This document shows, piece after piece, positions 1 to 64,000 of a stretch of DNA of 64,000 nucleotides. Both the position numbers and the translations under genes were made by a program. How positions within the stretch are numbered: the stretch's first letter is position 1; every line of letters begins with the position of its first letter. The notes below the pieces were generated by a model. The model was not told the DNA's origin. It did no database searches and was given only the letters and a program-made list of their open reading frames with translations. The DNA lies in assembly GCA_946407745.1 (NCBI GenBank), contig CAMJPQ010000005.1:1-64000 (forward strand). The letters are read 5' to 3'. This stretch comes from an uncultured Clostridia bacterium. Its GTDB lineage: Bacteria; Bacillota; Clostridia; Christensenellales; Aristaeellaceae.

Positions 1-1
1 A

Positions 2-52
2 CTTGTTGACTCCGTAACAATCGAAGAAGCCATAGATATAATGAGCAAATAA
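2..52 (+). CDS. C-terminal end of a CDS truncated by the window edge (…LVDSVTIEEAIDIMSK*)
   Basis: Open frame from base 2 to TAA at 50-52; product unknown. Confidence 0.35.
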   Translation, partial: LVDSVTIEEAIDIMSK

Positions 53-122
53 TGCCCCGGAAAAACGGAATATATATTTTGATTTTCCGGCGATTGAATA
101 CGATGGTTCAAAGGAGAGACAC

Positions 123-548
123 ATGAACTGGGAGTATTCCTGTGGAGCGGTCGTTTTCACCAGGGAAAACGGGCACATCCTTTTTGCCGTTGTGCAAGAG
201 CAGTCCGGAGCTTACAGTTTTCCGAAAGGGCATATGGAAAGCAACGAAACAGAAATGGAAACTGCACGCCGGGAGATATTGGAAGAAACAGGTTTGAATC
301 CTGATTTTCTGCCTGGTTTCAAGGCTGAGGATGAATACGATCTCGCAGAAAAGCCTGGTACACGAAAACGGGTTACTTATTTTCTCGCAGAATATAAAAA
401 TCAACCATTCGTCCCCCGGCAGGGAGAAATCCGGAGAATTCAGCTTCTTCCCTACGATGAGGCCCTCTCTTGTTTTGAACACGAAGGAACAAAAGCTGCT
501 CTTACCAAGGCACAGACGTTCCTGACAAAGCAATCAGAAAATGGCTGA
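123..548 (+). CDS. NUDIX hydrolase (Ap4A/NTP pyrophosphohydrolase-like)
   Basis: Nudix box GHMESNETEMETARREILEETGL; RBS aaggagaga upstream. Confidence 0.9.
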   Translation: MNWEYSCGAVVFTRENGHILFAVVQEQSGAYSFPKGHMESNETEMETARREILEETGLNPDFLPGFKAEDEYDLAEKPGTRKRVTYFLAEYKNQPFVPRQGEIRRIQLLPYDEALSCFEHEGTKAALTKAQTFLTKQSENG

Positions 549-599
549 TGGTAAGGAATTTCGGAAGATAATCGTACAAACACCAATCTACCATTAACT

Positions 600-630
600 G
601 CCATGCACAAAGAAAGCGCATGGCTTTTTT
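600..630 (+). terminator. Rho-independent terminator after the NUDIX gene
   Basis: GCCATGC…GCATGGC followed by TTTTTT. Confidence 0.75.
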
Positions 631-833
631 GATGCCACCTCATTGCTATACACGATTTCCGGCCCTTAAGCCACACCGATTTCTATGACCTGACCGCCTG
701 CGCTGCAGCGCCGGTTTTTCACAATGCCGCCGCGGCGATGGACATTCACCGCCGTATGTGATAGAATGCGGGGCGGAGACCTTGCGCGCGGGAAGCGGGG
801 CCAGGGAAGCAAACATCGGGGGAGGACGCACTG

Positions 834-1925
834 TTGAATCATTCGAGGAGAAACGGCGAGATCGATTTGTGCAGGCTTGGCTTTTCGGTCATGATCGCGA
901 TGCATCATATACAGCTGGATTTTCCCCAGGGCGTTAACGCACAGGGGTGGATCGGCGTCGATTTTTTCTTCATCCTCTCGGGTTTCCTGATGGCGAGGCA
1001 TATGTACAGCCATCCCCTCACCGGGGCGGCCGACGGCGCGGCTATTGCCACAGAGACCTGGCGCTTCATCCTCGCCAAGATCAAAAGCTTTTACAAATAT
1101 CTGCTCATGGGGGCGTTTGTGCAGCTGATTGTGCGCTTCATCCTCATCAAGCACATAGCAGCGCCAAAAATCCTGCGCCAGTTCCTGACCTCCCTGCCCA
1201 ACTTCTCCCTGATCTTCATGGGGCTGGTGGGCAACAGCAGCGTGGGGCACTATGTCGGAAACACCTGGTATCTCTCCTCGATGATCATCGCAATGTTCAT
1301 CCTCTATCCTATGCTGCTGAAGGGGAAATCCTTCTCGACCAGGATCCTTTTCCCCCTCCTCTCAGTCTTTGGGCTGGCGCTGATCTACAATAATATTTCC
1401 TTCTCCGCGTGGAAGGAGTGGCAGGGCTGGACGTACTGGGGGAACATCCGCTCCGTTGCGGAGCTCGCGCTGGGCGCCTCCCTGTATGAGCTGACGGACT
1501 GGCTGCACCGGAGGGACGCGCAGACACAGCGAAGCAAATGGATGAAGCTGCTCTGCACAGCCGTCAAGTATGCTTCTCTGCTGGTGATCGTGGCCTTTGG
1601 GGCCGGGATTATCAGCAAATCCGACGCGGTTCACGTTGTCCTGTACTGCGCGCTGTTTATTCTGCTCTCTTTCTCCGGGCTCAGCTACACCATACCGGGA
1701 AACCGTTTCACCAGTTATTGCGGAAAAATCTCCCTGCCCATCTTCATCTTCCATGGAATCATCCGGCACTCCTTCAACGAGGCCATTCCCAACCATGAGA
1801 TCGGTCTGCCGGGCTTCTTTGCGCTGGTAGGACTGGCTGTCGTCCTGTCCGTTGCCCTGATGTACCTGACTGACGCCGTTGCCGCGCTGCTGAAAAAGAG
1901 AAGGCGCACGGGGGAAGCGAACTGA
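834..1925 (+). CDS. Acyltransferase 3 family membrane protein
   Basis: N-terminal RLGFSVMIAMHH and GVDFFFILSGFLMA motifs, multiple TM segments; TTG start after ggggagga. Confidence 0.8.
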   Translation: MNHSRRNGEIDLCRLGFSVMIAMHHIQLDFPQGVNAQGWIGVDFFFILSGFLMARHMYSHPLTGAADGAAIATETWRFILAKIKSFYKYLLMGAFVQLIVRFILIKHIAAPKILRQFLTSLPNFSLIFMGLVGNSSVGHYVGNTWYLSSMIIAMFILYPMLLKGKSFSTRILFPLLSVFGLALIYNNISFSAWKEWQGWTYWGNIRSVAELALGASLYELTDWLHRRDAQTQRSKWMKLLCTAVKYASLLVIVAFGAGIISKSDAVHVVLYCALFILLSFSGLSYTIPGNRFTSYCGKISLPIFIFHGIIRHSFNEAIPNHEIGLPGFFALVGLAVVLSVALMYLTDAVAALLKKRRRTGEAN

Positions 1926-2001
1926 TTCATCAGCCATTCTGCGGGCGACCCAGTCGATCAGATTGCAGTCAGGGGGCAGCACAAAATGAACAATTCACGC
2001 A

Positions 2002-2030
2002 TTGACAAACACCGGCCTATATTGTATACA
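2002..2030 (+). promoter_or_regulatory. Sigma-A promoter for the downstream PLP enzyme
   Basis: TTGACA-N17-TATACA. Confidence 0.6.
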
Positions 2031-2050
2031 AAAAGAGCCGGTGTTTTTTC
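2008..2050 (+). terminator. Intrinsic terminator overlapping the promoter
   Basis: AACACCGGC…GCCGGTGTT followed by TTTTT. Confidence 0.65.
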
Positions 2051-2103
2051 TGTTTATTCGTTTTTATTATTTGCCGGCAGACACTGAACAGGGAGGAATC
2101 TGA

Positions 2104-3366
2104 ATGGACGAACAGGTGACCCCGATCACGCGGTTTGAAGACACTCCTGAATTCCACGCCTATCAGGAGCGCTATGCCACGCTGATTGGCGACCACAATC
2201 CCTACTTCATCATTCACGACAGCCCGCTGACGGATAAGAGCTATATGGACGGCCAGTGGGTGCTGAACTTCGGCAGCTATAACTATGCCGGCATGTCCGG
2301 CAGGAAAGAGGTGCAGGAGGCCGCAATCGAGGCCATCCGCAAGTATGGCACCTCCGCCTCCGGCAGCCGCCTGCTGGCCGGGGAAAAGACGCTGACGCAG
2401 ACCCTGGAGCGCGAGCTGGCGGCGTGGAAGCACACGGAGGACGCCCTGGTGCTGGTCGGTGGCCACTCCACCAACGTCACGTTTGTCGGCAACTTTGTCG
2501 GCCCGGGCGACCTGATTCTCTACGACAGCTACATCCACAACTCGGTGGTGGAGGGCTGCAGGCTGAGCCATGCCACGGCGCGTCCCTTCCCGCACAATGA
2601 CCCGGAGGCGCTGGACCGCATCCTCTCCACGCGCCGCGGCAAGTTCGCCAAGGTGCTCATCTGCATTGAGGGCGTCTACTCCATGGACGGCGACATTGCC
2701 CCCGTGCCGGACTTTATCCGCGTGAAGGAGAAGTACGGCTGCTTCCTGATGGTGGACGAGGCACACTCCACCTGTGTCATCGGGCAGACCGGCGGCGGCG
2801 TGGATGAGTACTTTGGACTGAAGGGCGACGAAATCGATATCAAAATGGGTACCCTGTCCAAGGGACTGGGCGCCTGCGGCGGCTACCTGTGCGGTTCAAG
2901 GAATCTGATAGAGTACCAGAGGTACCTGCTGCCGGGCTTTGTCTTCTCTGTGGGCATTGCGCCGCCCTTGGCAGCCGCGGCGCTGGAGAGCCTGCGGCTC
3001 ATCCAGCGGGATCCCTCCATCATGGCGAACATGCGCAGGAACATCGCCTGCTTCATGGAAGAAGCGGGAAAGCACCGCTTCAACACCTGCCTGGCGGGTA
3101 AAACCGCCATATTGCCCATCCTGGTGGGCGGCGACAACGAGGCGGGCGACCTGTCCATTGCCATGAGGAAGAAGGGTGTGTTCGTGCCGCCGGCAGTGTA
3201 TCCCGCCGTGCCGCGCGGGCAGGCCAGGCTGCGCTTCTGCGTCACCGCGGCGCACCAGCCGGAGCAGATTGCGCATGCGCTGAACCTGCTGGACGAATGC
3301 GCGAGGGAGCTGGGCATTCAGCTGCCGGAGCCGGCATCACTCCCGGCTGCCGACAAGCAGCAGTGA
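2104..3366 (+). CDS. PLP-dependent alpha-oxoamine synthase family (KBL/AONS/SPT-like)
   Basis: GTSASGSRLLAG, DEAHS, GTLSKGLGACGG (PLP lysine) motifs. Confidence 0.85.
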   Translation: MDEQVTPITRFEDTPEFHAYQERYATLIGDHNPYFIIHDSPLTDKSYMDGQWVLNFGSYNYAGMSGRKEVQEAAIEAIRKYGTSASGSRLLAGEKTLTQTLERELAAWKHTEDALVLVGGHSTNVTFVGNFVGPGDLILYDSYIHNSVVEGCRLSHATARPFPHNDPEALDRILSTRRGKFAKVLICIEGVYSMDGDIAPVPDFIRVKEKYGCFLMVDEAHSTCVIGQTGGGVDEYFGLKGDEIDIKMGTLSKGLGACGGYLCGSRNLIEYQRYLLPGFVFSVGIAPPLAAAALESLRLIQRDPSIMANMRRNIACFMEEAGKHRFNTCLAGKTAILPILVGGDNEAGDLSIAMRKKGVFVPPAVYPAVPRGQARLRFCVTAAHQPEQIAHALNLLDECARELGIQLPEPASLPAADKQQ

Positions 3367-4503
3367 GAGCAGCCAGCTCTCCCCGCCGCGCTGAAACACA
3401 AGACCTTCATAGATTGTCTTGCCCTGTGCGGTCCTTGTCAGGCCAATGATGGGCGAGGTATCTTCTCCCTCCGAATCATAGGCTGAAAAATACTTTTCCA
3501 TTATTTCCTGTCTGGCGTTGCGCTCACTGCGGGTCTGTGACGCCAGGCGTTTTTCAATGATGGAAACCGCGGCAGTGCTGCTTTCAGTCAGCAGGGTGTC
3601 CTCCACTGCCTCCGGGCAGAGAAGCGCCAGCACGGCGGTCAGCTGCTCGCCCGGTGTCAGCGAGGCCAGGGCAGCCAGCTCCTCTTCTGTCAGCAGCTGG
3701 TCCAGCCGTGTCCATGAAAAAGCTTCCTCTGCGAGCGCCAGACTCAGCTGCTCTGCTGCCTGCGCGGCAGTCATGCCGGGGGCGAGCTGGTGAAAGGTTT
3801 CCCCAGCCGCCAGCGGCGTGTAAACGATCACGGTTTCTTTGCCCTTGTTCCCGGCGGAGGCGGACGCCCTTTTGCTTCCGCCTCCGCCGCTGGTTTTTTT
3901 ACTCTTTTTTCCGGCAGAGGAAGCGGTAGCTTCGGTTTCTTCAGAAGAAAAAGTGGAAGAACTACCTTCCGCTGATGCGGAATCATCAATAGAAGTGGTA
4001 GTGACTTCATGAATATCGGTTGAAGATACTGATGCAGTGGCAACAGGGCTGGATTCGCCTGCGGACGAAGGCGCAGGGGAAGGGACGGGGGAAAGCTCCG
4101 CGGGCTCCTCGGCCGTGGCGGTTTCCTCATCCGGGGCCGGCAGGTGCAGCACCGAGCTGCGCGCCAGCAGCATGCTCCGCGGCACAGAATAGATAAGCAG
4201 CACATAGTCTCCCGGCACACAGAGCGGCAGGACGGCCTCCACCACACCGCTTGCTGCAAGCTCGGTTTCATATACGGGCGGCGTCTCCTTGAGCATGCAG
4301 GCCGGATACCAGGCAAGGCGAACGAGCACAGGTGCATCGGCCTCAAGCGTCACCGCCAGTAAACCGTCCTCATTGATCCGGCTTGAGAGGATGGAGAGCG
4401 CGGGGGCGGACGGCAGGTCGGACGGGGTGGCCTCCTCGGCACAGGCGGCGGCGGTCAGCAGCGTGAGCAGCAGCGCCAGCAGGCACGCAAGGCTTCGTTT
4501 CAT
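3337..4503 (-). CDS. Secreted protein with Ser/Thr-rich linker, function unknown
   Basis: Signal peptide MKRSLACLLALLLTLLTAAACA; start set at 4503 after GGGAGG; low-complexity middle region. Confidence 0.65.
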   Translation of the reverse strand: MKRSLACLLALLLTLLTAAACAEEATPSDLPSAPALSILSSRINEDGLLAVTLEADAPVLVRLAWYPACMLKETPPVYETELAASGVVEAVLPLCVPGDYVLLIYSVPRSMLLARSSVLHLPAPDEETATAEEPAELSPVPSPAPSSAGESSPVATASVSSTDIHEVTTTSIDDSASAEGSSSTFSSEETEATASSAGKKSKKTSGGGGSKRASASAGNKGKETVIVYTPLAAGETFHQLAPGMTAAQAAEQLSLALAEEAFSWTRLDQLLTEEELAALASLTPGEQLTAVLALLCPEAVEDTLLTESSTAAVSIIEKRLASQTRSERNARQEIMEKYFSAYDSEGEDTSPIIGLTRTAQGKTIYEGLVFQRGGESWLLSLLLVGSRE

Positions 4504-4607
4504 CGTGAAAACCTCCCTTTGGGTACAGGCATATGCTACCTCGCCCAGGTGAACAACGCCTGAACACCATCTGAAGCCTGCGGGGCGGCTCACAAAAATA
4601 CCCGGCA

Positions 4608-4636
4608 TTGACGCAGCTGCCGCCCTCCATTATAAT
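4608..4636 (+). promoter_or_regulatory. Sigma-A promoter of mtnN
   Basis: TTGACG-N17-TATAAT. Confidence 0.75.
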
Positions 4637-4663
4637 AGGGCCGAGGACAGAGGAGGTGTACGG

Positions 4664-5362
4664 ATGATTGGTTTGATTGGCGCCATGTCTCTGGAGGTGG
4701 AGGGCCTGATTGCCCGCATGGAAAACGTGCGGTGTGAAACACTGGCCGGGATGCGCTTTACCTGCGGACAGCTGTTTGGCCATGAAGCGGTGCTGGCGGT
4801 CTGCGGCCCGGGCAAGGTGAACGCGGCCCTGTGCGCGCAGGCGCTGATACTCCGCTGGCAACCGGAGTGGCTGCTGAATGTGGGCGTCGCCGGCTCGGGC
4901 AGAGAGGGTATCGGCATCGGCGATCTGGTGATTGCCACCTCTGCCGTGCAGCACGACATGGACACTACGCCCCTTGGCGATCCGCCCGGGTTTGTCAGCG
5001 GCGTGAATCTGGTGGACTTCCCCTGTGACGGGCGCCTCAGGGAAGCATTAAAAAAAGCCGCGGCCACCGTGAAGGGGCTGCGCGTGCATGAGGGCCGCAT
5101 TGCCACGGGAGATCAGTTCATCAACGGCTCGGAGCAGCGCGGCCGTATCCGCCGCCTTTTTGACGCGGCGGCGGTGGAAATGGAGGGCGCGGCGGTTGCC
5201 CATGCCTGCTATGCCCACGGGGTGCGCTGCGGTATCCTGCGGTCCATCTCCGACGAGGCGGATGGCAGGTCGGACGTGGACTATCCCACCTTCTCGCGCG
5301 CGGCAGCCGCACATACGCAGGCGGTTGTGGAGGCGCTGCTGAGAGAGGGGGCGGCTGTATGA
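4664..5362 (+). CDS. mtnN: 5'-methylthioadenosine/S-adenosylhomocysteine nucleosidase
   Basis: IGLIGAMSLEV, NVGVAGS, ATGDQFI, VEMEGAAVAHAC, RSISDEAD motifs. Confidence 0.9.
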   Translation: MIGLIGAMSLEVEGLIARMENVRCETLAGMRFTCGQLFGHEAVLAVCGPGKVNAALCAQALILRWQPEWLLNVGVAGSGREGIGIGDLVIATSAVQHDMDTTPLGDPPGFVSGVNLVDFPCDGRLREALKKAAATVKGLRVHEGRIATGDQFINGSEQRGRIRRLFDAAAVEMEGAAVAHACYAHGVRCGILRSISDEADGRSDVDYPTFSRAAAAHTQAVVEALLREGAAV

Positions 5363-6171
5363 TCGTCTGGCTGACGGGCGGCTCCAGCGGGCTGGGGCTG
5401 CATACCGCCAGGGCGCTGCAGGCGGCGGGGCACACAGTGATTGCGGGCGCCCGTTCCTTCCATGAGGGAGAGGAGGACGGCATCCATCACCTGCTGCTGG
5501 ATGTGACAAAGCCGCAGAGCATTTCTGCCTTCTGCGAGCGCGCGCTGACCATCGCCCCCAGGGTGGACGCGCTGGTGCAGTGCGCGGGCATACTGATCCT
5601 CGGCCCGTGCGAGGAGACCTCACCCGAGGAATACCAGCGGGTGATGGACACCGATTTTCTGGGCATGGTGAGGATGAATCAGGCAGCGCTGCCGCTGATG
5701 CGCGCACAGAGGCAGGGGCGCATCGTGATGTTCTCCTCTATCAATGGCCTGCTGGGCATTCCCTTCCAGAGCGCCTACACCGCGGCCAAGCACGCCGTGG
5801 AGGGCTACGCGGAGTGCCTGCAGATGGAGGCGCATCGCTACGGCATACAGGTTTGCCTGGTGGAGCCGGGGGACCATCGCAGCGGCAGTGACGCGTACCG
5901 CATGCACGCCGCAGCGCACAGTCCCCTGTCCCCCTACGCGGAGGATTTCCGGCGCGGCACCGGCGTCATCCATCACGACGAGCAGCACGGCTCCGACCCG
6001 GACGCGCTGGGACGGGAAATCGCGCGGCTGCTGAAGAGAAGAAGCATGCCTCTGCGCAAGCGCGTGGCCAGCCCTGACCAGCGCCTGGCCGTGTGGCTGC
6101 ACGACCTGCTGCCGGGGAGGGTCAACAGCCTCATTCTGCGGCGCTATTATCTGCGCCGGCCAAAGAAGTGA
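5359..6171 (+). CDS. SDR family NAD(P)-dependent oxidoreductase
   Basis: TGGSSGLG Rossmann motif, YTAAKHAVEG catalytic YxxxK; start overlaps the mtnN stop. Confidence 0.9.
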   Translation: MIVWLTGGSSGLGLHTARALQAAGHTVIAGARSFHEGEEDGIHHLLLDVTKPQSISAFCERALTIAPRVDALVQCAGILILGPCEETSPEEYQRVMDTDFLGMVRMNQAALPLMRAQRQGRIVMFSSINGLLGIPFQSAYTAAKHAVEGYAECLQMEAHRYGIQVCLVEPGDHRSGSDAYRMHAAAHSPLSPYAEDFRRGTGVIHHDEQHGSDPDALGREIARLLKRRSMPLRKRVASPDQRLAVWLHDLLPGRVNSLILRRYYLRRPKK

Positions 6172-6673
6172 TCGCATCCTGCAGCCGGCGGACGCCTTCG
6201 TAAAAGGAAGCGTCATTTGTGACGCACAGATCGCACACGGAACGGTAGATATCAATCCGCTCACCGTAGAGCCGCTTCACTTCCTCCAACCCCTTTTTCG
6301 CCAGCAGTGGCCTGCGGTCCAGCCGTATATCGGAAAGAATCTGCTCCAGCGGGCGGTCAATGAGCACGATCACGCCCTGATTCCGCATCAGCGAGCGGTT
6401 CTCCGGTGAAAGCACCGCGCCGCCGCCGGTGGAGACGACCGATGGCTCGCGCGAGGCCAGTGAAATCAGCGTGTTTGTTTCTGCGTTGCGGAAGGCCTGC
6501 TCCCCGTGCGTGGCAAAAATATCGGGGATGCTCAGCCCCACCGCCTCTTCAATGAGGGCATCCATATCCACAAAGGGCAGCTGCAGGTTGGCGGCTGCCT
6601 TTTTGCCGAGACTGCTCTTTCCGCTGCCCGGCATGCCGATCAGGAAAACGTGCTCCTCAAGCATGGCGCTCAC
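6131..6673 (-). CDS. aroK: Shikimate kinase
   Basis: GMPGSGKSSLGKKAA P-loop, FVDMDALIE, STGGGAVL, LDRRPLL. Confidence 0.9.
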   Translation of the reverse strand: MSAMLEEHVFLIGMPGSGKSSLGKKAAANLQLPFVDMDALIEEAVGLSIPDIFATHGEQAFRNAETNTLISLASREPSVVSTGGGAVLSPENRSLMRNQGVIVLIDRPLEQILSDIRLDRRPLLAKKGLEEVKRLYGERIDIYRSVCDLCVTNDASFYEGVRRLQDAITSLAGADNSAAE

Positions 6674-6947
6674 CGGCTCTCTCCATCACCGTTGCCTGCC
6701 GCTGGCGGCTCAGGCGCATCAGCAGGGTAAAAAGCTGCTTCAGCTCTTCCTCCTCCACTGGGTTGCCGCCGAGCGCGGCACGGCTGCGCAGCACCTCTGC
6801 CTCCCGCGCCGCGTCCAGTATGGGCAGGCTGTGCGCCTGCTTATAGGCGGCAACCTCCTCCGCCACCGCCATGCGGCGCAGCGCCAGCGAGGCCAGCTCG
6901 CGGTCAAGCTGGTCCAGTTCCCTGCGCAGCTGTGTCAAATCACGCAT
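6657..6947 (-). CDS. Chorismate mutase (AroQ class)
   Basis: RRELDQLDRELASLALRRMAVAEEVAAYK; about 96 aa, next to aroK. Confidence 0.85.
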   Translation of the reverse strand: MRDLTQLRRELDQLDRELASLALRRMAVAEEVAAYKQAHSLPILDAAREAEVLRSRAALGGNPVEEEELKQLFTLLMRLSRQRQATVMERAGERHA

Positions 6948-8415
6948 TTTCTGCCTCCTGCGCCGCCGCTTTGCGGACCGGCTTCTTTCCTTTTTTCAGT
7001 GTGAATTCAAAGGCGGCGCCCTCCTCAGTGTCCTTCAGGCGGATGGCCTGCCCGTGCATTTCCAGTATCCGCTGGCAGATGCTCAGGCCAAGACCGGTGC
7101 CCTTGCCGGAGGTGTGAGCCCGGTCTGCCGTGAAGAAGCGCTCAAACACGTGCGGCCTGTCCTCCGGCAGTATGCCGGTGCCATTGTCCGCCACGGTGAT
7201 GAAGCAACGGTCACCCTCCTCGCGCGTGGAGAGGGTCAGCTTGCCGCCCTGCGGCGTGAACTTGATGGCGTTGTCCATCAGGTTCACTACCACCTCCTCC
7301 AGCCGGTCGGCGTCCGCCTCCACATAGCAGGGGTCAGCGGCAAAGTCGCAGTCCACCGTCAGCTCCTTTTCCTCCAGGTCGCTCATGCGGCGGATGATGG
7401 CGCGGCGCAGCATCTCGCAGATGTCAAAGTCCGTCAGCTGCAGCTGGGCGTCCTCCCGCTCCAGGCGGGAGAGGGACAGCAGGTCGCCGATCAGCTTGGA
7501 CAGGCGGCGGGTTTCCTGCCCCACCACGGTGAGGTATTTGCCCTGATCTTCCGGGGGTATGGTGCCGTCCTCCATGCCCTGCACCAGCCCGGAAATGGCG
7601 GTGATGGGGCTTTTCAGCTCGTGGGATACGTTGGCCACAAACTCGCGGCGGTTGCGCTCTGTGTCCGCCAGCTTTTCCGCCATATTGTTGAAGGCGGAAG
7701 CGACCTCCGAGATCTCGCGCGGCGCGTTTTCAGCGTCCACACGGGCGGTAAAATCCCCGTCAGACATGGCGTGGGCAACGCCGGCGACCTGGCGCAGGGG
7801 CTTGAGCACCTGGCGGGTGAGCAGCAGCACCGCCGCGCCGGAAAGCAGCAGGGCCACTGCGGCCACCAGCAGCACCCGGGGCAGGTAGGTCTTTTCACCG
7901 CCCTCAATGGTCTGGGTGGGGGTCTGTATCAGCACAGCGCCGAGCACCTGCTCACCCTGCACAAAGGGCACGCCGACGGTAAACAGCGGCCCGGAAGAGG
8001 ACTGGGTTCGCAGGCTGATTTCCTCACCGGAGAGGATGTCGCTGAGAATCTGCCCCAAAGAGGCGGTGGTCAGCGTGGCGGCGAAATCCGGGTTTGCGGA
8101 AAGGGTCACCGAAAAGTTATCCATCATGCGCCCGCGGCGGTCCACCACGCAGATATAGGCGCCGTACTGCTCGTAGACCTGGTTGGCCTTCCAGGACAGT
8201 ATTCGCTGCGTGTCATCGTTGAAGCCGAGCATCAGCGCGGTGGTGGAGGCACGGTTGAGCGAAGCCAGCCAGGCGATTTCTCTGCCGGCGGTCTTCAGCT
8301 CTTCCAGGCGCTGCGCAGTCTGCTGGTTGCGCAGCATCACTGCCCCCAGCACCGACAGCACCGAGGTCAGCAGCACCACCACAGCCAGCATCACAGCCAT
8401 GATTCGGGCAAACAT
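6940..8415 (-). CDS. Sensor histidine kinase (HAMP, HisKA, HATPase_c)
   Basis: HELKSPIT H-box, N/G1/G2 boxes (NLMDNAIKFTP, VADNGTGI, GKGTGLGLSICQRI). Confidence 0.93.
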   Translation of the reverse strand: MFARIMAVMLAVVVLLTSVLSVLGAVMLRNQQTAQRLEELKTAGREIAWLASLNRASTTALMLGFNDDTQRILSWKANQVYEQYGAYICVVDRRGRMMDNFSVTLSANPDFAATLTTASLGQILSDILSGEEISLRTQSSSGPLFTVGVPFVQGEQVLGAVLIQTPTQTIEGGEKTYLPRVLLVAAVALLLSGAAVLLLTRQVLKPLRQVAGVAHAMSDGDFTARVDAENAPREISEVASAFNNMAEKLADTERNRREFVANVSHELKSPITAISGLVQGMEDGTIPPEDQGKYLTVVGQETRRLSKLIGDLLSLSRLEREDAQLQLTDFDICEMLRRAIIRRMSDLEEKELTVDCDFAADPCYVEADADRLEEVVVNLMDNAIKFTPQGGKLTLSTREEGDRCFITVADNGTGILPEDRPHVFERFFTADRAHTSGKGTGLGLSICQRILEMHGQAIRLKDTEEGAAFEFTLKKGKKPVRKAAAQEAENA

Positions 8416-8544
8416 CGTTCACATTCCTTTGCTTGGACATGGGCGGCAGGCCTGCCGCCTGCGTGCAGTATAGCACACCTGTCCTCCGCGGGCAATACGG
8501 ACTGAAAAGACAGGGGCTGCCAGCTTTTGTCAACAGGAAAAGGC

Positions 8545-8573
8545 TTGACATGAGCGGTTTTGTCGCCTATAAT
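8545..8573 (+). promoter_or_regulatory. Consensus sigma-A promoter
   Basis: TTGACA-N17-TATAAT with no good CDS immediately downstream. Confidence 0.85.
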
Positions 8574-8579
8574 ATCTTC

Positions 8580-8770
8580 AGCAGATGATCCTGGGGTGCG
8601 CGACAGTCTCTTGGTTTTCGCCGCATCTTCACAAATGGAGCTCGCGTCCAAGCTGTTGATGTCATGCCCCCGTCTTTGACGCTAGGGGACGGCAGAAATG
8701 CAGCGGCAGAGCACCAGCCCGTTATTCATAGCGGGTGAAAAAGCGGAGGCATCGACATCCTGGGTCATCT
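8580..8770 (+). ncRNA. ssrS: Probable 6S RNA
   Basis: About 190-nt noncoding segment just after a consensus promoter; 9-bp closing stem AGATGATCC/GGGTCATCT, extended by GGGTG/CATCC and GTCTC/GAGGC; CCCGTTA-TTCA-TAGCGGG hairpin on the 3' side; apical CGTC-TTT-GACG. Confidence 0.6.
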
Positions 8771-8831
8771 CATTTATGTACAATTCAAGACGGAAACAGC
8801 GCTGGCGGGCGAAGACTGTCAGGCTTTTTCT

Positions 8832-8853
8832 TTGCCCACGGAGGGCAATTTTT
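8832..8853 (+). terminator. Intrinsic terminator downstream of the ncRNA
   Basis: TTGCCC-acgga-GGGCAA-TTTTT. Confidence 0.6.
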
Positions 8854-8930
8854 ATGTCTTGTATTTGTCAACCCTATGCGCTACAATGGGAATACAAATC
8901 ACGCCCGACAGAGGCGGCTGGGAGGTACAC

Positions 8931-11147
8931 ATGGATATCGAAAAACTGCTTTCCGAGATGACGATAGAGGAGAAAGCGGCGCTGTGCCAGGGCGCGGATG
9001 CCTGGCACACGGTTGCTGTCGAGCGCGTGGGCGTGCCGGAGGTGTGCGTCAGTGACGGCCCTCACGGCCTTCGCAAGGTGAACAGGGACGGAGTGACCGT
9101 GAAGGCAGTGTGCTTCCCCACCGCGGTCGGCACGGCGGCTTCCTTCAGCAGAGAGTTGCTGGAAGAGCTCGGCGGGGCGATCGGTGATGCCTGCCGCGAG
9201 GAGGATGTGCATGTGATTCTCGGCCCGGCGGCCAATATCAAGCGCACGCCGCTGTGCGGGCGCAATTTTGAGTACTTCAGCGAGGATCCCTACCTCTCCG
9301 GCGAAACAGCCGCGGCCTTCATCCGCGGTGTACAGCGCAAGGGGGTCGGCACATCGCTGAAGCATTACGCGATGAACAACCAGGAGACGCGCCGCCTCAC
9401 GGTGTCCGCCGAGGTGGATGAGCGCGCCGAGCGGGAGATCTACCTCACCTCCTTTGAGCGCGCGGTGAAGGGCGGCAAGCCCTGGACAGTGATGTGCTCC
9501 TACAACAAGGTCAACGGCGTGTATTCCAGCGAGAACGAGCGCCTGCAGGAGCAGGTGCTGCGCCGCGAGTGGGGCTTTGACGGCATGGTGATGACCGACT
9601 GGGGCGCCTGCAACGACCATGTGAAGGGTGTGGCTTCCGGCGTGGAGCTGGAGATGCCGCGCTCCGGAGACGACAGCGACCGCCTGCTGGTGGAGGCGGT
9701 GAAGAGCGGCCGCCTGAGCGAGGAGACGCTGACAGAGGCGGCCCGGCGCGTGCTGCGCCTGGCGCAGCGGGTCTATGCGGCGGAGGGTAAGCCGGAGGAC
9801 TTTGACCTGGGCGTGCAGCACCACCAGGCGCGCAAGTATGCACGCGAGGCCATGGTGCTGCTGAAGAATGACGGCGCGGTGCTGCCCATCCGCGGGAATC
9901 GGAAGGTGGCCTTTATCGGCCAGTTTGCGGAAAAGCCCCGCTACCAGGGCGGCGGCTCCAGCCACATCAACGTGACAGAGGAGCTGAGCGCGCTGGAAGC
10001 GGTGCGTTCTGTGTGCCCGGTGACCTATGCACAGGGCTTTGACATGGAAACGGACAGCGTGGACGCCGCCATGGAAGCGGAGGCGGTGCGTCTGGCGGGA
10101 GAGGCCGACGTGGCTGTGCTGTTTATCGGCCTGCCGGAGCGCATTGAGAGCGAGGGCTATGACAGGGCGGACATGAAGCTGCCGCCCAACCAGAACCATC
10201 TGGTCAGCGCCGTGGCGGCCGTGCAGCCGAATACCGTGGTGGTGCTGCACAACGGTTCGCCTGTGGAAATGCCCTGGCTGAACGAAGTGCCAGCGATCCT
10301 TGAGGCCTATCTGGGCGGCCAGGCGGGCGGCGGCGCGGTGGTGGACCTGCTGTTTGGCGCGGTGTCTCCCTCGGCCAAGCTCGCGGAGACCTTCCCCCTG
10401 CGCCTGGAGGACACGCCTTCCTACCTCAACTTCCCCGGCGACAAACAGAAGGTCCGCTACGCGGAGAGCATCTGGGTGGGCTACCGCTATTATGACAAAA
10501 AGAACATGGCGGTTGCCTTCCCGTTCGGCCACGGCCTGACCTATACCACCTTCCAGTACGAGAACCTGCGGCTTTCCTCACCCGTTTTCAGCGGGGAGAA
10601 GATCACCGCCTCGGTGGATGTTACCAATACCGGCTCTTTCCCGGCCGCGGAGGTGGTGCAGTTCTACATCCGCCCGGACCATGCCGGAAAGGAACGCCCG
10701 GTGCGCGAACTGAAGGGCTATGGGAAGATCTTCCTGAACCCCGGCGAAACCGGCACCGTCACCGCTGAACTGGATGCCCGCTCCTTTGCCTACTGGGAGG
10801 AGGAGATTCACGACTGGTATGCCGAGCCCGGCCTGTATCAGGTGGAAGCCGCCGCGTCCAGCCGGGATATCCGCCTCTGCGCGCCGGTGGAGGTCGCGCT
10901 GCCTGCGCGGAAGGTGACGCTGAACGGCGATTCCCTGGTTCGTGACGCGCTGCAGATTCCCGGCGCGCTGGAGCTGATTGAGGAAACACGGCGCCGCTAT
11001 GGGCAGGGTGTGATGACTGATGAGCAGTGGCAGGGCTTCCGCCGCTGGTTCCACGACACGCCCCTGCACGGGCTGGTGACCTCGCTGGGGCTGTCCCGCG
11101 AGAAGACGGGCTGGTTTGTGCAGGAACTGATGAACCTGCAGAAATAA
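8931..11147 (+). CDS. Glycoside hydrolase family 3 (beta-glucosidase-like)
   Basis: VSDGPHGLRK, KHYAMNNQE, MVMTDWGA (nucleophile), C-terminal Fn3-like domain; start at 8931 after ggaggt. Confidence 0.93.
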   Translation: MDIEKLLSEMTIEEKAALCQGADAWHTVAVERVGVPEVCVSDGPHGLRKVNRDGVTVKAVCFPTAVGTAASFSRELLEELGGAIGDACREEDVHVILGPAANIKRTPLCGRNFEYFSEDPYLSGETAAAFIRGVQRKGVGTSLKHYAMNNQETRRLTVSAEVDERAEREIYLTSFERAVKGGKPWTVMCSYNKVNGVYSSENERLQEQVLRREWGFDGMVMTDWGACNDHVKGVASGVELEMPRSGDDSDRLLVEAVKSGRLSEETLTEAARRVLRLAQRVYAAEGKPEDFDLGVQHHQARKYAREAMVLLKNDGAVLPIRGNRKVAFIGQFAEKPRYQGGGSSHINVTEELSALEAVRSVCPVTYAQGFDMETDSVDAAMEAEAVRLAGEADVAVLFIGLPERIESEGYDRADMKLPPNQNHLVSAVAAVQPNTVVVLHNGSPVEMPWLNEVPAILEAYLGGQAGGGAVVDLLFGAVSPSAKLAETFPLRLEDTPSYLNFPGDKQKVRYAESIWVGYRYYDKKNMAVAFPFGHGLTYTTFQYENLRLSSPVFSGEKITASVDVTNTGSFPAAEVVQFYIRPDHAGKERPVRELKGYGKIFLNPGETGTVTAELDARSFAYWEEEIHDWYAEPGLYQVEAAASSRDIRLCAPVEVALPARKVTLNGDSLVRDALQIPGALELIEETRRRYGQGVMTDEQWQGFRRWFHDTPLHGLVTSLGLSREKTGWFVQELMNLQK

Positions 11148-11219
11148 AGCCGACACAAAAGCCCTCCGCCGTGGCGCATGGCGGAGGGCATGACATACAT
11201 TCGAAATGACGGAGGAACC

Positions 11220-11957
11220 ATGACGGCCCCGATGGTGACAGTGTCCCATGTCAGCATGGATTTTCGCCTGGACCGCAACGCCACCAGCAACCTGAAGGAG
11301 TGGGCGGTCAACGCGCTCAGCGGCAGGCGGCGTGTTGAAACCTTCCACGCCCTGGAGGACGTGTCCTTTGACGTGGAGCAGGGCACGGTGATGGGGCTGA
11401 TCGGCCACAATGGCGCGGGCAAGAGCACGGTGCTGAAGGTCATCAGCGGCATTTACAGGCCCACAGCGGGCAGCGCGACGGCCAGAGGTCGTGTGGTGCC
11501 GATGCTGGAGCTCGGCTCCGGCTTTGACCCTGACCTGAGCGGCAGGGAGAACATACTGCTCAACGGCTCCATACTCGGCTATACCAAGGATTATCTCTAC
11601 AGCCACCTGCAGGAGATCATCGACTATTCCGAGCTGGGAGAGTTTATCCAGCAGCCCCTGAAGACCTATTCCTCCGGCATGCTGGCCCGCCTGGCGTTTT
11701 CCATTGCCACCGTGGTGGAACCGGATGTGCTGATTGTGGATGAAATCCTGGCTGTAGGCGACGAGCACTTCCAGCGCAAGAGCCGTGCCCGCATGATGGA
11801 GCTGATGGGCGGGGGCGCGACGGTGCTGTTTGTCAGCCACGACCTGAGCCAGATACGCGAAATGTGCTCCAGCGTGGTGTGGCTGGACCACGGCCGGGTG
11901 CGGCAGTGGGGCGAAACCGAAGAAGTCTGCAGGGCCTACGAGGAGAGTGTGCTATGA
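11220..11957 (+). CDS. ABC transporter ATP-binding protein (Wzt/TagH polysaccharide-export type)
   Basis: GHNGAGKST, LELGSGFDPDLSGRENI, YSSGMLARLAFS, DEILAVGD; start 11220 after ggagga. Confidence 0.88.
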   Translation: MTAPMVTVSHVSMDFRLDRNATSNLKEWAVNALSGRRRVETFHALEDVSFDVEQGTVMGLIGHNGAGKSTVLKVISGIYRPTAGSATARGRVVPMLELGSGFDPDLSGRENILLNGSILGYTKDYLYSHLQEIIDYSELGEFIQQPLKTYSSGMLARLAFSIATVVEPDVLIVDEILAVGDEHFQRKSRARMMELMGGGATVLFVSHDLSQIREMCSSVVWLDHGRVRQWGETEEVCRAYEESVL

Positions 11958-12433
11958 GGGTGAGTATCCTCTGTGTGGGCAAGCTGAAGGAAAAGCCGTA
12001 CCGCGCCATGGCGGATGAGTACCTCAAGCGGCTTGGCCGCTACGGCCGGTACACAGAGGTGGAGCTGCCCGACCTGCCGGAGGCGCAGAAGGCATCCCCG
12101 GCGGAGGAAAAGCAGGTGAAGGACAGGGAGGGCGAGGCGCTGCTGAGGGCCATACGTCCCGGGCAGAGGGTGATCGCCCTCACCCTGACTGGGAAGGAAT
12201 ATACCTCTCCGGAGTTTGCCGAACGCCTGGACAGCCTGGCAGTGCAGGGCATCGGCGATGTGGCCTTTGTCATTGGCGGTTCGCTGGGGCTGAGCGAAAC
12301 TGTGCTTGCCCGCGCAGACGAGGAGCTGTGCCTGGGCAGAATGACCTATCCCCACCAACTGGCCCGGGTGATGCTGCTGGAGCAGCTGTACCGCGCGGCC
12401 AAAATCAGCGCGGGGGAGAGATATCACAAGTAA
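11954..12433 (+). CDS. rlmH: 23S rRNA (pseudouridine1915-N3)-methyltransferase RlmH
   Basis: Full-length RlmH with FVIGGSLGLSETV and MTYPHQLARVMLLEQLYRAAKISAGERYHK C-terminus. Confidence 0.96.
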   Translation: MRVSILCVGKLKEKPYRAMADEYLKRLGRYGRYTEVELPDLPEAQKASPAEEKQVKDREGEALLRAIRPGQRVIALTLTGKEYTSPEFAERLDSLAVQGIGDVAFVIGGSLGLSETVLARADEELCLGRMTYPHQLARVMLLEQLYRAAKISAGERYHK

Positions 12434-12449
12434 AACGTATTTCTGCAAA

Positions 12450-12509
12450 AAAAGTGTTATCCTGACGGAAAAGCCTGTGTTCGGTATTTCCTTTCAGGAT
12501 AACACTTTT
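12450..12509. terminator. Bidirectional terminator between convergent rlmH and argD
   Basis: 16-bp stem AAAAGTGTTATCCTGA / TCAGGATAACACTTTT. Confidence 0.8.
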
Positions 12510-12527
12510 ATTCTGCCTGCCGGCGGA

Positions 12528-13688
12528 TTATCTGCATGCCTCCCGGATGACCTCCGCTGCTTTTTCCAGCAGCGGCATGGGGATGTTCAGGGCGGGCAGC
12601 AGACGCACCTTGTCCTTGGCTGTGAGGCACAGCACGCCGCGCTGCATGCAGGCGGCCACCACGTCTCCCGCGGGCTTGACGGTTTTCAGGCCAATCATCA
12701 GGCCTATGCCGGAAACCGACTCGATGCCCTCCGCGCCGGTGAAGACATTAAACAGGTACGCGCTCTTTTCCCGCACCGAGGCCAGCAGGGCGTCGTCTAT
12801 GCGGCGCAGCACGCTCAGGGCGGCGGCGCAGCACACCGGGTTGCCGCCGAAGGTGGAGCCGTGGTCGCCGTAGCCCAGCACATTTTGCACCTTGTCCCCC
12901 AGCAGGGTCGCGCCCAGCGGCAGGCCGCCCGCCAGCCCCTTGGCTGTAGAGACGATATCCGGCTGGATGCCGTAGTTCATGTAGGCATACAGCTGCCCGG
13001 TCCTGCCGTTGCCGGTCTGCACTTCATCCACCATGAGGGGGATGTCCCTTTCCCGGGCAAGCGCTGCCACGCCGCGCACAAAGTCCTCGCTCAGGGGCAC
13101 CACGCCGCCCTCGCCCTGCACGCACTCGATCAGGATGCCGGCCACCGGCACGGTATCCGCCAGTGTCCTCAGTCCCGCCAGATCGCCCGCGGCGACATGG
13201 GCAAAGCCGGGTGTCAGCGGCTGAAACAGCTCGTGATAATGCTCCTGCCCGGTGGCGGCCAGCGTGGTCAGTGTGCGGCCATGGAAGCTGTTTTTCAGCG
13301 TCACAATGGTATAGCACTCCGCGCCGTGCCGCTCGGCGGAGTATTTCCGCGCAGCCTTGATGGCGCACTCGTTGGCCTCCGCGCCGGAATTGGAGAAGAA
13401 AACCTTTTTCATGCCGGTGCGGCTGCACAGAAGCTCCGCCAGGCGGGCGCAGGGCTCAGTGTAGTACAGGTTGGACATATGCTGCACCTTGCCGATCTGC
13501 TCTGTGACCGCGCGCTGCCATTCCTCATCCGCCACGCCGAAGCTGGTGACCGCGATGCCGCTGCCCAGGTCGATGTACTCCTTTCCCTCCTCGTCACGGA
13601 CGACAGAGCCCTTTCCGCTGACGATTTCGAGGGGGAAACGCCTGTAGGTGCCGGCCACATACTGCCGGTCCATTTCCTTGATGTTCAT
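12528..13688 (-). CDS. argD: Acetylornithine aminotransferase
   Basis: Class III aminotransferase (NSGAEANE, MVDEVQTGNGRTG, GGLPLGA) in an arg cluster. Confidence 0.92.
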   Translation of the reverse strand: MNIKEMDRQYVAGTYRRFPLEIVSGKGSVVRDEEGKEYIDLGSGIAVTSFGVADEEWQRAVTEQIGKVQHMSNLYYTEPCARLAELLCSRTGMKKVFFSNSGAEANECAIKAARKYSAERHGAECYTIVTLKNSFHGRTLTTLAATGQEHYHELFQPLTPGFAHVAAGDLAGLRTLADTVPVAGILIECVQGEGGVVPLSEDFVRGVAALARERDIPLMVDEVQTGNGRTGQLYAYMNYGIQPDIVSTAKGLAGGLPLGATLLGDKVQNVLGYGDHGSTFGGNPVCCAAALSVLRRIDDALLASVREKSAYLFNVFTGAEGIESVSGIGLMIGLKTVKPAGDVVAACMQRGVLCLTAKDKVRLLPALNIPMPLLEKAAEVIREACR

Positions 13689-14554
13689 TCTTCGTCCCTC
13701 CGGATGCGTGTGCCGGCGCCTTCGTTGGTCAGCAGCTCCATCAGGATGGAGTGCGGCACACGCCCGTCCATGATGACGGCGCTCTCCACGCCGGCATCCA
13801 GCGCGGTGATGCAGCAGTCCACCTTGGGAATCATGCCGCCGGAAACCACGCCGGTGCCGTAAAGCGCCTTTGCTTCACTGACGGTCAGGTCCGGGATGAG
13901 GGAAGCCGGGTCGTTCCTGTCCCTCAGCACTCCGGCAATGTCGGTCATCAGGATCAGCCGCTTGGCCGCCAGCGCCCCGGCTATGCGTGCCGCCGCTGTG
14001 TCGCCGTTGATGTTGTAGGCGTTGCCCTCCCGGTCGCAGCCAACGGTGGAAACCACCGGGATATAGCCCTTGTCCAGCAGGTCGGTGACCGGGTGAATGT
14101 GGATTTTGGTAATCTCGCCCACAAACCCCAGGCGCTCGTCCTTCACGCGGGCCTCGATGAGGCGCCCGTCCATGCCGGACAGGCCGATGGCCTTGCCGCC
14201 CTTCATCTCCAGCAGGTTTACCAGCGTTTTGTTTACCTTGCCGGCCAGCACCATCTGCACAATGTCGATCGTTTCCTGATCGGTGACGCGCAGGCCGTCC
14301 ACGAATTCCGCTTTCTTGCCGAGCTTGCCCATCATCTCGGTGATTTCGGGGCCGCCGCCGTGCACCAGCACCACCTTCACCCCGATGAGCCACAGCAGCA
14401 CAATGTCTTCCATCACCTGCTGCTTCAGCTGCTCGTTCACCATGGCGTTTCCGCCATATTTCACCACTACAATTTTACCTGTATAGCGCCTGATGTAGGG
14501 AAGCGCCTGCGTCAGCACCTCTGCCCGCTGCGCGTTGGAAAACTGAAGATCCAT
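13685..14554 (-). CDS. argB: Acetylglutamate kinase
   Basis: VVKYGGNAM, VLVHGGGPEI, GGMIPKV. Confidence 0.96.
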   Translation of the reverse strand: MDLQFSNAQRAEVLTQALPYIRRYTGKIVVVKYGGNAMVNEQLKQQVMEDIVLLWLIGVKVVLVHGGGPEITEMMGKLGKKAEFVDGLRVTDQETIDIVQMVLAGKVNKTLVNLLEMKGGKAIGLSGMDGRLIEARVKDERLGFVGEITKIHIHPVTDLLDKGYIPVVSTVGCDREGNAYNINGDTAAARIAGALAAKRLILMTDIAGVLRDRNDPASLIPDLTVSEAKALYGTGVVSGGMIPKVDCCITALDAGVESAVIMDGRVPHSILMELLTNEGAGTRIRRDEE

Positions 14555-14581
14555 TGCTATCCTCCAAAGCGGCCTTTCCTG

Positions 14582-15829
14582 TCAGCTTCTGTAGTCGCCG
14601 TTGATGGTCACATATTCATGCGTCAGGTCGCAGCCCCAGGCGGTGGCTTCCTCCGCACCCATGTGCATGTCGCAGTCGAAGCGCACCTCTTTGGCGGCCA
14701 TGAGCCTCGCGGCGGTCTCCTCGTCGAAATCCAGCACCGCGCCGCCGGAATAAAAGCAGATGCTCTCCTTTTCGCCCACCAGCCACACCTCCGGCAGCGC
14801 AGGGTCAAAGTCCACCCCGGCGTAGCCCAGCGCGCACAGTATGCGGCCGCAGTTGGCATCCCCGCCGAATACCATCGCCTTGACCAGGCTGGAGCAGACT
14901 ACCGACTTGGCCAGCTCGCGCGCATGCTGCTTGGTGTCCGCGCCGCGCACCCGCATTTCGATCAGGTGCGTCGCCCCTTCTCCGTCAGCGGCCATGGCCC
15001 TGGTCATCTCCCGGCAGAGGGCGTACAGCGCCTCTTTGAATGCGTCGTAATCCGCCCCCTCCTGCGCAATGGAGCGGTTCCCCGCACAGCCGTTGGCAAG
15101 CACCAGCAGGGTGTCGTTGGTGCTGGTGTCTCCGTCCACGGAGAGCATATTGAAGGTATCCTGCACCACCTCGCTCAGCGCCCTCTGCAGCAGCGCCTGG
15201 TCGATGGCGCAGTCGGTGGTGAGATAGGCGAGCATGGTGCACATGTTGGGATGGATCATCCCGGAGCCCTTGCACATGCCGCCCAGGTGTACCGGCACCA
15301 TGCTCTTGCCGTCAGCGGAGGGCAGGTCAAAGGCCAGCGCGAACTCCTTATTGACGGTGTCGGTGGTCATGATGGCCCGGCTGGCGGCGGTGGCTGCCTC
15401 GGCGGTGGAGCTGAGCGCGCCTGCCAGCATACCGATGCCACTGCAGATTCTGTCCATGGGCAGCAGTGGCCCGATGACGCCGGTGGAGCCGACCAGCACG
15501 GCGTCCCGTGGAAGCTGCAGCAGCTCTGCGGCGCGCGCGGCGGTTTCTTCGCACTGCGCAAGGCCCTTTTCACCCGTGGCCGCGTTGGCGATGCCGGAGT
15601 TGACCACCACGGCCTGCGCGCTTTTCCGGTCCCGCACAATCTGCATATCCCACTGCACGGGGGCGGCCTTGACCCGGTTGGAGGTAAACACGCCGGCTAC
15701 GGCGCAGGGCACCTCGCTGCAGATCATGGCCATGTCGTCTCTGCCCTGATACTTGATGGCTGCCGCGCAGCTGGCGGCGAGGAAGCCCTTTGCGGCGGTC
15801 ACGCCGCCCTCTGTTTTACGTATCATCAC
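14582..15829 (-). CDS. argJ: Bifunctional glutamate N-acetyltransferase/amino-acid acetyltransferase
   Basis: KGSGMIHPNMCTMLAYLTTD cleavage motif; DGDTSTNDT. Confidence 0.96.
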   Translation of the reverse strand: MMIRKTEGGVTAAKGFLAASCAAAIKYQGRDDMAMICSEVPCAVAGVFTSNRVKAAPVQWDMQIVRDRKSAQAVVVNSGIANAATGEKGLAQCEETAARAAELLQLPRDAVLVGSTGVIGPLLPMDRICSGIGMLAGALSSTAEAATAASRAIMTTDTVNKEFALAFDLPSADGKSMVPVHLGGMCKGSGMIHPNMCTMLAYLTTDCAIDQALLQRALSEVVQDTFNMLSVDGDTSTNDTLLVLANGCAGNRSIAQEGADYDAFKEALYALCREMTRAMAADGEGATHLIEMRVRGADTKQHARELAKSVVCSSLVKAMVFGGDANCGRILCALGYAGVDFDPALPEVWLVGEKESICFYSGGAVLDFDEETAARLMAAKEVRFDCDMHMGAEEATAWGCDLTHEYVTINGDYRS

Positions 15830-16286
15830 TGTCTTCTCCTATAAAGCGGGTGATGTTCTTATCGTTCAGCGCAAACTCGTAATAATTCACATCGGACTTT
15901 TTCCAGCCGATCTGCTTCCAGAAGGCGTTGCCGACGCTGTTGTCCGCGTAGGCAATCAGCGCCACCTTGTTGATGCCCATCTGCCGCAGCTGCTGCATGC
16001 AATAGCCCACCATGCGCGTGCCGATGCCCCGCCTGCGGTACGCCTTGGCGACGCACACATGGTACAGCGCGCCCTGGCGCCCGTCCGAGCCGCACAGTAT
16101 GGAGCCCACAATGCGCCCGTCCGCTACGGCCACCACGCTGGTGGTCGGGTTGCGCTGTATGAAGCGCGTCACATCCTCGCGCGAGTCGTCCAGGGCGCGG
16201 ATGCCGAAGCCGCGGATGGTCAGCCACAGGGCGCGCACCTCATCATAATCCTCTGCCGTCATGGGCAGAATGGCTACTTCTGTCAT
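15816..16286 (-). CDS. GNAT family N-acetyltransferase
   Basis: VCVAKAYRRRGIGTRMV acetyl-CoA motif. Confidence 0.88.
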   Translation of the reverse strand: MTEVAILPMTAEDYDEVRALWLTIRGFGIRALDDSREDVTRFIQRNPTTSVVAVADGRIVGSILCGSDGRQGALYHVCVAKAYRRRGIGTRMVGYCMQQLRQMGINKVALIAYADNSVGNAFWKQIGWKKSDVNYYEFALNDKNITRFIGEDSDDT

Positions 16287-16290
16287 ACTG

Positions 16291-17214
16291 TCAAATCACC
16301 AGCCCCGTGGTTTCCTCTGCGCCCAGCAGCAGGTTCATGTTCTGTATCGCCGCACCGCAGGCACCCTTGCCCAGGTTGTCAAAGCGCGCGACAAGCAGTA
16401 TCCTTTCCTCGTTGCCGTGCACCGTGATCTCCATGCCGTCTCTGCCGGCCAGCGCGCCGGCGGACAGGAAGCCGCCTTCTCCGCCGTCCTCTGCCAGGCG
16501 CACTACGCCCTGCCGGTATGCGTCCCGGTAGATATCCCTCAGCTGCTGCAGGTTCGCCTGTGTCTGGGAGGCAAAGAGGGGTACGGTCACCTCCATGCCG
16601 GCGTAATACGGCGCGACGATGGGGCAGAACACAGGCGCTGTCTGCAGACCGCACACTGCCTGCATCTCCTTCAGGTGCTTGTGGCTCTGGCCGAGGCCGT
16701 ACTGGCGCGGCGCGTCCAGCAGGGGATCACGCTGTGCGCCCTCGTATTCGGCAATCATCTTCTTTCCGCCCCCGGAATACCCGGTCAGCGAAAAGCAGGT
16801 CAGCTCGGCGTCGGCGCGGACCGCGCCAGCTGCGACGAGCGGCTGCACCAGCGCAATGAAGCCGCTGGCGTGGCAGCCGGGGTTGGCGATGCGCAGTGCG
16901 CCCTGAATCCGCGCACGCTGTCCGGCCAGCTCCGGGAAGCCGTACACCCAGCCCGGTGCGACACGGTGCGCGGTGGAGGTATCAATCACGGCGGTGCGAT
17001 CGTTTTCCACCATGGCGACGGCCTCGCGGGCGGCATCGTCCGGCAGGCAAAGGAAGCACAGGTCCGCCTCGTTCAGGGCGTCACGGCGGGCGGAGGGGTC
17101 CTTTCGCCGCTCCTCAGGCAGCTCAATCAGGGTCAGGTCCCGCCGTTTGGATAGGCGGGAGAATATGTTCAGCCCTGTGGTGCCGGCACTGCCGTCGATA
17201 AAGACCCTGGTCAT
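16291..17214 (-). CDS. argC: N-acetyl-gamma-glutamyl-phosphate reductase (short, type 2)
   Basis: VFIDGSAGTTGL, IANPGCHASGFIA, 307 aa, in the arg cluster. Confidence 0.93.
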   Translation of the reverse strand: MTRVFIDGSAGTTGLNIFSRLSKRRDLTLIELPEERRKDPSARRDALNEADLCFLCLPDDAAREAVAMVENDRTAVIDTSTAHRVAPGWVYGFPELAGQRARIQGALRIANPGCHASGFIALVQPLVAAGAVRADAELTCFSLTGYSGGGKKMIAEYEGAQRDPLLDAPRQYGLGQSHKHLKEMQAVCGLQTAPVFCPIVAPYYAGMEVTVPLFASQTQANLQQLRDIYRDAYRQGVVRLAEDGGEGGFLSAGALAGRDGMEITVHGNEERILLVARFDNLGKGACGAAIQNMNLLLGAEETTGLVI

Positions 17215-17325
17215 GCTTGGCTGCCTCCTTTGGCGGCCGCGCGGAAGGCGCGCGGAGTATATGCTTTTTTATCTTACCATGCCGGATGAAGATTGGGAAC
17301 GAAAACAAGGAAAGAAAAACACAAG

Positions 17326-17352
17326 AAAAACCCCGCGGACAATGCCGCGAGG
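17326..17352 (-). terminator. Intrinsic terminator of the SH3 gene
   Basis: CCTCGCGG-cattgt-CCGCGGGG-TTTTT on the minus strand. Confidence 0.6.
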
Positions 17353-17371
17353 TAAAGTATCATCTGTTGCG

Positions 17372-18493
17372 TTAGTTCACGGTGAAGCAGTCGCTGCGCA
17401 TCCAGCCATACATACCGCTGTGATAGACATAGCACCAGATATAGCCGTTCAGCTCGGTGTTCTTGTCGGTCAGCCAAATGGAATCACCCTTGGAGGCCTT
17501 GTCAACCACCTGGCTGCCGATGCCGGGGTGCAGGCGGATATTGACCCTGCTCGCCGCCACGGTGGCGGAGCGGTTCGCCAGCTGCGGGTATTCGGTGCCA
17601 TACTCAGGTGTAGTGGTGGTAGTGGTCGTAGTAGTGGTCGTGATGGTGCCCAGCACCAGCAGATCGCCGCGGATCCAGCCGATGGCGCCGCCGTAGTTCA
17701 CCGCGTACCACACATAGCCCGCAACACGGGTCGCTGTACCGGTGAGGTACACGCTGGCGCCGCGCGGAGCGGCACCTACCCTGCTGCTGGCGGTGCTGGC
17801 CGCGGAGCGGATGGTGGCGGCGCTGGCCTTCACGGTGACGTAGCCGGGTGTGACGCTGAAGGTTGAGGTGGTCGGCGCAGTGGGCGTGGTCGGCGTGGTG
17901 GTCGTGGTTGTGCCGGAAGAGAGCACCAGCAGATCGCCGCGGATCCAGCCGATGATGCCGCCGTAGTTGATGCGGTACCAGGTGTAGGCGCCGTTGCGCT
18001 CCGTCGCGCCCAGCAGGCGCACCTGCGCGTTGCGCGGCGCGCTGCCCACCACCTGGCTGTTTGTGCTGGCGGAATAGCGGATGTTCACCGAGGAAGCGGC
18101 GACGCGCGCATAGCCCTCCGGCACGGTGCCGGTGGTTGTGGTGGTAGTCGTGGTGGTCGTGGTGGACGTGCGGTTCACATAGATGGCGTACATGTAGCCG
18201 GTCTTTCCGCCGATGGATACATAGAACCAGCTGCCGTTGCTGTCATCGTAGCCCAGCACACGCAGCGCGGTGCCATTGGTATACTTGCCGATGATGTTGG
18301 CGGTGTATCCTGCCGGCGCATACGGGGTGGAGCGCAGGTGCACAACCGTGCTCACATTCACCACACGCCCGTCATAGGGCGTGGAATAGTAGCGCGTGGT
18401 GGAAGCCGCCGCGCTGGCCGCGAGGGGCAGGGCGGTGAGCGTCAGCACCAGCACAAGTGCGATAGCAACAGGAATACGGAAATGCTTCATCAT
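17372..18493 (-). CDS. Secreted protein with four SH3b-like domains and poly-Thr linkers
   Basis: Signal peptide; repeated (A/R)xVNIR…GYxWYxVNYGGxIGWIRGDLL; TTTTTTTTTTT linkers; start 18493 after GGAGGG. Confidence 0.8.
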   Translation of the reverse strand: MMKHFRIPVAIALVLVLTLTALPLAASAAASTTRYYSTPYDGRVVNVSTVVHLRSTPYAPAGYTANIIGKYTNGTALRVLGYDDSNGSWFYVSIGGKTGYMYAIYVNRTSTTTTTTTTTTTGTVPEGYARVAASSVNIRYSASTNSQVVGSAPRNAQVRLLGATERNGAYTWYRINYGGIIGWIRGDLLVLSSGTTTTTTPTTPTAPTTSTFSVTPGYVTVKASAATIRSAASTASSRVGAAPRGASVYLTGTATRVAGYVWYAVNYGGAIGWIRGDLLVLGTITTTTTTTTTTTPEYGTEYPQLANRSATVAASRVNIRLHPGIGSQVVDKASKGDSIWLTDKNTELNGYIWCYVYHSGMYGWMRSDCFTVN

Positions 18494-18633
18494 TAATCTT
18501 CCCTCCATAACAACCTGTTCCTGAAGAACAGTGCAGATTGCTATGGAAATTGTATCACTTTCCCTATGACACAACAAGGAACTTTCCGTGTAGAGTGTTT
18601 ACAATTTGTGAACAAAACTGTGACGGAGGTGTA

Positions 18634-19344
18634 TCAGCCCTGCCTGTTAGCCGCGTACAGGGCCACAGCCGCGACGCCGACCGCCGCCATGACGACAAGG
18701 AAGATGATATTTTTCCTGTCAAACCGGAGCTTTTCGACGCCGCTGTACAGGTAGCCCAGGTGCTGCGTGGGCGGTATGACGGCCCGGAGAAACAGCACCA
18801 GCAGCACTGACTCAATGGGGAACAGCGCCAGGTTTTTCACAATGCGAAGGATGTCAAACAGCGCATAATTCCGCCCCATCACATAGTGATAATAGGCCCA
18901 CATGACCGGCGTGTTGAGCACAATGTTGACAAAGAAATCCACGCAGAAGCGGGAAAGCGTGACCCGCCACACGCTGACCTCCGCCCGGTAGAGGAACAGG
19001 GCAAAGATGAGGGAGCCGGCCATTTCAATAAAGATAAAGGGAAAGAAATAGGTGCCGGTGGGAAACAGCAGGCAGCCCAGTGTGTCGGACACGGCCGCTG
19101 CAGCAAGGGCCACCACAGGGCCGAAGACCATGGCGCCAAAGGCATTGACAAAGAAGGCGACATTGATGCGCAGGTTCGCGGCAATGGGGATGGAAAGGGA
19201 TTTGAGCGCCACACGGATGGCAATCATCAGCGCGGCGAACACCAGCACGCGCAGGCTCTTGAACTCACCCAGCGCGGCGCGCCAATAGGCGGCGGAAAAG
19301 GGATGGGGGAATAACTGACGGTTGACGGACTTTGTGAATGACAA
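18634..19344 (-). CDS. folT: Folate ECF transporter S component (FolT)
   Basis: About 6-TM ECF S-component pattern (LRINVAFFVNAFGAMVFGPVVALAAAAVSDTLGCLL); TTG start after GGAGGTGG; THF riboswitch-like leader upstream. Confidence 0.8.
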   Translation of the reverse strand: MSFTKSVNRQLFPHPFSAAYWRAALGEFKSLRVLVFAALMIAIRVALKSLSIPIAANLRINVAFFVNAFGAMVFGPVVALAAAAVSDTLGCLLFPTGTYFFPFIFIEMAGSLIFALFLYRAEVSVWRVTLSRFCVDFFVNIVLNTPVMWAYYHYVMGRNYALFDILRIVKNLALFPIESVLLVLFLRAVIPPTQHLGYLYSGVEKLRFDRKNIIFLVVMAAVGVAAVALYAANRQG

Positions 19345-19400
19345 AAAACCACCTCCGAGGCAAAATATTGACCCGCAGAGGCAGTTTTCATATGTGCGCA

Positions 19401-19496
19401 GCAGTGGGATGCGCCGCAGGCACCGCGCCGGAAACCGGCTTCGTCTCATGACAACTCCCCGTCCATGAGCACTTGACGCGCCTGAAGCTACCCTGC
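19401..19496 (-). promoter_or_regulatory. Tetrahydrofolate (THF) riboswitch
   Basis: Minus strand: GGGTAG…GCGCGTCAAGTG…GACGGGGAGTTGTC…ACGAAGCC…GGCGCGGTGCC…GCATCCC, matching the THF class-I layout recalled from known folT leaders. Confidence 0.8.
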
Positions 19497-19513
19497 CCTT
19501 ACGAATCGCCCTC

Positions 19514-19542
19514 ATTATAGCGCACACCGGGAGGGATTGCAA
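19514..19542 (-). promoter_or_regulatory. Promoter of the THF riboswitch/folT transcript
   Basis: TTGCAA-N17-TATAAT on the minus strand, about 18 nt before the riboswitch. Confidence 0.75.
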
Positions 19543-19576
19543 TAGAGGAAGAAGGGCGCGCCACTGCCCCAAACCG

Positions 19577-19604
19577 CAAAAAAACAGCCGGGCACAGGCC
19601 CGGC
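19577..19604 (-). terminator. Terminator of the ABC operon
   Basis: GCCGGGC-CTGT-GCCCGGC then TGTTTTTTT on the minus strand. Confidence 0.75.
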
Positions 19605-19638
19605 CGAAAGCGCAGCGAAGCTGCCGCAGACAGATAGA

Positions 19639-20940
19639 TTATCTCTTGTCCTTGTCGATGAATTCCAGTGTGACGGTGGCGAGCAGCGCAAAGGCGATGA
19701 CGAACGTCGTCAGGTGCGTCCAGTAGCCGAGGATATTGCCTGTGCTGAGCACATATTCCGGCTTGTAGCTGACCGCTGCCGCCTTTTCCTGCAGGAAGGT
19801 TTTGACCCGGTCCTCACCCACGATGCTCATCAGCTTGCCCAGTGTGGTGCGGATGGACAGCGTATCGTTCAGGTGAGCATGCACATCGGGGTTGGCGGCC
19901 AGCGTGTCGACAATCTGCCCCACGGTCGCGGTGCCACCGATTTGCGTGTCGCCGTACTTTTCCCACAGGCCGGCGGAGTCGAGCAGGTCCAGCAGCTGGC
20001 CCACGGTCATGCCCTCGGTGACAGTCACCTGCCTGAAGGAGTCCACGGTGGCGGATGAATCCAGCATTTCCTTCAGCTCTTTCACCGTCATGACTTTGCT
20101 CAGCTCCTTGGCGCGCAGCTCCTGCACGAAGGAATTGTCCCTGTCCTGCAGGAAGGCCACCACCTGCCCCACCGTGACCGTGCCGCCGACCTCGCTGTCA
20201 TGCATGTTGGAAACCAGATTGGAAACCGTCACGACGGGGCGGTTGTTGATGTCCGACTGCGCGGCGATGGCCTTCAGCCCGGGGTTGGAGATGGTGAAAT
20301 TGGTCATCGGCTTTGTCCACTCCGGCAGGTTCAGCATTCCGCCGGAGAAGACCAGCTGGAAAATCAGCACAAAGGGCATGATGGTCATGGCGGCGGTGGT
20401 CGATTTCGCCAGAGAGGACACCCACAGCGACAGCATATCCGAGGCGAAGGTGATCAGCAGCATGGTGATGCCCAGGTCCACCACCAGCCAGCGAGTGAAC
20501 AGGCCCGCTCCGGGATACTTCACGCCTGTGGCGGAGGTAATATACAGCGTGACGCCTGTCTGCGCGAGGCACAGCAGCAGCTGGTAGATCATGTGGGACA
20601 CAATGTAGGAAGAGATGTGCATGCCGGAGCGGTGCTCGCGCTTGATGACATCGCGTTCGCGGCAGATGACCTGTATGGAGTTGAAGCAGCCGTTCCAGAT
20701 GCACACGCACACCAGCGCAAAGGAGCCCATGAGCGTGCCTTCCATGTCCAGAAACATGCGCTTGCGGATGACCATGCCCACCAGGCCGGCAATCAGCGCC
20801 GACATCGGCAGAACCTTCCAGTCATTCTGATAGACAAAGGACCGCAGCAGCTTGCCAAGATAGATCCACACCTGCGCGCCGCGCCCGCGGTGCCTTATCC
20901 TGATTCGGCGGCCTGACGCCGCTGCTTTTACCTCAGCCAT
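19639..20940 (-). CDS. ABC-2 type (ABCG-like) permease with repeat-containing insertion
   Basis: ABC-2 TM core plus five xTVGQ(L/V)(L/V)xxL-like repeats before the last TM; overlaps the ATPase gene. Confidence 0.75.
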   Translation of the reverse strand: MAEVKAAASGRRIRIRHRGRGAQVWIYLGKLLRSFVYQNDWKVLPMSALIAGLVGMVIRKRMFLDMEGTLMGSFALVCVCIWNGCFNSIQVICRERDVIKREHRSGMHISSYIVSHMIYQLLLCLAQTGVTLYITSATGVKYPGAGLFTRWLVVDLGITMLLITFASDMLSLWVSSLAKSTTAAMTIMPFVLIFQLVFSGGMLNLPEWTKPMTNFTISNPGLKAIAAQSDINNRPVVTVSNLVSNMHDSEVGGTVTVGQVVAFLQDRDNSFVQELRAKELSKVMTVKELKEMLDSSATVDSFRQVTVTEGMTVGQLLDLLDSAGLWEKYGDTQIGGTATVGQIVDTLAANPDVHAHLNDTLSIRTTLGKLMSIVGEDRVKTFLQEKAAAVSYKPEYVLSTGNILGYWTHLTTFVIAFALLATVTLEFIDKDKR

Positions 20941-22324
20941 GCTGCACCTCCGCGTATTTCAGCACAAACTCGTCGGCAAGGCCGTCTCCGCCCTCTTCCT
21001 TGCGGTTGACGGCCTTGACGATCTGCTCCATGCGCTCGCAGCCGAAGAACTCGCGCGCATCCCCGATGCTGCCATAGAAGGCCAGCCTGCCGGTGCGGGC
21101 GCTGTCCTTCGCCAGCACGATCACATCGTCAAACAGGTCGATCACGCGGTCCGGCGTGTGCGTAATGACGATCACGATCTTGCCGCTGTCGGCGATTTTG
21201 CGCAGCTGCTGGAACAGCTCGCGCGCCATCACGCCGTCCAGGCCGGAATCCGGCTCGTCAAGGATAAACAGCGAGGGGTTGGAGAGAAACTCCATTGAGA
21301 TGGACAGCCGCTTTTTCTGCCCGCCGGAGAGCTTTTCCACCAGGTTGTTTTTCACCGGCTGGAGGCCGAAGATATCCATCACTTCGTTCACGCGCTCACG
21401 TCGCTGGGCGGCGCTGACATCCTGCGGCAGGCGCAGCTTCGCCGCGTCCAGCAGGGTGTTCAGCACGGTATCCTTGCCGCGCATCATTTCGGACTGGGGC
21501 ACAAAGCCCACCTCGTACTGCATCTTTTTGTACTGGGTGTACATGTTGCTGCCGTTGAGCAGAACCTCGGCCTTGGCCTTTTCATAGCCGTTGATGGCAT
21601 TGAGGTAAGTGGTTTTTCCGGCGCCGGAGCCGCCCAGCAGCAGCACCATGTGCCCCTGCGGGATGGACATGTGAATATCCCGCAGCAGGACCTTCTTCTG
21701 GAAGAAATCCCTTGCGCTGCGCTCCTCCAGGTTCACCGTCAGGCCCTCATCCATTACGGTGGCGCTGCCATGTGTCGCCAGGCGCGCCATCTCAGCCTTG
21801 AAGTCCTCGATCTGCCAGGCCGGCTGATATTTATCGCTGAAGCCCCAGACCAGTGCGGGGATCCATTTCGTATAGGAGAAAAGGCACAGCCACATCCAGC
21901 GCCTGCGCACATTGTACACCTGAATCAGGCCGCTCCAGATGCGGATGTGGTAGATGAAATGGATCATGATCAGTACGACCGTGAAGACAAGGCTGGCCAG
22001 TACAAGGCTGTCCAGGCTGCTGGTATCCATCAGACGGTAGGAGAGCAGCGACGTTGTGACGTTGAGGAGAATCAACAGCATCGAGACCACGCTGTATACG
22101 CGGCCCTCCGACTCACGCCCGGCGCAGCGTGCCAGCTGGTATTCCCTGGCGACAGGCACCAGTGCCCACCAGCTTTTGATGTTGGATTTTTTGAACAGGC
22201 CCCACAGACCGACGATGTACAGCAGGCCAAAAACCGCTGTAAAATCGAAAGGGGCATCGAAAAAAATGTTTGAGAGAATATGCAGCAGATCCAATTTTCT
22301 CAGCTCCTTCTGACCTCGATGCAA
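20933..22324 (-). CDS. ABC transporter ATPase (ABCG/White-like) with N-terminal TM domain
   Basis: GGSGAGKTT, LSGGQKKRLSISMEFLSNPSLFILDEPDSGLD; hydrophobic N-terminal ~150 aa; exact start uncertain. Confidence 0.85.
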   Translation of the reverse strand: MHRGQKELRKLDLLHILSNIFFDAPFDFTAVFGLLYIVGLWGLFKKSNIKSWWALVPVAREYQLARCAGRESEGRVYSVVSMLLILLNVTTSLLSYRLMDTSSLDSLVLASLVFTVVLIMIHFIYHIRIWSGLIQVYNVRRRWMWLCLFSYTKWIPALVWGFSDKYQPAWQIEDFKAEMARLATHGSATVMDEGLTVNLEERSARDFFQKKVLLRDIHMSIPQGHMVLLLGGSGAGKTTYLNAINGYEKAKAEVLLNGSNMYTQYKKMQYEVGFVPQSEMMRGKDTVLNTLLDAAKLRLPQDVSAAQRRERVNEVMDIFGLQPVKNNLVEKLSGGQKKRLSISMEFLSNPSLFILDEPDSGLDGVMARELFQQLRKIADSGKIVIVITHTPDRVIDLFDDVIVLAKDSARTGRLAFYGSIGDAREFFGCERMEQIVKAVNRKEEGGDGLADEFVLKYAEVQHG

Positions 22325-22497
22325 AAGGATTCATTCTGCAGGCCTGCGGTGAGTGCGTACTGTTTTTTTCGGAAAGGGCCGGTCGGACATTGAGCAGCGC
22401 AAATCACATCAGGGCGTCGGCCCCCTGCCGCGCAGGAAGACGCGGCACCCTGATCACTGCGGCAAACAATGATGGCAGACATGCGCTCCCGGCGCAC

Positions 22498-23136
22498 TTA
22501 CTGCCAGGGAGCGTAATCGATGCGGATTTCGGTGATTTCGGCGTTCTCGTTGAGGGTGATGGTGGTCACCGTGTAATCAAAGCCGATGCTCTCCTCCTCC
22601 CGCTGGGCCTGTAGCGCGAGAATCGCGTCCAGCCCGGTCAGGACGGTGGGCTCTTCCGCCTCGATGTCGGAGGCGTCGGTGAGGATGATGTCGGCCGCGG
22701 GCTTCAGGCTGCATTCGCCCTTTACATGCATGCAGATCATGTCATCCAGAGCGGCCATGGCCAGGAAAGTGCCGTCCTCCTGCTCACTCAGCAGGATCTC
22801 GTCGCCACTGTCCAGCGTCAGCTCCATGGTCTCCATGGGAGATTTGCCGATGGACTCGATGGTATACTCATTGTCCCACAGCACCAGCTTGTCGCCGGCC
22901 TTCAGCGAGGCGACCGTTTCCTTGTCAAAGGTGTCCTTCTCATAGAACACAGCCGGGAAACACTGGTTTTCCACGTCGTAGGTCTTCAGCGTCGCGGTCA
23001 GGGTCTGCCCGGCCAGCGACTCGGGCGGAATCTGCTGACCGGGCTCCGCGTCCTGCGCGAAAGCGGCGGCGGCGCACAGCAGCATGGCGGCGGCGCACAG
23101 CACGGCAAGGATTTTCTGGAAACAATTGGTCTTCAT
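22498..23136 (-). CDS. Secreted hypothetical protein
   Basis: Signal peptide MKTNCFQKILAVLCAAAMLLCAAAAFA; RBS AGGAGG. Confidence 0.6.
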   Translation of the reverse strand: MKTNCFQKILAVLCAAAMLLCAAAAFAQDAEPGQQIPPESLAGQTLTATLKTYDVENQCFPAVFYEKDTFDKETVASLKAGDKLVLWDNEYTIESIGKSPMETMELTLDSGDEILLSEQEDGTFLAMAALDDMICMHVKGECSLKPAADIILTDASDIEAEEPTVLTGLDAILALQAQREEESIGFDYTVTTITLNENAEITEIRIDYAPWQ

Positions 23137-23180
23137 GATGATATTCCTCCTGAATATGTATTATCGTTGTTGACGCCAGC

Positions 23181-23945
23181 TCACAGCGCCGCGCCCAGGT
23201 TTTCCAGGGTGTCGATCACCACGGCGCAGTCCGGCTGAACCGACTGCATCACCAGCAGCATGATGTTTTCCGGTATGGCTACGCAGCCGCCGGTGTAGGG
23301 CTTCACCGGGCCGAGGCAGTGCAGGAAAATGGCGGAGCCCCTGCCGGGAGTGCCCTCCTCGTTGAAGCTGATGTTCAGGCAGTACTGATACTGGTATTCG
23401 TAATCCACAATGTGCTCGCTGTCGTCCATCGCCAGGTCGGGCACGTCCCGGATATCCACCATCTCGTTGTAGTGGCGCTCCGGGTCGCCGGACCAGTAGG
23501 TATCCCCGCTGACCTGGAAATAGGGAATGGCGCAGCCCGGATCGGCGGCGATGCCGAAGGCCCTGTTGAAGTGATACACACCCAGCGGGGTCTGGCCGCA
23601 GCCCTCCGCGTGGTCGGCATCCAGGCACAAACCGTTTTTACCGACATAGCCGGGGGTGGTGAGCAGCTGCTTCCACGCGCCGTTTTCATCCTTCTGGTGC
23701 ATGGAGATCCACGCGGTCGTTTTGTCCATGCCCATACACGCCACCACAAACAGCTGATCGCTGTCCTGCGCGGCCGGCAGCGCCTGCACCCACTCGGGGG
23801 AATCCGTCACCTGCTGGATGCTGGCATGCAGTCCTTCAATTTTCAGCGGCATAGCGGCCTCCTCCGGCGCCTCTGCCTGGGCGGCTGCACAGGGGAGCGC
23901 CGCGGCCAGGAGCAGCAAGATCAACAGAAACGCGATTCTCTTCAT
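23181..23945 (-). CDS. L,D-transpeptidase (YkuD-like) secreted protein
   Basis: Signal peptide; FLHCLGPVKPYTGGCVAIPE matches the catalytic HxGx…GCxxI/M motif. Confidence 0.75.
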   Translation of the reverse strand: MKRIAFLLILLLLAAALPCAAAQAEAPEEAAMPLKIEGLHASIQQVTDSPEWVQALPAAQDSDQLFVVACMGMDKTTAWISMHQKDENGAWKQLLTTPGYVGKNGLCLDADHAEGCGQTPLGVYHFNRAFGIAADPGCAIPYFQVSGDTYWSGDPERHYNEMVDIRDVPDLAMDDSEHIVDYEYQYQYCLNISFNEEGTPGRGSAIFLHCLGPVKPYTGGCVAIPENIMLLVMQSVQPDCAVVIDTLENLGAAL

Positions 23946-24126
23946 ACCAAACAGTCCTCCAATTGTATAGATTTATTGGCGACCTTTCCGCATTATTCTA
24001 TAATAAAACACAGCTTTTCGCAATATAAAAAAGTTGCACGCTTAAGCATGGACAGGCGCCGGGACTGCGCAGCATACTGGTTCTGCTCCATACAAGCCGG
24101 CGGTTTGTTTTACATTTTTACATTTA

Positions 24127-24155
24127 TTGATTTTCGCGGAAAAGTCAGCTATAAT
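24127..24155 (+). promoter_or_regulatory. Sigma-A promoter
   Basis: TTGATT-N17-TATAAT ahead of the 24192 gene. Confidence 0.75.
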
Positions 24156-24191
24156 GGCCCTGGCAAAACGATGAAAAAGGAGAGATAAACC

Positions 24192-25082
24192 ATGAGGAAA
24201 ATCCTGCTCTGCACAGCCCTGCTGACGCTGGCCCTGACGCTGGCGCTCTCTCAGGCCGCCCTGGCCGGACCGTCTGACAACCTGAAAGCCGTATATGACG
24301 CCATGATGGCGGAGGACTCCTCCTTCAGTCAGATCAGGGCCACCTATGCCTCGTACTACGAAGGCGTTACCATGGACGCGGTGCTGGAGGATACCGGCAT
24401 CACCGTTACGCTGGAGAGCACCAATGAGTATGTGCAGCCGGGCAGCTGGACCTTCACCGAGGAAGGCGACTATCTGACCATTACCGTTGAAAACCAGGAC
24501 TTTTATGCCATGTCACTGGCGCAGACAATGCTGACCTCGGCGGTATCGGCCCGCGGCGTCAATACCTCCCTTTTCAGCGGCTATCTCAGCGCGCTGTCGC
24601 TGACGGAGCAGGAAAACAGGTATCTTTTCAGAGAAGAGGACGAGGCGGCCGGGACGATGAAGATCGGCGTCAATATCGCCGGCCCCTATGAGATGGATGG
24701 CCTGGACGAGCTGATCCTGACAGAGGAGCGCTTCGCCACGCTGGGCTTTGACCCCCTGGGCGAGAGCTTTATCAGCAATGTGGTCAATTTCGGCAAGGTC
24801 ATCATGGTCATCAACGGCAACGCGGACAGCGCGACCATCCTCGCCATGGAATGCGGCGGCCTGGACGACGCGGCCTTCCAGGCCATCACCGGCGCGGTAA
24901 AATTCATGCAGCCCAAGGGCTGGGAGGACTTCATCGCCGCCTTTACCGAGCTGAAGGATGTGGAAGGCGAGAACTTCAGCGCTGAGCTGAACGTAGATGA
25001 GGCCGTGGCGGGCGAAATCCTTGAAGACCTGCCGGAGGGCTACAGCTTTGCCCTTGTCAGGATCGGCGGGGCAGAAGAATAA
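24192..25082 (+). CDS. Secreted hypothetical protein
   Basis: Signal peptide MRKILLCTALLTLALTLALSQAALA; RBS aaggagag. Confidence 0.65.
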   Translation: MRKILLCTALLTLALTLALSQAALAGPSDNLKAVYDAMMAEDSSFSQIRATYASYYEGVTMDAVLEDTGITVTLESTNEYVQPGSWTFTEEGDYLTITVENQDFYAMSLAQTMLTSAVSARGVNTSLFSGYLSALSLTEQENRYLFREEDEAAGTMKIGVNIAGPYEMDGLDELILTEERFATLGFDPLGESFISNVVNFGKVIMVINGNADSATILAMECGGLDDAAFQAITGAVKFMQPKGWEDFIAAFTELKDVEGENFSAELNVDEAVAGEILEDLPEGYSFALVRIGGAEE

Positions 25083-25143
25083 GCCGGAATCATCAAAACA
25101 GAACATTGAGTCAACACCGCCGATATTTGCGGCACTGCATTCA

Positions 25144-25171
25144 GCCCCCTCTGCCGGAAGGCAGAGGGGGC
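25144..25171. terminator. Strong hairpin between convergent genes
   Basis: GCCCCCTCTGCC-GGAA-GGCAGAGGGGGC. Confidence 0.7.
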
Positions 25172-25199
25172 TTGCGCATAAAGGCTGTTTTGCGGGAAG

Positions 25200-26207
25200 T
25201 TATTTCGCACCCACAGGCGCCAGCTGGATATTGCCGGAGGTGGCGCTGAGCTCCACCTTTCCGCTGCCGTCGCCGCAGACATACCGGTCACCCTGGCGGG
25301 ACAGGGGAAGGGTGTAATCGATGCTGCCGCTGGTGGTGCTGATGGACGCGGTAAAGCCCGGCTGCTCCGGAAGCAGGGCCTCAATCCGCCCGGAGGTGGA
25401 GTGTGCCTTCAGGGAGGAGAACGCGCTCAGCGCCGTGTGAATGCTGCCGCTTGTGCTGCTGATCTCCACCTGGCTGCTTTCTCCGATTTCGACGGTCACG
25501 GTCCCGGAGGTGGACCCGGCATCGCACTGCTCGGCCTTCTCCGCCGTGAGCAGAATGCCGCCGGAGGTGCTGGAGGCCTTCAACACGCTGACGCTGCCCG
25601 CCTCCACCGCGATGCTGCCGGAGGTGGTGCCTGCCGTGACGCTGTCTGCCCGGCCGGTGATTGTCAGACGCATGTCGCCGGAGGTGGCGCCGGCGGAGAT
25701 GCTCTTCGCCGCTGCCTCGGCAAGGATATCACCCGAGGTGACCTCCATGCGCAGCGCTTCCGCCTGCAGCGCAGGAAGGTTCAGGTCGGCGGAGGTCGCG
25801 CGGATGCTCACCTCGTTGAACGCCGCACTCTCGGGCAGGGATACGGTCAGCTCCTTTTCCTGATTCGTGACGAGACGGAACCCGCTCTTCGCGTACTGAA
25901 TCCGCAGCGTGTCACCGTCCAGCCACCAGCGCAGCTGCATGTCGGCGCTGATGGGCTTGGAGGATGTTTCGCGCAGCTCGATCCCGCTGCCGCTGTGGTA
26001 TTCCAGATTGACCTTCCCGTTGATCCAGTTGATGTCCAGATTCTTCACGGTCCCGCTGATTTGCGCGCTGCCCGCGCTGTATTTTTCCGCGCTGGCGTAG
26101 CCGAAGCCGGTTTTGCCGAACAGATCGGTCACACTGACCAGCACGGCCAGCGCCACAATCACCGCGCACACGCCCATTGCGATGCTGATCATCTTATTTC
26201 TGCTCAT
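25200..26207 (-). CDS. DUF4097-family beta-helix-like protein, membrane anchored
   Basis: Repeated (S/T)TSGxI/M repeats typical of DUF4097; start 26207 overlaps the anti-sigma stop. Confidence 0.8.
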   Translation of the reverse strand: MSRNKMISIAMGVCAVIVALAVLVSVTDLFGKTGFGYASAEKYSAGSAQISGTVKNLDINWINGKVNLEYHSGSGIELRETSSKPISADMQLRWWLDGDTLRIQYAKSGFRLVTNQEKELTVSLPESAAFNEVSIRATSADLNLPALQAEALRMEVTSGDILAEAAAKSISAGATSGDMRLTITGRADSVTAGTTSGSIAVEAGSVSVLKASSTSGGILLTAEKAEQCDAGSTSGTVTVEIGESSQVEISSTSGSIHTALSAFSSLKAHSTSGRIEALLPEQPGFTASISTTSGSIDYTLPLSRQGDRYVCGDGSGKVELSATSGNIQLAPVGAK

Positions 26208-26941
26208 TTTCCTTCCCTCCTGTTGCTGATAAAGTACATGGCGATGAGCGCTGCACCCGCCACAACGCCGGCGGTGAGCCAGAACCTGTTTCCACCCTGC
26301 CCGTAGAGCCGGATGGTGTTCATCATGTTCAGGAACAGCACGGCGTCCACGCCGAGAACGATCCATACCTTCCGTGTGCTGCCGACCCACTTCTGCAGGG
26401 GCTTTGCCTTGATCAGGAAGGGGAGGAAGATGACGGACAGCCCGAACAGCACCGCGCTGGATACCAGATAGAACCAGTCCCCGCGGGCAACCAGGCAGAT
26501 GACGCCCAGCAGCACCTCCAGGCTGACAGTGAACGCGCAGAAGGTCCAGAACAGCTTGTTTTCCGGCACGAGTATCGGCACCGCGATCAGGCTGGCCGCA
26601 ACGGCCAGGGCGGCCAGCACGATGAGGAACCATCCCATCTGTGAGCCGGCGATGAGATTGACCGCCAGCAGCGCGAGGATCGGGATCATGAACAGGCCGG
26701 ACACAGTGATCCCTGTTCTGGCGGAGAGCTTTTTGAAGCTGCGTACGCCGTATTGGATCACATCCTGCTTTTCGGTCTTCAGGTCCTCCTCAATCTCGGC
26801 GCTGCGCAGCTTTTCAAGCAGGCAGCTGCATTCGCCGCACTCCCGCAGGTGCTCGTCCACCAGCTCGCGGCTTTTGCCGCTGCAGATATCATCCACATAC
26901 AGCGGAAGCAAATCCCGAATGATCTCACAATCTGTCTTCAT
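26204..26941 (-). CDS. Zinc-finger (zf-HC2) anti-sigma-like membrane protein
   Basis: CEIIRDLLPLYVDDICS…HLRECGECS; TM segments; adjacent to the sigma factor. Confidence 0.8.
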   Translation of the reverse strand: MKTDCEIIRDLLPLYVDDICSGKSRELVDEHLRECGECSCLLEKLRSAEIEEDLKTEKQDVIQYGVRSFKKLSARTGITVSGLFMIPILALLAVNLIAGSQMGWFLIVLAALAVAASLIAVPILVPENKLFWTFCAFTVSLEVLLGVICLVARGDWFYLVSSAVLFGLSVIFLPFLIKAKPLQKWVGSTRKVWIVLGVDAVLFLNMMNTIRLYGQGGNRFWLTAGVVAGAALIAMYFISNRREGK

Positions 26942-27423
26942 ATTTCACCCATCCTTTCCTGCAGCTTGATCCTGGCCCTGTGATAAGTGACCCTTGCCCA
27001 GTTTTCCGTTTTTCCGAAAATGGTGCCGATGTCCCGGAAACTCAGTTCTCCGAAGACCCTCAGCTCGAACACCTCGCGGTGCGGCTCCTCCAGGCCGTGC
27101 AGCGCCAGATGGATCCGGAAGGATGAATCCTTGTCCTCCACTGTTTTGGCGACGCTCTTGGCCTGGTCCGGCAGGTCCTCCGGTATCTCGCCGTGCCTGC
27201 TGCGCTTGCGCATTTCATCCGCAAACAGGTTTTTTGCGATGGCGCACAGCCAGGTGACCTCGTCCGACTGGCCGCGGAAATCCTTTTGCCTGGCGAAGGC
27301 ACGGTAGAAGGTCTCCTGCGTGAGCTCTTCCGCAAGGGACCGGTCTCCCGCCAGCGTCATGACATAGGAGAAAACCCGCATGTAGCAGGCCTCATAGAGC
27401 CTGGTGTATTGCTCCTGGGTCAC
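26938..27423 (-). CDS. ECF RNA polymerase sigma factor
   Basis: Sigma70 region 2 (LAEELTQETFYRAF) and region 4 (FRDIGTIFGKTENWARVTYHRARIKL); GTG start after GGAGGTGAG. Confidence 0.88.
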   Translation of the reverse strand: MTQEQYTRLYEACYMRVFSYVMTLAGDRSLAEELTQETFYRAFARQKDFRGQSDEVTWLCAIAKNLFADEMRKRSRHGEIPEDLPDQAKSVAKTVEDKDSSFRIHLALHGLEEPHREVFELRVFGELSFRDIGTIFGKTENWARVTYHRARIKLQERMGEI

Positions 27424-27454
27424 TTCCTCACCTCCTTTCATCCAGAATCACCGG

Positions 27455-27483
27455 TTAGACGGAGAAGAAGACATTTCGTTACA
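27455..27483 (-). promoter_or_regulatory. ECF-type autoregulatory promoter
   Basis: Minus strand TGTAAC-N16-CGTCTAA, about 30 nt before the sigma GTG. Confidence 0.65.
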
Positions 27484-27549
27484 TACTTTTTTATTTTTTT
27501 CTGAAAAAGTTTTCGGCAGCGCAGCAATGCCCGCTGCGCAGGAAAAAAC

Positions 27550-27606
27550 AATGCCGGCCATCCGGCGCCATCAGCCTGATTAATGATTGGCGCCGTGGCC
27601 GGCATT
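27550..27606. terminator. Large hairpin downstream of the BadF kinase gene
   Basis: AATGCCGGCCAtcCGGCGCCA … TTGGCGCCGTGGCCGGCATT. Confidence 0.5.
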
Positions 27607-27677
27607 GCGATGGAATGGGTTCAATCACTTCATTTCATGTCAAGTGGATGGCAGACAAGGCAGCTCCCGACGCGGTA

Positions 27678-28631
27678 TCAGATGAGCTTCGGGGTCGGGA
27701 ACTGCGCATAGCTCTGCAGGAAGTTATTCCTGAAGTCGGGGGCAATCTCCTCATTATTCTGCCACATGGCTTCCAGGGCGTTGCCGTACACGGCAGGCGT
27801 GTTCAGCAGAATGAGCTCGCAGCCCTGAGGCGCACGCTGCGCGATGGCCTTGACATACGCGGGGTGGTGGAGGAAGATGCCGCCGCCCACCGCGACCTTG
27901 AATGGGTGGCCCAGCATGGCGTAAGCGGTGTGGAGGGATTCCACAAAGCAGTTCACGCCCTTGTTGAATATTTCCGTGGCGACGGCATCCCGCTGCGCGC
28001 AGGCAGTGAATACGTGGGGCGCGAAGGCCGCGATATAGGGCCGGCCGCCTTCATAAATGACAGGCAGATGATCGATGACGGATTCGCCGACATCCTCCTG
28101 GATCAGCTGAGTCAGCACGGTTTTCACTCCGCGGCCGTCCACGTCCCGCTCCGCGGCGATGAGTGCCTGCCTGCCCAGCTCAAAGCCGCTGCCGCCGGTG
28201 TCCAGCAGATAGCCGCTGCCGCCCAGGTAGCGGAGGGGCTGGCCCTGCTCACGTATGCAGCAGTATGCGCCGGTACCGGAGATGATGCACACGCCGTCTT
28301 CCTTGCCCAGCACAGCGTTCATCACGCTGCTGACGATGCTGTCCAGCTGGCAGGGCACGGTGCCCAGGTGCCTGGAGACCTTTTCCTGAATTTCAGGATA
28401 GAAGGAAATCACAGACACGCTGCCAAATACGCCCTTGAGCTTTCCGCCCTCGGGAATGGCTTCCGCGAGGCGGTCAATGGTCGCGCAGATGCGGCTGATG
28501 GCTTCTGCCGGGCCGACATCAAAGGCGTTGGCGCCCTTGCAGTAATCACGGGCAAGCACATTGCCGGTCTGGTCAAACAGGATGCTGTCTGTTTTGCTGC
28601 CGCTTGAATCCAAGGCAATGAAATATTTCAC
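27678..28631 (-). CDS. BadF/BadG/BcrA/BcrD-type ATPase (N-acetylglucosamine kinase-like)
   Basis: ALDSSGSKTDSILFD, GTGAYCCI, GGSGYLLDTGGSGFELGRQAL. Confidence 0.85.
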   Translation of the reverse strand: MKYFIALDSSGSKTDSILFDQTGNVLARDYCKGANAFDVGPAEAISRICATIDRLAEAIPEGGKLKGVFGSVSVISFYPEIQEKVSRHLGTVPCQLDSIVSSVMNAVLGKEDGVCIISGTGAYCCIREQGQPLRYLGGSGYLLDTGGSGFELGRQALIAAERDVDGRGVKTVLTQLIQEDVGESVIDHLPVIYEGGRPYIAAFAPHVFTACAQRDAVATEIFNKGVNCFVESLHTAYAMLGHPFKVAVGGGIFLHHPAYVKAIAQRAPQGCELILLNTPAVYGNALEAMWQNNEEIAPDFRNNFLQSYAQFPTPKLI

Positions 28632-28956
28632 AGTGATTCACCTCCGAAAGTATGATGTTGTCAGAACGGACTGCGTTATAAGAATTATATCCAATCAAGG
28701 TTTTTTTGTCAATAACGGGATAATGATTCCGCGCGCCGGAGCGGGTGAAAGCGCTCCGATGTGTCCCTGATGCAGTCCAAACGAAAAACTCCCGTCCGTC
28801 ATCATATCCGGTCCGGGAGATTCTTTTGCGGTTGTAGCTTCTCTTGCTGTCGACCTTCCTGGTCACAGGAGAGAAGCCCCAGGAGCCGCGGCGTTCGGCG
28901 GCCAGCTTCTTTTGGGCCTTTTTGCTCATCTTTGCCTTCGGAACAAACTCTTTCAT
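28573..28956 (-). CDS. Small basic conserved hypothetical (MKEFVPKAKMSKKAQKKLAAERRGSWGFSPVTRKVDSK…)
   Basis: RBS AGGTTGTG/AGGAGG-like upstream; second divergent copy in the window; C-terminal extent uncertain. Confidence 0.5.
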   Translation of the reverse strand: MKEFVPKAKMSKKAQKKLAAERRGSWGFSPVTRKVDSKRSYNRKRISRTGYDDGREFFVWTASGTHRSAFTRSGARNHYPVIDKKTLIGYNSYNAVRSDNIILSEVNHCEIFHCLGFKRQQNRQHPV

Positions 28957-29229
28957 GTTCTCACAACCTTTCAGGAGGATCTGACCCCCGGAAAGAGAAT
29001 AACACATATGTGCCTGCCGCACAATACGGAAATCATTGAGAAAAAAAGGCCGGGCCTCCCCTTCGGATACGGGCTGCTGTGCTATGCTGCATGCAGCTAA
29101 AGCCGTTTCAGCAAGCTGTAGGACCATAAGCCGCTGCATTCAGACTCTGCCGCTCCCCGGCTGCCGGCTGCATGAGAATGGACACCGCGCATTTTGTCCG
29201 ATTTGTTTTCTCATGGGCCCTGTAAAAAA

Positions 29230-29259
29230 GGAAGCCCGGCCATCCGGCCAGGGGCTTCC
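29230..29259 (-). terminator. Intrinsic terminator of the MFS gene
   Basis: GGAAGCCC…GGGCTTCC then TTTTTT on the minus strand. Confidence 0.75.
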
Positions 29260-29284
29260 GCTGGAGCAGACAGTTTCCGTACCG

Positions 29285-30466
29285 TTATGCCGCGCCGCTG
29301 CTTTTTGCCGATCCAAAGACAATCCCTGCTCCGGCCGCGCCGCAGATGACCGCGACGATCAGCATGCCCTGCACGCCCGCGGCATCAAGCAGCCAGCCGC
29401 CGCCCAAGCTGCCGATGATGGTTGCCGCGGTCAGGGTCATGGTCATATAGGCCTGGCCCTTGATTCGGTCCTGCTGCTGCATGAGCTCGTTGACGTAGTA
29501 TACGGAGGCGACGGTGAGCAGCCCCCAGCCCATGGGCTGGACCAGCTGCACCAGGTACAGGCCACCCATGGAGGAAACCAGCAGGGTTCCCAGCGCCTTG
29601 AGCGTGAAGAAGATTGTGGACAGCCTGGCCCAAAAGCCGCTGCCCCTTTTTTTCAGCAGCCGGGGGAAGACAAACATCGGAATCACTTCCAGCAGGCCGG
29701 CAAGCGACATGGCGATGCCCATGTTTCCGCTGTCCCCGCCCTTGCTGACGACGATTTGATAGACATAGTTGTTGATCAGCACATGGCTCACATAGACCAG
29801 CACAAAACCGGCCAGCGTGACGCGGAATGCCGGGTAGCGCCGAACGAACGCGGTCAATGCCCCCTGCGCGTTGGCAGCCTCACCGCCATCTGTCCTCCGC
29901 TTCTGAAAAGGAAAGACAAGGATGGACAGCATCAGGCTGAGGGAGAAGCAAAGCAGTGCCGTCGGGTGGACCTCCACGCCCATGCGGGCGATCAGCTGCC
30001 CCATGGAAAAGGACATGACCGCGTAGCCGATGGAGCCGAAGCCGCGGGCGATGCCGAAGTTCAACGGGGCGCCGGCGTTCATGCTCTCGGTGGCCAGGGC
30101 GTTCACCAGCGGCAGGCACAGCTGGATGACAAGTATGATGGCGCCAAGCAGCAGACCGTTGGCCGTGCCGCTTCCCCCGGCGACGAAAACGAGGAGCAGA
30201 TTGCACACCAGCAGCACGCCCAGCATCACGGTCAGTATCACCTTCAGCGAAGGGCTTGCTTCCCGGTCCGCGTAGGCCGCCAGCGCGGGCTGGATGAGCA
30301 CGGACAGGGCGCAGGCGGCGGCATTGATCAGCCCGATGGCGGTGTTGGAAAGACCGCAGGCCAGCAGATAAGGGCTGGCATAGGCCAGCGCGGTGCCGTA
30401 GGCAAACCAAAAGAAGAACTGGACGGCCGCATAGGAAACGGTGATCCGGACGGCATCTTTTTTCAT
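29285..30466 (-). CDS. MFS transporter
   Basis: 12-TM hydrophobic pattern; start MKKDAVRITVSYAAVQFFFWFAYGTALAYASPYL. Confidence 0.85.
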   Translation of the reverse strand: MKKDAVRITVSYAAVQFFFWFAYGTALAYASPYLLACGLSNTAIGLINAAACALSVLIQPALAAYADREASPSLKVILTVMLGVLLVCNLLLVFVAGGSGTANGLLLGAIILVIQLCLPLVNALATESMNAGAPLNFGIARGFGSIGYAVMSFSMGQLIARMGVEVHPTALLCFSLSLMLSILVFPFQKRRTDGGEAANAQGALTAFVRRYPAFRVTLAGFVLVYVSHVLINNYVYQIVVSKGGDSGNMGIAMSLAGLLEVIPMFVFPRLLKKRGSGFWARLSTIFFTLKALGTLLVSSMGGLYLVQLVQPMGWGLLTVASVYYVNELMQQQDRIKGQAYMTMTLTAATIIGSLGGGWLLDAAGVQGMLIVAVICGAAGAGIVFGSAKSSGAA

Positions 30467-30629
30467 GTCATGACCCCCGCATGCGGTCTGATTCAGTAGG
30501 TTTTGTGCCAAGGCAACACCGCTGCAGATCGGCGGTGCAAAGCGGCCCCCTTCATTTTACCGGCGCTTTCCAGACGCCCGAAGCGGAAGCCTCAGGGGAA
30601 CCAAAGGAGGATGACACCCTGCCACGCGA

Positions 30630-30992
30630 TTATTCGTTGTTGACGGTGAGCTCATTCAGCTCGTTCATTTCCTGGAGCATGGCGTTCATCGCGTCCTCCT
30701 CCATGGGGAAGCTGCTGAGCACACCCATGATCCCGTGGCCGGTATCCACCGAGGCCTGAGCCCAGAGCCCGTCCGGCTTGTATTGCAGAGCTTTCTGGTG
30801 CAGATCACCGAACGTGTTAGCCATGGTGTTGTTCACCGAAATGGCCAGAGCAATCGCGATCACCCCGCAGAGAATGGCACCGCCGCCCTTGCGCGTCTTG
30901 ATTTTTAGGTAAATGCCCAGCCCAAGCGCCGCGGCACCCAGCACACCGGCGATGATCATGCCTGTGATGCCGAAAAGAAAGGTCCCGAGCAA
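30630..30992 (-). pseudogene. Small membrane protein whose natural start is cut off by an in-frame TGA
   Basis: RBS-ATG at 31040 gives MTI*AVILGILAIICALLGTFLFGITGM…; the open frame resumes after the TGA. Confidence 0.45.
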
Positions 30993-31141
30993 GGCACAAA
31001 TGATCGCCAGGATGCCAAGGATGACAGCTCAAATAGTCATTTTCAGTTCCTCCGCTTTTTATTGGCTTTTTGCGCAGGGCATCTTCCCGCCCTGCGATAC
31101 TTTTGGGTGAAATGCCGGAAAGCTGTACCGCTGCAGGCCGG

Positions 31142-32284
31142 TTACGCGCCGAACAGCTGCTGCGTTGCCTTCATCCGTTCCGCAATGGGCACATGGAAGG
31201 GGCAGCGCGACTCGCAGCGCCGGCAGCCGATGCACGCGGAAGCGGTCGTGCCCAGGCCTTCGTAATGGGAGCGAAGGCTTTCGGGAACCTCCGGCTGCTG
31301 AAGCGCCAGGTCGTAAAACTTATTGACCATGGCGATGTCGATTCCCTTCGGACACGGCTGGCAGTGGCCGCAGTAGGTGCACTGTCCGTCATAAGCATGG
31401 AGCGGGGCGGAGGCGATGACGGAGGCATAATCCTTCTCCTCCGGGGAGGCTGTTTCGTAGGATACGGCCTGATCGATCTGATCGACGGTGTCATAGCCGC
31501 ACAGGATAGAGCAGACCGCCGGGCGGGTCAGTGCATAGTGGATCAGCTGCGTCGGCGTGAAGGCCACGCCGAAGGGGGAACGCTTTTCATCCAGCAGCGC
31601 GCCGCCGAAGAAGCCCTTCATCACCGTGATTCCCACATCGTTTGTTTCGCACAGGCGGTAGAGGCTTTCCCGCTCGGGGTCAATCCCCTTCAGCTGTGCG
31701 TCATAGTCCCCGAACATGGTCATCAGGTCCTCGCTGGCCGGCTTCATGTCAAAAGCGGGGTTGATGCTGAACAGGATCATCTCAATGAAGCCGGCCTCCA
31801 CCGCTTTTTTCGCGATGCGCGGGTTGTGGGTGCTCAGGCCGATGTGCCGGATGATCCCTTTTTCATGCAGCTCACGCACATAATCGATGTAGGAGGTATT
31901 CATGCACGTGTCCCAGTCCTCCTGGGAATCGACATAGTGGATCATGCCCAGGTCGATATACCCTCCGCCGATCCTGCGGACCAGATCCTCAAAGGCCGGA
32001 ATGACCACCTTCATATCGCGTGTGCGGACATATTGGCCGTTTTGCCAGGTGGAGCCGATATGCCCCTGGACGATCCATTCGTTTCTGCAGTCCGCGATGG
32101 CCCGGCCGATGATATCCCTTGACTTCGGATCCGCCATCCAGCAGTCAATGATGTTGATTCCCTTCTCATGCGCGTGGCGGATCAGCTGAACGGAATGCTC
32201 TTCCGGGTGCCGCTCCAGCCATTCCCCGCCAAAGCCGACCTCGCTGACCATGAGTCCGGTTTTTCCCAGTCTCCGAAGGTTCAT
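31142..32284 (-). CDS. Aldo/keto reductase with C-terminal 4Fe-4S domain
   Basis: LRRLGKTGLMVSEVGFGG; CTYCGHCQPCPKGIDI and CIGCRRCESRCPFHVPI. Confidence 0.92.
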   Translation of the reverse strand: MNLRRLGKTGLMVSEVGFGGEWLERHPEEHSVQLIRHAHEKGINIIDCWMADPKSRDIIGRAIADCRNEWIVQGHIGSTWQNGQYVRTRDMKVVIPAFEDLVRRIGGGYIDLGMIHYVDSQEDWDTCMNTSYIDYVRELHEKGIIRHIGLSTHNPRIAKKAVEAGFIEMILFSINPAFDMKPASEDLMTMFGDYDAQLKGIDPERESLYRLCETNDVGITVMKGFFGGALLDEKRSPFGVAFTPTQLIHYALTRPAVCSILCGYDTVDQIDQAVSYETASPEEKDYASVIASAPLHAYDGQCTYCGHCQPCPKGIDIAMVNKFYDLALQQPEVPESLRSHYEGLGTTASACIGCRRCESRCPFHVPIAERMKATQQLFGA

Positions 32285-32333
32285 TTTTCTCCCTCTCTTC
32301 TTCTTCATTTATTTGTGATGTAACGGCGCATAT

Positions 32334-33710
32334 TCACGCCGGTGCTTTCGGGTTGGGCCGCTGAAGGATCTCCTTCCATTTCCGTGAAAACGCGTAGTAG
32401 CCGATCATGCAGCACATGCCGAAGAAAAACGAAATCGGGAAGCACAGCATGATCCAGGTGCCGTCAAACCAGGCGCGAATCATGTAAGCGCTGGGGATGC
32501 GCACAGCCCACAGCATCAGCAGGTTGACCACCGTGGTAAAACGCACCAGGCCCACACCGTTCACGATGCAGAGAATCGAATTGAACACCGAGAACATCCA
32601 CTGCCCCAGCAGCACCACGGATACATACCGGTCCGCGTACATCAGCACCGTTTCGTCCTGGGTGAAGAGCCGCAGCAGCGGGGAGCGCAGCAGCAGGAAC
32701 AGCAGCCCGCCCGCGAGCGTGATGAGCCCCGTTGCGATCGGAATACGCCGATACCCCTGGCGCAGCCGGTCATATCTTCCCGCACCGTAATTCTGTCCGG
32801 AGAAGGTGGTTGCCGCCGAGGACAGGCCTGAGACGGCGATGTTGGCAACCCCGGTAATCCTCCCGGCCACCGCCTGACCCGCCATGAAGACAGAGCCCTG
32901 GGAGTTGACCAGCGCCTGCAGGGCCATGTGCCCCAGAGAGTAGAGGGAATGGTTCAGCCCAATGGGAAGCCCGATATGAAGGATCGCCTTCAGGTCCTCC
33001 CCGGCCGCCCTCAGTGTGAATAACGGAAAATCCAGCTCCGGGTAATACTTCCGGATATAGATGATGCTGACGATCCAGCTGATATAGACGGAAGCACAGG
33101 TGGCCAGCGCCGCGCCGGTGACGTCCATGCCCAGCCCTGCTACCAGCGCCACATCCAGCACCACATTGATGACGCAGGAGACCATCAGGAAGAACAGGGA
33201 GGCCGTGCTGTTTCCCATGCCCCGCAGGATCCCCGCGTTCATGTTATAGCCGATGTTGCCCAGCGACCCGGCCATCACGATGCGCACATAGGTCACTGCC
33301 AGATCCATGGCGTCCTCCGGAACCTGCATGAGCTGCAGGATCAGCGGCGCGATGAGAATGCCCAGCACACTTACGGCGATCCCGCAGCTCCATACAAAGC
33401 CGCAGGCAGTCCGGCTCAGCGAGTTGGCCCTTTGCCGGTTACCGGCGCCGATGGATTGTGAGATGAGAATGGATACGCCTGTGCCGATGCCGAGGAAAAT
33501 ACACAGCACAACCTCCACCGGCTGCGCGCTGGTGCCAACAGCCGCCAGTGAAGTGGTGCCGCAGTAGGCGCCGATCACCAGGGTATCCACGGTTGTATAC
33601 AATTGCTGCAGTATGTTGCCGATCACCAGGGGAAGCGCGAACAGCATCACGTTTCGCAGGATGGGTCCCTCGGTCATATTGATCGTCCTGCTCCAGGCCC
33701 AGACCCCCAT
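32334..33710 (-). CDS. MATE family efflux transporter
   Basis: MTEGPILRNVMLFALPLVIGNILQQLYTTVDTLVIG; 12 TM. Confidence 0.93.
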   Translation of the reverse strand: MGVWAWSRTINMTEGPILRNVMLFALPLVIGNILQQLYTTVDTLVIGAYCGTTSLAAVGTSAQPVEVVLCIFLGIGTGVSILISQSIGAGNRQRANSLSRTACGFVWSCGIAVSVLGILIAPLILQLMQVPEDAMDLAVTYVRIVMAGSLGNIGYNMNAGILRGMGNSTASLFFLMVSCVINVVLDVALVAGLGMDVTGAALATCASVYISWIVSIIYIRKYYPELDFPLFTLRAAGEDLKAILHIGLPIGLNHSLYSLGHMALQALVNSQGSVFMAGQAVAGRITGVANIAVSGLSSAATTFSGQNYGAGRYDRLRQGYRRIPIATGLITLAGGLLFLLLRSPLLRLFTQDETVLMYADRYVSVVLLGQWMFSVFNSILCIVNGVGLVRFTTVVNLLMLWAVRIPSAYMIRAWFDGTWIMLCFPISFFFGMCCMIGYYAFSRKWKEILQRPNPKAPA

Positions 33711-33776
33711 GCCGCGCCTCCTTCCGCCTGGTTGGCCTCTTTTCAGGGTGTAGTATAAGTTGAAGGGAGGATGCAG

Positions 33777-34127
33777 TCAAGAAGTTTGTTTTCGCCGCGG
33801 ACGTATACGGCCACTGCCAGGCGCTGAACGGGCTGGATTCCTGCCGGTGGGGGAGAGGCGGGAGCGCGCCTTCGTCAAAAACAGGTCCGTGAGGGGACCG
33901 GTAATAAGGAATGAGACGCGGACAGCTTGCCGGGGGAAGATGTGCATGCCTCCTGATCGCCATTCACAGAAAAGAACCTCCCAGCCGTCACCGTGTCCGG
34001 CCCGGGAGATTCTTTTGCGGCTGAAGGTTTTCTTACTGTCGACCTTTCCGGTGATGGGCGAAAAAAGTCCATTCGCTGTAACAGCAGACAGCTGTTTTCT
34101 TATGCGACTTCCTGCCCGTCGTTTCAT
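33777..34127 (-). pseudogene. Divergent/decaying second copy of the small basic protein at 28573..28956
   Basis: FSPITGKVDSKKTFSRKRISRAG vs FSPVTRKVDSKRSYNRKRISRTG. Confidence 0.45.
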
Positions 34128-34249
34128 TGGGACGGGCTGCCCCATTGGCACATATGACAGTGACTCATGCCAAAGCCAGTAACACAGATAAAACAGGTCA
34201 GTGATTATTATGGAAAACGGCTGTGCCCGCATTGCCCGCTATGCATACT

Positions 34250-34792
34250 TCAGGGTTCTGAGACAAGTTTGGGGAACATTCTCCGCAAAACCTTATCCAA
34301 AGCCATGCAAACAGGCAAACCGACTATCAGTACGACAACATCGGCTATAAAGGCGGAAGCATTCTTGCCGGCGCGCACCAGGAACGGCTGCGCATAGAGA
34401 AAGCTCTCGGTAACAGATTTGACACCGAGAATGCCAACGGCTGTGCCGACAACAATGGCGGCAATGTTCAGCAGGGTTCGCAGCGACAGGCGCTTCAGGC
34501 GTCGGCTTGCACGGAAGGTCAGCCCCAGGCAGACACCGATCACGATGTTGCCGAGCGCCCAGCCCGGCATGCCCCGAAGGCCGTTGATCACAAGGCAGTA
34601 CAGTACAACGCCAAGCGTTCCGACAACCGTCCCGCTCACCGCACCAAAGGACCAGCAGTAGACTGCCATCACCACATAGCCAAGGCAGAGATAATAGTTT
34701 TCAAATACAGGTACCTGCAGGCACATGGACAGTGCCACAAAAAGCGCAATGCCGACCGCCAGGAGTGTGATCCGCTGCGTCGCAGCATTCAT
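34250..34792 (-). CDS. ECF transporter S component-like membrane protein
   Basis: Six hydrophobic segments, GAVSGTVVGTLGVVLYCLVINGLRGMPGWALGNIVIG. Confidence 0.65.
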   Translation of the reverse strand: MNAATQRITLLAVGIALFVALSMCLQVPVFENYYLCLGYVVMAVYCWSFGAVSGTVVGTLGVVLYCLVINGLRGMPGWALGNIVIGVCLGLTFRASRRLKRLSLRTLLNIAAIVVGTAVGILGVKSVTESFLYAQPFLVRAGKNASAFIADVVVLIVGLPVCMALDKVLRRMFPKLVSEP

Positions 34793-34857
34793 CTCGGTAT
34801 CCCCCTTCCTTTATTGAATCCGTGCGATTCCGTAATTGGAATACGCAGGCTCGTCCG

Positions 34858-36213
34858 TTACTTTGCAAGAATGAACCCGGCAATATCCTGAATGACCACC
34901 TCATCCACCTTTGCGTTCCTGGCATAGGCAGCAGATCCTTCATTCTTCTGCCCGGGCGTGAACAGATGCGTCAGCCCCGGATAAGAAATCATCCGCCAGT
35001 TGCCCTTTTTCCCGAAGGTTTCCTGCCATATGGAGAAATCCGTCATGGTCACCTGATAATCTTCCTCTCCCTGCAGCAGAAGAACCGGCTCCGCGATCTC
35101 TTCCGCTGCCTGCAGGACATCGTATGCGGCCAGCCACTTCCAGTAGGAGGCGTAAACACCGGCGACGGTGTCATCCTCCGTCATGGAGTCCAGATCCTTC
35201 AGACGATCCAGTTCGGCAAACAGCGCATCCTTTTCCGCCTGCTGCTCCTCTGTGATTTCCGGAAGCAGGGAATACAGATAATCATACTGTTCTCTCATTA
35301 GCACATCCAGCGGGCGTAGAGAAGCCGCCATCATGATGTAGCCGCTGGCTCTTACCGGGACCTCCTTCAGTTTCCCCGCAATGGCGGGAACGGCATTCCC
35401 TCCCAGGCTGTGACCCAGCACAAAGATTCTCTGCGGATCAATTCTGCTTTGCCCTGCCAGCAGCTGCACCGCGTTGACGGCGTCTTCGATGGTTTCATCC
35501 ACCAGAGAAATGTCCTTCTTCGCCGCCAGCTCCGCACCGTAAACATAGGTGCGCTTGTCAAAGCGGTAAACGGCGATCCCATGCGCGGCAAGCCCTTCTG
35601 CCAGATCCCGGAACGGCTTCAGAGCGCCAATGGTTTCATCCTTATCGCTGGGACCGGACCCTTGCAGGAGAACAACTGCCGGAAAAGGCCCTTCGCCCTT
35701 GGGTATGGTGAGAATCCCCGGAAGCTCCCCGAGAGAAGGCACCGGCAGATTCAGCTCCAGGCTGTCAAAGGCATCGGATCCTGCGCCATTCTCTTCCTGG
35801 CCTCCGCTGTATGCGTCAGTCTGCAGACCCGCGATCGCACCATCCTGTACAATCAGAAGCAGATCCACCGACATGGAGGAAAAGATACAGGGCACATGAA
35901 AGACTTTGTAGCCCTGCAATTCTCCTTCATATGCGGGAAGGATCTTCTCCACTGTTCCCAGCACAGCCATCTGTTTGGCCAGCCCGCCGACACCGCCGCT
36001 GAGCGCCGTGGCCTGTTCCATCTGGGCGGTCATCTGCCATACCCCGTCCAGCTCTTCCGGATGATCCCCCAGAAAGACGGCAATCCATTCATCCGCGGCC
36101 GCGGGGGTTTCCATCTTCCGCTTTTGCTGCTCTGCGGCTGCCCCTGCACAGGCTGACAGCAGCAGGAACAGAGTCATCATCAGTGATGTATACTTCATCA
36201 GTCTGTTTCGCAT
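34858..36213 (-). CDS. Alpha/beta hydrolase lipoprotein
   Basis: Lipobox LLLSAC; GHSLGGN nucleophile elbow; start 36213 after GGAGG. Confidence 0.85.
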   Translation of the reverse strand: MRNRLMKYTSLMMTLFLLLSACAGAAAEQQKRKMETPAAADEWIAVFLGDHPEELDGVWQMTAQMEQATALSGGVGGLAKQMAVLGTVEKILPAYEGELQGYKVFHVPCIFSSMSVDLLLIVQDGAIAGLQTDAYSGGQEENGAGSDAFDSLELNLPVPSLGELPGILTIPKGEGPFPAVVLLQGSGPSDKDETIGALKPFRDLAEGLAAHGIAVYRFDKRTYVYGAELAAKKDISLVDETIEDAVNAVQLLAGQSRIDPQRIFVLGHSLGGNAVPAIAGKLKEVPVRASGYIMMAASLRPLDVLMREQYDYLYSLLPEITEEQQAEKDALFAELDRLKDLDSMTEDDTVAGVYASYWKWLAAYDVLQAAEEIAEPVLLLQGEEDYQVTMTDFSIWQETFGKKGNWRMISYPGLTHLFTPGQKNEGSAAYARNAKVDEVVIQDIAGFILAK

Positions 36214-36591
36214 TGTTATCCTCCTCACCGCTACACTCAGATGTGAGTGCTTTCTTCATTCAGCTACGCTTCAGCCAGGGCTGCCTGGGTCATGTCCTGC
36301 GCCTTTCTGTAGGATGCGATACATACCACTATTCTGATCTGATCCACGTCGGCATATTCCAATAAATAATATAAAACGAATCGGATAAAAAGACAACATC
36401 TAATTGGATAATTATCAGGTATTCAGAAAGCTTTATCGGACATTTGGCATGTTTGTGGTCGAAGGTTCAGAACCATTTTGATCGGAAAGTTGTACAGAGC
36501 GGACGTTTAGTGAGCATCACAGGCCCGCAAATCCGTTCGTGTATTATGATAGAACCTGGAATGGATACCTTCACTTCACTAAAAATGTAGG

Positions 36592-36625
36592 GGCTGTTGC
36601 AGAAGCACAAAAATCTGCAACAGCC
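36592..36625. repeat. 12-bp inverted repeat resembling IS terminal repeats
   Basis: GGCTGTTGCAGA-agcacaaaaa-TCTGCAACAGCC. Confidence 0.5.
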
Positions 36626-36669
36626 TCGCATGATTATATTGGTGACATATGCTGTCGATCCCTGTTCGG

Positions 36670-37173
36670 TCACTGTTTGCCGAAGCGAACCCGCATCATC
36701 GGCTTGATGCCGCCGGCTTCAAGAATCTTCATCGCCTGATCGCCCAGCTGCTCGCAGGGCAGAACCTCTCCGGTTTCCTGCACGGTCACGGTCCCTTCCT
36801 CCAGATCGACAGTCAGGGTTTGCCCGTCCCGCACATGCCGGCTGATGCCCCTGCAGATGACGGGGAGCAGGCCCAGATTCACCGCGTTGCGGAAGAAAAT
36901 GCGCGCGAAGGAATCCGCCAGCACGGCGGACGCGCCCATGTTCAGCAGGGCGATGGGCGCGTGCTCCCGGCTGGAGCCGCAGCCGAAATTGCGGCCCGCC
37001 ACCACGATGCCGCCCTTCGGGAAATTGGGGGCGATCTCCTCGCTGACGCCACAGAGGCAATGGCTGCCGATTTCCTTGGGGTCGGTGATGGCCAGGAAGC
37101 GTCCGGGATAGATTTGATCGGTATCGATATTATCGCCCACCACGATGATTTTGCCAGTGATCTTGGTATTCAT
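36670..37173 (-). CDS. leuD: 3-isopropylmalate dehydratase small subunit family
   Basis: GDNIDTDQIYPGRFL, AGRNFGCGSSREHAPIAL. Confidence 0.9.
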   Translation of the reverse strand: MNTKITGKIIVVGDNIDTDQIYPGRFLAITDPKEIGSHCLCGVSEEIAPNFPKGGIVVAGRNFGCGSSREHAPIALLNMGASAVLADSFARIFFRNAVNLGLLPVICRGISRHVRDGQTLTVDLEEGTVTVQETGEVLPCEQLGDQAMKILEAGGIKPMMRVRFGKQ

Positions 37174-37191
37174 TTGCGCTTCCTCCTTCTG

Positions 37192-38454
37192 TCAGTCAAG
37201 GTAAGGACGGGGATCGGTGATGACGCCGTTTAAAATGCTGGCGGCCACAGTGGCCGGGCTGGCCAGGTACATGAGCGCCTCGGTGGAACCCATGCGGCCG
37301 GGGAAATTGCGATTGGTGCTGGTGATGCACACTTCGCCGGGGGCCAGGATGCCTTCATGCGCGCCCAGACACGCGCCGCAGCCGGGGGTGGTGATGGTGG
37401 CTCCGGCGTCCATCAGATCCTGAAGATATCCCTTCGCCATACATTCCAGCATCACGTCCCGGGAGGCGGGCACCACCACCAGACGGGTGTAGGCGGGGAT
37501 GTGCTTTCCCTTCAGGATTTTTGCGGCGATGGCGATGTCCTCGGTGCGGCCACCGGTACAGGAGCCGATGTAGCCCTGGTCCAGCTTCACAGGACCGTTG
37601 GCGGTCACTTCGGACAGGGGATGCACGTTCTCCACGCTGCTGGGGCAGGCCAGCTCCGGCTCCAGTTCGGACACGTTGAACACATAGGATTCCGCGTACC
37701 GATATCCGGGATCGGTATGCTGGATCTCAAAGGGCCGCACCGCCCGCTTGCTCACGTAGTCGATCACATCCTGATTTGGCTGCATATAGGCGGTCTTTGC
37801 GCCCATCTCCACAGCCATGTTGCAGATGGTCATGCGGCCCGCCACGTTCAGCTTTTCCACATAGCTTCCCGTGAAGTCGATGGCCTTGTAGACAGCGCCG
37901 TCCGCCCGAATCCTGCCCAGTACCGCTAGCACGACGTCCTTGGGATAGACGCCCTTCGGCGCTTCGCCTTCCAGGCGGACTTCGATGATCTCCGGTACCC
38001 GGAACCACAGCTCGCCCGTCATCAGGATGGTGGCCATGTCCGTGGCGCCGCAGCCCGTGCCCATGGCGCCGAACGCGCCGTGGGTGGTGGTGTGGCTGTC
38101 GGTGGCCACGACGATCATGCCGGGATAGATGACGCCGGCCTCCGGCATCACCTGATGGCACACGCCGCAGTTGGTGTCAAAGTGGTATTTCAGGTTGTTC
38201 TTCTGCGCGAATTCCCGCATCTCCCGGTGGTTCGAAGCGCTCTTGATGTCCGGGCAGGGCGCGTAATGGTCGAAGACGAAGGCGCAGCGGGTGTTGTCCC
38301 ACACCTTTTCGCCGCCCATCTCGTAGAAAGAGTACACTGTCTGCAGGTACAGGTCGTTGATCTCGGCAAAGTCCACCTTGGCCGTCACGATCTCGCCGGT
38401 TCGCACCTCCGTGCGGCCGCTGTTTTTGGCCAGGATCTTCTCGATGGCGTGCAT
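37192..38454 (-). CDS. leuC: 3-isopropylmalate dehydratase large subunit family (HacA/LeuC/DmdA)
   Basis: DSHTTTHGAFGAMGTGCGATDMA, IGSCTGGRTEDI, TPGCGACLGAHEG; start 38454. Confidence 0.9.
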   Translation of the reverse strand: MHAIEKILAKNSGRTEVRTGEIVTAKVDFAEINDLYLQTVYSFYEMGGEKVWDNTRCAFVFDHYAPCPDIKSASNHREMREFAQKNNLKYHFDTNCGVCHQVMPEAGVIYPGMIVVATDSHTTTHGAFGAMGTGCGATDMATILMTGELWFRVPEIIEVRLEGEAPKGVYPKDVVLAVLGRIRADGAVYKAIDFTGSYVEKLNVAGRMTICNMAVEMGAKTAYMQPNQDVIDYVSKRAVRPFEIQHTDPGYRYAESYVFNVSELEPELACPSSVENVHPLSEVTANGPVKLDQGYIGSCTGGRTEDIAIAAKILKGKHIPAYTRLVVVPASRDVMLECMAKGYLQDLMDAGATITTPGCGACLGAHEGILAPGEVCITSTNRNFPGRMGSTEALMYLASPATVAASILNGVITDPRPYLD

Positions 38455-38497
38455 AAGCCTTCCTCCTCGCTGGTTCGTCTGAAGCACTGACTGTATA

Positions 38498-38521
38498 TTG
38501 AATATCGTATACGATATTCAA
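38498..38521. promoter_or_regulatory. Probable GntR operator (perfect 24-bp palindrome)
   Basis: TTGAATATCGTATACGATATTCAA. Confidence 0.75.
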
Positions 38522-38603
38522 TCCAGTAACAGGATAACACAGGTTCAGCGAAAATGCAAGCCCTTTTGTCCCGGTTCGCAGAAAAAACCCGGCGCCGGGT
38601 CAA

Positions 38604-38632
38604 TTGATTTTCGGCAGGTCTTCCGTTATAAT
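38604..38632 (+). promoter_or_regulatory. gntR promoter
   Basis: TTGATT-N17-TATAAT; GTATACGATAT operator-like site overlaps the predicted start site. Confidence 0.8.
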
Positions 38633-38668
38633 GAGAACGTATACGATATACAGAAAGCAGGTGACCCC

Positions 38669-39322
38669 ATGGAAACCCTGGAAATGATGCCGGCCCGGAT
38701 CCGGATCACGTCCATTCTGCGCAAGGCCATTTATGCCGGCGAGTACAAAGGCGGCGACGAACTGAGCCTGACGGAGATCGCGGCCCGCTTGGGCATCAGC
38801 CGTACGCCCGTCCGGGAGGCTTTTCAGGTTCTTGAATCGGAAGGGCTCATCACCCTGCGGATGAACAAGGGCGCCGTCGTGAACACCATTGATCGGAAGT
38901 TTGTCCGGGATATCTTTGAGATGCGCATCCTGCTGGAGTCGGAAGCCGCCCGGAAAGCCGCGGAGAACGGGATCGATGAGGAAACTCTGGCCGGCCTGAC
39001 GGGAAGGCTGTACGATCTCCGGGATCATTTCGATTCGCTGGATGTTGCGGAATACGTGGCCCTCAATCAGGCAATCCATCAGGCGATCTGGCGAGCGGCG
39101 GACAACCATCAGCTGACAGCGTATCTGCTGGAACTGTGGAACGGCCCCAGCGTCGGCCACGGGGAGAAAGCGGCAGCGCATCATTTCCAGGCTTCAACCC
39201 ATGAGCACATCGCCATTCTTCAGGCGATCCGGGATCGTCAGCCGGATGAGGCCAGGAAAGCCATGAACCGGCATATAACCAGAAGCATGGAGAATATGCT
39301 CGCGAACTATCCAGACGCCTGA
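38669..39322 (+). CDS. GntR family transcriptional regulator (FadR/FCD type)
   Basis: wHTH ISRTPVREAFQVLESEGLI; FCD domain; start 38669. Confidence 0.92.
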   Translation: METLEMMPARIRITSILRKAIYAGEYKGGDELSLTEIAARLGISRTPVREAFQVLESEGLITLRMNKGAVVNTIDRKFVRDIFEMRILLESEAARKAAENGIDEETLAGLTGRLYDLRDHFDSLDVAEYVALNQAIHQAIWRAADNHQLTAYLLELWNGPSVGHGEKAAAHHFQASTHEHIAILQAIRDRQPDEARKAMNRHITRSMENMLANYPDA

Positions 39323-39341
39323 CGCGCCTTACGGATAAGGT

Positions 39342-39656
39342 TTGCAGTGGTTCACATGCTTTGATGACTTTGAGATTGCATTTAAGGACGCATTCATGGA
39401 AACTCAGAAGCGTCTGACGTTAGAAGGCAGTATTGTCATCAGTGTTGGTCTCTTTGGGCATTCCGGCGACGATGAGGTTTGGACGGAGGGCACCAAGGAA
39501 ATGCTGGATGACATGCACAAGCGGAAGATCGACATGGCCGATGAAATCTATGTTATCAATGTCGGCGGGTACATTGGTACCAGTACCCTTTCAGAGATTG
39601 AGTATGCGAAAGCGACTGGGAAGCATGTAGAGTACCTGGAAACTCTTGCTAAATAA
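39342..39656 (+). pseudogene. 5'-degraded nucleoside 2-deoxyribosyltransferase-like gene
   Basis: RLTLEGSIVISVGLFGHSGDDEVWTEGTKEMLDDMHKRKIDMADEIYVINVGGYIGTSTLSEIEYA; conserved N-terminal LCGST replaced by LQWFT, stop immediately upstream, weak RBS. Confidence 0.5.
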
Positions 39657-39687
39657 AGTCATCAATCCATGGGACGGAGGTGAATGG

Positions 39688-40440
39688 ATGCAGGATTGTT
39701 ATGCTGGTGATATCGGAGATTATGGAAAGTTTGTTCTCCTACGAGAATTAAACAAGCAGGGACTCTCCATCGGCGTTAACTGGTATAAATCAGATTCTAT
39801 TGTTTCAGAGAAACAAAATGACGGGAAATACTGCATTCCTGAATACTTCGCGGCTTATGATCGAGAGCTATCTTCGCGCTTGAAGAGGATATTCCATTCG
39901 GACGATGGCTTATCTCGCTCTATAGAAACACTGGAAAAAGAAAACCTCATAGACGGTGCTTTATATTATTCGGAGAAAGTGCCGGGGGAGCACAGAAACA
40001 AATGGCATCAACATGCTTTGAGTGAGTTAACCAAAGTGGATTTAGTATTCCTCGATCCAGATAATGGGATGGTGGTTCCGTCAGCAGCAAAAAATGGCCA
40101 GAAGCAACTCAAATATGTCCTTTATGAAGAGGTCAAAGATTATCTTTTTCAGGGCCATAGTATCTTGGTTTATCAGCATCGCCCCAGGGTAAATGAAGCG
40201 GTTTACATCGATAGGATGATTCAACGGTTTATGCGCCTGAGTCCAGATGTTCAGAGAAGCGACATACAGATTATCACTTTTCCCCGCTATTCTGTCAGGG
40301 ACTATTTTGCAATCAGCATCAACGAAAACCATCGCTTAAAAATCAAAAAGGCAATTACTAATTTGGTGAATGGAATTTGGGGATCAGGGAAAAGGCCGAT
40401 GTGTCGTTTACCACAAAGCAGTAATACTGCTTTGTACTGA
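39688..40440 (+). CDS. Conserved hypothetical protein (MQDxYxGDIGDxGK family)
   Basis: MQDCYAGDIGDYGKFVLLREL…DLVFLDPDNGM; RBS ggacggaggtg. Confidence 0.7.
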   Translation: MQDCYAGDIGDYGKFVLLRELNKQGLSIGVNWYKSDSIVSEKQNDGKYCIPEYFAAYDRELSSRLKRIFHSDDGLSRSIETLEKENLIDGALYYSEKVPGEHRNKWHQHALSELTKVDLVFLDPDNGMVVPSAAKNGQKQLKYVLYEEVKDYLFQGHSILVYQHRPRVNEAVYIDRMIQRFMRLSPDVQRSDIQIITFPRYSVRDYFAISINENHRLKIKKAITNLVNGIWGSGKRPMCRLPQSSNTALY

Positions 40441-40534
40441 CAGAAGTCAAAAATGAGTAAAAGGCAGAAATGGGAGAAGACAGTGGAAGTATTCCACATA
40501 AAAAGATTTTTATTGTTTGAAAGGCGGGGATAGT

Positions 40535-40942
40535 ATGAGCAAAGGGCATTGCGGCTATGCGCACCTTGCTGTAGGTGATGATACTCTACTGCTCTATTCT
40601 TACTGCGCCTATGATACTAATCGTGCCGACTGGCAAGAAATAAAGAAAAAGGAAGACGGAGAAATTGCTATTGATCGTGATTCATTAATTGAGCCAGAAG
40701 TTTACGAAAAGGTTAAGCGCCTACCTTCCGGCAAAAGGACAACTGTCGTAAAGCGAATCGAACGAGAAGTTCCTTATGAGGATCTGCTTCAAGCAAAAAA
40801 GATCAGAATCCAGAATGCAAGCGGAGCATGGGATTTCAGCGAAACCGGCATTGATAAAGTAGCACTGAAAATTGTTCATATTATTTTCAGCGAATATCAG
40901 AAAACAGGAAATATCCCAGATTACCCAACTTGGTATGTTTAA
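40535..40942 (+). CDS. Hypothetical protein
   Basis: ORF with RBS aggcgggg; low-GC context. Confidence 0.5.
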   Translation: MSKGHCGYAHLAVGDDTLLLYSYCAYDTNRADWQEIKKKEDGEIAIDRDSLIEPEVYEKVKRLPSGKRTTVVKRIEREVPYEDLLQAKKIRIQNASGAWDFSETGIDKVALKIVHIIFSEYQKTGNIPDYPTWYV

Positions 40943-41162
40943 TTTGTGTCTGCTTATACCGATGATGGAAAGTCCCATGCATGGTGCCTGATGAGAATTA
41001 TCCTGTCTGCCCTAAAACCGGCCTCAGCGGCGCGGCAGGTACGTCAGGCGACCTTAGTGCCGCCCCGGAGAGCAAAAGTCGAATTTGGGCCTTATAGGCA
41101 AAAGAAAACCCTTGAAGCGTCTGCCTCAAGGGTGGTGGCCAGAAACCATTAAATTGATACCA

Positions 41163-41275
41163 TGTGACCATGGTCACAACGTTGACCGGAAAATGTGACC
41201 AAGCGCTTGGAGAATGTGACCAAACTTCAATGGTCACACCCAGCGTCCTTGGTCACATTTTCCGCTGTCCGGTCA
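41163..41275. repeat. Cluster of TGTGACCA/TGGTCACA motifs forming a large imperfect inverted repeat
   Basis: 16-bp palindrome TGTGACCATGGTCACA plus arms TGACCGGAAAATGTGACCAAG / CTTGGTCACATTTTCCGctgTCCGGTCA. Confidence 0.8.
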
Positions 41276-41332
41276 CAAAATGGAAAAAACTCATATACTA
41301 TTGGATCCATCGTCAATTAAGTCTGCCATGGC

Positions 41333-41932
41333 TTAATAGTCCGTTTCAACATAAAACCAATTCTCTTTTAGCCTGTCGACTTTCGTGATTGGATGACCGG
41401 ACTCGTTTGCTCGTATCAGTTCTTCTCCGCCGGAGGAGTAAATCAATTCGGCTGAACCTGACAGCATGCCTCTAAAAACCCAAAAACTGATGACCTGTCC
41501 ATTTTCATCATTTTGATATACAAACACCTCACCATCAGACGACAAACGCTCAAATCCAGCAGGTAAGACGACATTCCCAATATCATCTTTTGGCCGCAAT
41601 TGATCGTTTTGGATCATCCGGATGATTTCCAGTCTGTCAGCTTCAAATCGATTCAGTTCATATTTCACTCTTGCATCCCGGAACGGGAAAAAGGCGATCA
41701 GCACAACCAGCAGCGCTAAAACAAGTATGCTGAAACAACTGGAACGGTCTTTTTCCTTTATGATTCTGCGGATACTCATCACCAGTAAAACGACAAAACA
41801 GATAAACAGCACAATATGAATTGGAATGACGAATATAAACAGATGATTGAACAGATGATCATTGTACCAGGCTGCGATAAAAGAGATCAGCAGCAAAAGA
41901 AATGACATGATCAGCAGACTGTGTCTTTTCAT
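41333..41932 (-). CDS. Hypothetical membrane protein
   Basis: Three N-terminal TM segments and a soluble C-terminal domain. Confidence 0.6.
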   Translation of the reverse strand: MKRHSLLIMSFLLLLISFIAAWYNDHLFNHLFIFVIPIHIVLFICFVVLLVMSIRRIIKEKDRSSCFSILVLALLVVLIAFFPFRDARVKYELNRFEADRLEIIRMIQNDQLRPKDDIGNVVLPAGFERLSSDGEVFVYQNDENGQVISFWVFRGMLSGSAELIYSSGGEELIRANESGHPITKVDRLKENWFYVETDY

Positions 41933-42019
41933 TTTTTAACCCTCCGGTGCCATCATCGGCTGTACGATAATTGTAACAGCTTTTGAAGGAGAATGCAAGG
42001 GAACGGGTGTGAAACATGC

Positions 42020-42103
42020 TACGGGGATGCGGTAGCTTGCTACAGGCATACGTTGCAGGATTACTGCCATACGATACTCGCGTACTGGCATACGATTCTC
42101 ATT
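42020..42103. repeat. Four tandem copies of a degenerate 21-bp repeat (consensus TACTGGCATACGATnCTnnnn)
   Basis: TACGGGGATGCGGTAGCTTGC/TACAGGCATACGTTGCAGGAT/TACTGCCATACGATACTCGCG/TACTGGCATACGATTCTCATT; extra copy at 42170-42190. Confidence 0.75.
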
Positions 42104-42221
42104 TCATCGTATACCAGGAACCCATGGGAAAAGGGAGGTCGAGAGGCTGAAAAGGCCCGTAGAGTGGCTTACTCGCATACGATGCTTGCCCGGAAATGCC
42201 GTGAAATCAGGGCATAAAGCC

Positions 42222-42265
42222 AAAAAAGTCACAACCCCAATCTCGTATCAAGATTAGGGTTGTGA
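42222..42265 (-). terminator. Terminator of tRNA-Ala
   Basis: CACAACCCTAATCT…AGATTGGGGTTGTG then ACTTTTTT on the minus strand. Confidence 0.8.
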
Positions 42266-42267
42266 TG

Positions 42268-42343
42268 TGGTGGAGCATACCGGATTCGAACCGGTGACCT
42301 CTACAATGCGAATGTAGCGCGCTACCAACTGTGCTAATGCCCC
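42268..42343 (-). tRNA. tRNA-Ala(CGC), CCA encoded
   Basis: Cloverleaf GGGGCAT…CTACA-TTCGCAT-TGTAG…GGTTCGAATCC…ATGCTCCACCA. Confidence 0.93.
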
Positions 42344-42486
42344 AAATTCCCGCTCAAAATGGCAACTGCTCTTTTGAGCGAAGTAATCATAGCACAGATA
42401 AAAGAAAAAATCAAGTTGCAAAAATTGATTTCCGCAGGCATATCCGCAATTCAGGTTACAATTCAGGGGCGGCACAGCACTGCGCC

Positions 42487-42516
42487 TTGCGGGATAAGGA
42501 TTTATTTGGTAGAATA
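42487..42516 (+). promoter_or_regulatory. Promoter of the lactonase gene
   Basis: TTGCGG-N17-TAGAAT. Confidence 0.5.
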
Positions 42517-42579
42517 CAGCGTATTTCGGCGGCAGACCGGCAGGCGTACCGGCGGCCGGAAGGATGGGGGGGCAGCGGC

Positions 42580-43659
42580 ATGAAACAGTTTTTTATGGTT
42601 GGCACCTATTCGGAACCGATCCTCTCCGGGGGAGGAGAGGTGTTCGCAGGGCGGGGCGAGGGCCTTTACCTCTGTGCCCTTGAGAAGGATGAGGTGAGTG
42701 TGGTGAGCCGCCTGCAGCTGTGCAACCCCTCCTTCCTCGCAATCAGCGAGGGGAAGAGGCACATCTATGCTGTGAATGAAGCCAGGGAGTTTCACGGGCG
42801 GTACGGCGGTGGGCTAACCGACATTGTCTACGATGAAAAGGGGAACATGCGGGTCAACGGCAGTTTTCCGACACACGGGGGTGACCCCTGCCATGTGGCC
42901 GTCAGTCCGGACGGGAAATACCTGGGCGCTGCCAACTACGCGGACGGCAGGGTAACGGTTTTCCGGCTGGATGAGGAAGGAAATGTGCTGCCCGAACCCG
43001 CTGTGTTTGCGCACTGCGGCAGCGGTCCCAATCCGGCGCGGCAGGAGGGCCCGCACGCGCACAGCATCGTGTTTGCCGGAGACGGCCTGATGTACGCGGT
43101 GGACCTGGGCATTGACCGGCTGAAGGCGTACCGCGTCGCGCAGGATGGCGTAACCCCCTGCGAGGGGAGGACCGTCACAGTGCCCTCCGGCAGCGGGCCG
43201 CGCACCGGTGAGTGGTCGAAGGATGGTCGGCATTTTTACCTGATCAATGAGCTGGGGAATTCCATCACGCACATGCGCTGCGAGGACGGCGTCCTGCGTG
43301 CGGTCTCCGTGACCTCCACGCTGCCGCCGGACGCGGAGCGGGAGAACACCGCGGCCGATGTGCACCTCACGCCGGACGGCCGTCACCTGTACGCCTCCAA
43401 TCGCGGGCACGATTCCATTGCCGTGTATGCCGTGGACGAAAACGGCGGCCTGCACAGCGAGGGCTGGGTTTCCTGCGGAGGAAAAACCCCGAGAAACTTC
43501 GCTGTTGATCCGACGGGAAAGCTGCTGCTGGTCGCCAATCAGGACAGCGACAGCATCCAGGTCCTGCGAATCCTTGAGGACGGTCGGCTGCTTCCGCAGC
43601 GAAAATGCGATTTCCCGACGCCCGTCTGCATCCGCTTTTTCATACAGACGGCATTCTGA
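42580..43659 (+). CDS. Lactonase family protein (6-phosphogluconolactonase-like beta-propeller)
   Basis: VGTYSEP, HVAVSPDGKYLGAANYADG, GPHAHS, LTPDGRHLYASNRGHDSIAVY. Confidence 0.88.
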   Translation: MKQFFMVGTYSEPILSGGGEVFAGRGEGLYLCALEKDEVSVVSRLQLCNPSFLAISEGKRHIYAVNEAREFHGRYGGGLTDIVYDEKGNMRVNGSFPTHGGDPCHVAVSPDGKYLGAANYADGRVTVFRLDEEGNVLPEPAVFAHCGSGPNPARQEGPHAHSIVFAGDGLMYAVDLGIDRLKAYRVAQDGVTPCEGRTVTVPSGSGPRTGEWSKDGRHFYLINELGNSITHMRCEDGVLRAVSVTSTLPPDAERENTAADVHLTPDGRHLYASNRGHDSIAVYAVDENGGLHSEGWVSCGGKTPRNFAVDPTGKLLLVANQDSDSIQVLRILEDGRLLPQRKCDFPTPVCIRFFIQTAF

Positions 43660-43706
43660 GCGGGACAAACTGCGGGAATAAAAGGAAGGAAGATGAGCAG
43701 AATACC

Positions 43707-44879
43707 ATGAGCACTGAGAAACCGAAGAAGCGCGCGAAGGGACAATGGCTGAGCATACTGGCGTATTTGCTGATCGGCGCGGCGTGCGGACTGCTGATCC
43801 CCCAGTATGTGGAGCACCGCTACGGCGGAGACGTATCCCTGGCGGCCCTGCTGGGCTGGTTTGCTGTGCTGCTTGCGTGCGTGTACGCCGCGATGCTGAT
43901 ACAGATCGTGATCCATGAGGCGGGTCACCTTGTCTTTGGCCTGGCGACAGGGTACCGATTCAGCTCCTTCCGGATCCTCAGCCTGATGTGGCTGAAGGAG
44001 AACGGAAAGATCCGCCTCACCAGGCTGTCGCTTGCTGGCACGGGCGGCCAGTGCCTGATGAGCCCGCCGGAGCTGAAGGACGGGAAAATGCCGGTGATGC
44101 TGTATAACTTCGGCGGAGCGCTGATGAACGTGATCGCCAGCCTCATCTTCCTGGTGCTGGCGCTGCTGTGCCCGGCGTGGTCCCTGGGACAGGTGGTGCT
44201 GCTGGAGCTGGCGATCATCGGGTTTGCCTACGCGCTGATGAACGGCCTTCCGCTCGGCACCGGGCCGGTGAACAACGACGGCAGGAATGCGTTGGACATC
44301 TCCAGAAGCCCCGCGGCCATGCGGGCCTTCTGGATTCAGATGAAGGTGAACGAGCTGACGGCCAGGGGTGTGCGGGTGAAGGATATGCCGCGGGAATGGT
44401 TCACGATGCCCTCGGATGAGGAGATGCGCAACGGCATTATCGCGACCATTGGTGCGCTGTCCTGCAGCCGCCTTATGGATGAGCAGCGGTTTGAGGAGGC
44501 TGAGCAGCAGATGGCTCATATTCTCTCGCGGGAAAACGGCGTCGCCGGGCTGCACCGGGCGCTGATGACCTGCGACAGGATGTACGTGGAGCTGGTCGGG
44601 CAGAACCGGCGGGAAGTGCTGGACAGGATGATGAGTGACGATCAGCAGAAGATCATGAAGGCCATGAAACGCTTTCCCTCAGTGCTGCGGACGGAGTATG
44701 CCCTTGCCCTGCTGAGCGACAGGAATGCGGAAAAAGCGGAAGCTGTGCGCGCACAGTTTGACAAAACGGCCCGGACCTACCCTTATCCCAGCGAGATCGC
44801 CGGGGAGCGGGAACTGATGGACATTGCGGCGAAGCGGGCTGAGCAGCCAGCGGCGTTGCAAGCCGAAGCGGGCAGGTAA
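43707..44879 (+). CDS. M50-like membrane metalloprotease family protein
   Basis: HEAGHLVFGL (HExxH) in a TM segment; multiple TMs. Confidence 0.7.
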   Translation: MSTEKPKKRAKGQWLSILAYLLIGAACGLLIPQYVEHRYGGDVSLAALLGWFAVLLACVYAAMLIQIVIHEAGHLVFGLATGYRFSSFRILSLMWLKENGKIRLTRLSLAGTGGQCLMSPPELKDGKMPVMLYNFGGALMNVIASLIFLVLALLCPAWSLGQVVLLELAIIGFAYALMNGLPLGTGPVNNDGRNALDISRSPAAMRAFWIQMKVNELTARGVRVKDMPREWFTMPSDEEMRNGIIATIGALSCSRLMDEQRFEEAEQQMAHILSRENGVAGLHRALMTCDRMYVELVGQNRREVLDRMMSDDQQKIMKAMKRFPSVLRTEYALALLSDRNAEKAEAVRAQFDKTARTYPYPSEIAGERELMDIAAKRAEQPAALQAEAGR

Positions 44880-44885
44880 AAGCAA

Positions 44886-44916
44886 AAGCCCTGAAACATT
44901 TCGTTTCAAGGCTTTT
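44886..44916. terminator. Terminator after the M50 gene / after tRNA-Val
   Basis: AGCCCTGAAAC-atttc-GTTTCAAGGCT-TTTTT. Confidence 0.75.
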
Positions 44917-44921
44917 TTGCG

Positions 44922-44995
44922 TGGGGTTAAATGGGCTCGAACCATCGACCTTCACGATGTCAACGTGACACTCTAACCAACTGAGCTATAACCCC
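44922..44995 (-). tRNA. tRNA-Val(GAC), CCA not encoded
   Basis: GGGGTTA…TCACG-TTGACAT-CGTGA…GGTTCGAGCCC…TAACCCCA. Confidence 0.93.
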
Positions 44996-45071
44996 TCACG
45001 GGCAATACTATATCATATTGCCGCCACATTTTCAAGTCAAAATTTATGACAAATTCTGGAAATGCTGTCCT

Positions 45072-45524
45072 TCACGGTGCCACCATACGGTAAAAGACAC
45101 CCTCGCCGATGGGCGTCGTCCGCGTGAAGGGCGCGCCGTCGATACGGAAGCCGGCCTTCTCGTAACACCTCACGGCCCGCAGGTTCCATGTGCGGACCTC
45201 AAGATAGAGCGGTTTCCCGGGATAGAGCCGGTGCGAAAGCGCGATCGCGCTGCGGGTGATCCTCTGCCCCCAGCCCCGGCCGCACAGGTCGGGACGGACA
45301 CCGATGCCGAAGAACACCCCGTTTTCTTCCCCGATCAAATTGACGTAGCCGACAAGTGTTTCATTCTCCACGAAGGAGTAGAAGGAGTTCATGGGGTTGG
45401 CAAAGCCACGGTGCTTGTGCAGCTGCTCCTCATAGGGCGGCAGGTTGTAGATGGCGTATTCGCCGTCGTATTTCCAGCCGCTGATGAGGCGCTTTTCTTC
45501 CTCTGTCGTCCGGTGATATGTCAA
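45072..45524 (-). CDS. GNAT family N-acetyltransferase
   Basis: GIGVRPDLCGRGWGQRIT; RAVRCYEKAGF. Confidence 0.85.
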   Translation of the reverse strand: MTYHRTTEEEKRLISGWKYDGEYAIYNLPPYEEQLHKHRGFANPMNSFYSFVENETLVGYVNLIGEENGVFFGIGVRPDLCGRGWGQRITRSAIALSHRLYPGKPLYLEVRTWNLRAVRCYEKAGFRIDGAPFTRTTPIGEGVFYRMVAP

Positions 45525-45793
45525 TGTTTTTCCTCCACTGGGCTGGAATTTGCGCTGCGAGCACAGGCCCGGCCGGGCTCTGTGCCGCGCCGCGGACCGT
45601 GTTCACACGATCTTCAGTTTCAGTTCATGCACAATTCACATTTTCCTGATATTGTAAATTTGCAGCGCGGGGAACGCCACCAACCCTTGCCTGCATCTCC
45701 CTTATGACATTCTGTAAAGGAATGTCAACCTCCCTATCCTCCATACAAGGATCGCCCCGCCGCAAGGCGGGGTGATTCTTGATGGGGCGTTTT

Positions 45794-47317
45794 TTATTCC
45801 TCCAGCACGGGCAGCATCCGGGAGTAATCGCTCTCATAGGCGTGAACCTTGGAGCTGGCCTTTTTGACCTTTGCCACCTCCTGCGTGGCCTTGGGAATCA
45901 GCTGCACCGTGCCGGCGCCGCCCACACAGCCGCCGGGGCAGGCCATGCCCTCCAGCAGGTAGCCGTTCAGCCGGCCGGCCTTTGCCCGCTGCAACATTTT
46001 GCGGCAGTCGTTCAGGCCCTCGGCGCGCTCAATCAGTATTTCGCGCTCAGGGTGATCGTGGCGGATGCAGCTGGCCACCGCCTCTGCGACGCCGCCGCTG
46101 ACGGAGAAGCCCCGCCCGTCCGCACTGGCGTTGCTGGGCACAGGCTCGGCGGCCAGGGCCGCAAAATCGACCTCCTTGGCCTCGAACATGCCCATAACTT
46201 CTTCAAAGGTGAGCACAAAATCAATGTCCGAGCGGACGGACTTGCGGCTGGCCTCCAGCTTTTTGGCGGCGCACGGGCCGATGAAGGCCACCTTGCAGCC
46301 GGGGTGCTCCTGCTTGAGCAGCCGCCCCGTCAGCACCATGGGCGTCAGCGCCATGGAGATGCAGTCCGCGTGCTCGGGGAATTCGCGCTTGGCCATCACT
46401 GACCAAGCCGGGCAGCAGGAGGTGCCCATGAAGGGCAGCTTCTCCGGCACCTCCGACACGAAGTCCTCCGCCTCCTGCAGGGTGCACAGGTCCGCGCCCA
46501 CGGCCACCTCGGCGACATCCGCAAAGCCCAGCTTCCGGAAGGCGGCCCGCATCTTTTCGGGAGTCAGCTCCTTGCCGAACTGGCCGGCGATCGCCGGCGC
46601 GATGGCGGCATAAACGGGTGTGTCCTCGTCCAGCAGCGCCTGTATGCACTGGAAAATCTGCGCCTTGTCCGCGATGGCGCCGAAGGGGCAGTTGGCCAGG
46701 CACATGCCGCAGGAGACGCATTTCTCCTGGTCGATTTCCGCCCGGCCGTACTGGTCGGAGTGGATGGCGTTCATGCCGCAGGCGGTGGCGCAGGGCCTTT
46801 GCAGCCGCATGATCGCGCCGTACTGGCATACGCTCATGCAGCGCCCGCACTTGATGCACATGCTCTGGTGGATGTGCGCCAGCCCGCGCTCGATGTAAAC
46901 CGCGTTTTTCGGGCACACCTGGCGGCAGGGCTGCGCCAGGCAGCCCTGGCACTGGTCGGTGACAACCACCTTGTTTTCAGGGCAGGCGTGGCAGGCGAAT
47001 TTGATGATGTTGATCAGCGGCGGCTGATAGTATTTCTCCGGCTTCACGCATTCCTCCGCGCCGGTGGAAACAGGCGCGTGCTCGGTCACGTCGCGCAGGG
47101 GCAGCCCCATGGCCAGACGCATGCGCTCCTTGACGATGGCCCGCTCCAGAAATACGCTCTCGCGATAGGTGGAAACCTCGCCGGGGATGATGCGGTAGGG
47201 GATGTTTTCCATGTCGCTGAGGCCGTTCTCGCGGTAGCCGTAGCTCAGCCGGGCAATCTCGGTGAAGACCTTGCATCGGATGTCATTGATGGAGGTGTGA
47301 ATACCCCTCATACTCAT
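45794..47317 (-). CDS. [FeFe]-hydrogenase-like protein with 4Fe-4S domains (group B-like)
   Basis: H-cluster motifs TSCCPAW, FIGPCAAKK, EGMACPGGCVGGAG; ferredoxin CxxCxxC clusters; start 47317. Confidence 0.85.
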   Translation of the reverse strand: MSMRGIHTSINDIRCKVFTEIARLSYGYRENGLSDMENIPYRIIPGEVSTYRESVFLERAIVKERMRLAMGLPLRDVTEHAPVSTGAEECVKPEKYYQPPLINIIKFACHACPENKVVVTDQCQGCLAQPCRQVCPKNAVYIERGLAHIHQSMCIKCGRCMSVCQYGAIMRLQRPCATACGMNAIHSDQYGRAEIDQEKCVSCGMCLANCPFGAIADKAQIFQCIQALLDEDTPVYAAIAPAIAGQFGKELTPEKMRAAFRKLGFADVAEVAVGADLCTLQEAEDFVSEVPEKLPFMGTSCCPAWSVMAKREFPEHADCISMALTPMVLTGRLLKQEHPGCKVAFIGPCAAKKLEASRKSVRSDIDFVLTFEEVMGMFEAKEVDFAALAAEPVPSNASADGRGFSVSGGVAEAVASCIRHDHPEREILIERAEGLNDCRKMLQRAKAGRLNGYLLEGMACPGGCVGGAGTVQLIPKATQEVAKVKKASSKVHAYESDYSRMLPVLEE

Positions 47318-47340
47318 GGCGGCTCTCCTTTCTGCTTCTG

Positions 47341-48741
47341 TCAGCCCTCCGCGGCGCTCTCGCGCTCGCTGCGCTTCACATGCATCATGATGGCGCACTC
47401 AATGCGCTTCTTGAACAGCTCGCATCCAGGCGCGTAGACGCCGCGGATGTCGCCGGTGGCGTGGTAGGCGTTGGCCGCGCAGCCGCCGGAGCACCACAGC
47501 CTGGCCCAGCAGTCCCTGCATTCCTCGCGGGCATAGGCGTTGCACGCGCGGAATTTCTCGCGCAGCTCCGTGTTGGTTACGCCCTGCCATATGTCGCCCA
47601 GGCGGTAGCTCTGATCTCCCACAAACTGGTGGCAGGGGTACAAATCGCCCCAGGGGGTCACGGCCATATACTCGGTGCCGCTGCCGCAGCCGGAGATGCG
47701 CTTGTATATACAGGGCCCGCCCTCCAGGTCCAGCATATAGTGGTAGAAAGTGATCGGATGCCCCTCCTCCTCACGGCGGAGCATATCCTTTGCCAGCAGC
47801 TCGTACTGCTGCTTGACAATTTCGATGTCCTCCGGGGTCAGGGCGGCAGGGTCGTCCGGTGCGCAGACCACCGGCTCCATGCTCAGCTCGGTGAAGCCGA
47901 GATCCGCCATGTGGAACAGATCCTTTGTGAAATCCGGGTTGGCGTGGGTGAAGGTGCCCCGCATGTAGTACTTTGTGCCGCCGCGCGCCGCCACCAGCTT
48001 CTGAAACTTCGGCACAATGCGGTCGTAGCTGCCGTGCCCGGCGTAGTCCACACGCAGGCGGTCGTGTATCTCCTTCCGCCCGTCCAGGCTGAGCACCACA
48101 TTGCTCATCTCCCGGTTGCAAAAGTCAATCACGTCGTCGTCGATCAGCATGCCGTTGGTGGTCAGGGTGAAGCGGAAGTTCTTGCCGCGCTCCTTTTCCA
48201 CGCTGCGCGCGTAGGCCACCAGCTGCTTGACCACGTCCCAGTTCATCAGCGGCTCGCCGCCGAAAAAATCGACCTCAAGATTGTGGCGCGCTCCGGAGTT
48301 TTCCATCAGGAAATCAAGCGCGCGCTTTCCTACTTCATAGGACATCAGGGCCCGTTCGCCGTGGAAGCGCCCCTGGCTGGCAAAGCAATAGCTGCAGTTC
48401 AGGTTGCAGGTGTGGGCCACGTGCAGGCACAGCGCCTTTACCACATTGCCGCTGCGCTCCTTCAGTACACCGGCCAGCTGGCCGTACAGGTCGTCGGAAA
48501 ACAGCTTTCCCTGGCGCTTCAGCTCCTCTATGTCCTCAAGGCATTCGCGCAGGTCGGCCTCGGTCACATCGGGGCGGCCGCGGTACTTGTCCAGCATCAG
48601 CGACACCAGCTCATCATGGGTGTGCTGCTCGTACAGGGCAATCAGGTCATACGCCACCTCATCCACAGAGTGGATCGCGCCGCTGTTTGCATCAATCACA
48701 ATGCGGCAGCCGTTCAGCTGATACTGGTGAACCATGGGCAA
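47341..48741 (-). CDS. scfB: Thioether cross-link-forming SCIFF peptide maturase (radical SAM/SPASM)
   Basis: HTCNLNCSYCFA radical SAM motif, SPASM CGSGTEYMAVTPWGDLYPCHQF; next to a SCIFF peptide. Confidence 0.93.
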   Translation of the reverse strand: MPMVHQYQLNGCRIVIDANSGAIHSVDEVAYDLIALYEQHTHDELVSLMLDKYRGRPDVTEADLRECLEDIEELKRQGKLFSDDLYGQLAGVLKERSGNVVKALCLHVAHTCNLNCSYCFASQGRFHGERALMSYEVGKRALDFLMENSGARHNLEVDFFGGEPLMNWDVVKQLVAYARSVEKERGKNFRFTLTTNGMLIDDDVIDFCNREMSNVVLSLDGRKEIHDRLRVDYAGHGSYDRIVPKFQKLVAARGGTKYYMRGTFTHANPDFTKDLFHMADLGFTELSMEPVVCAPDDPAALTPEDIEIVKQQYELLAKDMLRREEEGHPITFYHYMLDLEGGPCIYKRISGCGSGTEYMAVTPWGDLYPCHQFVGDQSYRLGDIWQGVTNTELREKFRACNAYAREECRDCWARLWCSGGCAANAYHATGDIRGVYAPGCELFKKRIECAIMMHVKRSERESAAEG

Positions 48742-48768
48742 CCCCTTTCATTCATGAAGAAAATCCAC

Positions 48769-48794
48769 AAAAAATACCGCCGTTGCAGGCGGTA
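48769..48794 (-). terminator. Terminator/attenuator between scfA and scfB
   Basis: TACCGCC-tgcaac-GGCGGTA then TTTTTT on the minus strand. Confidence 0.6.
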
Positions 48795-48810
48795 ATGAGC
48801 GCTGAGACGA

Positions 48811-48957
48811 TTACTTGCTCGCCTTTTCGCACTGCTGGTTGGCCACGCCGCAGCTGGTTTTGCAGGCGCTCTGGCAGGAGGTCTGGCACTCGCCGCAGCC
48901 GCCGTTCTTGGCGCTCTGGCACAGATCGCGGGTGGACAGGGTCTTAATTCTGGTCAT
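48811..48957 (-). CDS. scfA: SCIFF (six-cysteines-in-forty-five) ribosomal peptide
   Basis: MTRIKTLSTRDLCQSAKNGGCGECQTSCQSACKTSCGVANQQCEKASK. Confidence 0.96.
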   Translation of the reverse strand: MTRIKTLSTRDLCQSAKNGGCGECQTSCQSACKTSCGVANQQCEKASK

Positions 48958-49124
48958 GGGACACATCTCCCCTCTGAATATCATGCAAAGGAAGCCCTTT
49001 GAACAATGAAAGTATAGCATAGCCGCCCGCTTTCGTCAAGCAGGAGGGCATGGCTTCACAACCCGCGCTGTATCGCAGCTTTTGAGGAATTTATCACTTT
49101 AACGAAAAAAAGTGCGCAAAAACC

Positions 49125-49152
49125 TTGCAAAGAGAAAAATTTATTGTATAAT
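49125..49152 (+). promoter_or_regulatory. Promoter of oppA
   Basis: TTGCAA-N16-TATAAT. Confidence 0.65.
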
Positions 49153-49283
49153 AATTCCTCGTAAAGGTTGAACTGAGCAGATTGGGACATACCTGCATCA
49201 AGCTGTCCCGCGTTCATTTTATTCTGCTTCCGCCTGTCCCTGCGAAGGGGCAGAGAAGATAATTTTTTATGGAGGTATCGATC

Positions 49284-51341
49284 ATGAAGAAGCTTGTTTC
49301 CCTGCTTCTCGCCATCATGATGCTCGGCTGCGTCGTTCTGGCTTCCGCCGAGGGCGCTGTCTATGAGCGCGCTGATGATGAGGACATCTACGAAGAGGTT
49401 CTGGGCGGTTTCCAGGAATACATGGACAAGGCCGCTGCCGCTGCCACGCCTGACGAGAGCTTCGTCTACGAGGCTCAGGCTGAAGCCTACCTGCTGGACA
49501 GCGCCGTGATGATCCCCAACACCACCCAGGGCGGTGCCTACACCATCACCCGCATCGCCTATCGTACCGTTCCCTATGTCAACTGGGGCAACGACGATGA
49601 CCGCTGGGGCACCATGGTGGCCGCCAACGAGCTGATCAAGAAGGAAGACCGCGAGACCATGAAGGCTGCCTGGCAGAAGGCTGTTGCCGGCGAAGCCGAA
49701 TATGATCCCGCTGCCATGCTGACCGAGCTGGGCTACACCCTGGCCACCGATTACAAGACCACCTTCTCCACCGCTCCCGTTACTCTGGACTGGCTGAACA
49801 CCTCCTCTCAGAGCGACACCGAGATCACCGTGCAGACCGTGGACGGCCTGGTGCAGTACAACAACCTGGGCCAGATGGAGCCCAAGCTGGCTGAGTCCTG
49901 GGAAGTTTCCGAGGACGGCACTGTGTACACCTTCCACATCCGTCAGGATGCGAAGTGGTACACCTCCGAGGGCGCTGAGTACGCTCCCGTGACCGCCCGC
50001 GATTTCGTGGCCGGTTTCCGTCACATGCTCGACGCCAAGGCTGGCCTGGAATGGCTGATCGACGGCGTTGTCAAGGGCGGCACTGACTACTACGCCAACG
50101 GCGGCGCCTGGGAAGACGTCGGCTACGAGGCCATTGACGACTACACCCTGCAGATCACCCTGGAGCAGCCCGTGAGCTACTTCATGACCATGCTGACCTA
50201 CAGCTGCTTCCTGCCCATCTGCGAAGACTGGTACCTGAGCCACGGCGGCGTGTACGGCGAGGACTTCGCTGCTGCCTCCGCTGACACCAACACCTACACC
50301 TACGGCATGAACACCGATGTGGCCTCTCAGGTCTACTGCGGCCCCTACCTGCTGCAGAAGCTGGTGACCGATTCTGAGATCGTGTGCGTCAAGAACCCCA
50401 ACTACTATGACGCCGACAAGATCAACATGAACTCCATCACCTGGATCTATGACGCCGGTGAGAACCCCACCCAGACCTACAACGACGTGGTTGCGGGCGT
50501 GTACGCCGGCACCGGCCTGACCGAAGCTTCCGGCACCCTGGCCCTGGCCAAGGCTGACGGCAACTTCGACAAGTATGCCTATGTGTCCGACACCACCTCC
50601 ACCTCCTACTTCGGCGGCCTGAACGTGAACCGCGGCACCTTCGCTCTGGCCAGCGGCGCTGTGGCTTCCCCCAAGACCGAGCAGGAAAAGATCGACACCC
50701 AGACTGCCCTGCTGAACAAGAACTTCCGCAAGGCCATGCAGCACGCCTTCGACAAGGGCACTGTGAACGCCACCTCCCGCGGCGAAGACCTGAAGCTTGC
50801 CAACCTGCGCAACATGTACACCCACCCCGAGTTCGTGCAGCTGTCCGCTGACGTGACCGACGAAGAGGGCAACACCTTCACCGCCGGCACCATGTATGGT
50901 GAGATGGTGCAGTTCTATCTGGACAAGATGGGCGCCAAGGTTCAGGTGGCTGACGCCATCGATGGCTGGTACAACCCCGAAGCCGCTGTGGAATACCTGA
51001 ACGCCGCCAAGGAAGAGCTGGGCGATTCCGTGACCTGGCCCATCAAGATCGACGTGGTTTACTACGGACCCTCCGCTGCCAACACCGCGCAGGCTCAGGC
51101 CTACAAGCAGGTGATTGAGAGCACCCTGGGCGCTGAGAACGTGGTTGTGAACCTGCTCGAAGCCACCACCGCCGAAGACTTCTATGCCTGCGGATACCGC
51201 GCCAGCAACGGCGAGGCCGGCAACTTCGACATGTTCTACGGCTCTGGCTGGGGCCCCGACTACGGCGATCCCAACACCTACCTGAACACCTTCCTGGGCG
51301 GCGGCGCCGGCTACATGACCAAGGTCATCGGCCTGTTCTGA
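49284..51341 (+). CDS. oppA: Oligopeptide ABC transporter substrate-binding protein
   Basis: Signal peptide; SBP_bac_5 features; followed by two permeases and two ATPases; strongly C-biased codons. Confidence 0.9.
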   Translation: MKKLVSLLLAIMMLGCVVLASAEGAVYERADDEDIYEEVLGGFQEYMDKAAAAATPDESFVYEAQAEAYLLDSAVMIPNTTQGGAYTITRIAYRTVPYVNWGNDDDRWGTMVAANELIKKEDRETMKAAWQKAVAGEAEYDPAAMLTELGYTLATDYKTTFSTAPVTLDWLNTSSQSDTEITVQTVDGLVQYNNLGQMEPKLAESWEVSEDGTVYTFHIRQDAKWYTSEGAEYAPVTARDFVAGFRHMLDAKAGLEWLIDGVVKGGTDYYANGGAWEDVGYEAIDDYTLQITLEQPVSYFMTMLTYSCFLPICEDWYLSHGGVYGEDFAAASADTNTYTYGMNTDVASQVYCGPYLLQKLVTDSEIVCVKNPNYYDADKINMNSITWIYDAGENPTQTYNDVVAGVYAGTGLTEASGTLALAKADGNFDKYAYVSDTTSTSYFGGLNVNRGTFALASGAVASPKTEQEKIDTQTALLNKNFRKAMQHAFDKGTVNATSRGEDLKLANLRNMYTHPEFVQLSADVTDEEGNTFTAGTMYGEMVQFYLDKMGAKVQVADAIDGWYNPEAAVEYLNAAKEELGDSVTWPIKIDVVYYGPSAANTAQAQAYKQVIESTLGAENVVVNLLEATTAEDFYACGYRASNGEAGNFDMFYGSGWGPDYGDPNTYLNTFLGGGAGYMTKVIGLF

Positions 51342-51377
51342 TCAAACGGGAAGCACTCCATTTGACTGTTATGCAAT

Positions 51378-51417
51378 GATCAATGGGGGAACGGCGCAAG
51401 CCGTTTCCCCATTGATC
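51378..51417. promoter_or_regulatory. Intercistronic stem-loop between oppA and oppB
   Basis: 18-bp stem GATCAATGGGGGAACGGC-gcaa-GCCGTTTCCCCATTGATC. Confidence 0.8.
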
Positions 51418-51469
51418 GATAATTGAACGGTGGTATTCCCCTTTATTTTTCAAAAAAGTTGGTGTAGCC

Positions 51470-53053
51470 ATGAAGAAATATATGCTCAAGCGCATCCTAT
51501 TCTCCATCTTCTCGCTGCTGGTGGTCGTGGCAACCGTTATGCTGCTGGTGTATACCATGATCAACCGCAACGTCATTTTTCAGATGGACGATACGTGGAA
51601 CAAGAAGAGCAGCAATGACCGTACCATATACGAGTACACCATGTACTCCAAGTACGGCTATTTGTCGTACGTTGATTACACCAGCTTCCTGAAATCCAAA
51701 TACGAGCAGCTTTACGGCAGTGAATATACCAAAAACGCGGATTACAAGGCGGACAAGGATGCTGTGCAGGACGAGGCGCATTACCTGGAAAACAGCACCG
51801 TCCAGGCCTTTATCGCTGAAAACGAGGCGAAGGGCTACGAGGTGAAATACCTCACGCCGGACCGCTCCAAATCCGGCAAGGTGAAAAACGGCGGCAACGG
51901 CTATCTCATTGCCATCCATGAAGAGAGCGTATTCCTGCGCCTGTGGAATTACGTGACCCATTTCTTTACAATCGAAACCACGCGCGATGTGACGGATGCA
52001 AACCTCACCGAGCGCTATATCCGGTGGGAAAAGGACCCCTACAGCGGCTTCTACGCGCTGGTGGGCTCCGGCACCACCCATAAATACCTGCTGTACTTTG
52101 ACGGGCGCTTCCCCTTCATCCACCAGAACTTCATCCACATGAGCCTGGGCACCTCCTACACGCGCTACCGCGGGCAGGAGATCACGGATGTCATCAACCG
52201 CCCCGCGGGCGACCAGCTGAAGGCGCGCCTGCAGTACCCCGCGCAGGTGGGCACCGATACCTATATTGATTCGGCGATTGACTTCCACACCCTCAGCTAC
52301 AATCCGAACCCGCGCACCCGCACGGAGGAGACACAGTTCCCGGATCAGTACACCACGTACAGCTACCGCTATTCCGGCCTGTCCATGCTGGAGAATTCCT
52401 TTGTCATCGGCCTTATAGCCACGCTCATCGCGTACCTCATCGGCCTGCCGCTGGGCATACTGATGGCGCGGCACAAAGACGGCCTGGCGGACAAGATCGG
52501 CAACATGTACATCATCTTCATCATGGCGGTGCCGTCGCTGGCCTACATCTTCCTGTTCGCGACCATCGGCACCTCGCTGTTCAACCTGCCGTATAAATTC
52601 GCCAACGCGGAGGTCAAGATACTGGCCTATGTGCTGCCCACCATTTCACTGGCTCTGCCCTCCATCGGCAGCCTGATGAAGTGGATGCGCCGCTACATGA
52701 TCGACCAGATGAACGCGGATTATGTCAAGTTTGCCCGGGCGGAGGGTCTTTCCGAAAAGGAGATCTTCTCCAAGCACATTTCCGCCAACGCCATGATCTA
52801 CCTGGTGCACGGCATCCCCGGCAACATCCTGGGCTGCCTCACCGGCGCCATCATCACCGAGAGTGTGTACTCCGTGCCCGGCGTGGGCAACCTGCTCACA
52901 CGCGCCATCAACGGCCACGACAACGGCATCATCGTGGCCTGCACGGTGTTCTACACCTCCCTCTCCATCATCTCTGTCATTCTGGGAGACCTGCTGCTGG
53001 CCAAGTATGATCCGCGCATCTCCCTCTCTTCCAGCAAAGGAGGCGGCCGCTGA
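51470..53053 (+). CDS. oppB: Oligopeptide ABC transporter permease, OppB type with large extracytoplasmic loop
   Basis: C-terminal BPD_transp_1 domain (ARAEGLSEKEIFSKHISANA EAA loop). Confidence 0.9.
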   Translation: MKKYMLKRILFSIFSLLVVVATVMLLVYTMINRNVIFQMDDTWNKKSSNDRTIYEYTMYSKYGYLSYVDYTSFLKSKYEQLYGSEYTKNADYKADKDAVQDEAHYLENSTVQAFIAENEAKGYEVKYLTPDRSKSGKVKNGGNGYLIAIHEESVFLRLWNYVTHFFTIETTRDVTDANLTERYIRWEKDPYSGFYALVGSGTTHKYLLYFDGRFPFIHQNFIHMSLGTSYTRYRGQEITDVINRPAGDQLKARLQYPAQVGTDTYIDSAIDFHTLSYNPNPRTRTEETQFPDQYTTYSYRYSGLSMLENSFVIGLIATLIAYLIGLPLGILMARHKDGLADKIGNMYIIFIMAVPSLAYIFLFATIGTSLFNLPYKFANAEVKILAYVLPTISLALPSIGSLMKWMRRYMIDQMNADYVKFARAEGLSEKEIFSKHISANAMIYLVHGIPGNILGCLTGAIITESVYSVPGVGNLLTRAINGHDNGIIVACTVFYTSLSIISVILGDLLLAKYDPRISLSSSKGGGR

Positions 53054-54015
53054 TGTCCAATATCCAAACACAGAAGGACAGCAAGCTGTTCACCTTCATA
53101 GACAACAACGCCATTCAGTCCGAGCGCATCACCGCGCCGCGCTATTCCTACTGGGCCAGCGTGTTCCGGGTCTTCTTCCGCAAGAAGATCAACATTGTGC
53201 TGCTCATCGTCTTTGTGCTGATCATTGCGGGCAGCTTCATCATTCCCATTTTCGCTCCCTATGCGCCGTATGAGAACGTGACTGACGCCAAGACCTACAA
53301 CCTGAGCCCGGCTGCGGCCATGAGCTATTTCGGAGGCTTCTCCTTCAAATGGATCTTTGGCACCGGCGGACAGGGCAACTCCATCTTCTACGGCATTGTT
53401 TCCTCCGCGCGCACTTCGCTGATGCTGGCCGTCATCTGTGCGGCCATCAACATGACCATCGGCATCATCCTGGGCGCGGTATGGGGCTATTCCAAGAAGT
53501 TTGACGCGGTAATGCTGGTTGTCTACAACATCATCGCCAACGTGCCCTACATCCTGCTCATCTCCGTGCTGGTGTACATCATCGGCTCCGGCTTCTGGCC
53601 GTTTGTGTTCGCGCTGACGGTTACCGGATGGCTGGGCATTGCCTACTTCTTCCGCACACAGGTGCTGATCATCCGCGACCGGGAGTACTCTCTGGCCTCC
53701 CGCTGCCTGGGCACGCCCATTCCGCGCATGATCTCCAAGAACATCCTGCCCTTCCTCACCTCCGTGATTGTGACCCTGCTGGCCACCGAGCTGCCTCACT
53801 ACATCTCGATGGAGGTGTTCCTCTCCTACATCGGCGTCGGCCTGAGCGCTGATGTGCCCTCCCTGGGCCGCATGATCCAGGAGGCGCAGTCCGCTTTCAT
53901 TACCTATCCCTGGGAGTTCTGGCCCCCGGTTGCCATTGCCTCTGCCATCACAATCATACTGTATGTGCTGGGGCAGAACCTGGCGGACGCCTCCGACCCC
54001 AGAACGCACATGTAA
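53053..54015 (+). CDS. oppC: Oligopeptide ABC transporter permease, OppC type
   Basis: BPD_transp_1; SYIGVGLSADVPSLGRMIQEAQ. Confidence 0.92.
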   Translation: MSNIQTQKDSKLFTFIDNNAIQSERITAPRYSYWASVFRVFFRKKINIVLLIVFVLIIAGSFIIPIFAPYAPYENVTDAKTYNLSPAAAMSYFGGFSFKWIFGTGGQGNSIFYGIVSSARTSLMLAVICAAINMTIGIILGAVWGYSKKFDAVMLVVYNIIANVPYILLISVLVYIIGSGFWPFVFALTVTGWLGIAYFFRTQVLIIRDREYSLASRCLGTPIPRMISKNILPFLTSVIVTLLATELPHYISMEVFLSYIGVGLSADVPSLGRMIQEAQSAFITYPWEFWPPVAIASAITIILYVLGQNLADASDPRTHM

Positions 54016-54028
54016 GGAGGAGAAGCAA

Positions 54029-55828
54029 ATGGAAAACACCGACAGGAAGGTACTTCTCTCCCTGAACAATGTGAGCGTGAAGTTTAATGTGCGCGGCCGC
54101 ATTCTCACGGCCATCCGCAATGTGTCCCTTGACATCTATGAGAACGAATCCATCGCCATTGTGGGCGAGAGTGGCTCCGGCAAATCCGTGCTGACAAAGA
54201 CCTTTGCCGGCATGCTGGATGCCAACGGCTTTGTTTCCGAGGGTTCCATCATCTATTCCGATGATGAGATTTCCAAGACAGACGTGAAGCTGACTCCCGC
54301 CAACCGCCGCCTGCTGAAGCGCATCCGCGATCAGCTGAACAAGGATTCCACCCTGGAGCGCGGCGCGGAGGAATACAGAAAGATCCTGGCCAAAGAGGCC
54401 GACATCAAGCGCGCGCAGACCATCAGCGCGGAGGACGAGGAGCGCTACGAAGCGCAGCTGAAGGACTTCCGTGCCGACATCGTGGACAAGAACAACGAGC
54501 TGCAGACCCTGGATAAGCACAGTGCGGCTGACCAGGCGCGCATTGCCACCCTCACCGAGGAGGTCAGGGCGCTGACCGCGAAGGAGCAGAACCTCGTCGC
54601 GGAGCGCGACCAGAAGGCCAGGCAGCTGAAGGCGGCCTATGAGCAAGACACTGCCCGCAAGCAGAGTGACGCGGCCGAGCTGGCCGAGCTGAAGCGCATC
54701 CGTGAGGAAAAGATTGCCAAAGAGGACAAGCCGGGCAATCCCTGCGGGCTGACCGACGAGGTGGTGGAGCGCAACCGCATCCTTGCCTATGAGGTGCTGC
54801 TGAGCATCGGCCGGTATCCCCGGCGCAGCCAGTTCAGCTTTATTCGAAAGCTGCGCAAGCCCTTCCGCGAGGCCATGTCGGTAGGGGAGGACCTGAGCAG
54901 CGACGCGGTAAAGAACCGCATTTTCCAGACAGTCGCCTTCTATGTGGCCTTCCGCTCCGTGGACGAGGCGGCCGGTGTGGTGCACGGCTGGGCTGTGATC
55001 GACTGCGCTCAGGTGAAATACACCAATGACTGGCAGCAGATCCGCGGCAAGCGCATCGCGACGGTGTTCCAGGATCCCATGACTTCCCTGAACCCGGTGA
55101 TTACCATCGGCAAGCAGATCATGACGGTGATCCTCAAGCACCAGAAGTGCTCGCAGGCCGAGGCGAGGGAGCGCACACTGGACATCATGGCGAAGGTGGG
55201 CATCCCTGACCCGGAGACCCGCTTTGACGACTATCCCTTCCAGTATTCCGGCGGCATGCGCCAGCGCATCGTCATTGCGATTGCGCTTTCCTGCCAGCCG
55301 AAGATCCTTATCTGCGATGAGCCCACCACCGCTCTGGACGTGACCATCCAGGCGCAGATTCTGCAGCTGATCAAGGACCTGCAGAAGGATCTGGGCTTCA
55401 CCACGGTGTACATCACCCACGACCTGGGTGTTGTTGCCAATGTGGCGGAGCGCGTGGCAGTGCTCTACGCCGGGCAGATTGTGGAGCTGGGCACGGTGGA
55501 GGATATTTTCTACCGCCCGCAGCACCCCTATACATGGGCGCTGCTGTCCTCCCTGCCGCAGCTGACTGAGCGCAACACAGACCTGTTCTCCATTCCGGGC
55601 ACACCCCCGTCGCTGTACAACAAGATTGTGGGCGACGCCTTCGCGCCGCGCAACCAGTACGCGATGGCCATTGACCTGGAGGAGGAACCGCCCATGTTCA
55701 AGGTCAGCGACACGCACTACGCGAAGACCTGGCTGCTTGACCCGCGCTCCCCCAAGACGGAGGCGCCGAAGAACATCCAGAACCTGCACGAAAAAATGGT
55801 CGCTATCTATGGCGACGCTGAGGACTGA
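54029..55828 (+). CDS. oppD: Oligopeptide ABC transporter ATPase, OppD type with ~245-aa insertion
   Basis: [50 protein letters not shown]-terminal oligo_HPY. Confidence 0.92.
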
Positions 55829-55840
55829 GGAGGACAGAGA

Positions 55841-56782
55841 ATGCAGAAGGAAAATCGCGAGGTACTGCTCTCCGTTCAGAACCTGGATGTGGTGTTCAAG
55901 CAGGGCAAAACCAGCTTCAAGGCCGTCAGCGACGTCAGCTTTGACATCTATAAGGGCGAAACGCTCTCCCTGGTGGGTGAATCCGGTTCGGGCAAGACCA
56001 CCATCGGCCGCGCCATTGTGCGCATCAACCCCTGTTCCGCCGGCGCCATCTATTTCAAGGGTGAGAAGATTTCCGGCAAGCTGTCCGCGAAGAAGGACCG
56101 CGAGGTGATCCGCAAGATCCAGATGGTCTTCCAGGACCCAGCGGCTTCCCTGAACGAGCGCGCCACCATCGAGTACATCATCTCGGAGGGCCTGTACAAC
56201 TTCCACCTGTACACCGACGAAAAGGACAGGATGGCCAAGGTGGAACGCGCCATCAATGAGGTCGGCCTTTTGCCCGAACACCTGACCCGCTATCCGCACG
56301 AGTTTTCCGGCGGACAGCGCCAGCGCGTCGGCCTGGCCCGCTCCATCGTGATGGAGCCTGAGCTGATTGTGGCGGATGAGCCGATTTCAGCCCTGGACGT
56401 GTCCATTCGCGCGCAGGTGCTGAACCTGCTGAAGAAATTCCAGCGCGAGCGGGAACTGACTTACCTGTTCATCGCCCACGACCTTTCCATTGTACGCTTT
56501 ATTTCAGACCGCATTGTGGTCATTTACAAGGGGCGCATCATGGAGGTGGCGGAAACGGAGGAGCTGTTCCGCTATCCCCTCCACCCGTATACGCGCAGCC
56601 TGATGAGCGCCATTCCGATCCCGGATCCCATTCTGGAGAAGAAAAAGAAGCTCTTCGTCTACGAGCCGCGTGAATACAGCGAGGACGGCGAGCAGCCCAA
56701 GCTGGTGGACATCGGCAACGGCCACTGGGTTTTCGGTGATACACAGGAGATTGAAGAGTACCGCAAGGTGCGCAACGGATAA
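55841..56782 (+). CDS. oppF: Oligopeptide ABC transporter ATPase, OppF type
   Basis: [33 protein letters not shown]. Confidence 0.93.
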
Positions 56783-56793
56783 GTACAGACAAG

Positions 56794-56823
56794 AAAATGG
56801 CTGCCCCTTTGGGCAGCCATTTT
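56794..56823. terminator. Terminator of the opp operon
   Basis: AAAATGGCTGCCC-cttt-GGGCAGCCATTTT. Confidence 0.85.
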
Positions 56824-56830
56824 CGGGAGT

Positions 56831-58015
56831 GTGGCGGAATTGAAGAGCGAACGAAAAGAGAAAAGAATATGGCTGCGCACTGCTCTGCTGGTGTTCTTCG
56901 CGCTGCTGGCGGTGGTTTCCTTTACCATCGGCGTGCTGCAGTACATTCACAGGGAACCGGGTTATTACGATATTGAGCTGAACGACGAGGCAAAATCAAC
57001 GGCGTTTAGCAGCGGCCTTTCGCTGACCTACTACGCCTCGGGCTCCTCCTCTGAGATCCGGCGGACAGTCGCCGCGGCGCAGGACGCCTTCAGCGTGGCG
57101 GCGCTGCAGGCTTACCAGCTGTTGGACGCCACGCAGGAGTATGCCGGGCTGAACAACCTGGCGACCCTCTGCCTGCACCCGGGCGAAGCGGTGCGCCTGC
57201 CGCAGCGGCTGTTCCGGGTGCTGCAGGATGCGCAGGGGAAGCTGGGGCAGGGGCTTTGCAGCGGCGCGCTCTGGGCGGAATGGCAGACCCTGCGCTATCT
57301 GGAGGAGCCGGAGAGTGCGGACCCGCTGGTGAACCCGTCGGAGGCGGAACGGCTGCTGGCTGTCACCAAGGCGCTGGAGGGCGGGAACGCGCCCACGCTG
57401 ACGCTTGATGAGACAGACGGCACAGCAACGCTCACAGTGCCTGAGGGCTATCAGCGCGTTATGGAGGAGTGGGAGATCGAGGCACCGCCCATCACACTGG
57501 GGGCGCTGCAGCAGGCCTACCTGATCGACCTGACGGCGCAGGCGCTGCGCGAGGCGGGGTTCAATCAGGGCTGCCTGATGAGCGAGAGCGGCGTGGGGTT
57601 GGCAATGGACCTGCCTGTGCCTGTGTCCCTGCGGGTCTGCCGCTATGATGAGACAGGACAGAGGGAAATTGACTCGCTGAAAATCACTGGGAACACCGCC
57701 TACGCCCAATACTGCGCCTTCCCACTGGAGGGCGAGGTTTACGGCAAGTACAGCGTGGCGACTGACGGAGTGACGCGCTGGCGCGGCGCCTGGACGGTGT
57801 CTGCCGACCCCGCTGGCTTGTTCCCTGCGGAAACGGTGGCGCTGGTGCGGCCAGGCACGGACGCAGCTGAAGTAGCCATCAGCCTGCTGCGCTGCGCGCA
57901 GGCGGAGACACGGGAACAGCTGGCGCAGGAGCTGGAAAGCGCCGCGGGGAGCGGGTACGCGCTGGCCGCAATATGGAACGAGGAGACGCTGCTGGAAGCC
58001 GGAGTCAGGCCCTGA
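56831..58015 (+). CDS. Membrane-anchored protein, possibly a divergent ApbE-like fold
   Basis: N-terminal TM; ApbE-like segment order (YAGLNNLA…; ITLGALQQAYLIDLTAQALREAGF); start uncertain. Confidence 0.55.
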   Translation: MAELKSERKEKRIWLRTALLVFFALLAVVSFTIGVLQYIHREPGYYDIELNDEAKSTAFSSGLSLTYYASGSSSEIRRTVAAAQDAFSVAALQAYQLLDATQEYAGLNNLATLCLHPGEAVRLPQRLFRVLQDAQGKLGQGLCSGALWAEWQTLRYLEEPESADPLVNPSEAERLLAVTKALEGGNAPTLTLDETDGTATLTVPEGYQRVMEEWEIEAPPITLGALQQAYLIDLTAQALREAGFNQGCLMSESGVGLAMDLPVPVSLRVCRYDETGQREIDSLKITGNTAYAQYCAFPLEGEVYGKYSVATDGVTRWRGAWTVSADPAGLFPAETVALVRPGTDAAEVAISLLRCAQAETREQLAQELESAAGSGYALAAIWNEETLLEAGVRP

Positions 58016-58051
58016 GTCACTTTCTTCACAATTTCTGAGGAGGGATACAGC

Positions 58052-59164
58052 ATGGCGCAGGATGAGCTTGGCTGCCTGATGAGGGCAGCGGCCAAGTACC
58101 GCCGCACAGCGGAAGCGGCCCGGCGGGAGGGCATCATCCCATACCGCAGCGAGGGCGGGAAGTGGCTTCCCAGCCCCTATGAGGGGAACAGCTGGTGTAC
58201 GGGCGGATTCTGGCCCGGACTTATGTGGCAGCTGTGGCACCTGACCGGAGACGAATTCTTCAAGGCAGAGGCAAAGCGGACCGGCAGGCTGCTCACGGAC
58301 GAGCTGCGCACCTTCACGGGGCTGCACCATGATGTGGGCTTCATGTATCTGCTCTCCTGCGGGGCGGAGGCCAGGCTGTGCGGCGATGAGCAGGCGCGGG
58401 CGGATACGCTGCACGCGGCCAGTCTGCTCATGGGCCGCTTCAATCCGGTCGGCTTTATCCGCGCGTGGAACGGAGAGAGCCAGAAGGGCTACGCGATCAT
58501 CGACAGCATGATGAGCCTGCCGCTGCTGTGCAGGGCGTCGCGGGAGACAGGCGATCCGCGCTTTGAAAAGGTGGCGGTGATCCACGCGGACACGGTGCTG
58601 AGAGAGTTCTTCCGTGAAAACGGCTCTGTCAGCCACATCATCGAGTTTGATCCGCAGACAGGCAGGCGCGTGGCGGAGCATGCCGGGCAGGGAGCCTTTC
58701 TCGGCTCCAGCTGGAGCCGCGGGCAGGCATGGGGCCTGTACGGCTTCACGCTGATGTATATGAACACAGGGCTTCCGCGCTACCTGAACGCTGCCAGGCG
58801 CATTGCCGGGTACTTCATTGCGCACATCCGCCCGGACGGACTGTGCGACTGCGACCTCGAGCAGCCTGAGGAGACTGAGCGGCTGGACAACATCGCGGGG
58901 GCGATTGCCGCCTGCGCCCTGACAGAGCTGGCCACACTGACGGACTGCATTGAATACGGGCGGGCGGCGGACCGGCTGATGGAAGGAATGCTGACCCGCT
59001 GCGTGGACTGGGAAGAGGACGAACACCTGGGGCTTCTGACCCGCTGCACCGCCAGCTATCACGGCGATGAGGCGGGCACACATACGAACATTGTTTACGG
59101 CGACTTTTTCTTCATCGAGGCGCTGGCAAGGAGAGCCGGCAAAAACGCAATGCTGTGGCTGTGA
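58052..59164 (+). CDS. Glycoside hydrolase family 88 (unsaturated glucuronyl hydrolase-like)
   Basis: WCTGGFWPGLMW, HHDVGFMYLLS, SSWSRGQAWGLYGF. Confidence 0.9.
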   Translation: MAQDELGCLMRAAAKYRRTAEAARREGIIPYRSEGGKWLPSPYEGNSWCTGGFWPGLMWQLWHLTGDEFFKAEAKRTGRLLTDELRTFTGLHHDVGFMYLLSCGAEARLCGDEQARADTLHAASLLMGRFNPVGFIRAWNGESQKGYAIIDSMMSLPLLCRASRETGDPRFEKVAVIHADTVLREFFRENGSVSHIIEFDPQTGRRVAEHAGQGAFLGSSWSRGQAWGLYGFTLMYMNTGLPRYLNAARRIAGYFIAHIRPDGLCDCDLEQPEETERLDNIAGAIAACALTELATLTDCIEYGRAADRLMEGMLTRCVDWEEDEHLGLLTRCTASYHGDEAGTHTNIVYGDFFFIEALARRAGKNAMLWL

Positions 59165-59176
59165 GGAGGAAAAAAC

Positions 59177-60295
59177 ATGGCTGACAACTACGGAACGGGG
59201 AACTTTAAGCTGGGCTTCGGGCTGATGCGCCTGCCAAAGCTGCCGGACGGATCCATGGACATACCGCAGATCTGCGAAATGGCGGACCGCTTTCTGGAGG
59301 CGGGCGGGACCTACTTTGACACCGCCTATGTGTACGACGACGGGGCCAGTGAGGACGCCTTCAAAAGGGCCGTGGTGGACCGCTATCCGCGGGACCGCTA
59401 CACCGTGTGCACCAAGCTGAACGCCGCCATGCGCTGCCACGACGAGGAGAGCGCCAAGCAGCAGTTTTACACCAGCCTGGAGCGCACCGGCGCCGGGTAT
59501 TTCGACTATTACCTGCTGCACGCGCTGCAGCGCAATAACTACAAAAAGTATGAGGAATACCATATCTGGGAGTTTGTTGCCGAGCAGAAGCGCAAGGGGC
59601 TGATCAGGAGGTACGGCTTCTCCTTCCACGCCGACCCTGAACTGCTGGAGGAGCTGCTGCGCGACCACCCGGAGGTGGACCTGGTGCAGCTGCAGATCAA
59701 CTATGCGGACATGGAAAACCCGGGAGTGGCCTCCCGGCGCTGCCTGGAGATATGCCGCGCCCACGGCAAGCCTGTGACGGTGATGGAGCCGGTGAAGGGC
59801 GGCGTGCTGGCCGACCCTATCCCCGAGGTGAAAAGGGCGCTGGACAGCTATGGCAGCGGCGCTTCCTACGCCAGCTGGGCCATCCGGTACGTGGCGGGGC
59901 TGGAGGGCATACTCGTCGTGCTCAGCGGCATGAGCAACCTGGAGCAGATGGAGGACAACCTCAGCTATATGCGCCACTTCACCCCGCTGAATGAGAAGGA
60001 GCAGGAGACGATCCTTCAGGCGCAGGCCGCGCTGGATCAGGACAAGTCCATTCCCTGCACGGGCTGCCATTACTGCACGAAGGGCTGCCCCATGAACATC
60101 CCAATACCGGACATCTTCACGGTGGCAAACCGCCGCAAGGGCAGCGCCGCCTTCCGCACCACCCGTGAATACAACAATGTGACCATCGGCCGCGGACGCG
60201 CCAGCGAGTGCGTGCAGTGCGGTCAGTGCGAAGCCGCGTGCCCCCAGCATCTGCCCATCATCTCGCTGCTGGAGGACTGCAGGTCCATGGAGTAG
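59177..60295 (+). CDS. Aldo/keto reductase with 4Fe-4S domain
   Basis: LGFGLMRLPKL; CTGCHYCTKGCPMNIPIPD; CVQCGQCEAACPQHLPI. Confidence 0.93.
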   Translation: MADNYGTGNFKLGFGLMRLPKLPDGSMDIPQICEMADRFLEAGGTYFDTAYVYDDGASEDAFKRAVVDRYPRDRYTVCTKLNAAMRCHDEESAKQQFYTSLERTGAGYFDYYLLHALQRNNYKKYEEYHIWEFVAEQKRKGLIRRYGFSFHADPELLEELLRDHPEVDLVQLQINYADMENPGVASRRCLEICRAHGKPVTVMEPVKGGVLADPIPEVKRALDSYGSGASYASWAIRYVAGLEGILVVLSGMSNLEQMEDNLSYMRHFTPLNEKEQETILQAQAALDQDKSIPCTGCHYCTKGCPMNIPIPDIFTVANRRKGSAAFRTTREYNNVTIGRGRASECVQCGQCEAACPQHLPIISLLEDCRSME

Positions 60296-60308
60296 GAAGC
60301 ATCATCCC

Positions 60309-60331
60309 GCGGGGCGCGTGCCCCGCTTTTT
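60309..60331 (+). terminator. Terminator of the GH88/AKR operon
   Basis: GCGGGGC-gcgt-GCCCCGC-TTTTT. Confidence 0.85.
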
Positions 60332-60390
60332 CATTGCCTGTATCTCCGGGAACCTGCCGCGCTCGCAGACCAAACAGCGCAAGACCGCCC

Positions 60391-60419
60391 TTGCGGAGCC
60401 ACGCGGTATGTGTTAGAAT
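60391..60419 (+). promoter_or_regulatory. Promoter of ecfA1
   Basis: TTGCGG-N17-TAGAAT. Confidence 0.55.
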
Positions 60420-60456
60420 GAGAAAGCCTTTTTGAAAAAGGCAGAGGAGTTGCCAG

Positions 60457-61302
60457 ATGAAGGAAGAACGTTTATCCGCGCGGGATGTGTCCTACACATA
60501 CGAGGAGAGCGCAGACCCCGCGCTGAAGAAAATCAGCCTGAGCATTGAGGCCGGTGAGTTTGTGGCGGTGCTGGGGCACAACGGCTCGGGCAAATCCACC
60601 CTGGCCAAGCTGATGAACGCCCTGTACCTGCCCACGGAGGGGCAGGTGCTGGTGTGCGGCATGGACACGGCGGACGACAGCAGGTTGTGGGATATACGCC
60701 GGCAGGCGGGCATGATTTTCCAGAACCCCGATAACCAGATTGTGGCAACGGTGGTGGAGGAGGATGTTGCCTTCGGCCTGGAAAACCTGGGCGTGCCGCA
60801 CGATGTGATGGTGCCGCGCATCAAGGAGGCACTGAAGGCGGTGCGCATGACAGACTATGCGGAAAGCGCACCGCACATGCTCTCCGGCGGGCAGAAGCAG
60901 CGGGTGGCGATCGCGGGCATCCTTGCCATGCAGCCCAGCTGCCTCATCGCCGATGAGGCCACCGCCATGCTTGACCCCTCCGGACGGCGGGAGGTGCTGG
61001 ATACAGTGTGCCGCCTGAACCGCGAGAAGGGCATCACCGTGGTGTGGATCACCCACTTTATGGAGGAGGCCGCCCAGGCGGATCGGGTAATCGTCATTTC
61101 TGACGGCGAGGAAGCGCTGACCGGCACACCGCGCGAGGTGTTCCGCCAGGTGGACAGAATGCGCGAGCTGCATCTGGATGTTCCGCACATGGCCGCCCTG
61201 GCCCATGAGCTGAGGGAGGAGGGCATGCCTCTCCCGGAGGGCATACTGACGGTGGAAGAAATGGCCGGGGAGGTGATGAAGCTCTTATGTCCATCGAACT
61301 GA
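60457..61302 (+). CDS. ecfA1: Energy-coupling factor transporter ATPase EcfA1
   Basis: GHNGSGKST, QNPDNQIVATVVEEDVAFGLEN, LSGGQKQRVAIAG. Confidence 0.95.
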   Translation: MKEERLSARDVSYTYEESADPALKKISLSIEAGEFVAVLGHNGSGKSTLAKLMNALYLPTEGQVLVCGMDTADDSRLWDIRRQAGMIFQNPDNQIVATVVEEDVAFGLENLGVPHDVMVPRIKEALKAVRMTDYAESAPHMLSGGQKQRVAIAGILAMQPSCLIADEATAMLDPSGRREVLDTVCRLNREKGITVVWITHFMEEAAQADRVIVISDGEEALTGTPREVFRQVDRMRELHLDVPHMAALAHELREEGMPLPEGILTVEEMAGEVMKLLCPSN

Positions 61303-62150
61303 AACAGGTATCCCACACCTATTCTGAGGGCAGCGCTTTCCAGTCTGTGGCGCTGAAAAACATCTCCCTGAAAATTGAAGACGGTGAATTTGTCTGCCTG
61401 GTGGGACACACAGGCTGCGGCAAATCTACCCTGGTGCAGCACCTCAACGGCCTGCTGAAGCCGACAAGCGGCCAGGTGCTGGTGGACGGCGAGGACCTGA
61501 ACGGTGAGCATGTGGACCGCCGGAAGCTTCGCCAGCGGGTCGGGCTGGTGTTTCAGTACCCGGAATATCAGCTGTTTGAAGAGACCGTGGCCAAGGACAT
61601 CGGCTTTGGGCCGAAGAACCTGGGCCTTGACGCCGCGCAGATCGATGCCCGTGTGCGCCGCGCCATGGAGCGCGTTCACATGGATTACAACAAGTACGCG
61701 CAGAGAAGCCCGTTTGAGCTGTCCGGCGGACAGATGCGGCGCGTGGCCATCGCCGGCGTGCTGGCCATGGAGCCGGAGGTGCTGATACTGGACGAGCCCA
61801 CCGCCGGGCTGGACCCGCGCGGGCGGGACAGGATACTGACCATGCTGGAGGAGCTGCACCGGGAGGGCGGCACCATTGTGATGGTCAGCCACTCCATGGA
61901 CGATGTGGCGCGCCTGGCCACGCGGGTGATCGTGCTCGCGCACGGAGAGCTGGTGATGACTGGCACCCCCAGGGAAATCTTCACCCGGCCGGAGCGAATG
62001 GAGGAGATTGGCCTTGGTGTGCCGGACGCGGCGCGCCTGTGTGCCGAGCTGCGCAGGAGAGGACTTGACCTGCCGGAAGACCTTTATACCCAGGCAGAGC
62101 TGAAGGAGCACATCCTCCGGGCCTGGAAGGAGGCGCGCCGTGCTGAATAA
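61287..62150 (+). CDS. ecfA2: Energy-coupling factor transporter ATPase EcfA2
   Basis: GHTGCGKST, QYPEYQLFEETVAKDIGFGPKN. Confidence 0.95.
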   Translation: MSIELKQVSHTYSEGSAFQSVALKNISLKIEDGEFVCLVGHTGCGKSTLVQHLNGLLKPTSGQVLVDGEDLNGEHVDRRKLRQRVGLVFQYPEYQLFEETVAKDIGFGPKNLGLDAAQIDARVRRAMERVHMDYNKYAQRSPFELSGGQMRRVAIAGVLAMEPEVLILDEPTAGLDPRGRDRILTMLEELHREGGTIVMVSHSMDDVARLATRVIVLAHGELVMTGTPREIFTRPERMEEIGLGVPDAARLCAELRRRGLDLPEDLYTQAELKEHILRAWKEARRAE

Positions 62151-62958
62151 TATCACGCTGGGGCAGTACTATCCGGTCAAAAGCCCCATACACAGCCTGG
62201 ACCCGCGCACAAAAATACTGCTGACCGTTGCTCTCATTGTGGCGGTGTTCCTGGTGCACTCGCTGGTGGGGTATGCGCTGCTGCTGCTGTTCCTCTACGC
62301 GGTGTGCCGCGTGGCGAACATCCCCTTCAAAATGCTGCTGCGCGGGCTGAAGCCCCTGCGCTTCATCCTGCTGCTGACCTTCCTGCTGAACCTGTTTTTC
62401 GCCACCGAGGGGAAGCCGCTGGTGCAGTGGTCGTTCATCACCATCACAGACAGCGGCATCAGGCACGCGGTGCACTATTCCCTGCGGCTGCTGTTCCTGG
62501 TGATGGGCACAAGCCTGCTGACGCTGACGACCTCGCCCATCATGCTGTCTGACGGGCTGGAGCTGCTCATGTCTCCGCTGAAGAAGCTCCACTTTCCCGC
62601 CCACGAGCTGGCGATGATGATGTCCATCGCGCTGCGCTTTATCCCCACGCTGATGGATGAAACCGACAAAATCATGAAGGCTCAGATGGCCAGGGGCGCC
62701 GATTTTGAGACCGGCAACCTGATTGCCCGCGCCAAGGCCATGGTGCCGCTGCTGGTGCCACTGTTCGTATCGGCCTTCCGCCGCGCGGGAGATCTGGCCA
62801 TGGCCATGGAGGCGCGCTGCTACCACGGCGGCGAGGGCAGAACGCGCCTTCGAGTACTGCGCATGGGGAGAAATGACCTGGTGGCGGCGCTGTGTGTGGC
62901 GGGGCTGATCGCGCTGCTTGTGCTGGAGGGCCTGCTGCTGCCGGGAGGCCTGTTTTGA
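62140..62958 (+). CDS. ecfT: Energy-coupling factor transporter transmembrane protein EcfT
   Basis: SPIHSLDPRTKIL; IMKAQMARGADFE, AMEARCYHGGEGRT. Confidence 0.95.
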   Translation: MLNNITLGQYYPVKSPIHSLDPRTKILLTVALIVAVFLVHSLVGYALLLLFLYAVCRVANIPFKMLLRGLKPLRFILLLTFLLNLFFATEGKPLVQWSFITITDSGIRHAVHYSLRLLFLVMGTSLLTLTTSPIMLSDGLELLMSPLKKLHFPAHELAMMMSIALRFIPTLMDETDKIMKAQMARGADFETGNLIARAKAMVPLLVPLFVSAFRRAGDLAMAMEARCYHGGEGRTRLRVLRMGRNDLVAALCVAGLIALLVLEGLLLPGGLF

Positions 62959-63737
62959 CGCGCCGCGTGCTGCTGACAGTGGAGTATGACGGGACGGCCT
63001 ACAGCGGCTGGCAGCGGCAGCTGAACGGGCTGGCGGTGCAGCAGGTGCTGGAGGAGGCGCTGACAGACGCCTGCGGGGAGACGATACGCGTCACCGGGGC
63101 CAGCCGCACAGATGCCGGGGTACACGCCCTCGGGCAGCGCGCGCATTTTGACACTGCCAGCGCGATTCCGCCGGAGAAGTATCCCTTTGTGCTGAACACG
63201 CGCCTGCCCGCGGATGTGCGCGTTCACGCGGGGCGCGAGGTGCCACAGGGTTTTCACGCGCGCTTTCTCTCCTGCGGCAAGATGTATACCTACAGGATAC
63301 TGAACAACCGCCACGGGTCGGCCCTGATGCGCAACCGCTGTGTCCATGTGCCTATGCCGCTGGATGACGGGCCGATGCGCCGGGCGCTGGACACGCTGCT
63401 CGGTACGCATGATTTCGCGGCCTTCCAGGCGGCGGGCGGCACCGCAAAAACCACGGTGCGCGAAATACGCGCAGCCCACCTGGAAAGAGAGGGCGAGCTG
63501 CTGACGCTGACGGTGGAGGGCAACGCGTTTCTGTACAACATGGTGCGCATCATTGCCGGAACGCTGATTGAGATCGGCCATCACAAGCGCGGTGAGGACG
63601 CCTTCCTGCGCGCGCTGGACACAAAGGACAGGCTGGCGCTGGGCGTCACCGCGCCGCCGCACGGGCTGGAGCTGACACGGGTGGATTACCCCGAGATGGC
63701 GTTTGTCGACCCGGAGGCTCTGCGGTGGCATGAATAA
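62955..63737 (+). CDS. truA: tRNA pseudouridine(38-40) synthase TruA
   Basis: TVEYDGTAYSGWQRQ, GASRTDAGVHALGQ, NAFLYNMVRIIAG; TTG start overlapping the ecfT stop. Confidence 0.94.
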   Translation: MTRRVLLTVEYDGTAYSGWQRQLNGLAVQQVLEEALTDACGETIRVTGASRTDAGVHALGQRAHFDTASAIPPEKYPFVLNTRLPADVRVHAGREVPQGFHARFLSCGKMYTYRILNNRHGSALMRNRCVHVPMPLDDGPMRRALDTLLGTHDFAAFQAAGGTAKTTVREIRAAHLEREGELLTLTVEGNAFLYNMVRIIAGTLIEIGHHKRGEDAFLRALDTKDRLALGVTAPPHGLELTRVDYPEMAFVDPEALRWHE

Positions 63738-63749
63738 GGGGAATCATCA

Positions 63750-64000
63750 ATGCTGCGGATCGCGAACTGCTCTCTTCCACTGGATTACACTGAGGCGGAT
63801 CTTTTGCCGGCTGTGTGCCGAAAGCTGCGCGTGGCGCCGGCGGATGTGCTCAGTGTACGGCTGTACCGCCGCAGTGTGGACGCGCGGGATAAGTCGGATG
63901 TGCATTTTGTGCTGTCTCTTGAGGCAGAGGTGCGCCATGAGGCAGAACTGCTGCGGCGGCTGAAGCCAGGCACCGCGGTGCGGGTGGAGCCGACCCCGGC
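63750..64000 (+). CDS. N-terminus of an FAD-dependent oxidoreductase family protein (truncated by the window)
   Basis: MLRIANCSLPLDYTEADLLPAVCRKLRVAPADVLSVRLYRRSVDARDKSDVHFVLSL. Confidence 0.6.
   Translation, partial: MLRIANCSLPLDYTEADLLPAVCRKLRVAPADVLSVRLYRRSVDARDKSDVHFVLSLEAEVRHEAELLRRLKPGTAVRVEPTP

Follow-up and report, generated by a model that had tools for sequence, protein, structure and literature searches.

The locus and its neighbours

The window, which is the whole 64,000-nt stretch of DNA that we analysed, holds a locus on its plus strand in which a sigma-70/sigma-A type promoter, a rod-like RNA body and two terminator-like hairpins follow one another (Table 1). It is flanked there by a histidine kinase gene, which lies on the opposite strand, and by a gene for a GH3 glycosidase. 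A preliminary description of this DNA, drawn up from the letters alone, had mapped the promoter, the closing stem, the inner stems, the bubble hairpin and a TTGCCC terminator with its run of five Ts, and all of these were found where it had put them; the first of the two terminator-like hairpins was absent from it.

Table 1. Coordinates of the features at the putative 6S RNA locus
Feature	Position in the window	Strand	Basis or detail
Sigma-70/sigma-A type promoter of the 6S RNA gene, TTGACA-N17-TATAAT	8545..8573	+	12/12 consensus
6S RNA (ssrS), mature body	8580..8770	+	RF00013 33.5 bits, model 1-187; R1 132.3 bits, 8585-8770
Closing stem	8583..8591 pairs with 8762..8770	+	Fold; 9 bp including one G-U; pair probabilities 0.64-1.0 (8583-8591)
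Central bubble, 5' side, with flanking U-rich strand	8612..8635	+	Structure, family alignment
Apical arm of the rod, inner helices strongly conserved	8638..8717	+	Helices 3-6 of the covariation analysis
3'-side central-bubble hairpin, CCCGTTA-TTCA-TAGCGGG	8718..8735	+	97.5% of cells paired, 23 sequences
First terminator-like hairpin, then GCTTTTTCTT	8802..8822	+	Sequence feature; absent from the preliminary description
Second terminator-like hairpin, TTGCCC-ACGGA-GGGCAA, then TTTTT	8832..8848	+	Sequence feature

Judged from the sequence, the mature RNA would begin 7 nt past the -10 box and end at the closing stem, and a body of this extent would fit the size of a 6S RNA, about 180-200 nt, with a housekeeping promoter of its own. 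The two hairpins begin 32 and 62 nt past the closing stem. Downstream of them, the sequence TTGTAT-N17-TACAAT (8860-8888) and a GGGAGG ahead of the ATG suggest 8931 as the true start of the GH3 gene, in place of the upstream TTG 8832 that the ORF listing gives.

The window contains other RNA features as well. A THF riboswitch (RF01831, 81 bits) occupies 19400-19497 on the minus strand, ahead of a gene for a folate-family ECF transporter S component (TIGR04518, 84.1 bits); since the transporter ORF as listed (18634-19572) begins upstream of the riboswitch, its true start must lie further in. Two tRNA genes, tRNA-Ala (CGC) at 42268-42343 and tRNA-Val (GAC) at 44921-44995, are both on the minus strand.

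Searches with RF00013 and with a family model

6S RNA is a bacterial RNA that imitates an open promoter and thereby restrains RNA polymerase. The preliminary description had called the element a probable 6S RNA (ssrS) and proposed a check with the Rfam model RF00013. At the curated gathering score no 6S RNA was reported in the 64-kb window, the riboswitch and the two tRNAs being the matches returned, and the element was likewise missing from the results of an automated whole-genome RF00013 search. With a relaxed threshold, a search of 8500-8920 matched 8585-8770 to the full length of the model (positions 1-187) at 33.5 bits (E=2.9e-5), as against a gathering score of 46.4 bits; that figure is the curators' cut-off and does not define the family biologically. 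Those same-genus homologues for which scores were listed also fell short of it, at 37-41 bits, and the cut-off was exceeded in 76 of 150 sampled genomes of the family.

A covariance model, R1, was built from 20 RF00013 matches over the cut-off, all from other genera of the family and none from the window's genus. R1 matched the window element at 132.3 bits, which establishes its homology to undisputed 6S RNAs. When the 3.77-Mb genome (draft assembly of 194 contigs, completeness about 96%) was searched, this was the sole match at E<=1 (E=2.9e-33). Strong R1 matches were present in 9 of 12 genomes of the genus, and such a match, almost always in single copy, was present in 138 of the 150 sampled family genomes, so that the local model closes most of the gap left by RF00013. 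One sampled genome, G166, differed from the others in having two matches, at C34:17637-17825 (L043) and C89:8823-8977 (170.1 and 122.9 bits); the second may be either a further 6S RNA or a contaminating contig. After the search at a relaxed threshold and the results with R1, we dropped the absence of a gathering-level Rfam match as a refutation of 6S RNA. The standard search misses the RNA in the window because its sequence has drifted in these rumen Clostridia.

Homologous loci in relatives

The DNA of the region matched 23 of 60 related genomes, and in ten of these the match coincided with an RF00013 match that had been found independently. Orthologues in other genera, at homologous loci, exceed the RF00013 cut-off. 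A scan of a public genome collection for one genus-specific 20-mer returned nine contigs. Every one belonged to a metagenome-assembled genome of Clostridia, and where a source was named it was rumen or omasum, the host animals being sheep, goat and water buffalo. One short match in a related genome, to window positions 8794-8838, raised the possibility of a 3' repeat element, a candidate we rejected when the window's own genome gave only weak, short matches.

Directly upstream of the RNA, 41 of the 42 loci, and every one of the 9 from the genus, carried a promoter that agreed with the consensus at 11 or 12 of its 12 positions; the one exception was matched over an inner 48-nt piece only, and its promoter lay outside the scanned stretch. 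Conserved neighbouring genes were also sought among the relatives, with ORFs assessed by eye, and none were found; the ORFs beside the RNA look different in relatives, as would be expected of a free-standing RNA gene.

Fold and covariation

Inside the closing stem, GGGTG (8594-8598) faces CATCC (8756-8760) and GTCTC (8606-8610) faces GAGGC (8746-8750). Folding predicts that UUUUC (8615-8619) pairs with GAAAA (8737-8741) and that the 5' bubble strand is otherwise largely single-stranded. The arms of the 3'-side hairpin, CCCGTTA (8718-8724) and TAGCGGG (8729-8735), have pair probabilities of 0.56-0.73 in the window. By folding energy the element stood out only modestly (z = -2.0; 8 of 200 shuffled sequences did as well), so structure alone would not be proof.

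In an alignment of 23 sequences, 54 pairs in 7 helices were scored, and 91.2% of pair cells held standard pairs. Pairs changed on both sides numbered 23, as against 15.6 +/- 1.6 in shuffles (none of 500 reached as high), and cells with changes on both sides numbered 104 against 40.5. When partners were slid out of register, at most 12 pairs were changed on both sides and 45-51% of cells were paired. The 3'-side hairpin showed a compensatory change at its loop-closing pair. This alignment had been fitted to the model and is hence biased towards it; RNAalifold, given 21 sequences aligned with MAFFT alone, returned a largely matching set of helices, in which 21 pairs were compensated. Covariation supports the rod, with its closing stem, central bubble and apical arm. 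The relatives keep all the helices, with strong compensatory change, among them the closing stem, the two inner stems and the 7-bp hairpin picked out from the letters. It is the existence of homologues, their covariation and the match to the covariance model that lift the element far above chance.

Identity of the element and alternative explanations

On this evidence we consider it almost certain that 8580-8770 on the plus strand is a 6S RNA (ssrS) and the sole copy in the organism. The full-length match below the threshold, the relatives' loci above it and an R1 score of 132 bits at a single place in the genome all uphold the earlier identification. The RNA is an ordinary, if new, member of a known family, and it is unusual only in escaping the Rfam threshold.

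Its position directly upstream of the GH3 gene (ATG 8931), on the same strand, might instead suggest a structured 5' leader, that is, a cis-regulatory RNA of that gene and not a free-standing 6S RNA. Two terminator-like hairpins separate the RNA from the gene, however, and the promoter-like sequence at 8860-8888, recognised by eye, could serve GH3 separately. The RNA also stays in relatives while the flanking genes change, and it matches 6S RNA by both RF00013 and R1, which leaves the leader explanation with practically no chance of being right. Nor do we find it credible that the stretch is coding. Three short ORFs, 8698-8961 and 8735-9055 on the plus strand and 8391-8651 on the minus strand, are all open in the window, but the two plus-strand ORFs had no Pfam match (the scan covered ORFs of that strand), similarity in relatives lies largely within the RNA body, and at four relatives' loci (L004, L005, L007 and L011) stops break the frames. 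The base changes that do occur preserve RNA pairs. Protein-coding readings were ruled out on the missing Pfam matches of the plus-strand ORFs and the frames broken in relatives; no conserved protein frame spans the region, in keeping with the earlier remark that it held no convincing CDS and that ORF callers are prone to place spurious short ORFs there.

We also weighed whether the element could be a 6S-like paralogue with another partner, be it a 6S-2 or a core-polymerase-binding RNA like Ms1, in which case the main 6S RNA would fall in a gap of the genome. The incompleteness of the draft would allow this, the B. cereus group, like B. subtilis, has two 6S RNAs (PMC7726162), and G166 offers a family genome with two matches. 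Against it, the window element is the sole R1 match in its genome, and the orthologues of the genus and the family are single-copy in nearly all genomes and form one continuous series with RF00013. A paralogue is thus very improbable, and we retain the identification as the organism's 6S RNA.

Proposed function

As the sequence features indicate, the 6S RNA would be transcribed from its consensus housekeeping promoter up to the hairpin terminators. In most relatives, terminators follow the RNA body and begin within about 20 nt of it; the greater distance here suggests that the precursor is longer, probably about 245-275 nt as gauged from the sequence, and that its tail is trimmed to leave an RNA of about 190 nt. 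The folded rod would then imitate an open promoter, a mimicry carried over from the family, and bind polymerase carrying the housekeeping sigma factor (sigma-A), blocking it when nutrients are scarce. Release would come when polymerase copies the 5' side of the bubble into short pRNAs. Sequestration of sigma-A RNA polymerase with pRNA-driven release is the likely function, and 8612-8635 is the expected pRNA template, as judged from B. subtilis 6S-1 (PMC8876501). The alignment suggests candidate pRNA start sites at 8624-8627. The 3'-side bubble hairpin is predicted to be pre-formed in the free RNA.

A variant of this scheme starts from the drifted 5' bubble strand, in which UUUUCGCCGCAUCUUC replaces the UUUUUACCCACAUUUC of the family and is able to form about 8 bp with GGUGAAAA of the 3' strand. 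Either the pRNA start or the change from the polymerase-bound to the released form might therefore depart from the pattern of B. subtilis. We consider such a departure unlikely.

The consequence is mainly one for annotation: with its curated threshold the Rfam model overlooks the 6S RNA of this genus, and it does the same in roughly half of the family genomes sampled. Statements that such Clostridia are without 6S RNA would be threshold artefacts.

Comparison with known 6S RNAs

Measured against RF00013 (6S/SsrS), the window RNA agrees in sequence and structure over the full length, with about 190 nt, a closing stem, a central bubble, an apical arm and a sigma-A type promoter, and it differs in scoring below the gathering score, as do the genus relatives with listed scores. 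Elsewhere in the family, the 6S RNAs of other genera (for example L010-L014) share the same promoter and helices at about 71-76% DNA identity. They differ in lying over the RF00013 cut-off, and in most relatives no more than about 20 nt separate the body from a terminator hairpin, whereas that of the window RNA is at least 32 nt away. With respect to B. subtilis 6S-1, the difference concerns the central bubble: constrained folding with a blocked template predicted no collapse helix of the B. subtilis type (UUCAC/GUGAA) for the window RNA. The likenesses are that a U-rich 5' strand and an A-rich 3' strand, resembling P2, adjoin the bubble in both (PMC8876501), and that the 3'-bubble hairpin, which exists already in free 6S-1 RNA (PMC8876501), is predicted for the free form of the window RNA as well.
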